Origin: Rhizopus arrhizus
Taxonomy: Eukaryota > Mucoromycota > Mucoromycetes > Mucorales > Rhizopodaceae
Assembly: GCA_024220505.1 (NCBI GenBank)
Contig: JAKZZE010000001.1
Span: forward strand, 806,001 to 870,000
Direction: 5' to 3'
DNA: 64,000 bases
In this document: positions 1 through 64,000 of the stretch, piece after piece
Layout: each line of letters starts with the position of its first letter
Position numbering within the stretch: the stretch's first letter is position 1
The notes under the pieces: model-generated
Told to the model about the DNA's origin: nothing
What the model saw: only the letters and a program-made list of their open reading frames with translations
Databases searched by the model: none
Translations under genes and position numbers: made by a program

Positions 1-2098
1 ATTTTTTGCATCACCACAAACATAAACATAAGCTCCCTTCTCTAACAGTTCCCACATGGCTTGTCCATGTTCCATCAATCTATGCTGCACGTATATTTTC
101 TTTCCGGCTTCTTCACGGGAAAATGCTGTGATCAGACGAGATTCTTCTCCCAACACCTCAAACAGTTCAGGCCATTCTTCTTGATAAAGAAAATCCTCAG
201 CTCTGTTACGACAACCAAAAAACAAGATGGTAGGTCCCAATGGCTTGCCTTGTTTCTTTTGAAGCGCACGTTCTCTCACAAAACCACGAAAGGGAGCAAC
301 ACCTGTACCAGGGCCAATCATGATTACTGGGACAGAAGTATTTCTGGGTAATTTGAATTGAGATCGACGAATGTGAATAGGTACACGGGCCAATTTGCTT
401 TCGACGAAAAGAGAATCGTGAGGACCAGACAAGGAATATTCAGGAATGGTATTGTTCGGAGTCAATTGGTTGATGCGTTCATGAATACGCCAGAGATAGT
501 TGGTATTCACTCCATAGACTATTCTTCCTTCTTCGGGACTGTATTGAAGTGTCACGATGGTTGCAGTAATCATGTTGGGGCTTTCCATTGAGGAAGAAGA
601 GATGGAGTAATAACGAGGTTGAAGGCGAGAAATGCTTTCGATTACCAAGTCAAAAGGAACTGAGGCAAAGGCACCATTGACATCTAGAGATGCTTGTTCG
701 GCCAGCATATGTAATACTTCACCCAAGTTACGGTTCATGTCACTCACACGTTCACGATAAATATCTTTGTCGGATGAGAGCTTTTGAAGAGCTTCCTTGA
801 GGAATTCATTAGGTGCATACTCTACAAGAGACATCAAAACTTGACGAGAGACAGTAGAACATATATCGAGATAATGACGGAACACAGCACGATATGTTGT
901 AGGCACAGGGAATGGAAACCGCTTGGACGTAGCAGGATCAAGAGATTCCACATGAATTACAGTATCCAACTTATGTTGTAAGCCCAAGACCTGAGCAAGA
1001 CGATTGACTTCTACTTCATTATTAGTTGGCCAAATAGCGACATGATCACCTGTTTGATAAGAAAGGTTTGTGCCAGAGATATCAATTTCAATATGAAGGC
1101 AATGTCTATCACCACCCTTGAAAAGGTCTATTGAAGTTATTGGAGCATTATAGGGACGTTTAGCATCATAAACAACAGATCTAGAAACAAAACAAATAAA
1201 TATAAACAAGCACAAGTAAAGAAAACAGACTTACGAGCCATCTTTAAGCCATTCACCAATTTCACCCAAATAGACTTTGGCTTGATCATACACTGTTAAT
1301 TCATTCACCTTATAAGTAGCTTGATGAGATCCATCCTGCACATATCCACCATCCAAATCCAGAGCTTCACAAAATGCTGGCCACATGGATTCCTGCCAAG
1401 CCAAGAAATCTTCTTCCATCGTGCCATCATCATCTCCTTCTCCTCGTTCACCAATTCTCTTGGCACCCAATTTAATCAATCGACTGTCGATTTTTCTAAT
1501 CACTTCATTGTAATGTTCATAAGTTTTATTACCGAGACCAAAGGCAATATATCGAAGGTTTTCAAGGCGATTGGACGTAGAAGAAAAGGTGGGTGATTCG
1601 TCTGTCAAGAGATTCCAAAGTTCAACTGCATTATCGGTGGGTTCACCTTCACCATAGGTAGACATGATAAAGAACACCAAATAATCATTAGGCACAGTAT
1701 CAAGATAGCTGAGATCATATTGTTCAATGTCTGCCGTCATGGCGCTGACACCGTACTTTTGTGTACATTCCTTGGCCAGACGTGCAGCAAAATCTTCGGC
1801 TGTACCTGTTTGTGAACCATAAAAGAAAATAACTCGACGACCCTGATTAAAGTATGTTATAAAAAATTGATGTATTCACATTATATTTTACCTGCTGCTG
1901 CATCACTTTAACAAAGTTGCGTTCTTGCTTTGGGCTTTCTTGTTCTATCTCAGCTTTCTTTGTACTGGCGGTAGTCGTATGAGAAAGTCGACCACTGACT
2001 TGATTTTTGATAAACCAGGCGATGGTGCCAAGACCAAGGGTACCCAACAGCACTATTTCTAGATTTTGATACAAGTGTTGTGTATTATTGCGAATCAT
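1..2098 (-). CDS. NADPH-cytochrome P450 reductase (3' end cut off by window)
   Basis: Exons on the minus strand: 2098-1892, 1842-1235 and 1180 to beyond base 1, giving 665 in-phase codons. The protein begins with a single N-terminal membrane anchor (about residues 13-30). It then has an FMN-binding flavodoxin domain (FYGSQTGTAED at about 76-86; STYGEGEP), the FAD motif PRYYSIS (near base 600), the NADPH motif GPGTGVAPFRGF (near base 295) and FFGCRN. The last visible residues, VYVCGDAKN, belong to the C-terminal NADPH-binding region, so only about 20-30 residues lie outside the window. The family passes electrons from NADPH through FAD and FMN to microsomal P450s and sterol-pathway enzymes on the ER. 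Both introns (1843-1891 and 1181-1234) have GT..AG ends. The start ATG at 2098 opens directly into the anchor. No damage is visible. Confidence 0.95.
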
Positions 2099-2716
2099 GT
2101 TTAAAAAAAGTGAAAAAACAAACAAAAAGGAGGAGCATGAGGCTTTATATATTGATCTTCTTGTCTCACGGTAAAACATTTGCCGAGATAACCTTATTGG
2201 CAGCAACGGCGAGTTTCGCTACGCTATTTGACCTTTATGGAAAATTCTGAGTTGCGTCAGTCTAAACTTTACTTTTTTGTCTTTTATTTTTAGAAATCAT
2301 TCACCAAACTCAATTTTATTGGACTCTGCTTTATAACTTATACGAGGCGTAGGAAGGAACGCTATAAACCCTGCTCCGTGCTAATTATAATGTTTCATAT
2401 GGTAATGAAATTGAATTGTCTGTTGTCTATATATTGTTACTCAACTGTAGGGAAGGTTTCCTATTCTGAGATACACTCGTTCATGCTTTAAAAAACCTCT
2501 TTTTTTTATTATCTGTCATATCAAAGTATAAATCCATGTCTGAGGACTTTCTTTCGATTTAATGATGAAAATGAAATAGGCACATTATGAAATATTGAAA
2601 TTAAGAAAGAAGATCAATGAGAGACTAATGCATTATATTCTATTTAAATCCTAATGAAAACTAATTTTACATGATATGGATAAACGCAACAATATATATG
2701 GCAGTACATACAGCCT

Positions 2717-2756
<40 letters not shown>

Positions 2757-4045
2757 TCAGTCAGAACTGAAACCTAAGTATCATTATATTGTTGGATGAG
2801 GAAGGAGGTACAGGGCACATAAAGGGGTCATAAAGAACTATTATCAGATTGTCATCAACTGGAAATAGAAAATCATTAAGCATTATGATAATTTGGCATT
2901 AACAGTCAGATAGTTTGCTTCCATGGAAACATACCCTACAGTGTACATCTTAATGGTCTTTACTGCTTTATAAAGAACGTTATTACCAGCGTTATCAAAC
3001 ATAGCCTTTGAAGTTTATGTAATTAAATTACTTTCCTTTAAAACTTTGATTCAGTAAGGTTCATGATAAATGCATCCAATTCTGTCTGGATCAAATTTGA
3101 ATGAAAGTTCATGGCTGTTAGCAAGCGATTGTAGTATCAAATCATATTCTAGATTTCCTTTATTTATTTTTACAAGTCCCAATATATTTAAACCTCTCAA
3201 TACGTTCCATATTCGTAAAATATTAGCCGTTCTTTTGAACTTTTATTTTAAATTAATAGGTTATTGCGCATTGAATCTCGGAGGCCCCGTTTTTCCAGAA
3301 TTCCGATCCAATTGTTTAAATAGATTCGCATTATACACTAGTAAATATTTGTTTAGTCGTAGATGGACACAAGGCAACCCTAATATTATTCAAAACGGGA
3401 AATTTTCTATAGTAAAACATAAGACACAAAATGGAGCTTGTCTGTTCGTTTCATTAACAAGTAAACAGAGAAAGGAAGAGAATAACAAATGACGCATACT
3501 CTTTTGTTATTTACAGTGCTGTAATTGCATGATGACTTTTATTAGCCTTTTCAAATACAAACACGTTTTCTCTGTCGGAAATGTATTGCCATATTTCATG
3601 AGAAAAGTACAGGAAAAGAGTGGTATGTATACCATAGCTACGTAAAGAAACGATGGATCAAATAAATGAGTCAAAGGTACGCCGAAAGCTATTAGCCAAT
3701 GTTTCGGGGTAATCCGTAGACAGATCTCTGACTACGCATATTTTTTGAGTCACTGCTTATCGAAAGCCTCCTGAGCTATCTTCTATTTACTCAGCAATTT
3801 TTACTTACCATAGAACATTCTCTGGTTTTATATCACTGGCTAACTTCAATACAAACAATAACAAGTTTTTTTTTTGCCTAAGCCAATTGAGCTTGTTGCT
3901 TTTGAATTATAAATTTTAATCTCAGAAAATTGGATTGATTCCCATCCTTTCATCGGCTGATGGAGTGGGGCACACAATGAGAGAATGATTGAGGAACAGG
4001 AAACATCCATCAAAAAAACTCCCTCTCTTTTTTCATTTTGATAAA
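2099..4045. other. Intergenic region with poly(T) tract
   Basis: No gene is recognised in this 1.9 kb. It holds a 35-nt T run at 2719-2753. One open frame of 140 codons on the plus strand (3070-3492) starts with ATG, but its product resembles no family I know and its composition follows the AT-rich background. I do not call it a gene. The segment must hold the promoter of the reductase on its left side and that of eL39 on its right. Confidence 0.5.
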
Positions 4046-4312
4046 ATGGTAAACACATGCAAAATGGACGGATGGATGGATAGATGGATTAACTTGTGTA
4101 CATAGCCTTCTCAAAAGTCATTCATCACCAAGGTTAAGCTTGGCAAGGCCAAGAAGCAAAACCGTCCTTTGCCTCACTGGTTCCGTCTCAAGACTGACAC
4201 CAAGATTCGGTAAATACATTTAAAAAGGTTAATGAAAGCATCGATTAACATTATTTTTTATAGTTGGAACGCCAAGAGACGTAACTGGCGTCACACCAAG
4301 TTGAACATTTAA
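4046..4312 (+). CDS. RPL39: 60S ribosomal protein eL39
   Basis: Exons 4046-4048, 4106-4209 and 4264-4312 join to 51 codons plus stop, exactly the family length. The core [20 protein letters not shown], followed by [16 protein letters not shown] at the C-terminus, is unmistakable eL39, a tiny basic protein lining the ribosomal exit tunnel. The first coding exon is just the ATG: GT follows at 4049 and the acceptor TAG ends at 4105, so residue 2 onward ([12 protein letters not shown]) comes from exon 2. No other upstream frame can supply a start, because an in-frame TAG, the acceptor itself, sits directly before CCT TCT. Yeast RPL39 is also interrupted near its start. The gene is too short and split to show as a long ORF. 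Confidence 0.95.
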
Positions 4313-4853
4313 GCAAATTATTACTTTGGAACAGAATTATTATTTTTTTGCTTTGTAATTAAAAAAAACAACACTGCTTGAATGATCTTTTAAATCATGA
4401 CTTTTTGTACATTGGAAAGGAAAATGAAAAAGAGAGTGTGTGTAGGTGTATGTGCGTGTGTGTGTATAGGTTATGCTTTAGTAAGTAATCAATTGTATAT
4501 CCTTACTGCAATGAGTATGAAATAGAACTAGAAATACAGTAAAGGGACATGCTTATGCGATGAACAAATACATACCCTTTGTTTTTAAGCTCTTTATAAG
4601 CAGGACTTACAAATATTTTCAAGCGAGTATATAGCAATCATGCTTTGTTTACTGTATTGAAGGAAGCATCTAGTTTCACGTGAAAATAATGATAGCCTTT
4701 CTCTTATCAATCACAAAAAGTACACAATCTGAGGATACTCTTGACTTGTATACGTGTTTTATCTGCTTTATTAATTTTCATTTCATAAGAACACATTTTA
4801 GTGTTTGGCATAAAATTTTAGATGTGATTTGTATTGAAACTCCCTTTTCTCTT
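4313..4853. other. Intergenic region
   Basis: Lies between eL39 and the CBS-like gene. It contains a GT-rich microsatellite-like stretch near 4436-4468. An open frame runs in from 4680 ahead of the CBS-like start, but it does not resemble the family N-terminus, so I place the start at 4854. Nothing else is seen. Confidence 0.4.
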
Positions 4854-6519
4854 ATGTTTCCCTCGGTCATTGACAATTTGACTCAAATTGTGGGTTCAAC
4901 ACCCATGATTAAACTGACTCCTCAAAACAAAGGTTTTACGAACAACAATAGAAATAATAATAATATACTAATGTTTTTTTTTTTTACAGTCAACATTTTA
5001 GCTAAATTGGAACTTAGTAATCCGACTGGAAGTGTAAAGGACAGACTTGCAAAATATCTTCTTGAAGGTAAAAAAAAAAAAAAAAAAAAAAAAGACATGT
5101 AAAAAAAGAGAAAGTACTCAATCCAAACAAGAACATGAGAAAAAGCCAACTTTTGAACAAGAAAAGAAACGTACACTGATTATACCTACCAGCGGAAACT
5201 TGGGTATTTCACTTGCCTCTTTGGCAGCCAAACGCAATTATCGCATCATTGCCATCTTACCCGAACGTACCTCTAGCGACCGTATCGCGTTATTAAAGTC
5301 CTTGGGAGTCGAGATCTTGCGTACACCAAACGAGGTGCTTCCAGAGGCAGCTGAAAGTGCTTATTCTGTCGCTGCCAGGTTAGCTGAGCAGTTGCCTGAT
5401 GCACTTGTGTTGGATGAATCCAAGTTGCGTGATATGACACCCCATCATCAATTAGCAGAAGAGATACTTCAGCAAACAAAGATGCTGATTGACTTTCTTT
5501 TGTGGGTGTTGAATCAGGATCTATGTTGACAGGTGTTGCAAGATATTTAAAGGAAAAGATACCTAATTTGAAAGTGATTGGTGTTGAGCCTGTTGAATCT
5601 GTTTTCAGTGGTCAACAAGGAACAGCTGTTAATTTATTTGTAGGAAGAAGATATCTTTATATAGTTGTATTCATATGATCTTTTTTATAGGACTGGAAAA
5701 TTGAAGATTTAGGAAACAACTTTATTCCAAACAGTCTAGACAAGTCTATTGTGGATGAATGGATTAAAGTATCTGATAAAGAAGCATTCTCTGCTGCCCG
5801 TCGTATGATTCGTGATGAAGGTATCCTTTGTGGTCCTTCATCAGGTGCAGTCATCACTGCAGCTGCTCGTCATGCTCAAACAGTCATCTCAGAACACAGC
5901 TCACATACTTTTACCTCAGTCGTCATCTTGAACGACAGCGCCAAAAACTACACCTCGACCTTATTGTCTGATGATTGGTTATTTGAGAATGATTTAGCAG
6001 ATGATCTGATGGCAACTGAGCTAGAATATCTCTCACAAAGCAGATACAGAGCTGCTAGTGTAGAGGATCTTCAGCTGCCTGCTGCAGTTACAATTGCACC
6101 CACGAGTACCGTTGGACATGCGATTGATTTGATGCTTGAAAGAGAGTATTCTCAGTTACCTGTCATCAAACCTGACAATCGAAAGCTGGTCGGTTATGTT
6201 TCCTTGAGTGCATTACAAGACCGTTTGAATAATAATTCGGTCAATCTCAATAGTCATGTAGATTCCTGTATGTCTTCTTTCAAAAAGGAAAGCACTAGAA
6301 AATATCAAGTCATTACTCCTGATACAAGCTTAGCGGATCTCGGTAATGTTTTTTTTTTTAAAATATTATCAAATCAATCTATATTCACTCTCCTTTATAG
6401 CTAAATTCTTTGAAAAGAATTCATTTGCAGTAATCACGGATTCGAATAGAAAATGGTGTCTTGGTGTTGCTACAAAGTATGATTTGATTAGTTTTTTGCA
6501 TAGAAGACAATTTTTGTAA
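4854..6519 (+). CDS. Cystathionine beta-synthase-like protein, apparent frameshift
   Basis: Exons: 4854-4932, 4990-5067, about 5132-5639 (its 5' edge is uncertain because the preceding intron begins with 24 A), 5691-6342 and 6401-6519. The protein opens with a fold-type II PLP domain: IDNLTQIVGSTPMIKL, PTGSVKDRLAKYLLE (Schiff-base lysine) and PTSGNLG. It then has GVEP and LCGPSSGAV, and finally two CBS (Bateman) repeats at about 6040-6500. The family condenses serine with homocysteine. Near 5500-5501 the frame slips: coding resumes as GVESGSMLTGV one frame over, consistent with a single missing base in a T run. Two glycine-rich motifs also differ from the usual SGNTG and GTGGT, so this may be a divergent paralogue. 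If the slip is real the gene is broken; if it is an assembly error the protein is about 490 residues. Its stop lies 11 bp from that of the convergent dynactin p24 gene. Confidence 0.85.
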
Positions 6520-6530
6520 TAAACAAGTCT

Positions 6531-7251
6531 TTATTGGTTTTGCTTTTGATGTTCAAGTGTTGTCAGATGTGTTTCCATACTTGTTAATATATTATCCCAA
6601 GCAATGAATATTTCAGATACTGTATTTACCTATTCATTATATGAATGATAAGCTATATAATTTCGCTATTGTACTTACTGTCTTGTTGTATCTTTCCATT
6701 AAATCAGATATTTCCTTTGTTAATTGATTCAATTGTTTGGTCTGATTCACATGTATTACATCCATACTTGATAATTGTGGCTTTAATTTATCAACCACTA
6801 ATAATGTGTAAGTAAATGATGATAGCAGTAAATTATTCTTACCTTCAAGTTCAGTTCCACTTACAACATGTTCAAGTGATTTGACCTGCTTCACCTCTTG
6901 CGCAAACTTTTTCAAATCATCTTGTGCAGCTAATAGCAATTCTGTTTTGACATCAGTCGATAATAGCTCTCTCTCTAGGGAATAAGTTGAAGTATTTGGG
7001 TTAAGTAATTTTGAGTGGGTATCATCTAACTAACGATGAGTTTTTAGTTGCGTTTTGCAAGTGTATACATTACATTTTTCAATAAAGTATTTAATAGATT
7101 TGTTATTTTGGTAAATGGAACTGAGTTCTTTTCTTAAAAGCTCCATCCTTTTTATAATGACCTCATTGGTGCTCTTATTTTGTTGTTGTTGTTGTCCATA
7201 AAGAATATATTCTAAATGTCTTAATCTTGCTTCAAACCCGTGTTCATCCAT
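6531..7251 (-). CDS. DCTN3: Dynactin subunit 3 (p24)
   Basis: Exons 7251-7074, 7025-6843, 6797-6679 and 6629-6531 join to 192 codons plus stop (human p24 is 186). The N-terminal heptad-like LRHLEYILYG and the C-terminal YNKTVNTVSEIFIAWDNIL align without gaps with the p22/p24 subunit (YNKT...QFVQWDELL). The whole protein is predicted alpha-helical. p24 sits in the dynactin shoulder, which links p150Glued and p50 to the Arp1 filament for dynein transport. The ATG at 7251 is preferred to upstream codons because the family motif starts immediately after it. Introns are 45-49 nt with good ends. It is divergent from the transporter on its right. Dynactin p150 lies only 2.3 kb away, beyond that transporter. 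Confidence 0.85.
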
Positions 7252-7870
7252 GATTATGAAAGAGAAAGAAAAGGCCAATCAAAATCCTTTAGAATGAAAG
7301 CTGCTGAGTTGCAATATTTCCTCCTTAGAAGGGATTGTACTTGTTCACTGAGAACTCTCTTGACTTTTAGTGGATGCATGTATACGAGTTTAAAGGTTCT
7401 CAACATTAGTATGAATTCTTAGACACAAATTACGCTTCTTTATAAATTAAATATTAAGCTAAGAAATTAAGTCTAGGACGTTGGTCTCGGAATGAATAGT
7501 ATTTAGTCCCTTTCTTGTTATCGTTCGTTATCATTCATGTCGCGTTTAATAAATAAATAAAAAAAGCACATAAATACACAGATGAATAACACTCATCTTT
7601 ACATTCTTTTAATTTATAAAAAGATAATTTCAGGAGGGTGGACTGTATATAAATAAAATCTCTCTACTGTGATTACCACTTGAAAAAAAGAGGGGCTGAA
7701 GAGCATTTGATGTCACTCTACTGCAAAATATATAGAACATTTGCTGATTACCAAAAATAGTAAATATTCTTTAGGTCACACACATCTACACAAATATTTT
7801 TTATTTGCTTATATTCAGCTTATCTTTTTTTTTTTTCTTTTCTCTTTTTCTTTTTTATATTTCTATTTTG
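7252..7870. other. Divergent promoter region
   Basis: About 620 bp between the starts of dynactin p24 (minus) and the amino acid transporter (plus). It is AT-rich with a pyrimidine-rich T/C tract at 7822-7860 directly before the transporter ATG. No conserved element is recognised. Confidence 0.4.
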
Positions 7871-9438
7871 ATGACAAAATATCAATCCATTGTGGATACA
7901 AGTGATAGAGATTCATCTATTTCATCCTATCGTGCTATTTCTGAATTTGGAAGTGCTTTGGATGATCAAAGACCTTTATTAACGAATGATACAGAAGACT
8001 TGTCTATTTGTCACACTGTTTATGCTTATGAGGATGAACCAAGTGCAACAATTGCGAGTTGTTCTATTAATTTAGCCAATACAATCTTAGGTACTGGTAT
8101 GCTGGCCATGGTAAATGATATTTTATAAACTGTACAATTAAAAGAGTACTGATATAAAATAGCCTTCTGCATTAGCATCAGTAGGTTTAATACCTGGTAT
8201 TATTTTAATTTTATATGCTGGATGCACATCAGGCCTTGGACTTTATTTTCTTTCACAATGTGCAGATAAAGTTGGAAACAGACAGGCATCTTTTACTTCA
8301 TTATCTAAACTGACTTGGCCTAAATTGGGTATATTTTTTGATTTAGCGATTGCCATTAAATGCTTTGGTGTTGCTATTAGTTATTTAATTATCATTGGGG
8401 ACCTTATGCCACAAGTAGGTTATATAAACACATAGCATATTAGTATTAATAGATAAACAGGTCATTCTTTCTTTCTTTCATGGATCTGAACATAATGAAT
8501 TATTAATGGACCGTCGAGTGTGGATTACATTATTCATGATAACTGCAGTTGGGCCACTGAGTTATTTAAGAAGATTGGATTCATTAAAATATACAAGCCT
8601 TATTGCCTTATTTGCTGTAGGATATCTTGTAGCTATTGTTGTTTATCATTTCCTATCGCCCAATTTCCCACCACCACCACCTGAATCCATTGAATATTTC
8701 AGTTTTAGTTCAAAAATATTTAGTCAGTTGCCAGTTTTTATCTTTGCTTTTACTTGTCACCAAAATGTAAGCCTTATAAGCAAAAAAAAAAAAAAAAAAA
8801 AAAAAGACAGGACATTAACGACGCAGTTAGATCTTTTCGGTTTATAATGAGTTAAAAGATAACAGCGAGAGATCAGTGATTAGAGTCATTTTGAATTCTA
8901 TTGGGTCAGCTGCTTTTATTTATGAACTAGTGGCTGTCCTTGGTTACTTGTCTTTTGGTAAAAATGTAAAAGGAAATATTATTCTAGAATGTAAGTGTGT
9001 ACAGTTGTATCGCTCTGCCCATTATTAATCAACATAACAGATCCTCAAAGCTATTTTGTTGCTTTTGGTCGATTGGCTATCGTCATTCTTGTCATTTTTA
9101 GCTACCCACTTCAAGCACACCCTTGCAGAGCCTCTTTAGAAAAAACACTGGCTCATCACACCAGCCATAAACGATCTCACTTTATCTTGACTACCACAAT
9201 CCTTGTACTTAGTTTCCTTGTAGCTATCTCTATCTCACAATTAGATATCGTCTTGTCCTTTGTTGGCTCTACTGGATCAACCTCTATTTCTTTTATTTTA
9301 CCTGGTCTGTTTTATTTCAAAATATTCCGAGATGATGCTTGGTATCATTGGAAGCGACTTGTTTCCTTGTTTTTGATTATTTATGGTCTATCGGTCATGA
9401 CGATCTGTTTAACATTTAATATTAAGCGTCTTTTGTAG
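7871..9438 (+). CDS. Vacuolar amino acid transporter, AVT/SLC38-like (AAAP family)
   Basis: Exons 7871-8110, 8163-8414, 8461-8766, 8831-8990 and 9041-9438 give 451 codons plus stop. After a hydrophilic N-terminus of about 60 residues comes the family signature ANTILGTGMLAMPSALASVG (TM1), followed by about ten more hydrophobic segments. FTCHQNIFSVYNEL and FSYPLQAHPCRASL are typical of AVT5/6/7-type transporters, which move amino acids across the vacuolar membrane by proton exchange. The ATG at 7871 is chosen over an upstream in-frame start because the upstream codons are a low-complexity F/L tract. The third intron carries 24 consecutive A soon after its donor (8782-8805). It ends convergently with dynactin p150, 151 bp away. 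Confidence 0.88.
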
Positions 9439-9589
9439 TCCTATAGAATAATAAACTTCTCATTACATTTATTAACTGATCGCTCATCATAAAAGGGGTC
9501 ACAGTATGTACGGTTTTTATTTTTTATGATTATTATTATAGACAAGTGACAAAAAGAAGATGAGGAATATGTAAAACAACAGTAAAAAT

Positions 9590-12500
9590 TTAAGACTGTA
9601 TAAAGATACGGTGAAGTTTTTCAAATTCAATTGCACTCTTTAAATGAACACAGTGCCTGGAAGTAGTGTTTGTTGTATCTTGGAGAATGGGTATCTTGAC
9701 AAGTCCAAGCATTTGTGTTGATTCAGAAGGCTCCTAAAGACATTCCATGTCAGTAAATAAAATATCAAATGATGAAGCTTATTTACCTTCTTTTGTGTGA
9801 ACTGGAGTTGGCTCTTTATTTGATCTCTCAACTGCTCGCTACGTTGTTTGAGTGTGTATAATACAGATTGCTGCGTTTGGTATTGATAATCAGGAAGTTT
9901 TTTTCCACTTTGTGAATTGTTCTTATCACTTGAAAGCTGAACAACCCTTGGGGACGCACCTGCCGAACGTAAATCTTTCACTAATACTCTGGTTTCTCGA
10001 GCAATCGATTTCAAGTGATCATCCACAGTAAACTCCTTGGTTGGTTCTACCAAGTCTAAACGAAGCGAACGTATAAAATCCAACTTTTTTAATTCCGTAT
10101 TCTCTGCTCTCAAGTATCGAATCGAATTCTTCAAAGCTTCCATCTGTCCCGACATTTCATAATAATTGCCTGCCATCTCTTGCATTGTCGTTGTATCCTC
10201 ATGCTCTGTCAAGTCAAATGTAGCTGCCTTGCGTATCAAAGACTGTCGCTTCTCCTCTCGACGATTGGCTTCCTTTTTCAACTGATTGATCTCTGCCTCG
10301 AGTGCATCGTTTTCGTTTTGCAAGTTCTCCATGGTCTCTGCATACAGTTGCTCTTGATTCATTGATTTTTCTAAATCTTCTTCCAGGCGCTTGACGTGTT
10401 CAATTTCTTTTTTGGCAACTTCCATTCTTTTTTCAAGTAAATTAATTTTAACATCTGCTTCTTGAAGAGATTGATCCTATACACACACATTGGTATTAGT
10501 CTGTGTATAATGTATGCACATTTGTCCCTGTACCTTTAATTTAATGTCTTTAATCAATTTTATAATCTCTTCGTTATGTTGCTGTAGCTTATGTTCAAGC
10601 TCGTGATTCACAACTACTTCTGCTTTAATATCTGAAGCACGTTGAATCCAGGGCGCAACCTTGGTTGTAACTAATTAAAAAAATGTTAGAATAAAACTAC
10701 ATATAAGCAACTTGATTTACTTTTGTCCAATTTATCATCACATTCTACTTGTGAATGAGTTGTCTCAAGCTCATTTGTTAACGTCTTAAGTGTTCGAAGA
10801 GAGCTCTCCCACATGGAGCTCTCTGCCATTTCAAATATTTCATCTCCTTTCTCGCGAAGTAATTGTTTTATAAAAGATAGCTCAAGTGGTTCATGGCTTC
10901 CTCTCTTGGCATCTACATAACTAGCCAGTTCCTTGTATACCTATTCTAATCGCTTTAAAAACCTTTTACTTGCCCGCGGGTATATTACTTACATCGAAAC
11001 AAAATCTGCATAATTTTTTGCTAATAGAACAGAGCATCTTGAAACGATTTAAATAGTCTGCTTTTAATGTCATTGCCTCTTCAAACTTGTCTTCTAATTG
11101 ACGCATCAATTTTCTATTTGTATAAAATGATGAGCAACTCATCCATATTATTATTATGCTACTTACTTTGCTATAATTTTACTGTTCTTTGCTTGTGTAA
11201 TCAATCGCCCAAGTGGCTCCATATAATCTTGTTCCATCTGTCCTACACCTTCATCAATGACTAAGCCATCCTTCTTTACTGAGTTATCCAATAACTGTCT
11301 GGCAAATGTAAAGATAACAATCATTCTATCCGCATTCAGATCCAATGCTTTAGTTAAACCAAAAAATTGGTCTGCATTGTTCTTTTCTTGCTGTCCACTC
11401 AAATTAGCTTCTACCAAGTGTTCTACTTGAGAGATGATTCTTTGAAGCTCGGTTAAGCAGTGTGTTTCATTCATTTGATCTGTTCTAAATAATTCAACAA
11501 TGCCATTCATCTTTCTCTCGACGCCTATCAAGTCAAGGTAGACTTTGCCCATCTCTGTAAATGTATTAGGCTCACAGTTCTTAACGTGTGTTTGGAATCG
11601 TGCGGATAAGGAACTTAACCACCCAGCTCTTTGTTTAATCTATACAAATATTAGCCATTTAGTAAAATTCTGGTTTTCCTTTCTGTTACCTCGCAAATGA
11701 TAATCAAGTTTTCTGTAACACTATCCATGATCTTTTCGCTAATAGGATAATTTTGATCCAAATGTTTAATGATCAAATCAGACTTGAATTCAAGTCTCTT
11801 GAACAAAAGCAAGCAAGAAATAGGGTCGTTCTCTGTCTTGAAGAAGGGTTCGGGCAAATAAGGCTGAATCATGTTCAATCGATCGTTAGCCTGTGACGCT
11901 TCCAATTTACGCAGCTCAATGTCAATTGATTTAGCTTGAGCCTTCATCACCGTCGTCTGCAATTGAAGATTAAGCGACATCATGGCCTGAGATTGACTAC
12001 TGAGCGTCATTTTTTCAGTCTGATCGTCTTTTTCTTTTCGTTTCAATTCTTTCAAATCGTTTTGCAAGTGACTCACAAGCTGTCTGAATTGCTCTATTGT
12101 AGTCTCATAATCTGCTATGGTCTCTTCGTTGGCTCTTAATCGCTCTACCTGCTCTCTCAGTAGCATGTCTCTGTGATCAATTTCGGCTTGTAATTGTCGT
12201 TCTGTCTCGACATGGTTCTCTTCTAATTCATCTGCAAGCTCCTTGAGTGCTTCAAGATCGTCTACTGTTGCCTTTAATTCTTCCATTTTTTCTGTCAGGT
12301 TTAAGTTTTTCTCAGTCAATTGTTCTACCAAATCCTCTGTTCCTACAGCATCATCTAGCTGCATCTTTAAATCTTCAACTAATATTTCAGCAGTCATCAG
12401 TTGTTCCTTCACCTTTTCATATTGGTCTATAAAATAATATATATTAAACTCCTTTACTTATATGGTGAAGAGAGACCTACATCGAAGTTCTTCCAATTCA

Positions 12501-14209
12501 TAATTTTCTTGCTCAAGCGTTTTGATTCTCAAGTTCAATTCTGCTTCGTTTTCAGTAGTTACATCGCGTAATCTGATTTTAAATATTACTATATGCATAC
12601 AACAAAATGAATTTACTTGTAGTTACTACCTAACTAAAGCTTCTTTCAATCTTTCATTGTGTCTTTCCAATTGAACCACTTCCAAAGGTATTCTTTCATT
12701 ATCTTCTTGATCTCTTTGAGTAGGTGATTTGTTAAGTATATCAGCTTCCTGCTTTAATATATCCAAATCAATACTAATCTCCTCGATCTTATCCTTCAAT
12801 ATCTCCGTCTCTTGCTGTAAACTCTCGGCTCTTTCTTCAGCCACTTCTTTATCCAAAGTCAGCATCTCCATCGATTCAAGCAAATCATTGTATTTAGATT
12901 CATATGTTTCCTTTTCACTGCTAACTTGCTTTAATTCTCTTCTTGCCTCACGCACATCCTTTTGAAGCTCTGAAATTTTATCTTGCAACTTATTACGAAG
13001 CGTCAAGAACTGTTCGGCTTCTTCTTTAATCTTTTCATGTTCTCGAAATCTTTCTCGATCTTCATTGCGCTTGATTTCTAAAACCTTGAGTTTGAATCGA
13101 AGTTCTTCATAATCTTTTAATGATACAGTCTAATATAAGAAATGTTTTAGATTTTGGAATCAAGTGTTATTCTTTATTACCTGTTCTGATTTACTGATAG
13201 GTTTAGTAGAAGCTAGCGATCCATAAACAGGCTGGGGTCCGCTTTCTTCTATTTTGACTTGTTCAATTTCTTCTTCCAATAGCTCATCTTCACTAATCTG
13301 CTCTTCATTTTTATCTTCTTCTGATAGCGATTCATCTTCAACAAGCTGTGGTTCCTCTTCCTCGTTCTCTTCTTCGGATTCAATAGATTGTTCTTCTTCA
13401 GACTGTTCATCATCTTTTTCAATAGATATAGGACTTGCTATCGTAGTAGCATTTGTCATGGTATTATCACTATACATTGTATCGAAATCACTCTCATTGT
13501 CATCGTCATCGTCATCGTCATCATCCTCAGGTGTAGAGGGAGCAGTGATAGGTCCTTTTATTATGGCTATAGGTCTTCTTAAGGTACTCTGACTGGTTCT
13601 GATCGTACTTTGGCTTGTCCTTATTGTACTCTGACTGGTCCTGATCGTACTTTTGCTTAATGTGGGTGTTACTGTCTTTCTGAGAGACGGTGAAGAAGAA
13701 TCCCTTTTGCTTACAATCGATTTTCTCCTTTCAGGCACAACTGATTTTCGCTGCTCGATAATCGATTTCGGCCTATGCTGTGGTTGAGGAACTATGGGTG
13801 GTTCAACAATTGATTTTCGTCGCTCTACAATCGACTTTCTTCTTTCTGGTACAGCTGATTTTCGTTGGGGTACCATTGATTTTTTTCGTGGACTCGATTT
13901 TGTTGACTATACAAATATATAAATACACAAGAATGGTACAAACTGTATATTTACTTCAATGATTTTCACATTAGTGGGCCTAGTAAAGACACCATGGTTT
14001 GTTTTACACTCAAAGTATCTTTTCCCTTGAACTACACCACTATTTTTGCCTTCTGGTTCATCCAGTTCGACGCCTACCCATTTCCCGGTTTGAAAACTTG
14101 TTGTGCCAATATATTTAATTGTGCCAGCAAGTTCATTATTGACCAAGACTCGAGAGTTAAGTGTAAGTTCTTCTTTATTATTAAGTGATTGTCGTTTAAT
14201 ACTTGACAT
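9590..14209 (-). CDS. DCTN1: Dynactin subunit 1 (p150Glued)
   Basis: Eleven minus-strand exons: 14209-13955, 13906-13181, 13129-12630, 12572-12481, 12426-11690, 11639-11167, 11113-10993, 10940-10721, 10670-10534, 10476-9787 and 9733-9590. They join in phase to 1,364 residues (human p150 is 1,278). An N-terminal CAP-Gly domain (about residues 18-84; GKNSGVVQGKRYF, HGVFTRPTNVKI) binds microtubule and EB1-type tails. A basic Ser/Lys/Arg region with repeated RRKSIVE and STIRTSQ units and then a Glu/Asp-rich tract follow. Next come long coiled coils (about 330-560) and the conserved inter-coil/coil-2 region, where APWIQRASDIKAE matches the dynactin p150 signature. It is the dynein-binding arm of dynactin. 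All introns are 44-60 nt. The neighbouring gene cluster includes the p24 subunit. Confidence 0.92.
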
Positions 14210-14240
14210 AGTATATTAGTTGAAAGAGGGGGGTATAATC

Positions 14241-14246
<6 letters not shown>

Positions 14247-14279
<33 letters not shown>
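14247..14279. repeat. Poly(A) tract, 33 nt
   Basis: 33 uninterrupted A on the plus strand, which is poly(T) on the sense strand, 38 bp upstream of the dynactin p150 ATG. T tracts are common promoter elements in fungi, so a nucleosome-excluding promoter tract is a reasonable reading, but only the homopolymer itself is seen. Confidence 0.8.
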
Positions 14280-14282
<3 letters not shown>

Positions 14283-14604
14283 AGAGAAAGAAAAAAAATT
14301 CACCTGTGCTTAATTGCGCGGAGGTTGATTTATGGATTTCATGAAATTTCAGGTCCACGGGATCACCCTATTTGAGTTGGGGATGCATTTATGTTTATCA
14401 CAAATAAATATAAAAAAAGAAAAGAGCAAGTAAAAAAGTTCACTTTTTTTTATTTAATTAAAGATGATCAATATTACATAATGCACAAAAGAAAGTTCCT
14501 GAAGTGAATTAGCAAGGAACACTGCTGGCAGTCTAGATCGACTATTCTTGTGATTTGAAGCAAACGCCGGCCTGTCCAATAGAAAACAACGACTGTCGAA
14601 AATA

Positions 14605-14880
14605 GTAATTTAGATTGCTTTTAGGAATGTGGCTGTAATATACGTTGGCTGTTCTGTTTGTTTTATGTTTACTACAAAAGGTGGTGAATGTACATCTGTT
14701 GACGCCAAAAAAATTGTACAAAAAGGGGAAGGCGTAGAAGTCCATGTCACTGGTTTATCTGCAGCTGTGAAGAGCTATGATGATGAAAGGCGTCATGTGA
14801 GGAAAACATTTAGTAAGGAACATTACAAACTTTATGATCTTGATCACAGAGGCTCAAAAAGGCAAAAATATAGAGAGTAA
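14605..14880 (+). pseudogene. Unrecognised open fragment, probably decayed
   Basis: A plus-strand open frame whose first convincing residues are AFRNVAVIYVGCSVCF and which ends at the TAA of 14878-14880. Its charged C-terminus (SYDDERRHVRKTFSKEHYK) looks protein-coding rather than random. No ATG opens the frame, a stop lies just upstream, and I recognise no family. It may be the last exon of a decayed gene or transposon protein. An 11-bp inverted repeat (ATGCTATCTAT) flanks the following 14.91-14.97 kb stretch. Confidence 0.25.
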
Positions 14881-15152
14881 AATCAAGGAATAATAAACAT
14901 CACGAGTATGCTATCTATTTGGATTAACAGAGTGCACTACTATAGCTAAGCTAAAATTAAGCATATAGATAGCATCACAATTTAGTTGGATACATTAAGT
15001 ATTTTAGGTAAAGTTCAAGGCTAACGTCAAACACGATTGGACAGATACGCGCAAATCTTCAAGAAAAATTTTATTGAAGGCGCAAAAAAAAAAAAGAAAA
15101 GTTCCTCTGCTCACATTTACTGCATTTAACTTTTTTTTTTGTTCTTGTTTAA

Positions 15153-16189
15153 ATGAAGTTGATTGCATTTACTGATAAAACAAATGAAGGTAATTATAAC
15201 ATCAGAAAACATAACTTTTATATTTATAACATGAATTAGACGTGGATAATTTAGTGGAACTTCATTTACCTTGTCCAAGATCAAGTAAAAAAAAAGAATT
15301 GAACTTATCTTCCCAAACAAATATAGATGATTCTACTTTATATTAGGTAGAATTGCAATTTATTTTCACAATCACTTAAATCAGCTATTCGAAATACAAA
15401 AAGTAACTGGACCTGGAAGAAAAAGCGCGTGGCTCATTGATAACACTATTTACAAAGGTACAAAAGAAAGGACAATGATGAGGATGATTTATTGAATATT
15501 ATTAGATGGAGCGGTTCGATTTATATCACTCATGGACCCATTGTTTATGTGTTTACCTATATTTGAAAAAGCAGCAGAAGATAATCGATTCCGTGCATTG
15601 GATGATATATTTACTAGAGAACATGTTATTATTGAAGGAGATAGCAGTGAAATGGATATACACAGATTGACAAATATTATACAAAAAGATCAATTAGCAC
15701 ATATTTGTGATATAAAAGATGTTGGAATAGAAGTTTATAGATTAAATAATGAACTAGTACTCAATTGGCTTGAAAAGAAAGTAAATCGACTATTAGTCAA
15801 TACCAGTTTTATAAAAATGTTTGAAGAGACAGGATTGGATAAAGAACATTTAAAATTAGAAGCAGTTTATTCAATTGCAAATTATTTAACAAGAGAATGG
15901 TTTATAAAATTATTAAACAGATTAGGGTAAAAGCAATACTATTTTTTATTCTTATTTTATTTACTTACATACAAAATACAGTTTAGAAGAGTTAAAAGAA
16001 GAAATTGGTTTAACAGAATACGCTACAGATACATCACCAGCTTCATATTTTAAACGAACAAATTATGATGAAAGAATGATGGATAGAGATTCTCCTGCAA
16101 AGAAAAAAGCACCTGCAGTTCCAAGAAGTTTGGCAAAAGTAAATACTAAAGGAATGAAGGCTCTCACAAGCTTTTTTACAAAAAAATAA
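15153..16189 (+). CDS. RNASEH2B: Ribonuclease H2 subunit B
   Basis: Exons 15153-15189, 15240-15284, 15347-15457, 15506-15926 and 15982-16189 join to 273 residues. VELHLPCPRSS, followed by QLFEIQKV and GPGRKSAWLIDNTI, then DGAVRFISLMDPLFMCLP, follow the Ydr279/RNase H2B triple-barrel and helical domains. The C-terminus KGMKALTSFFTKK is a PCNA-interacting (PIP) box, as in the human subunit, which ends with a similar motif. The subunit is a structural part of RNase H2, which removes single ribonucleotides and R-loops from DNA. Small first exons are supported by exact phase matches (1, 1, 1, 2). The stop lies 40 bp from the stop of convergent cyclophilin. Confidence 0.88.
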
Positions 16190-16229
16190 AAGCTTTTTAT
16201 TTTTATTTTTATTTTTGCGTTGTTTCAGT

Positions 16230-16937
16230 TTATAATTCGCCACAGTCTGCGATTACAACCTTGCTTTTGACTTTACCACTAGCAGAACCAAGAGATTCAA
16301 TCTTCTTTACGAGGTCCATACTTTAAAAAAAAATTAGGCACGCGCGTCTCGGATTATTCTCTTTCACTTACTTTTTAGTAACTTTGCCAAAGACAACATG
16401 TGCACCATCCAACCAAGAACAAGGGACAGTTGTAATAAAAAATTGAGAGCCATTCGTATTGGGGCCAGCATTAGCCATGGATAACAATCCAGGTACATCG
16501 TGCTTCAATTTGAAATTTTCATCGGCAAATTTTGCACCTAATAAGAAACCGTTTAGAATCAATGTTTTATGTATGTATATATATGCATAGATTTGTTTAC
16601 CGTAGATAGACTTTCCACCAGTGCCATTACCTTCAGTAAAGTCACCTCCTTGAAGCATAAATTGTGGAATAACACGATGGAAAGCACTGCCTTTGTATCC
16701 AAAACCCTTTTCACCTGTACAGAGAGCACGGAAATTTTCAGCAGTTTTGGGTACAACGTCTTTGAATAACTCAAATTCAATACGCTAATATGATTGTTAA
16801 TATCGTTTTCTGGTAGACATTTTTTTATTTCTTACACCAGCAGGTTGACCATCAATGCTAATATCGAAATAAACCTAAACCAAACCAATATTTATTTATT
16901 TTCTTTCTTTTTTGCATGTGTGTATATTTACGCCCAT
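16230..16937 (-). CDS. Cyclophilin A-type peptidyl-prolyl isomerase
   Basis: Exons 16937-16932, 16874-16836, 16784-16601, 16537-16372 and 16320-16230 give 161 residues, the normal length for cytosolic cyclophilin. The sequence runs [36 protein letters not shown] (catalytic Arg and Gln), [28 protein letters not shown] and VVIADCGEL. All cyclosporin-binding and active-site residues I know are present. It catalyses proline cis-trans isomerisation in the cytosol and nucleus. The first coding exon is only six bases (ATG GGC). There is no signal peptide or organelle leader. Confidence 0.95.
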
Positions 16938-17300
16938 TGTTAATGTTTTTTTTTTAGGTAAAAGAAGAAAGAACGCAAGATTTTTAAAGGGGTTTTTATC
17001 AATGCATTTTACGATACACGTCATATTTTGCATAAACTCGAAACATGCGCAGTTTAAACGAGCTTTTTCCCATGAAACTTAATTTTTTTTGTATGAGGTC
17101 CCATGAAGTTTAAATAAAGGATTCGTTATTTCAACCCCCTAAAATTACGATCTGGGCTAACTTCATACATAAAGTTGAAAAACCATTCGCTCAAAATTTA
17201 GTGCACTTTCAAAATAAAAATTTGTACTCAGAAAAATAAAACATCGGACGTTTAAATTAAAAATGGTGTATTCGCGACATGCGCGACATGCGTGGATTAT
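16938..17300. other. Intergenic, possible transposon flank
   Basis: About 360 bp between cyclophilin and the Tc1/mariner remnant. A short tandem GCGACATGC duplication lies at about 17274-17290. Two related 15-nt stretches beginning CCCATGAA lie near 17069 and 17100. Terminal repeats for the transposase remnant could not be identified here. Confidence 0.35.
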
Positions 17301-18485
17301 CTATTGGTTAAATGGGTTTGGGTTAAGACAATCCTCAAACTTGGTTGCAGAATATTTGCAAAATCCTTGAAAATCACTGTAAATAATTTGATTGCAACTA
17401 TACCTAATTTGCTCGGTCAATGTTTCCTCTTCGATCCATTGTTCTCTCTTCAGTTTGCTCTTGCAAACGGACCAAATCTTCTCGATTGTGCTGAGTTCTG
17501 GGGATAGGGCGGCAGGTAGACGCAATCGTAACCGTGGCTTTCAATGTATTTTTAGATATTGGCATGCTTATGAATAGGCATATTATCTATTACCAGATAA
17601 TGTCTATGTAGCAGTTCACGGCGATCTGTAATATCTAAAACATTGCTTATAAAATTGGAATAATGACCGGTGGCCGTGCCACTATTTATCGTTCCCTGCT
17701 ACTTTTGTACTTCCAACTGTCTTTTTTTTTTTTTTTTTTTTTTTTCAATAGTCTTTTAATCAAGGTTGTTTTATATTTACAACACCGTAAGGAGAAATGG
17801 CCACCAAAATGGTTGTCAGCTTTGCCTTTGTTTTAGGCACTTTTACAATAACATGGATTCCTTCTTTTGACCATGAAAAGTTGCGTTTCAGATTCATATG
17901 GAGGACTACTTCATATATGAATACACAGTTGCTCGTGAAAATCAAATCAGTTTCCATCTATCTTTTCACCCATATATACCGCTCTTCGATCTTCCCAGGG
18001 ATATTTCTTTCAACAGGTTGTAAATGGGGGTGTTTGAAGATGATTCAACAAACTTATAAAGCTGTTTTCTTTGTTATTTCTAGGTTTCCGAATTCGATAG
18101 TCAACACTTTAAGCATGTCATCTAACATAACAGAATAAGCATTTTCATTAGCCCATCTGATCAAAAATCCGTATGATCGTCAGCTAGAACAGATGGCCTA
18201 TTCACTAGTCTGCTACTACCAGCTGATCTTTGAGTATAATCTTATGGGACCTTTGCATCCTTTTGCCACCCAGCACTCTGTCGTACGCACATTAATATTC
18301 AGCTCGAAAGCTGCAGCACGAACACCCATTCCTTTTTCTTTGTCAAGCATAAAAAGCTGCTCCTTTTCGGCATCCTTGTAATGTCTGTACGATGATTTTC
18401 TCTCTCCAATTTCAGCCTGAAGTTCTTTCTCAGACAACTTCTTCTCATTCTCTTTACTATCTTTCTCAGGTGTTTTCATGTCCAT
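17301..18485 (-). pseudogene. Tc1/mariner-type (DDE_3) transposase remnant
   Basis: Read on the minus strand, fragments appear in the order of a Tc1-like transposase. First is a helix-turn-helix stretch at 18485-18216 (QLFMLDKEKGMGVRAAAFEL). Next is the first catalytic block at about 17957-17760 (MNLKRNFSWSKEGIHV, ISPYGVVNIK). The second-Asp block follows at about 17640-17520 (HYLVIDNMPIHKHAN), and the Glu block at 17525-17301 (SPELSTIEKIWSVCKSKLKR). The blocks lie in different frames with stops between them. The residue at the first catalytic Asp reads Tyr (FIYEVV). A 24-nt T run (17722-17745) interrupts the body. It is dead and cannot supply its own transposase. Confidence 0.8.
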
Positions 18486-19473
18486 GTAAGTAATAGCATA
18501 TTTCTTTCAATTTCCTTATGCTCTTCCATCTAAAGAATGGTTAAAACGGTATAGCACTGTATCTTTATGGCTGCGGGGTCATGACGTATAAATAGGCAGC
18601 CTTTGTTTTGTTCGGATTATCATGAAAAGATGGGCGTGTTTGCGTTGACTTTAAACCTAGCTGAAACGCTATCTCTGGTTTTGGCTGACAATATCTTTTT
18701 ATAGGTCAAAGGCTATCTAGGTTGGTACTGGGCCACGTAAAGCAGCTACATCCTATTGAATTGTATATTGTTTCTGTACTAAAAATGTATAAAACTCTTG
18801 ATCAGTTCATGTGTACTTATTCATAAGCACGGCTACTAACACTGTATTCCCTTGAAATAATTTACTTTTCAAATCTGAATTTTTTAATGACAAAGAGATC
18901 TGTTACTTTCTCGATTTCATAGAAACTGATACTGTCGATATGCAAACATTAAAAGTTTACCTAATAAAAAAAACAGCTGCATTGGAAGAGCGAGTGTAAG
19001 TTTGGTAGTTTCTAGTAAACGGTCTGTCGCTCATACTTTACTTTATTTAGCCTGCGTCTTCTGCATCTGTTTGCCGCTTTGAAATGCCTTTGGCTGCTCT
19101 ACTGTAACTGCGACGCGACCTGTACAAGGTAACCACGACCACTTAGCAGCAGTAGGGATTACCGGACGAGAAAAAACATCCCTTGGGCACCAATCGCCCG
19201 CGCCCGGCGCCTGTGATCTTTGCCCTCCCTTTAAAAAAAGCGAAAACGAACATGGTACTCCCCATCCTAGCATGATGATTCTACCCTGTCACAAATACAC
19301 AAATAATAAAAAAAAGGATCGATTTTTAATATGTCTTCTTCAGGGTGCGAATGGGACAGCTGGTAACACTGAATATTTTTTTTTCCTCTCTAGGTTTCAA
19401 AGTTGACACTGACATTCCGTTTACATTGAACAATAAAAAAATAAAGTGTTCATTGTCACTGATGAAAGTCTCA
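18486..19473. other. Gene-free spacer with a GC-rich island
   Basis: No gene is recognised. The 220 bp at about 19051-19270 are clearly GC-richer than the surroundings (runs such as CGCCCGCGCCCGGCGCC). They carry a 76-codon open frame on the minus strand with no known motif. Subterminal-like GGGACA words occur from 19347 onward as the Fanzor element is approached. Confidence 0.4.
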
Positions 19474-19555
19474 ATTACAGTTAAAGAAACTAGGTTGGGC
19501 CAATGAAAAAAAAATTTGGTCAATTTAAAATTGAATTGGGACACGGTTGCCAAAA
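19474..19555 (+). repeat. Left terminal inverted repeat of Fanzor element
   Basis: 82 bp from ATTACAGTTAAAGAAACTAG to GACACGGTTGCCAAAA. It matches the reverse complement of 22750-22832 throughout, except for one indel and one substitution in the central A/T run. It includes an internal palindrome, CAATTTAAAATTG. Confidence 0.9.
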
Positions 19556-19999
19556 TGGGATACCAATGCGAAAATGGGACAAAGGAGAGACAGAATGTTA
19601 GTTTTTTCTTTTTTTGGACGAATAATAATTGATTTAAAATGTTTAATTCACCTTTTTTTGGAAAAAGGGAAAATGGAAATCGGACAAAGCAGTAATTTTT
19701 GAAACCATTGCTTAAGTTATGAATATTCATCTTCAAAATGGACAGATTTACTTAGCCCCCGTATAGCCAATTACATTACCTGCCAGTCTATTAGTTAAAT
19801 AGTCAAGAAAAGCATATGACTAGTAATTACGCTGGATCGTCACAAGCTATAGTTTTGAGATGCTCCAAAGCAATTAATCAGTTTTGCTACTGTTATATAT
19901 CAAAAAACTTTCATTGGTCATTAAGGATTTCAATAGAAAGTAACAGAACTTGAACTAATCTATAAACATTTATTTTCTTTCTGAAGCTTATAATAGATA

Positions 20000-22669
20000 A
20001 TGAAGCGAAGATATAAAAATGATCCCACGAAGAGCTCGTCAACAAAAAGAAAGATTTTAAAGAGTAAGTACCAAAATAACACATTGCGAGGTATCATTTT
20101 CCTTACTTTTTTTCAAGAAGTCAATTCTGATAATATATCAGTTACATCTGCTCTGACCACTTCAGTTGCTTCTGGTTCACAAGCTTCTACTTCACAGGCT
20201 CCTAGTGCTCTTCCTCCTACCTCCAAAAAGATACAGAAGAAAATAGATAAACAACTTGCTTTGCAGGACTTTAGAATGAAAACAAAAAGCAATACAGAAA
20301 AGACATGTCCTTCTTGCGGATTGCATACTCACTCAAGATCATCATCCAACCTTTGCCCAAAAAAGAAGCAAAAGGAGCCATCTCACAATCCTGATGAGAA
20401 AAAGGAAACCTTTGCAATCAAATCCTCCTTAAAAAATACATGTACGGACACAAGGGTTTATGAAAAGATTGCTTCAGTAGTGACCTACACAACCAAAGCG
20501 ATCCACGTAGGCTCACTATTTATGAACTATATTTTTTTGAAGCTTTTAAACAAGGGAGAAAAAGTGCCAATTATTGATCATACCCTTGTCTATTCTATTT
20601 TCACTGTTGTAACTGGCAATGGCAAAAAAGTCCCTAAATACTGTCAAGATTACTTTGTTGAATTTTGCAACGAATGCCAAGTCAATGAAACAACTCTGCA
20701 ATCCCTCAAGAGTATTGGATATTCGTCTGTTCTGTCTATTATGTGTAAACAATATGATGTACTCATACGCAACCATGTGTGTGAAAATCATGAAAGGAGA
20801 ACAACCCGCTTTTTTCTGGAAGCTTTTTCAGACATGTCTTCTCCCTTCTATTGCAAAGGATTATCAGTTGCCCAAAGAAAAGCACTCTCTCACTATGTTT
20901 ATACATTAAAGCAGAAACAGCAATCAATATGGCCCTCATCTTTAGAAAGAAATCAATGTTTAGAAGAAACCATAGGGAAGATGAATGCATTATGGAGTCG
21001 ATATCAGACAATGAACTGCGATGCGGAAGACCTGTACTCCAAACCTCATGAATTCTTCAAATGGTTTTTCTATCTTCAGCAAAAGATAAATGAGAAGGTG
21101 TATATTATGGAAGATAAACCATCCACCTTTGCCTCCAAGTCCTACATTTATAGGAAGTTAAAAGAACTCACGTTTACTTCAATACTCAATAGACGAAGCT
21201 TCAAGTCTTTACAGGAACAAGTATTGCAAAGCATTAATTCAAAAATACCACTAGTGCTTGGGAATAAATTAGAGAAGCTTGAGCCCCATTTACCTGCTCT
21301 TTTGAAATTTATTACAAGTATCCAGTCTAGAATTGAAGATGGAACATTCACGCCTGCTAAATACACGGATCGGCAAGGCTATCGCTTTTTTTCCATCTTA
21401 CCTGTATACTCATTTGCGATGAAGTCAATACAAATAGATACCCAAGCTTTCTGGCGACTGTTGAAGCAATCTGGTATTGAAAATATCCCAAAAGGTGTTA
21501 AAGATAAATCGGCTCTCTCGGACTTCTACTATAGGCTTTTTAACTTTTCCAAAATGGGATTTCGAACTCGAAAAAGCCTTTCAGAGGGGAAAAAACAGTT
21601 TCAGTAAGTTAGCTTAGTTGAATTGAAAAATAAGAAACTTGATCTAATCAAGTTATACATAGAAACGTTATATATACCGATGGGTATTCGATTTCTTTCC
21701 TTTTTTCTAGAGTGAGGAAGAAAAAACAAATAGATACTCTACTGGGAAAACAGCCTGAGGACTTCCTCGAAGATATTGAAAATGGCTGTGAAATTTGGGG
21801 AGTAGATCCTGGTGTTGCCACACTTGTAACTGCCGTCGATACATCCGGAAGGCAAAGGACTACAAGCTTGGACGAGTACTATCATCTGTGTGGCTATAAT
21901 GATGCGAATTCTATACGAAAAAAGCATCAAGAACAACACAAGGCTCAGTTTTTGAAATTTTCTAATTTAAGCTCGTTGAAGACATCCAATATGGCAGAAT
22001 TTTTAAAAGCTTGCAAAGAAAGACTAAGTTTATATGACGATATTACAAGTTACTACAATGAAAAATCTTGGTAAATAAAAACATGATTTTTTTTACTTGC
22101 TTACTTGAGCAACATACAAAAATCTGTGTAGGTCGTCAAAGCTGAAGTTCAAATGCTACATGAGAAAACAAAAAGGTGTTCATGAGATCTGTAAGCGCTT
22201 CATTTACGGTAGTGCCAAATACGATGAAAAAGCAACTACAGGCGTAAGCACATCCACCAAGAAAGATAATAGATACTATCCTTCTGCTCCCATTGATCAC
22301 GAAAAAAGATCCAAGAAAACCATCATTGCTTTTGGTGATGGTATGTTTGGTTCCAGCCTCCGTGGAAATAAATCTGCTCCTGTGCGGATGATTAAGAAGG
22401 CTTTGAAAAAATATTGTGGAGAGCAGCTTGATATTTGCATGGTGGATGAATATTTAACAAGCCAAATCTGCAACAAATGCAAGACTAGAAACGTAGACAA
22501 TGTTGTGACAGCCAAATCAAAACGAAGAGTACATATGGTATTGCAGTGTAAGCAAAACAATTGCAATATCATATGGAATCGTGATATCATGGCTGCTCAT
22601 AACATACTGGATATATTTTTATTTGCTGCAAAAAACAAAAATCAGCGTCTTGATGCCTTTGTGCGTTAG
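20000..22669 (+). CDS. Fanzor-like RuvC nuclease (eukaryotic TnpB homologue)
   Basis: Exons 20000-20063, 20118-21603, 21711-22070 and 22132-22669 give 815 residues with no internal stop. Near residue 90 is a zinc-knuckle-like CPSCGLHTHS motif. The middle 450 residues are helical and unrecognised. The C-terminal third shows the split RuvC fold: EIWGVDPGVATLVTAV (RuvC-I, Asp549) and IIAFGDGMFGSS...RGNK (about 701-717). The rearranged RuvC-II glutamate of Fanzors is in VDEYLTSQICNKCK (Glu743), the zinc ribbon is C750/C753/C776/C781, and WNRDIMAAHNI is RuvC-III (Asp788). This order and the shifted glutamate identify Fanzor, known from published work on a chytrid and other eukaryotes to be an RNA-guided DNA nuclease. 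The first intron (54 nt) is in frame and stop-free, so its retention would yield an 833-residue form. All catalytic positions are intact. Confidence 0.9.
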
Positions 22670-22832
22670 TTAGATCCCAGTGGCCAGCTTTCCGTGTGAT
22701 TGATATGACTCTCTCATACTTCTGTACAGTGTAAGTTGGACAAGTTTTTTTTTGGCAACCGTGTCCCAATTCAATTTTAAATTGACCAATTTTTTTTTTT
22801 CATTGGCCCAACCTAGTTTCTTTAACTGTAAT
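22670..22832 (+). ncRNA. Candidate guide (omega/f) RNA locus at element 3' end
   Basis: The 163 bp between the Fanzor stop and the right end of the element contain no frame. In TnpB and characterised Fanzor systems the scaffold RNA is transcribed from this end of the element, and its guide reads into flanking DNA. By that analogy the guide here would start at about 22833. This is inference from position only; no conserved scaffold structure could be verified by eye. Confidence 0.3.
22750..22832 (-). repeat. Right terminal inverted repeat of Fanzor element
   Basis: 83 bp, inverted relative to 19474-19555. The central homopolymer is one base longer than in the left copy. The near identity of the two ends implies recent insertion or conversion. 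Confidence 0.9.
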
Positions 22833-25800
22833 CAACTCAATATTCACAGCCTTGCTCATACTAAAAAAAAAAAAGGTACTTATCGCTTAGTAATTATCAA
22901 ATAAAAGTCTTGTTATTTAATTTTTATACCAATGAGATGATTCTGTGTATAAGAGCTTAATATCTCAAGACCATATTGCCCTCATCAATAATCTACTCCG
23001 TAGGCGTGAGCTGCCTATAGTAGCAACTTTGATTTTTTCTATGTTAAATAGAACTCATCGATTTTCATCAGGAATAACCAGTCAAAAAGAGAAAAAGACT
23101 TCTGATTGAAGACAACGACTTCCAAGAATCGAATGAAAAAGTAATAGGCTCTGATCGCTCTGAACTATCACCTTATTCTCAAAATTATAGAAGGAGCGAG
23201 ACCATGAAGATGGAAGTGATTCATAAAATAAAGCCCAATTAAAAGACATATACAAATCTTTTCAGACTTATCTGGAAATGCTGCATTAGACATGCAACCA
23301 ACCGGATCTGGAGTAATTTAGACCGTCAGAGCGCATTATTTCGACATGAAAACAGGTATTCATTTGATTCTTTAGGTAAATATAAACATGTTGTATCTGA
23401 AAGATGGGGATGTGTATTTGAGAATAGCTGTACTCAAAATAAATTATTTGCTGTCAAGTTTTTATGTTTCTGAACAAAAAATGTTTTATATACATTTTGT
23501 GCTATTAGATGCTTTGCTATTTATTTCTAAAAAATGTTCCTTAGCAGAGCGTTTTGAAGTTAAAAGTTAATCCTGCGCCATGACACAAAAAGTTTGAAAA
23601 AGAAGAAAAGCAATTGTCAATTTGTATCGAGTTGTAGTTCATAAAATAATAAAGATCTAACTTAACCATTCTTTGGCTATCTCTTGCTTGCATTAGCTTA
23701 AGAATGGTGGGTTTGGTTCACCACTCAGAAGCAGAAGAGTGCAAGTTGGTCACTGTTCTGAATTGTCAGTATCATTTTCTTTCTTCAAAAAGACAATAAA
23801 CAAAGTACATGTCAGTATTCTTGAACATCTCAATTGAAGCAAATGAAAACTAGTCCGCTAAGTACTTCAACAGAATCAAAGCACCAAAATTCTTCTTGTG
23901 ACTATCTTGTTTTGAAGGATTCGAGATTTTCAGGTATAAGCACCTCCAGTGTCTTGATTACACACAACTTTACAAGACCAGTTATCTTGTTCTAGTTTTT
24001 GATATTCGTATAGTAGTTAAATGCTTTCAATCGCATTCACATTGGCAGCCAGTATACTTCATTAGGCTTGAATTAAGGCTTGGTTTCATGGTTTTAACAA
24101 CATTGGTCATGATCCCAAGGTACCCACAGAGAAGGATCCAGTTAAAGACAGGGTCACCATATTTTATGCTAGTGTGTGGAGTAAACGCTACGATATTGTC
24201 TTTATCCTAACAGTTTTAGTGAAAGAAAGAATCATTTTACTAAAGCCATATACTGTTCATGACCAATGGCATTTATGCATGCATATATTAAATACAGAAA
24301 GTTTAAAAATTTAATATTTAACTTGCATTAAGCTGCCTGAAGATAAAAACGCAGCTTAAAGAAAATCAAGAGAATTTCTTTCAATCATAATTTAGTCATA
24401 AAAATAGGATGAACCAGGCCATTTTAAGAATTATTTGCATTTCAAAAACAAAGAGACAGCATAGACATCAATTTGATGGTAAAATAAAGCTTATTGGAAC
24501 AAAGAGAACGGTTAATAGTTGAAACTAAAACAAGATACTTTCCTTGCGTATTGCCTTTTTTGTAAAGTATAAAGCTTTTAAATTTTTAAAAGAATCCAAG
24601 AACGTGACTATAAATAGATGTAATTGAACGTTTGTAAAGAACTATGCTTATATTTTCTTTAATTAGAAAAAGCTGTTTAAAGTATATGTTTTGCGTTTTC
24701 GTACAGTTTTTGTTTTGATGAATGGAACATGAGAATGCATGAATATATTTAACTATATAAAATCAGTTCAACTCTAAAACATTTTATACATATTAAAAAA
24801 AGGGGGGAGAAAGGAGTTCAGTGATGAAGTGAGCAAGCTTATAGCAGATAGGATGGCAGCAGATGAATCATGAAATAATGTACAGTTCTCACGGGTTACA
24901 TCAAATGGCTCAAAAGTCGCAAATAAAAAAAGTATTAATAAGAAGCAGACTGCTCTTGTTCTTTACCAAGTCCGTCTGGCTGCACTCCTTTATGAAGTCT
25001 ACGACCGTCTCACGGTCCGATTCTTTTTAGAGTCGTGTCAAGTTTTCCTATTTCTTGTGAAAAAATCAGGTTTTTTGCGAGCTCTTTCGGGTTCGTCAAT
25101 GTAATTCGATGAAAATGAAAAAAAAAATAAGAGTAAAATAAGTGGCTTTACTGCTCGTCCTCAATATTTAATGCATAAATTTAGTTTGTGTTAATTTTAT
25201 TCTATATTTATTTTTATTCAAAAACGAGAGTACTTGCTTATCACAAGTATTTTTATACGTTGCGGAATATATGATGTCCCAGTTGACGAGCAAGATGAAG
25301 ATGGAACAGCTATTTCAAAACTTTTATGCTCGAAAACTACAGTAAATGCTATTGATGTATCCAAAAAGAGAATGCACTTGGCGTATGTGTGTTTGAAAAG
25401 ATGCAAACCTATAAGAATGTGGTGTTTTTGAAGCTAGATCGTTCGAAATCTTTAGAAAATTTGAAAAGATATTGATTTTAGTATAAAAAGTTACTATTGT
25501 TTCCTTTCAAGACAATTACATAGAAATATATCTAGAATAATGCTTGTAAATTGCAGTAGTATTTCTTGTAATATAACACACGTTTAAAGGATTCAAATAT
25601 GATTAGAAGTGGGTTATTTGAAAAGGAGATGGTAACCTAGAGACGGGATTGAAACAGGGCGCGCTTCTACTGCTGCTTTACTTATATACATCATTTATCT
25701 AACGCAGCGTGTTTCCCCAATAAAATTGTACTTTTCTTTGTCATCAACCGCAGGACAAATTCTCCCAGTAAAAAATAAAAGAGGCTTACAAGAAAGAAAA

Positions 25801-26530
25801 GGTTGATGAGAATAGCCATTCTGTATCTAAAGAAAAAGATGGACCTGATTGAAGGAAGTTCTGTCTAAAAGAAAAAGTCGTTTAACTGTGATTTAAAGTA
25901 AAAAGAAGGAATAGTCAAAGGTCTCTGTGATTTAGAGAATAAGGATTCGACAATCTGTTGTGAAAAATATCAGTCAACATGGTATACGTGATAGAGCTTA
26001 CGTTAGAAACGCTTAAAGTCTATATATTTACTTTTAATGTAAATGCTGCGCCTGCTACTTCCTTAATACACAGTATCGGTAGCTTTACGTGATCGACGCT
26101 TTGATTTATTCATTGCTAAAGTTAGATACAGGAAAAATTCACAGTGATCTCGAAACGTTGGAAAGGGAGATGAAGGTTATGATGGATGCTTTCAAGAAAA
26201 CAAGCGATAGCCTGGTTTTAAAGCGCTGTAGTGAACAGTAAAAGCTACTATTTATGCCAGAACTAGTCAAGGTAACCCATGTTTTTGGATATAAGATTTA
26301 AAGTCATATCTACTCCATTAATTCACGAAGACATCATCTTCTGTTAGTGCCTTGATTTGAATGATTCAAGTAGAAGGTGGGTAATCATCATAAACCATGT
26401 ATTGTTAATTTGAATGCTCACTTCTCTTGTAGAATTCGGCTAATCATTCTTTAAACAATACCAAGAAAAGCTCAAAGACATTTAATGAATAAAATCAATG
26501 CTTCTTTCCTGAATGTCCTTTAAGATACTA
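22833..26530. other. Gene-poor region with decayed coding scraps
   Basis: No intact gene. Several stretches read like eroded protein on the plus strand. One, at about 23090-23240, has charged residues such as KRKRLLIEDNDFQESNEK. One at about 24079-24210 includes AWFHGFNNIGHDPKVPTEKD. One at 25234-25431 includes VDEQDEDGTAISK. One at about 26124-26241 includes IHSDLETLEREMKVMMDAF. None matches a family I can name and none opens with a credible start. Remains of older transposons are the simplest reading given the adjacent elements. Confidence 0.45.
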
Positions 26531-27038
26531 CTAAAGTAATTTGATGGCTTTGACGCATTGAATGGTTTCCTTAGCAGCGTCTACAATGCCTTTGTTACTC
26601 TAAACACATATTACTCTTGATCGTTTTCTTTATCTTGAAAGTCATACAGACCTGAATGATCTTGTTCTCTTCATAGCATATGAATAAATGCTTTTCAATA
26701 CAATGTCCATTGAACTTGAATGCTTTGTTTCCAGAATTGGGTAATTATTTACTTTTATCGATTGGTTTAATATTTTTTGCATCAAGTATGACAGAAATAC
26801 TTTGGGTCTTGTGATGGTTCACAAAGTCTAACGTTATGTTGTTTTCATTCAATTGAAGCTTGATTTTTTTCTTTAGTCGATTGTGTCCTTTTATCTCAAA
26901 AATAGGAGAAGGGAATGAAACTGGATGATGAGAAGCAACGATGCTCTTTGTGAAAGCCAAGGTTTGATGGCGATTGTGTTTGTGGCCAGTGGGTAAGTGG
27001 TGAATTCGTATATTTTTATCAGAAAAAAGTAATTGTCT
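26531..27038 (-). pseudogene. Unrecognised two-exon fragment with one in-frame stop
   Basis: On the minus strand a single frame runs from about 27038 to 26652, then through a well-formed GT..AG intron (26600-26651) into 26599-26531. It ends GIVDAAKETIQCVKAIKLL and stop. The sequence looks coding (for example LPTGHKHNRHQTLAFTKS and HLFICYEENKIIQ), but an in-frame TAA at 26745-26747 splits it and no start is visible upstream. It could be the 3' part of a broken gene, or a gene with an intron I failed to place around the stop. The family is unknown. Confidence 0.4.
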
Positions 27039-27452
27039 TTAATGGATATGTTTATTTTGGTTGGCTAATAGGATACATATATCATTTTATAATAAGCTAT
27101 GCTTGAATATAAACACGATTAAAACCAATGTTTTTATTCAAAAAGTCTAAAGAAGCTGTAGGTGCTTGAGACTACTAATTTCAGTTGTACGACTACAAAA
27201 TGCACCAACTATTTCGTGCCTTGTCACAAATCAACAAAGAAGCAGGGAACGAAACACAAGTGGAAAAGTAACATAGCTTAAGAGATAACGATTAAAAAGA
27301 GGACAATTTAATATTATTACATATACAAAAAGAAGATATTAAAAAGGGGGAAAAAAAGAAAGATTAGATGGTATGTTTTTTAAAATTAATCTTTTGTTGT
27401 TGTATAAAGAAAGGTAAAGAGGGTATGTGGTTAATGTATATATAAATATCTT

Positions 27453-29216
27453 CTACTCTACTTCTGAATCAGAATCACCGTCATGATATAAAGTAACTAG
27501 TATAAAATAAGTATAAAATTACAATTAAAGAAAGTGAAAACTTACGAGAATCAAATTTCTCAAAAGGGTTTGTTTTTTCCACTGGACTGACCATCTTTAA
27601 TCCATCTGCTTCTAAATCTAAACTAATACTTTCTTGCATTTTCCTAAAATTAATGGCATCTATTCCATTTGGTTTATGAATAGCAGGCTTAATAGGTGGT
27701 GTCATGTTTCTTAATAGCGCAAAGTTTATATTTTTAAAGAATGGGTGCTGTTTAACATCGACCGCGCCTGCGCGGGATCCAAGTCGTTGTTCATCATTTT
27801 TACACAACAGTTTACGAATCAAACTTTTCGCGTTACTTGATATACTCCCACCATAAGGTGCGGGTTGATGAGAAAAATGAACATCCATGTGCAATACCCT
27901 TGAAAAAGTATCATTACGACCAGATCCTTTAAAAGGTGTCGTACCATACTAACGAGCTCTATTTAGCCAGTGTTTTTTTTTCTTTTTCTTTTACTTACCA
28001 GCATCTCATAGATCAGGATACCTAATGTCCACCAATCAACAGCACTGGTATGACCACATCCTTTGATCACTTCAGGGGCAATGTATTCTTCTGTGCCAAC
28101 AAAACTGTTTGTACGAAGGCCAAGTACACAGTTCTTGGTATTGATTGAAGGAGGCTAAAGAAAGTATGAATACTTTGAATTGCCTCAGAAATAAATACAA
28201 ACCTGATTACGTGATTTAGATAATACAACACCAGGTCTGCCAGGTGGAGTAGACCCTTTACTTAAATCAAAATCTGACAACATGATATGTCCACTTTGAT
28301 GTAATAAAATGTCTAAAAAGAATAAGTTTATGATCCAAATAGCAGAAAAACTTACTTTCAGGTTTTAAATCTCTATAAATATGACCTTGAAGATGAAGAT
28401 ATTCAAGAGCTGCAGTAACTTCTGCCGCATAAAATTTGGCACCTTCTTCACTTAAGCATTTGCCTGGTCTTAATTGTAATGCTTTATAAAATATAAGATC
28501 ACCACATCATGTCTCCTACTTGTCTATTTACCTCTAAAGAATTCACCACCTAAACAATATTCCATTACAAAATAAAGATAATCTTGACTTTGAAAGCAGT
28601 GGTACAATGTAACAATAAAAGGATGGTTTGAGGTCATCAATATCTCTTGCTCTGCCAAAGCACGTTTAATCTTGTTTCTTTTAATCATCTCTTTCTTTGA
28701 TAAAACTAAAATTCAAATGAGTACAAGTTTTTTTCTTTATTGTCCCTTGTTACCTTTCATCGCAAATAGCTTATCAGTTCTCTTTTGTCTCACCATATAA
28801 ACTTTCCCAACGTCACCTTTTCCCAGCATCCTAACTTTCACAAAACTAGCTGGTCCAACTTCAAGTTGCCTTATTTTTATACTAGCCGTGGAATAAGTTC
28901 TTCTACAAATTTTGACTGGTTCACTATTTGGTTTAGTGTGTTGCATTTTATAAATATCTTCTTTGGCGTTTGGTGCTGAAGCTACTCTACGTACTGTCTT
29001 TTTTTCATTTGTATAAAAACTCGCTGTGCTAAACCAAGAGTTTGACTTGGGTGTCTTTTCGGGCTTAGTAGAAGCAAGTTGAAAATTATCGGGAACAGTG
29101 AAGGCAGTTGAAGTTTCACTTAATATACTACTATTACTCTGTCCACTCATTTTATAGTGAGTTGGTGGTGGAGGAGAAATACAAGTGTCAGTGTCAGATG
29201 AGTAAACAATAGACAT
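27453..29216 (-). CDS. AGC protein kinase, KIN82/FPK/NRC-2 type
   Basis: Exons 29216-28754, 28705-28532, 28481-28356, 28312-28203, 28154-27999, 27948-27546 and 27496-27453 give 491 residues. After a Ser/Thr-rich N-terminus of about 115 residues comes a complete kinase domain: glycine loop [23 protein letters not shown] (ATP lysine) and YRDLKPENILLHQSG (catalytic Asp). It continues with [25 protein letters not shown] and [19 protein letters not shown] instead of DFG, together with the insert before the APE motif, marks the fungal flippase-kinase/NRC-2 group, which activates P4-ATPases and controls growth polarity. The AGC tail follows ([18 protein letters not shown]) and the protein ends DGDSDSEVE. 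The ATG at 29216 has only A/T tracts upstream. Confidence 0.92.
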
Positions 29217-31239
29217 TCTTTTTTTTTTTAAAAAAAAAGTGAAAAAGAAAATATAGAAAAAAAGAAGAAAGAAAAAAAAAAAAAATCATTTGCGGTCATT
29301 TAATTAAAAATATTTCCAAATTTGCCAAACAAAGTTTTTAAAAGAGTCCAGACGTTCGTACGATGTTTAAAAAGTATTGATTTTATGATTCATTAAAGCA
29401 TTCATTCTCTTTTAATTTCTTTAAAGAAAATATGTTTAAATACTTTATTTTTTTTAAAAAAAAATAACGCTAATCTTTAACCATGACATAACTGCCACAC
29501 ATTAAAAAAAAGGTGACTTTTTTGATCTTACGATACAATCTTCTTGTATCTCCCCTCTTTTATAAAAATAGTATTAAAATAATAAATCTTATTTAATACT
29601 TTTCGTTATTAAAGGAAAGAGAAAGGAAAAAAAAAAAAGGTTTTCTTTGTGATTTTCTTTAGAAAAAGGTTACATAAAGATCTGATTCACAAATGAAAAC
29701 AACTCCATCTTTAAGTTACCTAGAATTAAACGGTTACAAAACTTTTTTTTTTTTTTTTTTTTTTTTCAGACAGTTTAAAATTCAAATTGGATAGTTTTAA
29801 TCTTTTTTTCAGAAAAGTGTGATATTAAAAATTAGACAATACAAATTTCTTTTATAAACATATAAAGTGTCCTGTGAACAATTAGTTTTAATGAAAAATT
29901 ATTTACTATTCACAGTGGATTATACAATATATAAGCTTGCATTCTGAATGTTATAAACATGATTTGGAAACAATCAACTGTTTGTTTGGATATGAATAGA
30001 ATTGCAGTAGAATTGCCCTTCATAATTTTCAATCTCAGATGAACAGAAACCTTGATGAGTTCATTAATTTATTATTCAAATACTTTTCATTTTTCAATGC
30101 TTCAGTAGAATGGCACTACAATAACTTTATTATTTGATAAACTAATACTCAATGTCCTATAATTTCAATACATCGCTTTTGAATTCTTATACTTTTGATG
30201 AGTTTCAATAAGCATTCACAAGAAAAAAAACCTTCTTTTTATTCAAAAAGAACGATTGCTTGTGATCGTTTCACACAAATGGGGCCCCGTTCATACCTTG
30301 TGTAAATAGACTCCTTACCAAACCACCATTCATGTTGTCAATAAAAATAAATAAAGAAAGCTGTCGGAGGTATTTAATAAATTGTAATTGAATATATGCA
30401 ATTACTATTAAATTAATCTCCTCTTCATTTCTGTAGTAAATGGAAAACCCCATTCAATCTTACAAAGTGAATTAAAGAATGCTCATTTAAAATAAATCTA
30501 CCTACAAAGCATGTTCTATTTAATAGTTTGGGGGGTTTACATTGGATAATTCATGCCAGTCTTGAAAAAAACAATGATCTCCAACATGATCTCACCTCTA
30601 CTCTTTCTTTTTCACTACTAATTTTCTTATGAATGATTCAGCAGCAAATCACTTTGGACAAGCTGCCTTCTTCTTGAAAGATTCGTGCTCACTCCCGGAA
30701 CAGAATGCGTTTATCAAGCAAAACAATAAAGATTAGAAATGATTATTTGAACATCAATTCAACTGTGTCTTTTCCACATCTAGCACTAGTCATGGCCCAG
30801 AAGAATCCTAGACTTTAGGATATGGAATTGAACAAAGAGAGGACTTACTCAAATGATGAGTACCTTACACAGCCACTCCCTTCCTTTCTCTAAGCTTCAT
30901 TAGCTGATAACAGTGAAACCATTTAATTTTTTTTCAAATTCTGATAACAAAATATTATTACTATTATTTTTACTTTGCGAAACAATCAATGCTATAAGTA
31001 CGTTCAGTCTTTAGAAATCATATTAAGAAGCAAGAAATCTCTTTTATTGCAAGATAAAAGCAGTGATTTCAATCACATTGCATGCTCCTAAAATATGCTT
31101 ACTTTTAAATAACTGGCTTTTAAATGGTTATAACGTTATATCAGTCAATTCATCTTCATCCTTTACAGTTTAGAAGATGAACTCTTTTATTAATATTACA
31201 TTGCACAAGTACTTTTTTTCTTTTTTAAAAAAAAAACGT
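29217..31239. other. Intergenic region, 2.0 kb
   Basis: No gene is recognised. A/T homopolymers crowd the first 600 bp, upstream of the kinase, including T runs near 29742-29766. An open frame of 60 codons at 30271-30453 has no support. The right half must contain the 3' untranslated region of the Vps10 gene. Confidence 0.45.
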
Positions 31240-34200
31240 TTAAAATTCATCAGCATCATCAAGTTCATCATCATCAATCAAATGTTCTTCTGAACCATCA
31301 TAATCTTGTAATAAAACATCTGTTTGTTCATCTTGTCCTAAAGCACTGTAGCCTGCTCCTCTTCTTCCAGAGAGGAAAGAAGGTAAATGAATATTGCTAA
31401 ACATACCAGTGATATCTGATAGCGATCTTGGAATAGGAATACGTGATAAAATGCCAATGATAGCTACTGGAATTACAAATGCAGCTGCTGCCATCTTTGT
31501 AATAAGAGGACTTGAAAGTATATTGGTTCTTAGTTGATGTGTACCATCTTGAAGTCGAATACGACTATAAAAAAAAGATTAAAAATCATCTCTTCTATTT
31601 CTAGCATGTGTCTTACCCGAAGCTTCCACGTTTACGATAATAAAGGACAGCAAAGATGATACCAGCTCCAAACAATGGCAAAAGAAGGAAAGCTACCCAT
31701 CCAGCACCACTTCCACTCGATCGTCTTGCGTTGGGACACATTACTTTTTCTCCCAGCTTGTCTAATTCATCACCACCTTCACATGTAGACGCAGCAATCT
31801 TTCGATATCTATCATAATTGATTAGTCTCACATACATACATTTCAGCAACTTATTTTACCCTGAAGGAGTGTAATAATGATCTATCGTGCCATCACACTT
31901 TGGTACTAGAGGTGATAATCCAGGAACCAAGACACATTTGCCATTTGAATCCCTCACATAATTATAATCACTATTACAAGTTAGTTGTGGCCATACGAAG
32001 AAACTCAATCATTTACCATTCAAAGTCTTCTTCTGCACAAGCACAATTACGAATTACTTTTTCTTGGATTAATTTAGTGCCAACGTAACAATCGTGGTCT
32101 CTAATACGACGGAAATAAGCCGTCTCACGACCAAATAAACATTTTTCACCTCGAGTGTCTTCAGGACTCCAAAGTTCAAAATCATCATTGTTTGGATTAT
32201 CAAGATCCAAGACACCTACAAGAGATATAAGTTTATTTGTTTGCTACATGTAGTCACTTACATTGGTTGGGACGAAGAGGACTGAAATCAATATGAATAG
32301 CAACCGTCTTACCACCCTTTAATCCAAACAAAACATACTTTTGGCTTGTACCATCAGGTTGGGTGATGATGTCCTCAATGATCACACGATCACTCTTGGT
32401 CGTAAACTCAAAAGTGTTCCAGCTCAATCCTTCTGTCATCGTATACTTGATGCTGTTGGTAGGTTGCTCATTGTCTGCCAAGATCAAAAGAGAGCCTTGA
32501 TCAGCGAATTCCCAAAGATGAGCTCCCTTGGCAATCTCAGTCCAAGTCTTGCCCGCATCACGCGTCAAAAACATGTCACCATCGCGATAATTTGACAAAC
32601 GATCTCCTACGTTACCCACACCTACCATCAAACCAACCGCACTTGATAAACTAAACAAATCACGCGAATTTTGACGTTCAGAATAGCAGTGCAAGTTTAA
32701 GAAACATCCGTCACGTGGGCAGGAGTAAGAGTTTCCATTGCTGTCCCTTTTGGGTGCTTGAATTGGGTGCCAGTGTCCGCCAGCGTCTGCAGTCATTTGG
32801 GTTGATAAAATCTTGTGGTCACCTCGGTTGGCTTGGTTGGGGTTGGTCACAACGTTGGCAATGGCGATACCTTCGATACCTTGCATTTTTTCGAAATCGA
32901 CAATGCCCATCTCATTTCGATTTGCGTTCTTTAGTGAGTCAACATAGTATGTTCCGTTTGAGTTGGAATTGAAAATTGTACCATATTCGCTACCTTTGCG
33001 TGCATTTGTTGTAACGTGGATCCATAATGAATTGATTGATTCCATGATTGTGAACGCCTTTAGAAAAGACCGTGTTTAATGTTTCGAATAGCAGTAATAT
33101 TAAAACTTACCTCGGTTGATAAATCAAAATCGGCAGGAAAACGAGCAGTAGCAAACGTATTGCCATCCAAACTGACAAGTAGTTGAAGATTTGCTCCACC
33201 ATTCTTTGAAGCAGCGACAACCATGTACTTACCAAACACAGTAACTCCAACAATGTTCTCGAGTACAACTTTCTTATTGTGAAAATAATCTTGAGAAGAT
33301 ATAAACTGAAGTGATGAACCAAAAAGAGCCATTTGGTTACCAGACTGCTCTCGATATTGCTCACAGAAAATAGAATTACGGTGTGTGTCCTTGATGCTTC
33401 CTTCTCTACCCCAGATACAGTTACGTACATAGGTACCCAAAGAAGTCCATGTACGACCATTATCATGACTGTAATATGCTTCAGAATGACAGCTGGACCC
33501 AAAGCCACCCTGGCAGTTCTTTTCACCAATATAAATCAAATAATCAGGGTCATCATTATGGAAGTTCATGATGGTTCCTTGAAGGTTCAACAGAGGGCCC
33601 ACAGGAACCTTCATTTCAACATAATTGGCTCCTTTATCGGTTGTCATAAAATGAGTGGTGCCTTCTGTAATAAAGTAGGTACGTTGATCAAAGTGTGGGT
33701 TTTGATACATGGATATGATTCTATGACCTTCAAAGAGTTCTCTCCAACTATAACCGTCATTGTCGCTACGCCATACCTTACCATCCATCGTACGAACAAT
33801 CACACGATCAGTATCACTAAAGTAAATATAGTCCACAACGCGATCGGTAAATGCAAAGGTACTCGAGATGATACTGCCCTTCTCACCACAATCCCATTCA
33901 ATATCTCCTTTGAGATCAATGCCTCCAGTGCAACTACTCTTTGAGATCTTTTTATAACCTGATCGACCCTTGAATTTACTGCCAGGTTGACAAGTTGGGG
34001 GTCTATCGGGATGAGGGCCAATACTGACACAGTTGCCGCTTTCATCTCGCCAAAATCCAAAATCGCATTCATAATCAATATCACGACATTCACAGTTCTC
34101 TAATATTGTCTGAGGCTCATGGAATTGAGCATTTACCTTGCAGACACGATCCTTCTTGCGACGCCAGTAAGCTGTCTTTTTACCCAACAAACAGGCGTCA

Positions 34201-37200
34201 TCATTTTCATCGTCCTTGGGCGTCCAGCGTTCAAAGTCACTCTTTTCTTCATTGTTCTCTTGCAGCACGCACTGAGGTTGATTGGTATGCGTAAAATCAA
34301 CCGTAACCATCACCGGTGACCTTTCTCCTAATCGAGAATGACCTAGGATCACAAATTTCAGAGTAGAAGACTTGGGGTCCGTGGTCAATGTCTTGACACG
34401 AATAGGATCATCAGCAAACTGATAGGAGTGCCATGAGCTTCCCTGATCCCAAGAATACAGCAATTCATTCGTTGGCTTTTCATCCGTCACAAGCACCAAG
34501 AGAGATCCCTGATCACCAAATTCATAAAAGTGTTCTCCATCCCGGATCTTGATCCAGTTGTGTCCTCCATCACGCGTCAAGAACGTATCACTCTCTGTAT
34601 ATTCGGTGAGAGCTGGCCCCACGTTACCAACGCCCATCGCCAGACCAGGGGCACCAGAAGAGGAAAAGATGGCACCCATGCCGTGGATATCTGTGCGGCT
34701 GTGAAGGTTCAGGGTACATTCTTTAGTGTCACAATCGATATTGGTGGGTGGTGCAAGAGGTTGCCATGACCCACCGTCATCCCAAGAGATCATGGTGCGC
34801 ACCTTTTTCAACTTGTCAGGGTTGCTCACCAATTCATCTGCGTTCCAGACTTGATTGGCCAAGATGATGCCATCGAGGTTTTGAAACTTTTCAAAGTCGA
34901 CATAGCCCACACCATCGACGTTTGTGTTATCGAGAGATAAATGATAGAATGTGCCATTTTCATTGGACTTGTAAAGTGCTCCGGATGATCTTCCGTAACC
35001 AAGCGTTTTGAAGACGTTTAATAAAATAGAGTGCGTTGTTGATTGAAGAACAGTAAAGGTCTATAAAAATATGAGTTTCATCGGGATTTCTTTTTTTTTC
35101 ATCTTGTCAACTTACCATACGATTCACATATTCATCTGGAGGGAATTTTGCTTCAGAAAATTCTGTGCCATCTATGCTGACGTACAAGGCAAGTTCGCCC
35201 TTATGGCTCGATGCAACGGCCATAAAGTCTTCGACCACAAAGAATTCGACAAGATTTTCAAAGTAGACATCTGTTGTCTCTGCTAAATATCTTGTGCGTA
35301 CCAATCTTAGACCTGCATCTACATCGTTTTTATTGTAGGCAGAGCAAAAGATGACATCTTCGTCAATCTTGAAGTTGACATCGCGTCCAAAGATACATTT
35401 TTCAACATACAAGTCTAGGGCAGTCCAGTCACGTCCATGGTTTCTAGAAACGTAAGCTTCATTGTGAGGCACAGGTTCATTTGATTTTCCAATAAAGAGC
35501 AGCCAATCCTTTTGAATAGGATGGAAATCGAGTGTCTGAGGCACTCGTTCACTAGGTGGCGCTGGTACCTTGATTGAGTGCCAGGTTTGACCTTGATCCT
35601 CTGTGAAATAGATACCATCTTGCAAGATAGCATAGGCACGATTATTATCAAACTCATGCAGAATCACATTATGAATGATGCCTTCATTTTCAAGCACACG
35701 CGCCCAGTCTACTCCTTGATTTCCTGATCTCCACAATTCACCTACTTGAAGACGAACCAAGATGGCCTCAGAATCCCTGAAATAGAGAAACTGTTCGATC
35801 TCGCTATTGAACGTGATTTGATAACGTGAAATTTCCTTTTCACCCTCGGCAATATTTTGGTCCTCAGGAGATGGAACGATACCTGCGATATTTTCGCTGC
35901 ATTTACGATCCACTGGATAATCGAGACGTCCTTGGCTTGGTGGTATACATGTGTTGCCAGAAATAAGACGGTATCCACTGGATGCAGGATAATAATCATC
36001 TTTGGAAGTGCATTGATTAGCAAAGATACGATCAGGACCGATACGTACACAATCTCCATTCTTGTCACGAGCAAAATTATAATCACATTCATAATCGGCT
36101 CGTGTACAAGGGCAGTTCTTAACCTCTACCTCAGGGTCTTGGAATTCACGACCTACATAGCAATCTCTATCAGCCTTGCGACGATAGAAAATTTGTTCAT
36201 GTCCCATCAAACAATCAGCTCCTTCTGTAAGATCACGAGCATACCATTTTTCAAAATCGCTATTAGCATCATTGTTTCTGTCCAATTGACACTGACGAGA
36301 AAAAATATTTGAAAAGTCAAGTTGGAAGATTTGCGCATTCTTTTGATCAGAGGAACGAACAGAGCCAGCGATCAAAAGGAATTTACGTGATGTGGACTCA
36401 GGATCAGTTGTGAGTGCTCTAGCTCGGACTGTCATACCAAGGCTCAATTTTTCCCTGTTAAAAAAGGAGATTTTTGTTTTAATACCAATAAAAAGTTGAT
36501 ATATACTTTGTTTTACCAATTCGTTCCTCGGTCTTTACTCCACCAAACATGATCTGTTTCTTTTTCGTCATCCACTGCCACAATTAATGTGCCCATGTCT
36601 CCAAATTCATACATGTGTGCTCCTTCACGAACCCTCTGCCAACTAATACCGCCATCGATGGATAAGAATGTGTCACATTCGTCATAATTTAATAAAGACG
36701 AGCCATAGCTTCCTACGCCCATCAAGACACCCACTGCAGTTTGTGAAGAAGCCACTTGTCCAAAATTATGATTGGAAGTAACAGAGTGTAAATGAAGTGC
36801 ACACTAGTATATAAAAGGAATGAGCTTCTTTTTTTTCAATAGCAAAAAACATCACTTTACCTCACTATCGTGACACTCCAAGCCTTTTACGTTAGTCATA
36901 GGTTTCCAACTTCCGCCATCATCAAAACTGATACGTGTTTGAACCACCTTTTCAACCATTTGGGACTCTACTTGACGAGGATTCATGATTTGATTTGCAA
37001 TCAACACGCCTTCAACGCCAGGAATACGTTCCACATCAATATAACCCATACTGTTTCTATTCGTATCTTCCAAACTTTTGACGAAAAAGGTACCGTTCGA
37101 ATTCGACTTGTACAGTGATCCAAATTGAGCATGAGCATCGCCTGCCAAGACATCGACCATCAAAGCAGGGTTCGAGCTCTCAATCAACGTAAATGACTTT

Positions 37201-38237
37201 TCCTGGAGTGCCGCACCTTCAGGAAAGATAGCCTCGTGCCAAGTTTGACCGTCCATTGTCACATAGAGCAACATGTCTTGTTTATCGGTTGGATTGACTG
37301 CAGCCACAATAAAACGACCCACAGCACTGACAGCAACAACCCCCAGCATTGGTTTACCTAATCCAAAATCGACTACTTTATGAGTACGAAAGAAATTATC
37401 GGATCGGATGAGTTGCAAGTCGTTGCTGTTGAGTAATCCAGTTTGGCCGGAAGCTGATTCAATGCACATGATGTCATTGGTGGGAGCATTTCGGAATTCA
37501 GAACTTGATAAACTCCAAATACAAGAGGTGACATGGCTACGTAAAGGATGCGTCGTCTCAAAGTTATCATATGTGTAATAAATCTATAGATTATGTTATC
37601 ATCACTGAATCAATATATAAAAGTGTATTTTCTTACTGTGTTTTGACAATCAACACCTGTCCAAGAACCAAGTTTACAAGAGATGCCACTAAATAAGATA
37701 TATCCAGAACGTTCAGCATGGAAAGATAAATGAGAAGATGAAGCACCAGATTCACTACGAGTATGAAACTCTTGCCATGTCTTTCCTTTATCTGTGGTTT
37801 TCCAATGTGTTTTTCCTGAACTCAAGACATAAGCCTACATGAAGTAATTTAGTGCATGACGATTGATTAGTTTCTGTATTCTTTTTTACTCTGTTGTTAT
37901 CATAAGGATGTTCATATAAATATTCAATATTGTTACCAATACCGTTCACTTGGTACCATTCTTTTCCTTGATTTTCAGAACGATACAAGATGTGGCTATT
38001 GGCATCAAACCATAAGATAACCTATACAGATAAAAACGCTAAGCCCTCCTATTTATCTCTTTCTCTTTTTTGGACTAGTCTTACTTCGGAATCTTTGAAA
38101 TAAAACAATTTACTTGGTAATCTGTCGATTCCATTTCTTGTCACAGTTTGAGCCAAGGCATGTTTTAGCGACAATAAGGATATCAAAAAAATATATAATA
38201 AAGACAGACCTCTAGAGGTCTGCCAAGTGTTCTTCAT
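31240..38237 (-). CDS. Vps10-type sorting receptor with three VPS10 modules
   Basis: Twelve exons: 38237-38085, 38021-37890, 37834-37637, 37583-36861, 36803-36517, 36454-35116, 35060-33111, 33057-32262, 32215-32017, 31970-31860, 31808-31617 and 31564-31240. They join in phase to 2,134 residues. A signal peptide (residues 1-29, LSLLYIFLISLLSLKHALA) leads three consecutive units of beta-propeller plus ten-cysteine (10CC) module. The 10CC signatures are at about 36.3-36.0 kb (DFEKWYARD, ECDYNFARDKNG), 34.3-34.0 kb (DFERWTPKD, ECDFGFWRDESG) and 32.2-31.9 kb (DFELWSPED, ECDYNYVRDSNG). One transmembrane helix (about 1998-2019), a second hydrophobic stretch (about 2051-2066) and an acidic tail ending DDADEF follow. 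The family carries carboxypeptidase Y-like cargo from Golgi to endosome. Yeast Vps10 has two modules and 1,579 residues, so the third is notable. Confidence 0.92.
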
Positions 38238-38870
38238 TTTTGTATGTTGACGCGCGTGTGTGAAAGAGAAAGATATATATAGCTGAACTAATAAAGTACA
38301 GGGGATATTTAAATTATTTAACAGAAACAAAAAATGGGGTTTTTGCTTGACAAAAGGAGAAAAAGAAAAGAAACCTTTGTGTTCTTTTTCCAATGTAGAA
38401 TAAAAGAATACACTAGTAAAAAGTCACTCATCGCTTCAATCTCTGATTGGCCCAAGGTGTTTAATTCAAGCAGAGATTATTATTTTTTTTCCCAGAAAAA
38501 AAAGGGAATTTTTTATTAATCGAGTTATAGGATAGAAAGAGAGTTGTGTACTGATTATTAAGATGATAAATAGTTCATTAACATTAGCATGTCCAAGTTG
38601 ACGCGTAACAAAGCATGGGGATTGAAACTAATACCTTTGTACATTACACTCCTTTTATTTCAGTTATACTTTCAAACCAATCGTCTCGGTCATGGCATGC
38701 TCAAAATTGGAGCAATTCTTTCGCTAAAAACTTGCTTTGTTTGTAAAAACGAAGATTTCTAACTTGATTTTGAAATAAATCTCGATTATATCCAGCAAAT
38801 AAGATGAAATGTAAAATAAAATATATGAAAACTACTTTTTATTCATAAAGTATATGGTACGCGTAACAGT
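38238..38870. other. Intergenic region
   Basis: About 630 bp upstream of the Vps10 gene and downstream of the small hydrophilic protein gene. It is AT-rich and no gene is seen. Confidence 0.4.
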
Positions 38871-39203
38871 CTATTTTTTATGACCAGTTATCTTGTTTGC
38901 TAAATTTTGAAGCATGCTTTCAATTTTATCGGCTGCATTTTTGCCATAAGTATGATGTGTATCGTTTGATTGCGTTTGGTCGCCAGTAGAGCTCATTGTG
39001 TTACTACCCGTAGGATTCATATTGTCACCGCTCATGGGATTCATATTAGTGTTACCACCACCCATATTATCAGATTGTCTCATAGCCGTGTCATGAGCAG
39101 CATTTCTGGTGTTAGCACTATCGTCATAACCACCGCCTTGTTGAGCAGGTCCCATAGTATAATCATCAGGCATAACAGTTTTGTGGTCGTCAGGGCTAGG
39201 CAT
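38871..39203 (-). CDS. Small hydrophilic Gly/Asn/Met-rich protein
   Basis: A single-exon frame of 110 residues beginning MPSPDDHKTVMPDDYTMGPA. The middle is disordered and rich in Gly, Asn, Ser, Thr and Met (several MNP/NMN units), with no cysteine and almost no large hydrophobics. The C-terminus DKIESMLQNLANKITGHKK could form an amphipathic helix. The composition is that of hydrophilin or stress-type proteins, but I recognise no family and this is only a compositional resemblance. The ATG at 39203 is chosen over the longer upstream opening because the upstream codons are lysine-rich background. Coding status is supported by unusually high GC for the area. Confidence 0.6.
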   Translation of the reverse strand: MPSPDDHKTVMPDDYTMGPAQQGGGYDDSANTRNAAHDTAMRQSDNMGGGNTNMNPMSGDNMNPTGSNTMSSTGDQTQSNDTHHTYGKNAADKIESMLQNLANKITGHKK

Positions 39204-41386
39204 ATTGTAAAAAAATAATAAGGAAGAAGATTTTGCATATCTTGTCTTTTTATATTTGCTTTCCAAATGAAAAATGAAACATTTTTTTTCTAATGCAAAA
39301 TTTTATTGAAAAACCCAAGTTGCATAGATAACGCTAAAACTTGAATATGAAAGGAAACCACTCGAGCAGTAAGTATAGTCGTGAGCAGGTTAGCTTCTTG
39401 ATCAACTTTGCCTATACAAGTATTCTTTAAGTGCTTTATTTACAAGCATGACTAATAGGTAGCAACTTGCTGTATGCTAACATAATTCGTCAATTGGTTG
39501 CTCATATCCAGGGTTTCAGTTACTGGTCAATATTTTTATTTTATCTAGTCTATCCCGTGTAAATTACTGATCAAAATAATTATTAGATGTATTCCTTAAA
39601 AAGCGCAAAAGGGTAAGCAAGGCTAGCATATGTTTTCAATAGCACACTATCCATTTTATATTATAAAACGCTTGTACTAAAATCGTATTGAAATAATTAT
39701 ATGCGCATATTCCTTTTTTAATACATTGACATGCTCACACACTAATTTGCTACTTCTATATAAGCATTCGTGTTAAACCTATACCAGAACTATTGCTATT
39801 TGGCCATATTTAAAATGTTTTACTCAATACTGCGTTCAGGAAATCTTACCGTCTTCACACAATAAAACTCGTTTCTGCTGATAAATAGAATCCTGTTTTT
39901 TCTTTTTTATTCATTGTTATTGCTAAAGCACATCTATTATCGATGCAGGCATCACACGTATTATTTTATCTTTCAGAAAATCATGGTTTTCATTTTGGTT
40001 TTAAGAAGCCAAAGGATTATCTGCAACTTTATTTTATCCATTTTAGGCTTTAAAGATAATATTATTGATTTTGTTAAAACTTTCTTTTGTGTTTGCTCGT
40101 TCTGTGTTGTGAATCATTTGGGTTACCAATACAATATCCTTTAAATGCCTCTTGCAAATATCAGAAACCACATATTACGAAATCAAGCAACTTAAAGAGA
40201 ACCGAACCACTTGCTTTATGCTTCTCTCTCTCTTTTTTTTTTTATTAAGAATGGAAGACAAAAGAAAAAATCTTTGTATTTCTTATTCAAATGCTCTTTT
40301 CCTCACGTCATTTTCATCTATGATACACGTTACCTGATACAGTACAAGGTCCTTTTCTTTTTGCATTACTTTTATATCTTTTTTGGCCATTTAAAAAACA
40401 TTTGTTTCTTTACGATTCTTATTTGAAACAATTGTATCATCTTAACACTTGAAGTTTGAACTAAACTGGATTTTAATTTTTCTGGCTCTTTTTGATAGCA
40501 TTCATTACATAAAATAGCTAAAATAAAGAAACGACTCTACTAAAATGGACCATATTAGTTTGGTGTAAATTAAGAGATTTTGAACCACCTACTTAAGGGA
40601 TGGGATAGTATATACAACATCTTGATGCAGAGACTGTATATTACCCCTCGAACAGGCTGACCGATGTAAAAGTATTAGTAAATATTCATTTATAAGTTAC
40701 ATGCTTATCTGTATCAACTTGAGAAAAGTATAAGTTTGCTCAAACTTCACTGAACACAATTTTGGTGTAGAATTTGTTTTCTTGTGTTAATACAAAACTT
40801 TTTGCAGCATGAGTTCATTAATAACTGATGTTTTAGCTAAGTTATAGAAATTAATCTTTTATTATTATTATAGGTACTACAGTTGACAAGCTATAATTTG
40901 CTGTTGCAAAGCTTGAAACTTCTTTTAAGAAAGAAATACATAAACTGGCAAAGATGTACTTACTGCCTTTTTAATATATAGCTTGCATTGTTATTCATGA
41001 CAAACCGTCTTATTGCGAGGGTGGTGATACAAGCCCTATATAAAAATGAAAGATTAAGATATACAGCTTTACTTTTTATCTACAAGTCTCCTTACACCTC
41101 TTCATATCCTATATAAATTAACTATGCAGCGAAAAAAAAGCATATAGTGCCATCATTTAATGCAAAAGAATGGTAGTAACAACGCGTTCTGCAGTTTGAA
41201 TCTTTTTTAAAAATAAGCTTCAAACCTATGAAAGAGAGACGTATTTTTATGCCGCAATGGTTGTCTGGTGTTTAAATTAGTTGGTAGCCCTGAGGACCAT
41301 ACACGGCTTTTCTGCGGAGATTCTACTCAACGGCTGATTTTTGGAAAATTAAACCGTTTTTTTTTCTTTTTTATAGTCCAAAAGAG
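39204..41386. other. Intergenic region, 2.2 kb
   Basis: No gene is recognised on either strand. Short T-rich open frames at 39.9-40.4 kb encode only Phe/Leu/Ile-rich strings typical of random AT-rich DNA. Confidence 0.45.
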
Positions 41387-42572
41387 ATGTCTTCATTAGA
41401 AAAAGAAATGTTTAAAAAGTCTAAAATGTTACCTCCATTGGGATCATTAAAAGAGGACGAAGTTTCTTTAGGGTACATGAAAGGCGTTATTACTTTGAAA
41501 AAGCTATGCGTTCCTTTTCTTACTTTATTTTTTTTAGAGATAGTGAACGGTTAGAGATAAAACAGAAAACCAATAAAAAGTACAGTCCTTACGTTTGGCA
41601 AGACTATTTTGAGAAAGCTGAGGATGTAGAGATACAAGAGGATAGATTCCGGGTTTACAAGATAAATCCAAACAAAGATAATGGCCCTTTGTTTATTATG
41701 CATCACGGAGCAGGTTCCTCGGCTCTTTCGTTTGGATTGACAGCTAAATATATCCATGAATTGACTGGAGGTGAATATGGTATTGTTTCCGTAGACTGTA
41801 GAGGGCATGGCGCTACAAAGGCAGATGATTTGGATTATTCCTTGGAGCGTTTATCAAACGATTTAATTTCTATTATTCATGCAACCGTAAAAGAAAATCA
41901 AGACGTTGTATTAGTTGGCCACAGGTAATGACGAGATTACTTGCGTAAGGAAATGGAAACTTACACTTAAAAAGTATGGGTGGTCCTGTAGTAGTTCATG
42001 CAGTACAAAAGAGAGTAATAAAGAATGTGGTAGGAGTGGTTGTATTAGATGTAGTTGAAGGATCAGCTATGGAAGCTTTAGTATCAATGACACGTTTCTT
42101 AACCTCGAGACCTGTGAGGTTTAACTCATATGAACAAGCGATTCAATGGAGGTAATCATGTAGTTATTTCTCTCGATTAAAAACTTATTCTTTACACAGT
42201 ATACAATCAGATACTTTACATAATACAGAATCAGCTAAACTTTCTATCCCTGCCCTACTTGAACAAGACAAGGATGAAAAGCTCAAGTGGATCACAGATC
42301 TATCCATGACACAATCATATTGGTCTGAATGGTTTACAGGCTTGAGTGAAAAATTTTTAAATTCGGGTACAGCCAAACTCTTGATTTTGGCAGGCACAGA
42401 TCGACTGGATAAACCACTTATTATTGGACAAATGCAAGGTAAATTTCAATTAGAAATATTCCCTGATGCTGGACATTTCTTGCAAGAGGATACACCCATG
42501 AAGACAGCCAATTGTTTAGTTGAATTCTACAAAAGAAATCGTAGGTTGATTTTACCCATTAAAAAATATTAA
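41387..42572 (+). CDS. PPME1: Protein phosphatase methylesterase 1
   Basis: Exons 41387-41472, 41538-41924, 41975-42151 and 42200-42572 give 340 residues of alpha/beta hydrolase. The N-terminus MSSLEKEMFKKSKMLPPLG and the PYVWQDYF block are typical of PME-1. MHHGAGSSALSFG forms the oxyanion region and VGHSMGGPVVVHAV holds the nucleophile serine. VSVDCRGHG follows the second beta strand, and the acid and histidine lie in LAGTDRLDKP and FPDAGHFLQED. The enzyme removes the C-terminal methyl ester of PP2A catalytic subunits. All triad residues are present. FEN1 starts 70 bp downstream on the same strand. Confidence 0.93.
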
Positions 42573-42642
42573 AAAAAACAATTACGCGACTGCATAAATT
42601 ACAATAAATAAAAAAATTTTCTCTCTCTTTTGTATTGTTCAA

Positions 42643-44029
42643 ATGGGAATTCACGGTTTGGCAAGATTGATTTCTGAACATTCACCTGAAGCTATCAAAA
42701 GCTATGAAATTAAAAATTTCTTTGGACGTAAAGTAGCTATTGATGCTTCCATGTCCATTTATCAATTCATGATTGCCGTTCGTCAACAAGACGGTCAAGT
42801 ACTTCAAAACGAAGAAGGTGAAACTACCAGTCACTTGATGGGTATGTTTTATCGTACAGTGCGTATGGTTGACAATGGCATTAAACCTGTCTATGTATTT
42901 GATGGAAAGCCACCTACTTTGAAATCAGGAGAAGTAAGTACGAAATATAATTTCTCTTACGGTCTATTCTGATTTTCCTCATCATATAGTTGGCTAAAAG
43001 AAAAGCGCGTAAAGAGGAAGCACAAGAGAAAATGGAAGAAGCCAATGAGATAGGTACAGCAGCAGATGTGACAAGATACACTAAGCGTACGGTCAAGGTC
43101 ACCAGTGAACATAATAATGAATGTAAACGATTATTGAAAGCAATGGGTATCCCTTATGTTGAGGCACCTTGTGAAGCAGAAGCACAATGCGCTGAATTGG
43201 CAAGAGGAGGAAAAGTGTACGCGGCTGCCTCTGAAGATATGGATACACTCACCTTTAAAGCGCCCATCTTGCTTCGTCATTTGACTTTTTCAGAAGCTAG
43301 AAAGATGCCTATTGACGAAGTTAATTTGGAGAAGGCATTGGCTGGTATGGGATTAGATATGGATCAGGTAAAGGGAGGGTTATTCATTGAGAGACAGGAA
43401 CTAATGTGAAAAGAGTAGTTTGTGGATTTGTGTATTCTTTTAGGTTGTGATTATACTGAAAGTATCAAAGGAGTTGGACCTAAGAATGCTTATAATCTCA
43501 TTAAGGAACACAAAACGATTGATGAAGCAATCAAACATCTCAGTCAAAGGTTAAAAGACGGTATACCTCAAGATTGGAATTATGCCGATGCTCGTGAATT
43601 ATTTACAAAACCTGAGGTCACACCAGCATCTGAAATCGAGGCAAGTGCAATAAAGTGAAAACAGAGTAAAAAGTATATTAACAGATAAATAGATTACTTG
43701 GGGAGTTCCAGATGTTGAAGAGGTAGTTCAATTTATGGTGAAAGAAAAAGGATTTTCGTAATTTATCCTCATTTTATATATAATCAAATATTAAATATCG
43801 TTTTATAGTGAGGACCGTATCAGAAAAGGATGTGAAAGATTAGCAAAAAATTTAAAGCAAGCAACTCAAACAAGAGTACAAGATTTCTTCAAGACAATAC
43901 CATCCACAACTCCAAAAAAGGTATTTTATTGTCATCATTTGCTCTTTTATTTATAATTATCAATAGAAGCGTGAAGCAGAAACAGCACCAAAGAAAGGCG
44001 CAATGTCAAAAAGAGGTAGAAAGAAATAA
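42643..44029 (+). CDS. FEN1: Flap endonuclease 1
   Basis: Exons 42643-42933, 42990-43367, 43419-43640, 43693-43757, 43809-43920 and 43967-44029 give 376 residues. The N-nuclease region [10 protein letters not shown]...[20 protein letters not shown], the I-region [12 protein letters not shown] and SEDMDTLTF carry the metal-binding acids. [19 protein letters not shown] is the helix-hairpin-helix. TRVQDFF (340-346) is the PCNA-binding box, and a Lys/Arg-rich tail ends SKRGRKK. It cuts 5' flaps in Okazaki maturation and base-excision repair. The intron at 43641-43692 begins GCAAGT rather than GT; the join [13 protein letters not shown] demands it. The promoter must lie within the 70-bp gap or the end of PPME1. 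Confidence 0.95.
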
Positions 44030-44911
44030 GACAGTGTATAAAAAGAAATATAATAAAAAGCATGCTATCAAATCATTTTTAAACAAGTTTTCAAAGTAAC
44101 ACTTGCGTTTCACAGTACAAGTTGATTTCCGAGATTATAAAAATAAACATTGTTCATAATCGGGAAAGTATCTGAGTATGTCCTAAAGACTATCGTCCAT
44201 CCAGAACCCTCCCCTCCCTAAATGTCTAACTATCTGCTTTTTAATCTATTATAAAAATAAGATTGATGACTCGTTCCCAAATGTCTGGTATATTAATCAA
44301 GGCACATGGGTTTATTATAATCAATGCAAATTCATCAGATCAAAAAAAAAAAAAAAAAGAAAAAAAGAAAAGAAAAGATATTTCCTGCTTATTCAATAAA
44401 TAGTATTATATATCATTCAATCGGATATCACAACCAATCTGTTCATCTCAATTGAGTACACATAGGTTATAATTGAATTTATCTGATTCGAATTATTTGA
44501 TAGCTTTTTTTTTTATGTGTATAAGCCTGCATAAAGTTTTCACTGTTCTGAGATTAAATATTTCAAATGTAGTGATACCAGAGTGTTTTTATAAAGGTAA
44601 TGCTTTCTAGAGCAATTTGATCGTTATAAGAAAGCATAGTATAAATCAAAGTGTACTAATTATTTGGATTGAGTTTAAATAATACGCGCTTAATTGAACT
44701 TTCTTTCTTTCTACAGATTTAAATGAGGCTTAACAGAAACAAGTAAAAGAACAGAAAAGGGTTATTTGGCAAATTCCGTCGTACCCGTGATTAAACTTAA
44801 TTTCTAACAATCTTAGAGGCAATGAAGAGCAAAGAAATAGGTTTGCTTTGATTAATTAAAGCAAAAAAATAAAACGAAAAAAAGTTTAACTAAACAGTTC
44901 AAATTAACGAA

Positions 44912-44952
<41 letters not shown>

Positions 44953-45158
44953 AAACCAAAAAAATGAGTAGAATTCTAAATAAAGAAAGAAAAAAAAAAA
45001 AAAAAAAGTCATTTTAACAGCAATCTCTTAGTTGTGAATAATAGACTTTTGGGCCTAGGTCCTTTGACACAAAATAAAAAAAACCAATAATAATTTTCCC
45101 GCTCTCTTTAGGCATTTTTCTTCTTTTCTTCTTCCTTTCTTTTTAATACAGAAAAGCC
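44030..45158. other. Intergenic region with poly(A) tract
   Basis: 1.1 kb without a recognised gene. It contains a 39-nt A run at 44913-44951, a further A-rich run near 44990-45007 and a T/C-rich tract just before the next ATG. Confidence 0.45.
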
Positions 45159-46824
45159 ATGAATAAAACATCTGATTATTTGTTAGAGTGCGATATTAAT
45201 TTTTATAGAAATTATGCTTTACAAATTATAAAAAGTAACCCTAAAGCATTTGACTTGGATGGATTTGAATCCGTCTTGGAAGAAAATTCATTATTACTTT
45301 ATCAAAATATACAAAATTCATTTCATCAATTTGAATTGGATAAGTCTTCACAATATGAACTACATCCAAAATATGGACGCTATGTAAGTTAGTGGTCATC
45401 TTATTATCTATTGCTCATCATTTTATCTAGGTGTGGGACATGGCTGATCAATGGTACCAAAAATGGTCAGTTGTGATATCCATTGAGAACATGTGTAATT
45501 GGGTCAGTGAAAGTTCTTTAAGACTGAATAGTTTATTCAAAACCTCGGATTGGTTTAATTCGCTTTCGACTAAATACCACATTCATCCTGATCATTTACA
45601 ATTGTTACAAGACATCTGTTGCCATATCGCTCATTGGCATCAATCCAACAAGTCACTTACTTCAAAGGGAATTATCAAACTCAACCCAATCCCTTTCTTT
45701 CCTCCTACTTGGTTTACTAATAAATCACGGCAAAGTAAAAGTGAAGGACTAGCTCCATCCTATCTTGCGACTTTTGCTCCACCTTATCGTTTACCAGATC
45801 AAAAAGTGCCAGAACGTTGGGATCAAGTCTTTCTGAAGGGTATCACTGTCAATCCGAATCAAAAGGTATAAAGATAATAAGCTTATACACGCCTTAACAT
45901 CATTCATAGTTTAATCTTGATCCAATACTCACTCATGTCACAATACCCATCCTTGGGCTCACCGTACATTATGATGAAGACACACAATCCAGTAAGCTTA
46001 TGTTTGTAATGCAAAAGGCCAAGTTTGGTAATCTCGAAAGTCACATTGAAAAAGAGATACCCAAGGACTATTTAAAACCTTGTGAATTAGCGCTAAGCAT
46101 CACAAAAGATGTCAAAAATCTACACTGGAACTTTATTCACGGCAACATTCATCCTCGCAATATCCTCTTGAATTATGCAGATCATGTAGGTGAATTGGTA
46201 GATGTGACATTCATGAAACGAAACAATGATACCAGCACCATATCTTGGGCAGGTCGATGGCCTTATGTTGCGCCTGAGGTAGTCTCAACTAGTTCCAGTA
46301 CTCCAGCTGATATCTATGCGCTAGGTATCATTCTTTGGCAGCTAATCTCAAGGATCACCTTTCCCGATGATGCCCTGGTAGACCCAGACATTTATCGTAT
46401 TGAACCCATACCAGACGTGCTCAAAGAATGGCAGGATATCTACATTGACTGTCTGAATATCGATCCTTCAAAGCGACCTACAGCTTATGAACTTCACAAA
46501 CGACTTACTGATCTTTGTACACAACTCAAACAGTGTCCTGTGCCTCTGTCGGATATAACACTAGATTACATCAAAGCAAGAAGAAAAGAAATTGACCAAT
46601 TCTTATTTTCTTATCGAAGAATGTCGCCTCAAGAACTCTACTTTTCTTCTCCAGCACCTACAGCAACAAACAGTACTGAAAGTCATACGAGCAATAATCA
46701 AGAATCAAAAAATACGTTATATCAAGTAGGTGATCAAGTATTGACAGCTTCTGTAACAAGGCCCTCTCATCAAAGATTAAGAAGTTACCCTAGTCTCTTT
46801 CAAAGCTTTCCTTCTCAATCATAA
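45159..46824 (+). CDS. Kinase-like protein, probable pseudokinase
   Basis: Exons 45159-45383, 45431-45865 and 45910-46824 give 524 residues. The first 215 residues are helical and unrecognised, rich in Trp/His (DICCHIAHWHQSNK). From about 220 a protein-kinase fold is visible: a hinge-like MFVMQKAKFGNLESHI, a catalytic-loop equivalent HGNIHPRNILLN, LVDVTF in place of DFG, WPYVAPEVV (APE), PADIYALGIILWQL and RPTAYELHKRL. The catalytic Asp position is Asn (N299), the DFG Gly is lost, and no clear glycine loop or ATP-binding lysine is seen. This argues for a scaffold or regulatory role rather than catalysis. The tail of about 80 residues is Ser/Thr/Gln-rich. I cannot assign a named orthologue. 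Confidence 0.8.
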
Positions 46825-47073
46825 TTTTCTTTGCATCTTTTATAAAGTGTATGTGTCTATTTAATCATTATCTTATTAATGTTGTAAATTAACAACTTCC
46901 CCTACCCTTTTTTTGTTAAATAAATCAAAATCAAATTTAACTTGTAAAACAAGCAAGTATTGAAGAAAAATCAATGCTACCCCGCTAAAACTCCTCTTTT
47001 GCAACAATTAAATAAATATCCATGACGAATTGATGTAAATAATTCATAATAAACTGAGAGTCTATTGTTTTAT

Positions 47074-47531
47074 TTATGAGCTTTTACGGAATCCTTCGAC
47101 TTTGTGAGTCTTTAATGTTGCTAAATACATATCAGCCAAGTGACGGCAACTTTGATCTATTGTAATAATATATAAGAACTTTGTCTATCTATAATCTAAG
47201 CAAAAACTTACAGTGGTTGACGCCTTCAGTTCTATAACATTCATCTAATTTTTCTTTAATCAAACGAGCTTCCATGGCCTTAACCCAATCATCACGGATC
47301 TTTTGGTTACGGGCAGCATAAACAGCTAAGCTTTATCATTTAGTTTTTTTTTTTGCTGTGCTATATATTAATGGATGTCATCCACTTACCTTTACGGTCA
47401 GAAGGGTCAACTTGGTCCAATGTAGGGACACTAATAAAAATTTTTTAGTTTCTTGATAGTGTTCTTGTTGTCTTGTTTTACCGTTCGAATTGTCTGTGCT
47501 CAGGGTATTCCCAAGATTCTGCTGTAGACAT
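47074..47531 (-). CDS. Complex I subunit NDUFB10/PDSW-like (12 kDa)
   Basis: Exons 47531-47482, 47431-47400, 47325-47212 and 47156-47074 give 92 residues. The block DDWVKAMEARLIKEKLDECY, followed by RTEGVNHYQSCRHLADMYLA, resembles the fungal 12-kDa subunit of NADH:ubiquinone oxidoreductase (NDUFB10/PDSW group), a membrane-arm accessory protein facing the intermembrane space. The two cysteines (in ECY and QSC) fit the family's twin-cysteine pattern. The length matches fungal homologues of about 90-110 residues. All splice phases agree. It was invisible as a long frame because of its tiny exons. Confidence 0.75.
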
Positions 47532-50500
47532 GATTAATGTATGAAAAGAGTCAAGAAAAAAAAACACACAAACACACCCAGGCGTATATGACTTGTTCTC
47601 TGAATGGTGGACGGGTGCTAAATGAAAGAGAAAAAAAAGATGACGTAACAGTTTTTGGCGACACGCTCGCTGCAAATAAAATTAAATTCTCCTGGAAGGT
47701 GAAGTATTGAGAATTGAATAGTAGATAATGCATTTACATGAAGTCAGTACAGAGATGAAACGATGAAAGAGAAAAAGAAAAGATTGAGCTTTAAAAATCC
47801 CATATTGATACCATGAATATTACAGCAACAATAAGCTTCTTTTTTAAAAACAAAGTAAAAGACCTGTAAAAATAATTATGAATAAAGCGTTCAATATGCA
47901 CAAGAACAAACAGGTCTAATATATTTTGAAAATGGATAAAGGCTAAAAAGAGAAAAATTGTAAAAATGGAAAATGAGGGTTTCTATACAAGATAACTATA
48001 CAAATGTTCTTTTATTCAACTTGGTTTCCAAAGAAAACCATCTTGTAAATCTGTATGGAATGTCTATTTTATTTGCTCAGAACCTTCGCCTATTATCGTC
48101 ATACCTCGAACACCTTCTCAATAATAAAGGATCAAAGAATTTGTCCTTGAAGGGTTGAGGAAGAGTCTATTATTCAAGCGTTTACCAAAGTTCTCATCAC
48201 AGCAAATTTTATTGAAAAAAAAGTTCACTTCTTTCTCAACTGAACTAAAATTAAGATAGTGTGACCATTTTATTTATTTCACTGAATTCAGACAGTGTGA
48301 ACGAAATTTAAAGAGCATCTCTAGCGGTTTTCTAAATGACTACTTTCTCTAATATAGAGAGGGATTCTCTTCCAACAAGTCTATTTTTGTTTAGTCGCAG
48401 ATGGAGTCATATAAAAAGTAAGTGAAGTACTTACAGAATGATGTTTAAGTACCAATTTCCAAAGTATGCAGATTATCGAAATGATTACAGGTATGATAAT
48501 TGTTGTATTTTTATTTATCTTTATGGTGAATATTTATACTTTGACTTGAAAGGTTATACAATAAATCATACTAGTTACTGTACTATGCTTTTATTCGTCA
48601 TCATTGAATTGATCTATTTTCTTGAGCACAAACTTCTGATTTTGCTTTTTTACCCTATTGATATTTTGAGTGTTCAGATCGTTGGCAAGTGGCTTGTTGT
48701 ATATCGCAATCAAATCATCCTTTACTTGTGCTTCTGACAATAAGTTCAATACATGGTGTCTATGATCCCTCAATTCAAACAACTTTTTCTTTATAAGCTT
48801 GTTTGTTGAGGTAAGACTAGGGTCATCCATATGCAAAATTTGAAGAACAAGAGCATTCATGGTTGTCAAATCAATATTCTTGTAAGTATATGATTTCATT
48901 ATAAACGTAGCAGCGTTATACATCAGATTGCCTCTTTGAAACGAGAGAGGGTTCCTGAGAGAAAATTCTTCATCCTCAAATTTCTGGAAATAGTGTATAG
49001 TAACCCTATTTATTTACTGAATGCGATTTGAAGTACTAACTCATTATACTATTCTTGAGCATATGTCCTTTTGTTGAATAGAAGCAAAAATTATGCTTGC
49101 TGAAGATGTATTGGAATTTTTAGTGATCAATTCGGGAAGATTATGTATAGAGGAGCCAAGAAAAGCAGTATGAAGTATTCTATCAACCGAGTCGAAGAAA
49201 CCACTTGTCACAACTAACTCAACATATCCAAATCGGATAGTCAACTCAAAGCAATCTTTGCCATAGTGAAATTTTCGACGAATAAACGCCATAAGATTAC
49301 TTTGATAACTGTAATTAACCTGTCGGCTCAGTCATCGACTTTGGGATTGTTATGTATGAAGGAAGAAAAGCTCGCAACAAGAAACCACTGGTTGGTTAAT
49401 TTCACAACAGACTCAACAAACCTTGAGCAATATTTTCTAACTAAACGCGTTGCCTCATCAACATTCAAGTCATTGCTCTCTCTCATCAGAGCATCATTCT
49501 GATAACTATCAACTCCTGGTACTTAATGGTTTCAAAAAACCTGTTGACTAAACAAGCAAGAATGTGGTCAAGTGTACATATAACCTCGATTACAACGTGC
49601 ATACAGCAGGCTTTACAATTTAAAGAGATTTACAAAAGGATTCCTAGTTCGCTCTGTTTGTTGTTATCAATAGCATGGTTGCTCACAAAAAGGACCATAA
49701 GGTTTCAAGCAAAGCTTAATAATCACATATTTTGAGAAAACGTATTACTTAAATATTACAAAAATCTTTACTTATAGCTTATACTAATGTAAAGCAACAA
49801 AAACTTCGTTAGTTCTCAAAATAATTGATTAGTTATAATGATGAACAGGATTAACCACCAGAAGGTAGAGGTTTATCTACTCCCAAAAAAAGTGAGGGGC
49901 ATTTACTTTTACGTAGTTGCAAAAACAACTGAGACAAATCATTTAAATTCATGTGAAGGAGCGTTTGATACTGTCTGTCTGCCCCTTTACCAATGTCCCT
50001 TTTGCAAATTAACTAAACATGTTATACTATTTCAATCAAATTTCAGCTACTGAAAGAATAAATACAGCCAATGTTTTAACTGGCAATCAAAAAGATGATG
50101 TTCAAATATTTGAATTTTTATATTCTTATGGAACGCTTGAAAAAGAATAGCAAATTTTCAAAAATGGTTGTTTTTCCTGTGCCTCACAAGAGTCTAATTC
50201 AAGTCAAAGTCTTTAAATGGAAAGTTTGAGGCTCAGCATCCCAATCTATTGCATGATTTCCCTTCCTCATCAATAATTTTTCCTTGTCTATCTTCATAGA
50301 AAAAACGTGTACTCATTTCTAAGTGTATTTGTTAATAATGGTAACAATAAGCGTTTTGAGAAAAACCAACCCGCCTTCTGAGAATAAAAAACCATCCTCT
50401 GGTTTTCAACAAACGCTCTATGAACAAATTTATTACCCTCCCATTTTTTAAAAAAGCCGTCCTTTGGTGTTGGAACGACTGTGTTAATGAAAAGTATTCG

Positions 50501-50784
50501 TTATCTTAGTAGCAACCTTTTTCTAGTCAAGTCTTAACAATAGCATTTTATTTTAGGTAAACGTTACTAATTCTGCTTTAATATACGTGTTCAATTAATC
50601 TTTTTCTTTGATTAACAGAATGGTTCCCTTTTAATCAAACTGTACTTCTGCTTGTCAAGTCTACTGAGTTTAATTTCTAGGTATTCGTATTTAAATTCGG
50701 CCAATCATAAACTGACAGACAGAAAATCTAAAATTCTCCTTTTGTTTTTTATTCATTTTTTTGCTTCTTTTTTGTCGTTGAATC
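47532..50784. other. 3.2-kb region with an eroded minus-strand coding trace
   Basis: No intact gene. On the minus strand three stretches look coding: 48923-48591 (110 codons from ATG, including KDDLIAIYNKPLANDLNTQN), 49292-49044 (including FHYGKDCFELTIRFGYVEL) and about 49520-49345 (including MRESNDLNVDEATRLVRKY). They are separated by stops and frameshifts, and I cannot name a family. The rest, including 47.75-48.4 kb and 49.75-50.75 kb, shows nothing. Confidence 0.4.
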
Positions 50785-53053
50785 ATGTCTCAGTACACGT
50801 ACGACGAGCAAGGATTTAATTTCTATTACTTCCTTATATCCGTACTATCACTTTGCTTAGTACCTGTTACTATACAGTCTTTATATTCTTTATTTAAATC
50901 AACAAGTAATTATAAAATTAAAGAACAAACTGAAAGATTAAACTTTTTTTGTTAGCTTCTAAAAACAAAGATGTTTGTCACTGTCAAACATGTGAAGTAG
51001 AACGAAAGATTACAAATAATGTAAAGCCAAGTACAATTAAAAAACTATTGACAAGTCCAAAGTAAGAACAAAAGCTATCAGAAAATAAAAAAAAGATTAT
51101 TCATCTACATATAACATAGATTCCTCTTCTTGGTTATTGGATGGATTGGTATTGTGCTTTTAACAATGCAAGTAGCTAACGCTGAAATAAAAACTGCTAC
51201 TTGGGATCCTTATGAAATTATGGGCATTAAAGAGGTAATAAATCAAAATATAATATATTTATTAAGCTTATCCTCCAATACGTGTTTCACAGAGTGCTAC
51301 ATTGCCTGAAATTAAAAAGGCGTATAAGAAATTATCACTTGTTTATCACCCTGACAAGGCAAAGCCAGGAACTGAAAAAGAATCTGAAGAGCGTTTCATT
51401 GATATCACAAAGGCTTATAAAGTGTAAATAGATTACATAAAGAGAAAAGAAGGTAACAAAACTAATAATGTCTTATAGATTGACCGATGAGGATGCACGT
51501 AGAAATTTTCTTGAATTTGGTCACCCAGATGGTAAGCAAACATTCACTATGGGTGTTGCTTTGCCCAAGGGCCTCGTAGAAGGCAATGGAATGTATGTTT
51601 TGGGATTTTATGCTCTTGCATTTGGTTTAGGTTTACCTTATTTCATTGTGAGTATAAGACGAACGGATACGACAAAAGAAAAGGTTTTAATATTAATTGA
51701 TCGTAGGCTCGTTGGTGGTATAGATCGCGTCGTTTAACAAAGGATAAGATCTTAAACAAGACAATGGGTGTCTTTGTAAAAGGATTAAAGGAAGAAGATG
51801 GTTACAAAGAAATAATTTACACTTTGTCTGGTGCTATTGAATTTAAGGAAAATGCTGATATCCGTCCCAAGGAAGAAAAGATATTGAATGCGATCAATGG
51901 TTCTATTGCTGAAGAAATGGAAAACCGATTTGGTGAGAAGTTTGATCGTTTGAGCGATAATTCTACTGCTGCTTACCGTCGCAAGGCTCGTACCCTTTTA
52001 TATGCTTACTTGCTTCGTGTTGATATTTCCAAGAAGGGAGCCAGCAACCAATTGATCAAAGACCAAAAGTTCATTGTAGACAAATCTATTCATCTCCTTC
52101 AAGGTTTCATGCAAATTGCTACCGTCAAGCAGTGGCTTAATGTTTCTTGCGCATTGATGGAATTACAACAAAACTTGATGCAAGCTACATTCCCAGGTGA
52201 GGCTAATATCAAACAACTTCCTCACATCACTACTTCTCTCTTGCGCCGATATAATCGCAATAAGAAGACACCTGTCAACACTGTTCAACAATTATCTGCC
52301 ATGTCTGAAGCTGAACGCAAGGGCATGTTAAAACCTTTATCTGATTCAGAATATTTGGATGTCATGGAAGTTGCTCAACGTATCCCTAAATTGGCTGTTG
52401 AAAAAGCTGTATTCAAGGTCATCGGAGATAAGATTGTGACGACAGGCGCAATTATTACTTTTATTCTCAAGCTGAGAAATGGTGAGCTTGTTAGTGTTGA
52501 GGTAGATCAAAAAGAACAAAATGAAGACGATGACGAAGAAGAACTTTTAGAAGAAAAGAAAAAGAACAAAAAGACGTTACCTTTGGCCCACACTCCATAT
52601 TACGCAGGAGAAAAGAAACCTTGTTGGTGGATTTTCTTGGGTGATCCTAAAGTGAACCGTATTCTTGTTCCTCACAAGAAAGTCACTGATATTGTTGATG
52701 AAGAAACTGTCAAGATTCCCTTCCCTGGTCCACCCAAGCCTGGTGTTTACACCTTCTCTTTGTTTGTTAAATCAGATACCTATATTGGCACAGATATTGT
52801 ACAGGATGTTAAACTTAAGGTTCATGATCCTTCTGATCTCCCACCTGAAGAAGAAGTCGATGATAGTATCTCTGAGCCTGAGGAAGACTCTATTGCTGGT
52901 CAGATGAAGATGATGAGAGAACAAGGTCTTGCTTCTGCATTAGCTGGTGGATCTACAGGAAAGAAAGTTGAAAATGATGATTCGGATTCAGACTCAGACT
53001 CCAGCGATGACGATAATGATGCCAATTATGTTACTGAGTCGGATTCAGATTAA
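50785..53053 (+). CDS. SEC63: ER translocon J-domain protein Sec63
   Basis: Exons 50785-50905, 50956-51061, 51120-51234, 51293-51423, 51479-51647 and 51707-53053 give 662 residues (yeast Sec63 has 663). N-terminal membrane segments are FYYFLISVLSLCLVPVTI and FLVIGWIGIVLLTMQV. They are followed by a lumenal J domain (WDPYEIMGIKE; SLVYHPDKAKPG with HPD at 133-135), a third TM (VLGFYALAFGLGLPYFI) and RWWYRSRR. The cytosolic Brl domain (SGAIEFKENADIRPKEE onward) ends in an acidic Asp/Ser tail (DSDSDSSDDDND). Sec63 recruits BiP to the Sec61 channel for post-translational import. All expected elements are present in the right order and nothing is missing. Confidence 0.95.
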
Positions 53054-54360
53054 GCATGTTTAATAAAGAAAAGGATTTGTAATTTTTCATACAGCAGTTT
53101 TCTTAAATTTTTTTTTTCTTGCACTAAGAAAGCTTTCATTGGGGATCATTTATAAAGTTTTCTTTTTCATTTAGTTGTGTATTTCTATTACCCTTTTAAG
53201 GCATAGTATCTTTTGGACCTTCATTTATTAAATAATTTATATGTTTTGAACTTTCAGAAATTATGCATTCCTTTGAAGGAAGCTTTTGTCATTTTTGTGA
53301 AACGTTGACTCATAGCAATCAAAACAATAAAATGATTTTTTTTTTATTATAACGCAACTATTGTATCTTATGTCAAGACTCAGCTGGACTTTTCAATAAA
53401 ATAATGCTATAATATACATTTATAAGAAACACGAAAGACCAAGCCATAAGAGGATGCTTTTTCAAGAACAAAAATCGAAAAGTAAAATAATTTATGTATA
53501 ATTGCATGAAATAAACATAATATTTCTTCAATGAACTATGTTAACTTTTTTTTATTGAAAGTTTATTATAGCACTAAAAAATTGTTTCATGAGAATAGGA
53601 ATTACAAAATTTAAGCAATACAATAATCTTTCGCGATCAGAGTATTTTTTTGTCCTAGATAGTTAATATTATATATTCAATTATTAGTTATCGCAAACTT
53701 TTAAATAATAGTATTAATACGTATCTAACCAAAGCGCTGTATTTAAGATATTTTATTCTGTTTTTATGAATCTGAAATGTTTACAGTGATTAAGATCTGA
53801 AATATAACTTTATTCAAGTCAGATGAAAACAATAGAAGTAAGGTTAGAAATCACGATATAATATAACAAAAAATTGTAACAAAGCATACTTGTTAGTTCA
53901 TCAGCAATAAATACAATGATAGCGAGATGTAGGAATAAAAGAAAAGGTGAAGGAATGAAGCTAGTGGCAATCATATACGAAATAATGAAAATATTGATGC
54001 ATACAACTCAGTGAAAAGCATTACATTTATCTCCCAAAAAGAAATTTTTTGGAAATTAACAGCTTTGGTAACGTTCCCAAATTCATCAAAATTGTATATG
54101 CTTTGGAATGATATTGATCCTTTGACAAAATGATTTAATCCAGAAAACATTCCAAGTTTGTTTTTTCTAATAAATTGCATTTTAATAGAAATATTATACT
54201 ATAATATTAATACGATGGTGTGGATCTTGTCAGCGATTGGAACTTTTGTTACTCGGCTTTTCTATTCTTAAAAAATATAATTACATAGTAATAATACAAA
54301 CATCAATTTAATATTGGTGCTTTTTGGCTTAAAAATTATTGTAATTCACATCTGTCGTAA

Positions 54361-54392
54361 TTTTATGTTTCAAAATTTTTTGAAACATAAAA
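54361..54392. repeat. Perfect 15-bp inverted repeat with 2-nt loop
   Basis: TTTTATGTTTCAAAA at 54361-54375 is followed after two T by its exact reverse complement at 54378-54392. It could extrude as a hairpin or act as a bidirectional transcript end. No neighbouring gene explains it. Confidence 0.75.
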
Positions 54393-54661
54393 AAGAAGTT
54401 TAATACGTTCTATCAATAAAAATTGCATCAGAACCGTACTTTATCTTTTTTTTAATACCAGCCCCAAATAGTAACACAAAAAAAGTGGATTTGCATATGA
54501 AAAAAAAAAAGCGCAAAAAAGAAGAGTACTCATTGATTATTCCACCAGTTTTCTGCTTAAAAATTATTGTTAAAAAGTAAGGTTGAATACTTGTCAAAAG
54601 ATAGCTTAGAGGTACATTGGTATAATCGATTTAGAAAACTTTTTTATTTTATGTCCTGAAC

Positions 54662-54734
54662 AATAGGGGTAGGTTAAAACTTTTCCGTATGACATTTGTT
54701 ACACACGGAATTCGGAATAGATCTACCCCCTATT
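54662..54734. repeat. Imperfect stem-loop with AATAGGGGTAG arms
   Basis: AATAGGGGTAG at the left and CTACCCCCTATT at the right are complementary apart from one extra C. An inner pair TTTTCCG/CGGAA lies closer to the loop. The arms stand out from the AT-rich background. The function is unknown. Confidence 0.55.
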
Positions 54735-55177
54735 TTTTTTAAAAAAAAATTAAAAATAACGTTTACTTTTATAGCAAAAGCAAAGAAAAGAAAGGGAAAG
54801 AATTTTTTAATATGAAATACAACCTGAGTACAAAGAAAGTTTTTTTTTTAATCAAAGGAATGAATTTAATAAAAAAAAAAAGGGAGGCTGTAGGCCTTTA
54901 AATCCTACGTACCTTTTATGCAGAAAACGGTTGTACAAATAAAAAATAAGCAGACGACTACCTTGTCTATTAATATATAAAGCTCATTTAGAAGTATAAA
55001 TAAACTATTATTTAAAGATTTAAATGAGAGGACCAAGTATATAAGAAAATTTAATAGCTATAATCAAGCAAATAACTTTTTTTTTGCATTTGTTTATTTA
55101 TTTGTCTAGAATGGCTTTATCCTTTTATTTACCATCTTTTTTGGATAAATAATCTTTTAAAGTTTTAGAAATCTAAG

Positions 55178-55211
<34 letters not shown>

Positions 55212-55340
55212 GGAAAATGACTCATCAAGAACGTGAAAAAAAAATATTTAAAGAATTCTTTTTGCCAAAACTTTTTTTTTTCTTTCTTCATCAAACAATT
55301 AATCTTCTCTAAAGCTGATGGCCTAAATACTTTGTCTTTT

Positions 55341-56019
55341 CACATCTAAACCTGGCTCCTATGGTCTTTTGTCAAAAACTCCTCTTCCTAAACAAATGCT
55401 TTGCTACTTTTACGCTTCAAACATGTTTCTCTTTTTGGCCTCTTAAAATCTGTTATCTATTAACTTGGTCTTTAATCAAAGTTCAAATATATGGCCTACA
55501 TAATACATCTATTCTTTGTCTCTTCATATGGCCTCAGTTAATATCAAATGTTGGTGCGCTCTCTTTTGTTTATCTTTCTATGGTCCTTTTTGGTTTCATT
55601 CAACGCTAAACGCGTCATTCCATTGATTTCGATGGTTAAAAAGAAATCATATCTTGGCTACATAAAATGGTAAAATTATTTTTTATACAATTATTTTATT
55701 AACATTTTTTGAAATAGCTTACTTTGCCTGTCTTTGTTCGCCTTGGTCAAGATTCCTTCTTTGCCGCCCCTTTGGCTAAAAAGTAATGTTCATAATAGAA
55801 TTATCCTTTTTATTAACTTGTTCTCCTAGTTTAATAGTTTATTATCTCCTGTGCCAATATAAATGGCTTTCCTTTAAGGCTGCTCTTGTACTTGTTTTGA
55901 TGTCTGTATGGTTCACTTGGTAGCAATCCTTTCCTGTAAAAGCTCTCTTTTGGTGGTCTCTTTATTATCTTTGTACTCTCTTCTCTTTCTATCTCTTCAT
56001 GACCTCTTTGCTATGCTTC
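55341..56019 (+). other. T-rich possibly spliced transcript, coding status unclear
   Basis: Plus-strand sequence unusually rich in T with few A runs. Two intron-like units are present: 55670-55718 region (donor GTAAAA, acceptor GAAATAG) and 55784-55829 region (donor GTAATG, acceptor CTCCTAG). A frame of 82 codons at 55361-55609 and the spliced continuation encode only hydrophobic Leu/Phe/Cys-rich strings, which T-rich DNA gives by chance. I cannot decide between a small membrane protein gene and a non-coding precursor of the structured segment that follows. Confidence 0.3.
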
Positions 56020-56335
56020 TAAAATCTGTGGCAGGATGGGACGATGATCTGCTGGAACTTGTAAGCTCTAAGGAGGAATGCGAACTCAAGTAAAAGTAAT
56101 ACCCGCTCTGTTCATCCTAGTGCTAGACAGATGATGTCTTGACATCTGAAGCTACAACAAGCGAAGTAACAGACCCGGTCACGCTTTGCTTGAGAGGGGG
56201 TGATCCCTAGAAATAGGGTATATCCTTCGCAGAACATTCCAGACATAGACTTAGAACCTGACAGTGAACGGAACGCCCTTCGGGGTACCACTCATATCCT
56301 ATAGACTTGAAAAAGTGTTAATAAGAGTAATTCAA
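56020..56335 (+). ncRNA. Candidate structured RNA (RNase P RNA is one hypothesis)
   Basis: About 300 bp of much higher GC than either side, with several strong stems. CCCTA-GAAA-TAGGG is at 56205-56218 (GNRA tetraloop) and CCC-TTCG-GGG at 56276-56285 (UUCG tetraloop). CAGATG...CATCTG is at 56128-56148 and CAAGCGAAG...CTTTGCTTG at 56158-56192. A long-range GGAATG (56075-56080) can pair with CATTCC (56235-56240) around the hairpins. GGAGGAATGCGAAC near the start and ACAGACCCGGTCACG and CCAGACATAGACTTA later recall conserved regions of nuclear RNase P RNA, from memory only. Protein coding is unlikely. Boundaries are approximate. Confidence 0.45.
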
Positions 56336-58275
56336 GGGTGATTATTATTTAAAAAAAAATTAATTTTAAAAAAAAAACAAACAAAAAACAAAACAAAACT
56401 GTACTTTCGAAAGAAGCTATTTACAAAAAGGTTGCTACTCATCCATGGTTTATTATTCATAAAATTTCAATATCAATAAATTTTCGTTTTTCTCTGTTGA
56501 CGACTTCCACGTAAATCTTTATTCCTAATAACAATACTTTTAAATAAATACAAACATTTCTATAATATTTTCAAAAATCTATTATCATACAGATGTAATA
56601 AACAAAAGAAAGTATCTCTTGTATTATAATTTCCAATAACAAATGATTACTATGATATCTATTTGATGTTGCTTAATAATAGTTAGATAGTAATAACTGT
56701 AGACTGCGCAAAATGTCCATAACAATATCCTAAAATTTACTTTTTGCTCATGATCAAACACATTCATAATATTTTGGAGATTAAAAAACTTACTTATTCT
56801 GTTTATCAATTATCGTATATCAGAAAAAGCTTGCACCTATTATTTATAAAAACTGATAGAGCATTTTGAAGAAAGCAATCGTTTGATAAAGGCTGCTTAT
56901 ACTTTTTCGTCTTACAGAATTGGTATCCTTAAAATAAAGTACTTTTACCTTTCATAGATATCAATGTCCTTTACTTGTATTTTGCTGTTTAAAAAATAAT
57001 ACACTGGTTGGGCTATAGTAATGATTTTTCTTGTTTTTTTTCAATTGTTAGAAGCATGCGTTATCAATTTTTTTTTTTTTTTTTTTTGCAAATAGTTTAT
57101 TTTTATATTTTTAAACAGATTGCTTTCTATATTTTGAATGGTTTTAGACATGTTTGATTTTTTAGTACTTTTCTTTTCAGGTATAGGAAAACTGTATCCA
57201 TTATTAGTTATTATTCTTTGGTGAACTTATTGGTGTACATCATATTTCATGAATTTTAAAAGAAACACAGGTATTCCCTCTATAAATGTGATTATTTACT
57301 TCATTTATATTTTTGTAGTCTTTCTAAATTTACTGCATTCATACATATGTACTGTATGAAAATGACTCTTAAAAATAAAATTTTCAATTTTTTTAACAGT
57401 TAAATCAAATATAAACAGGATAACATCTCACCCTCTTATCCTTAGTTATGATTATCCTAAACCTTTTATTCAACATGCTTTTGCTTAGTTAGCTTCTTGA
57501 TAACTTCTTTGCTTTGCTTGGCTACAGGAAGCTTATATATCATGATGAATGTAAAAAAGCTAGGTCATTAACAAAAACGTTTTTAAATTCTATAGAAACT
57601 TGCTAGTTTTCAAGTTCCTTGGTTGAATTAAAGCAAATAAAGTATCATATTGTAATTATTCATGTTTTCTATATAAATCTTTGTTATAAATGCATAATCA
57701 AGTCTGGAATTACATTATAGTTATAAAAAGCAATTGTTTATAATTATAAAACTGTATTTTATTTAGTATACTCTTGTATTTTCAATATGACAATAAGGAA
57801 TGGTGAACTGCCTAAATGAGCTCCAATTATTTTACTCATCAAATAGGTTTTATTGTACTTTGACTAATCAGATAGCTTGTGATGGTGATATAAGCTAAAG
57901 TATATGAATGAAATAAAGTATTATAATAAATAACTTTTGTAAACTAGTAAAGGATACGGAACAAGTTCATTGTTCAAACTTATCGATTTCAAGCATACAG
58001 CAATTTGTAGAGCACATTGTAGCTAACCTTACATTTCAATTACACTATTTGTATTATTATCTCAGAAGAGCATCCATGGTTTCATATTGAACATTACGAT
58101 GTTATAAAACTTTAGAAAATATAAGCAAACCTTTCTTTCATTACGTGATTTTATCAACGTCGAATTTCTTACTATTTACATATGAATGATTTTTAAGAGA
58201 GTATAATAAAATAGTTTACAGATACACATTATATAAAATCTGAGTTGTTCTAGAGAGACACAAAGATCTTTTATT
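56336..58275. other. Intergenic region, 1.9 kb
   Basis: Very AT-rich, with a T run near 57067-57088. No gene or repeat family is recognised on either strand. Confidence 0.45.
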
Positions 58276-58901
58276 CTATAAATCTGACATTTTCTTTTCA
58301 ATTGCAGAATCAATCTGTTCTAATGAATTTGAAAACTGAACTTTTTTCAAATCTCTAATAATTGACTTTGGTAAACCCAACTGTTTTACTTTTTCTTCAT
58401 TCTCTACAATCTCTTTAACAGATAATTTTTGTGTTTCTGTAAACTTCTTTGCAAGTAAATTGATAACTAATTCCTTTTTAAGATCCGTAGGTCCGTCAAT
58501 GTATTCAATGACTGCCATGGGAGCATTGTCACCGTATCTTTTTCCGATTCTTTGAATTCGAGTGTATCCTCCTTGTCTATCAGCAAAACGAGGTGCAAGT
58601 TCATTAAATAATTTCGGTATCGTCACATCACGGCTCTAATTTTGTATTTGTTAATTAAATAAAAGCAGTTTTCTTTTTCTTTTTATACGTTAAGATAGCC
58701 AAGTGCTTGCTTTTTAGCTTCAACATCACCTCTCTTGCCAAGGGTGATCATGGAATCAGCAATGGGCTGAATTGTTTTAGCTTTGGCAACAGTGGTTTCG
58801 ATACGTCCATGTTCAATGAGAGAAGAAACAAGATTTCGAAGTAAAGAATTTCTGTGTCCACTTGAGCGGTTTAATCGACGTACATGTTTTCCGTGGTGCA
58901 T
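58276..58901 (-). CDS. Mitochondrial ribosomal protein bL17m
   Basis: Exons 58901-58689 and 58635-58276 give 190 residues. [20 protein letters not shown], then [18 protein letters not shown] and [20 protein letters not shown], are the bacterial L17 signature. About 75 extra C-terminal helical residues are typical of mitochondrial L17 (yeast MRPL8 group). It belongs to the large subunit of the mitoribosome. No separate import leader precedes the L17 core, as is common in this family. It is divergent from TAP42 with a 450-bp shared upstream region. Confidence 0.93.
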
Positions 58902-59351
58902 GTTTAATAATAAAAGAGTAATGCTTAGAACAGGGTCAGGATTTTTTTTTCCTTTTTTACTTTCCGCACTTGATGTGACTTTACTGCTACCTTCATCTGC
59001 AAGTTAGTTCCTGCAAAAAATAGAAGAAATATTTATGCACCTTTTGAAGAGTAAGCATCAAATAAAAAGATAAGGGAATTAACTAGCAATAACTCATGCC
59101 TTCATTTCTTGAAAATGACATAAAAAAAGATAATAAATTTGTCAATTATATTGCGTAATAGAATGACTACAAAATCCAATTGTATAGATTTAGGGCAATA
59201 TTTAATTTCATTGGCTTATCCAAGCTCTTGATATACCTGTTAAAAATATATATACAAGTATAAGCTATATTTATTACTGAATTGACCTTGATGGTCGGAG
59301 CAAAATAACGATAAAGAAATAAAATTTTCTTTTTTTTTACTTTTCTTTAGA
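58902..59351. promoter_or_regulatory. Shared divergent promoter region of bL17m and TAP42
   Basis: 450 bp between two start codons in opposite directions, with a T-rich tract directly before the TAP42 ATG. No specific factor site is recognised. Confidence 0.4.
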
Positions 59352-60491
59352 ATGGAAGGGCTATCGCTTGGACAATTATTCAGTTTTGGACAAAATCTCT
59401 TGACAGAGTTAGAAAACACCTCGCTTTCAAGTACTGACCCTGAGTATCAACAAAAAGTAAATCAAGGTATTACTTATTTGAATCAAGCACAGGCACTTGT
59501 TGCCAAACTTCATTTATTCAGTGACAATGAAATTATTGATGACATTAATACCAATGACTTGAAGTTTATATTAATATCAGCTTATCTTGGTGACTTGACC
59601 TTAAAGTTAAACGGAAAAGATAATAGGGCCAATATACTTGAGCAAGCCAAGGTATTTTTTTACTTTTACTTTTTTTTCATGACTCATGCGTATACCGTAG
59701 ATATTTATACAAAATTTCCTTACTACCTGTCAAACACATGAACTTGTCAATAAAGAAGATATCACTGTGATGCAACAACTTGAAGTGAATAAAAAGCCTG
59801 CTGTAGCACAGCAGCGAGAACAAAAGATAGCAAGATATAAACGCGAAAAGGAACTTAAACAGACAACTCAGCAGTTGCGTCAACAGTTGGATGAAATCAA
59901 GCAAGACGATGAAGATCGCGATGTGGACGAAATGGAACGAGATTGGGTACAATATTTAATTCAACTGGAGATCATGAAAGCATTAGAAAATTGGAATGCT
60001 ATTGAGCAAGAGATGGTCATGTTGAAAGAAATGGAAATTATGCGAGAAATGATGGAAAAACGCGGTCAATCTTCTACTTCTCCCACTGCTGTCGATCAAG
60101 TTAGTAGTAGGGCCAATTGGGGAAGAGATAAGCCATTGCTGAATAAAGAGGGCCGGCCCCTTCAACCGTTTGTGATTACTGGTAAACGGGAACAGTTGAA
60201 GAATCAAGTGTTTGGACCGGGTTACAACTTGCCAACAATGACGATTGATCAATATCTTGAACAAGAAATGGAAAGAGGAAACATCATTCAAGGAGGGTGA
60301 GTTGAAAGGAATAATAATAAAAAAAAAGGCAAATTATTGAAATTTTCTATAGAGGTGAACCACCTGAAAAGGAAGAAATTGACGATAACGACTATGAAGC
60401 ACTTGATGCTGAAACAATGAAAAAGAGGGAATGGGATGAATTTGTTGAAGCTAACCCAAGAGGAGCAGGAAATAGAGGCAATAAAGGATAA
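59352..60491 (+). CDS. TAP42/IGBP1 (alpha4) PP2A-associated protein
   Basis: Exons 59352-59651, 59701-60296 and 60353-60491 give 344 residues. The N-terminal half is helical (SLGQLFSFGQNLLTELEN; LILISAYLGDLTLKLNG-like TPR-type helices). The middle block RQQKIARYKREKE-like sequence near 59815-59860 (EQKIARYKREKELK) and the C-terminal KPLQPFVIT-like RPLQPFVITGKREQLKNQVF, then GYNLPTMTIDQYLEQEM, are the TAP42 family signature. The protein binds and stabilises free catalytic subunits of PP2A, PP4 and PP6 downstream of TOR. The acidic end DDNDYEALDAETMKKREWDE also fits. PPME1, another PP2A regulator, lies 17 kb away. Confidence 0.92.
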
Positions 60492-61534
60492 AATTAAACC
60501 ATTTTGATTTTTTGTTTGTTTGTTTGTTAGATTGCTCCACTAAAAGAAAAATTTCTCTGGTAATAATAAAATAAAGATTGCTATTAATGCGCTTATTTGA
60601 AGTATACATTCAGAGCAAGCATAAAACAACGTGTATCTTATTATACCTTCTATTTTTTCTTATTGTTTTTCCTTGGATTTAGTGGAACCACTCTCAGATA
60701 ATAATTTCTGATAAAATGTTTGACTTATTTATTCTCAAATAAAGCTAAATGCTATAGGTATTTGCTTATTTGATAATTTAAAAGATGAGAAATACACAAG
60801 AACAATAGTCTCATTAATTTTGATTTATCCTTTTGATAAAACCCACTGCTTACAAACATTTTGATGAAACTGTAATCTTTACTCGAACTGGATTAAAAAT
60901 GTATTACTAAAATGGAAAAAATGCAGTACAGTATTTCCACTTCAACTTCGACGAATCTCTTTAAACAACCATATATTGTAGCAGTCAAAATCTTTTTCAA
61001 CTTAAAAAAAACTTACTGGAAGGCTTCTTTGTAACTCTCCTTTTTTTAGCAGTTACTTCATTTGATTCAGATACTTCACTTGAAGGTAAGCCTTCTGATA
61101 CTGACATGTTGATTGCTTCTTTACCATGTTTGCTTTACTGTGCTCAGACCTGAAGCATAGCGTCTTCTTCGGCAGCAAACAAGCTTTCAATGCCTCTTCG
61201 GACATATGGAAAACAGCAGTATCATTTCTCTTATTAGCATGAGCTCTGGTGTTTTGATCCAACTGGCATGATGAATAGTAATATTGGAATATCAAGCGTC
61301 AAATTATATTTTGTCTGCAAACTGGGATATTGGCCAAAGGTTCATTAGCATATTCAAGAGTGCTTTCTTTGAACAAAAAGGTATTGAAAAATGTTGATAG
61401 ATGAAGAGGACAACATTTGATAAATTGTTGTCAGTAAAAGTAAGTATTGACGAATAAGGTAAAAAGCATTCATCGAGGTGCGTCTGCTGCAATATATGGT
61501 TGTTTAAGGAATTCCTGATGGTAGTCGATCGGAC
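60492..61534. other. Intergenic region
   Basis: No intact gene. A minus-strand open frame at 61295-61053 (including EEALKACLLPKKTLCFRSE) may be a scrap of a decayed gene. It is flanked by stops and has no recognised family. Confidence 0.35.
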
Positions 61535-61945
61535 ATAGTTTACGCGTCAACAGAACCTTTACCCCAAATTTTAATTGAAATCCAATATTAGGTCAATCAA
61601 GGTTTTATATTCAGGCTTTTGCGTTACTCTTCTGATGTCTATAAGCGCTACAGAGTATTACCCATTGTCCTTATTATTGTTACTAAATGTTTTTCCAGCG
61701 CTATATTTCAAAACGAATTTACCACTAGTAGTAAGGGATTTCTACTCAAAGTAAATTGCAAATTCTGGGCCAAACAATGTTTTCTGTTGACTGCTGATGC
61801 TGTATCTAATTACTTCCATAAAGCAACACTAGATCCTATGGCTGCTCTAGTATACTTTCTTACACACCTCACTGTACACCAAATACCTCAACATCACTGG
61901 CAAAATCCGATGTTAATGTTGTTATTTTCACTAGATATCTTCTGA
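61535..61945 (+). pseudogene. Broken copy of PD-(D/E)XK (Rpn-like) family
   Basis: A plus-strand frame reads IVYASTEPLPQILIEIQ, then an in-frame TAG (61589-61591), then VNQGFIFRLLRYSSDVYKRY, RVLPIVLIIVTK, FWAKQCFLLTADAVSN and DPMAALVYFLTH. It is clearly homologous to the intact gene at 62.3-63.1 kb (same order IxIQ, VYxxxRxLPxVLxI, FWAxxCFL). The IEIQ motif resembles the catalytic strand of PD-(D/E)XK nucleases of the Rpn/transposase type, which are multicopy in Mucorales. The stop, the missing start and the eroded downstream sequence (61.95-62.3 kb) mark it as dead. Confidence 0.6.
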
Positions 61946-62331
61946 ATCAAGCTAAAAGAAGTTTGGAGAAAATCATTGAAGAAAGCGATAATCAAGAAAG
62001 CAGTAATATTAAAAAAAACAAAGAGTCATGCAAAAGAAGGACTGCTTTGAATCGAACAGATACAAAAGGATTTGGAAAACAAGAGCAAAATCGAAGGACA
62101 AAGCGATACAGCAAATTAATATACCATCAAAGATGCTAAATTCATTGAAAGTTTAAGCGAGCCTGGAAAGAATAAAAATGGAAAAATATATTCGACAAAC
62201 GCAAAGCAAAAGGATTCTTTAAATCATATAAATCATCTGATACTCTTAAAAACTCTTACTATCATATTCAAAGAAGAAAGACACAAAAAAAGTGATGTTT
62301 TTATTTACCAAAAATAAAGCTTTATACTTGA

Positions 62332-63031
62332 TTACTTTTTGTTTGATGTAGCTTCACAGGCCAAAAATGTAGTTTGGGTGTTTAAATTGTGCGATAAGGT
62401 GAACGATTTGTTGGGATTAGATATAAATTGACTCAATGTAAAAAGTGCAGGTGTAGGTCTATTAACTATATTCACATTGAATAAATCATCAGGGAAAAAC
62501 AAAAAGCATTCGTTTGCCCAAAACTTAGATTTATATTGCATCAAAAATGAATTATCAACAGCACTAAACCCCCCATCGTTCTTTAGTCGAGAGCTGCTTT
62601 TGATAGAGATGACCAAAACTGTGGGCAAGATCCTATGCTTTTCATAGACAAACGCACATTGTTCAATAGTTTTCAACATTGTAGTTTGGTCAACTTCCTC
62701 TTGAATAGCAATGTGTACTGGGATGAATTTATCATTACTTGTATTTTGTGAGGCATACAAAGTATATACTCCTTTGGCATCAGCCCAATCAGTCTTGGCC
62801 ACAGCATAGTTATTGGCAGGAACATCTACATCTATGAGCGAACTATATGTTAGATAGATACAACACCTTCAAACGAGTAATAAAAACAATCGGTACATTA
62901 CCAGCTAGAGAGTGAACGATCATATTTATTATTTTTGGATTGCTTAATAACATTTTGCTCATAAGATATGCCCTAGGTTTCCACTTCAAAGGTAAATTGA
63001 AAAGTTCTATATCCTCGACTATAGTTGAATA

Positions 63032-63086
<55 letters not shown>

Positions 63087-63147
63087 TACCTAATCTAGTT
63101 TTGTTTTCAATAAACTAATTTTTTAACTTACAGTGTTGAATAGACAT
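62332..63147 (-). CDS. PD-(D/E)XK (Rpn-like) family protein, intact frame
   Basis: Exons 63147-63132, 63018-62902 and 62831-62332 give 210 residues: MSIQHFEDIELFNLPLKWKP, then LSNPKIINMIVHSLADVDVP, KTDWADAKGVYTLYAS, FIPVHIAIQEEVDQ, VYEKHRILPTVLVISI and FWANECFLFFPDDL. The layout matches a multicopy Mucorales family that I associate with Rpn/PD-(D/E)XK nuclease-transposases, though this is recognition by memory and not proven. The strand that reads IEIQ in the broken neighbour reads IAIQ here, so the putative catalytic glutamate is lost. Intron 1 (63019-63131) contains 50 consecutive A in sense direction. It may be expressed, but nuclease activity is doubtful. Confidence 0.6.
63034..63083. repeat. 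50-nt poly(T) tract inside an intron
   Basis: 50 uninterrupted T on the plus strand (A on the sense strand of the Rpn-like gene), the longest homopolymer in the window. It falls between the predicted donor and acceptor of intron 1. Confidence 0.85.
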
Positions 63148-63304
63148 ATTGCTAAGTGAAAACCTTAATAAATCACTTAAAAACATACATTTTTTTTTAC
63201 TGAAAACGAAATATAAACATCAAGATTATATATAATTAGTTTATAGCTTTAAAAGAAACTATTATAAATAAAAAAACAAAAGTTTATTTTTTACGCCAAA
63301 AATA

Positions 63305-63432
63305 AGCATATTAAAAAGGTAAAAGCCCACTGGCAACAATTCTTTGAACAAACTCCTGTCTTGGATGAGACTGTCATCAATCAAATCCAGAAGGAACAAT
63401 TGGAACTATCTGCTTACAATTCTCTATGCTAA
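63305..63432 (+). pseudogene. Short retroelement-like coding scrap
   Basis: A plus-strand frame reads KAHWQQFFEQTPVLDETVIN, then QIQKEQLELSAYNSLC and stop. The spacing of HW..FF and the following helix resembles the region just before the reverse transcriptase domain of LINE elements. Only about 40 codons remain, so this is a weak call. Confidence 0.25.
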
Positions 63433-63676
63433 TATCTTTTATAAGTCACTATTTCATATACTTGCATCACTCAATCCTTATACTCTTTGATGAGTTTTAA
63501 TAAACATTAAAAAAAAAAAAAAAAACAATTCATCCCAAATCGGTATAATTTTTTTTTCTTGTCCCGCTTGTTTATGATGAGAATACACACTTTTTGTACA
63601 ACTGATTGATTTTTTCTATCTCCCCTTTTTATTTTTCTTTTTCTTTTTCTTTTTGCTTCTTAAATAATCATAGTAA

Positions 63677-64000
63677 ATGGATACATCAAGACAACATAGT
63701 AGTTATCCTTACAGAAACACATCTGATACAATGCATCCTACACCTACAAAAGAAATATATCAATATGATGCACCTTGGTCAATATATGCTTTAGATTGGT
63801 GTAAGACACCAATTGAACAAAAGAGTTTTAGACTTGCTATTGGTAGTTTTATTGAAGATAGCAATAATAAAGTAAGAATATACCACAAAAAAATACTTAG
63901 ATTTAATATAATTTTTTATAGTTACAAGTTATATCACGTACTGATTTACTTGATAATGTTCCATCTTCAAGAAGTGATTTTACAGCAATAGCAGAGGCTG
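63677..64000 (+). CDS. DCAF7/WDR68-like WD-repeat protein (5' end only)
   Basis: Exon 1 63677-63871 and exon 2 from 63922 to the window edge. After about 25 disordered residues the sequence EIYQYDAPWSIYALDWCKTP, then FRLAIGSFIEDSNNKLQVIS, aligns with the first blade of DCAF7/WDR68/HAN11 (KEIYKYEAPWTVYAMNW type). The family is a WD40 adaptor for DYRK/HIPK kinases and CRL4 ubiquitin ligases. The remainder lies outside the window. The intron 63872-63921 has good GT..AG ends and conserves the phase. Confidence 0.9.

Follow-up and report, generated by a model that had tools for sequence, protein, structure and literature searches.

The window analysed here comprises 64,000 nt of the Rhizopus arrhizus genome (contig JAKZZE010000001.1, positions 806,001 to 870,000), and coordinates without a contig label refer to it. 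A transposon bearing one Fanzor1 gene was located on the plus strand, extending border to border (CAG...CTG) from position 19478 to position 22828, as set by the aligned ends of its copies. Its terminal inverted repeat arms span positions 19478–19555 (left) and 22750–22828 (right). The inverted arms 19474–19514 and 22792–22832 are 100% complementary and the arms 19506–19555 and 22750–22799 are 98% complementary, which combined gives 82/83 nt at 98%; this confirmed the near-identical 82/83-bp inverted repeats around one gene described in a previous sequence-only reading. The interval given in that reading (19474–22832) does hold the element, but its outer bases are flank. They include the right target-site duplication, TA at 22829–22830 (TA was found at all 32 right ends counted), and the sequence ATTA at 19474–19477, directly before the left end, which is a candidate target-adjacent motif (TAM) and whose TA (19476–19477) is the left target-site duplication. 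The fungal origin assigned to this DNA was corroborated by a Sec63 fragment in the window, whose identity is 100% with Rhizopus arrhizus, 97–98% with four records of R. delemar and 81% with a fifth. Elsewhere in the window, positions 32254–36519 carry long minus-strand open frames in tandem, which look by eye like pieces of a Vps10/sortilin-type receptor.

The Fanzor1 gene is composed of four exons on the plus strand (20000–20063, 20118–21603, 21711–22070 and 22132–22669) separated by three GT-AG introns, and encodes 815 amino acids with one terminal stop, in agreement with the intact frame and introns claimed for it. The complete RuvC triad claimed for the product was found, with D549 (codon 21805–21807, within a DPG motif) encoded by exon 3, and E743 (22448–22450) and D788 (22583–22585) by exon 4, which also holds the C4 zinc ribbon and the stop codon. 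D549 and E743 are separated by 193 residues, and E743 precedes the ribbon, which is followed by D788, the order that had been put forward as that of Fanzor. The Fanzor1 motif published in the available text of PMC3627910, D-X(125-275)-[TS][TS]-X-X-C4 zinc finger-X(5-50)-RD, was recognised in the form of D549, 196 residues to TS746, C750/753/776/781 and R787 D788. According to the available text of PMC10711439, two fingerprints set Fanzor apart from most TnpB proteins, a DPG at RuvC-I and a glutamate placed six residues ahead of the ribbon; both are present here, DPG at 549 and E743 six residues ahead of C750. The profile search proposed for the 815-residue product gave a Pfam match to PF07282 (TNB domain of the TnpB/Cas12f type) at residues 737–795 (1.3e-6, 28.9 bits, above the cut-off of 26.3), and no match in NCBIfam at E<=1. 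Six relatives with 43–61% identity were found; five are unnamed proteins, three from Cokeromyces and one each from Thamnidium and Pilobolus, and the sixth is a species-less record. Among solved structures there was no phmmer match and no relevant profile match, a weak check that carries little weight because Fanzor1s are very divergent. With the published motif, the DPG, the displaced glutamate and PF07282 all present, the identification as Fanzor held, and by sequence it is close to certain.

A search for further copies with the same repeats had been proposed, and in the genome (50.3 Mb, 41 contigs) it located at least 28 gene-bearing copies (L009–L036), 24 of which hold most of the coding region. 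Near full-length copies recur genome-wide at 93–98% identity with aligned ends, supporting the view of a recently mobile family with matching ends. The start-to-stop frame is open in 14 of the 24 copies, of which 12 retain canonical introns at every position; the other two, L016 and L026, have one altered splice site each. The residues D549/E743/D788 and C750/C753 are kept in 24/24 copies, and pN/pS was 0.32 for the 24 copies and 0.33 for the 12 intact ones. The window family is under purifying selection. Divergence of the gene among the 24 aligned copies is 1.5–3.4% (mean 2.4%), which may be read as a recent burst of the family. Of the proposal that this is a live and uncharacterised candidate, recent mobility stood, whereas the word uncharacterised needs care, since the available text of PMC3627910 records four Fanzor1 families in 2013 for Rhizopus oryzae RA 99-880.

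The element had also been considered intact, which is correct for the coding frame and introns, but the window copy is not the fullest one. A 75-nt stretch of the 5' leader is missing from it at 19758–19759 (placed by alignment, the exact position being ambiguous within a C run). Of the 23 other aligned copies, 20 have this stretch in full; in L010 and L027 it is reduced by 26 nt, and L032 is 5'-truncated. The internal 75-nt gap is thus confined to the window copy among the 24 aligned. In addition, the right arm of the window copy measures 82 nt, in contrast to ~213–220 nt in 12 of 28 copies; the short arm is common to the window copy and L010–L013, L015, L019, L020, L025, L032 and L033. Loss was distributed unequally between the two ends: 13 fragments retain only the right end (L010, L017, L023, L026, L032–L036, L038, L041, L042 and L062) versus one that retains only the left end (L039), with L027 retaining neither, a tally drawn partly from a pattern search that leans slightly towards right-type ends. 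At the broken left end of L038 (C39:1718500-1721500) lies a small inverted-repeat element with 43-nt arms placed 202 nt apart, and similar sequence occupies the same position in L010.

The right ends read CTG followed by TA, the target duplication of Tc1/mariner-like elements, and by this duplication and its CAG...CTG ends the window element is probably a non-autonomous Tc1/mariner-like transposon that carries a Fanzor1 nuclease. Membership of the Helitrons or MuDR was set aside because the target duplication is TA. No transposase with window-family ends was found. L061 (C28:270151-274948), which is 4.2 kb long, is bounded by perfect inverted repeats of 314 bp and has ends resembling those of the window family, was considered as the autonomous partner and rejected, with no transposase domain in the four frames scanned. 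One match to zf-RVT in these frames looks like a LINE piece. One of the frames encodes a protein that bears an RPDG...IEVK motif, is nuclease-like by eye and has 12 relatives, of which the seven named are all from Mucorales. A second Fanzor family with Tc1/mariner-type ends was found in at least 13 places of the genome. Its right end, CAGTATTTCTACTTTAAATTC, resembles the end of the DDE_3 transposon L047, which has TA duplications, and the left end of one member, L073, equals the L047 end over 21 nt, with no TA before it. These L047-like ends would support a Tc1/mariner setting for the Fanzors of this genome. The left ends of the second family are too varied for the comparison of scars given below. 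Five more places at 78–79% identity may be a third family; L053–L060 and L068–L080 belong to this wider set of second-family and further places. The sequence TACAGTATTTCCACTTCAACTTC at 60926–60950 of the window looks like one Tc1/mariner element end.

The sequences adjoining the two ends of the window family are asymmetric. Read inward, the right ends show TACAG in 32/32 cases with varied bases before the TA, whereas the left end is preceded by ATTA in 18 of 21 cases, the exceptions being ATTG (L016, L043) and ACTA (L018). AT stands before the TA at 6 of 32 right ends (Fisher 2.4e-6), and at a fraction of 0.099 of the TA sites in the window as background. The 21 left ends are 17 full ones, L013 and those of the gene-less L037, L039 and L043, with L040, L042, L044 and L061 left out for their right-type or other-family ends; the count of 32 right ends excludes L037, L040, L044 and L061. 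Sequence diversity is also unequal, at 0.029 over the terminal 41 nt on the right (24 copies) versus 0.091 over the first 41 nt on the left (17 copies, leaving out L010, L013, L017, L023, L026, L027 and L032). From the one-sided presence of ATTA we infer that it is the probable TAM of the window-family Fanzor. By analogy with the Fanzor loci described in the available texts of PMC10432273 and PMC10711439, and in line with the lower diversity of the right end, an omega-RNA would arise from the right end with its guide in the right flank: the 3' end of its scaffold (right end plus TA) is predicted at 22747–22830 of the plus strand and the guide at 22831–22845, the first 15 nt of the flank, since published Fanzor RNAs reach ~14–15 nt into it. 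The RNAs of insect-virus Fanzors run ~15 nt beyond the duplication (PMC10711439, available text). Folding of the right end was no better than that of shuffled sequences (z 0.38), and there was no match in Rfam. A small hairpin (UAGUU...AACUG) just before the presumed guide was seen in 22 of 27 folded right ends. The right end of L014 keeps only ~19 nt of the terminal repeat.

Comparison of the left ends with the right flanks revealed a second feature. After ATTA, a complete left end continues as CAGTGCAAG or CAGTTAAAG, or as a sequence close to these. In 6 of 18 copies, however, the opening bases of the left end are replaced by 3–11 nt that match the right flank of the same copy, at the predicted position of the guide (L029, 11; L013, 10; L019, 6; L020, 5; L018, 4; L031, 3 nt); L016 matches for 2 nt, L025 for 1 nt and the remaining ten copies not at all. 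When flanks were permuted among these copies (17 full left ends and that of L013, without the gene-less L037, L039 and L043 and without truncated copies), 0 of 200,000 permutations reached the observed total and 1 of 200,000 gave five copies with at least 4 nt; mismatched pairs of left end and flank agreed over at least 3 nt in 7 of 306 cases. In L018, L019, L020 and L029 the new bases equal in number those that were lost, and the duplicated stretch begins at ATTA in five of the six copies and at ACTA in L018. The scar copies differ by 1.7–2.2% from their nearest relatives, which is near the family mean. The original target corresponds to ATTA plus right flank, and TA is therefore the duplication and AT part of the target. 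The scars are real as sequence. Nevertheless, the 4–5 nt matches could be partly inheritance and chance, because the left-end variant CTGTGC is common to L018, L020 (whose nearest relative is L018) and L024, and the flank of L024 does not match; thus L029, L013 and L019 are the firm cases and those of 4–5 nt are softer. A search with the joined flanks of 17 copies, in which 40 of 337 candidates were scored, listed 50 matches; these were the copies' own loci and partial repeats, and none was an empty paralogous site that spans both flanks.

Fragments of a single LINE-like repeat adjoin the Fanzor left end in 3 of 17 full copies, namely L022 (C12:2047217-2046700), L029 (C1:184705-184038) and L014 (C13:375587-375860). 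The fragment shows by eye a coding resemblance to the C-terminus of zf-RVT. The pre-insertion motif plus target is visible left of the LINE in two of these copies: in L022, ATTA plus 8 nt of target lies there and the other end of the LINE adjoins ATTA and a complete left end, while in L029 ATTA plus 11 nt lies left of the LINE and the scar on its right. No clear target copy was found left of the LINE fragment in L014. Matches to the fragment were found in at least 40 places (best 40 of 97 candidates). The right flank of L021 likewise begins only a few bases from a repeat which, judging from the positions, may be the start of the same LINE.

One explanation for the scars, to which we give slightly more credit than to its negation, is that empty sites are cut by the Fanzor, after which the element is copied back, so that the nuclease, as an RNA-guided homing enzyme, would keep the transposon at its sites. 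The RNA from the right end would run into the right flank, which would serve as guide. Once the element leaves, or where it is absent from the sister chromatid or a neighbouring nucleus, the Fanzor would cut the empty site, with its ATTA and guide match, some 10–20 nt beyond ATTA. On the right, the break would end in sequence shared with the occupied copy and would prime copying through the right end, while the left side would keep a short, unmatched target tail after ATTA that could be trimmed, extended in register or end-joined, leaving a scar. Homing of this type would fix the right end exactly, leave the left end loose with a tail that falls short of the cut, and cost copies their left end more often than their right, and all of this is seen. 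The non-target-strand cuts of two Fanzor1s lie at 14–17 nt according to the available published text, and the tails here are of up to 11 nt. Replacements of the same length would be expected if the tail paired in register, and LINE cDNA caught in Fanzor breaks would account for the fragments at the borders. Among left-truncated copies a tail is confined to L013, where part of the left end survives; a script found no target tail at the junction of the 11 others, and none was seen by eye in L042 and L062. These truncated copies without tails count against homing as a complete account, as does the case of Chlamydomonas (below), where duplications occur mainly in truncated copies, and Fanzor-guided homing as the cause of the scars is about an even bet.

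The main alternative is that insertion proceeds right end first or is imprecise, and that a transposase or a one-ended process produces target duplications of variable length with no part for the Fanzor in the scar. An exact right end, a loose left end and longer duplications are together its expected outcome, and the comparable pattern of Chlamydomonas was interpreted by Bao and Jurka as one-ended transposition (available text of PMC3627910). However, the Rhizopus and Chlamydomonas elements are different transposon types, copies with a complete left end show TA only, the same-length replacements in four scar copies would not be anticipated, and the duplicated stretch starts at ATTA in five of the six scar copies. 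Moreover, the Fanzor-free TA elements L047, L061 and L083/L084 have plain TA at both ends without tails, and ATTA at 1 of 6 ends, in a control set that is tiny, the fourth such element (L081/L082) having mutated ends. On balance, we consider this explanation rather unlikely, though it should be kept in mind.

Two other readings were judged less probable still. TA-inserting transposases show flank preferences, and ATTA might reflect the taste of a transposase, with the matches being small mutations plus chance and the Fanzor a passenger or active in trans. Some matches are indeed short; nonetheless, those of 11, 10 and 6 nt are not chance, and a one-sided preference (18/21 left, 6/32 right) would be surprising in an enzyme that works on inverted repeats, for which reasons this reading is very doubtful. 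It is also improbable, if somewhat less so, that the target copies beside the LINE in L029 and L022 are ordinary LINE target duplications into which the Fanzor element was inserted afterwards. The arrangement in L022, with ATTAATCTATGA left of the LINE and ATTA, the Fanzor element and TAATCTATGA to its right, and that in L029, with TTACCATGAATAAA on both sides of the LINE, fit such duplications of 12–14 bp. An earlier LINE and a later Fanzor would thus explain these two copies, but not the repeated meeting: LINE and Fanzor coincide at 3 of 17 left ends, which is hard to credit to chance because the LINE fragment occupies 40 places among the matches listed. L013, L019 and L020 would also be left unexplained.

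Returning to homing, its layout can be compared with known systems. Spu-1 (SpuFz1) of Spizellomyces punctatus resembles the window family in that inverted repeats enclose a single Fanzor1 gene and no transposase, in its many copies and fragments, and in a conserved two-base motif just before the left end, as described in the available text of PMC10432273. The motif is CA in Spu-1 (TAM CATA) versus AT before TA here, and CA/CATA may be read as the same layout as ATTA before the left end. The two differ in their ends and protein (815 aa here), and in the gene-less pieces, about nine in this genome (L037–L044 and L062, some maybe of other families) in contrast to 134 Spu-1 ghost loci. Among Mucorales, PpFz1 of Parasitella parasitica is another Fanzor1, with the TAM 5'-ATN and a ~100-aa FRI domain in RuvC that binds cyclophilin (available text of PMC11423790). 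The Fanzor1 families of Rhizopus oryzae (ROr) and Mucor circinelloides (MCi) share the host group and a gene inside transposon ends; ROr-4 and MCi-4 are set apart by their description, with MuDR-like ends and 9-bp duplications (available text of PMC3627910), and the window family may be one of the other ROr families.

An independent parallel to the scars is found in the Fanzor1 elements CRe-1/2/3 of Chlamydomonas, which were assigned to the Helitrons and are often 5'-truncated. According to the available text of PMC3627910, duplications are absent where the 5' end is exact, most of the other copies have one of 7–19 bp just after TTTT or similar, a related Fanzor-free Helitron has a duplication in 1 of 200 copies, and the authors left undecided whether Fanzor causes them. 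Intact 3' ends, 5' loss, variable duplications after a fixed motif at inexact left ends and foreign pieces at some left junctions are common to both systems; by contrast, CRe elements have Helitron-type ends and their 7–19 bp occur chiefly in truncated copies, whereas those of the window family are of 3–11 nt in near-complete copies. Together, these scars and the Chlamydomonas duplications might be fossil traces of RNA-guided homing that sometimes caught LINE cDNA, with Fanzor and not the transposase as the common cause, a wider interpretation that we put just short of an even chance.

Fanzor1 in Rhizopus was already known; the end asymmetry and the scars are new. A literature search over partial texts and few subscription papers found no target scars presented as Fanzor footprints. 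Retention by cutting has been offered as a possible role of Fanzor for transposons (PMC10432273, available text). The window family supplies many similar copies (12 of 24 intact), together with ATTA as a predicted TAM and a set of predicted guides. Should the scars be Fanzor cuts, every genome that carries Fanzor copies would record past cutting, TAMs and cut distances would be readable from insertion sites, and the homing idea would be testable by comparison of strains.
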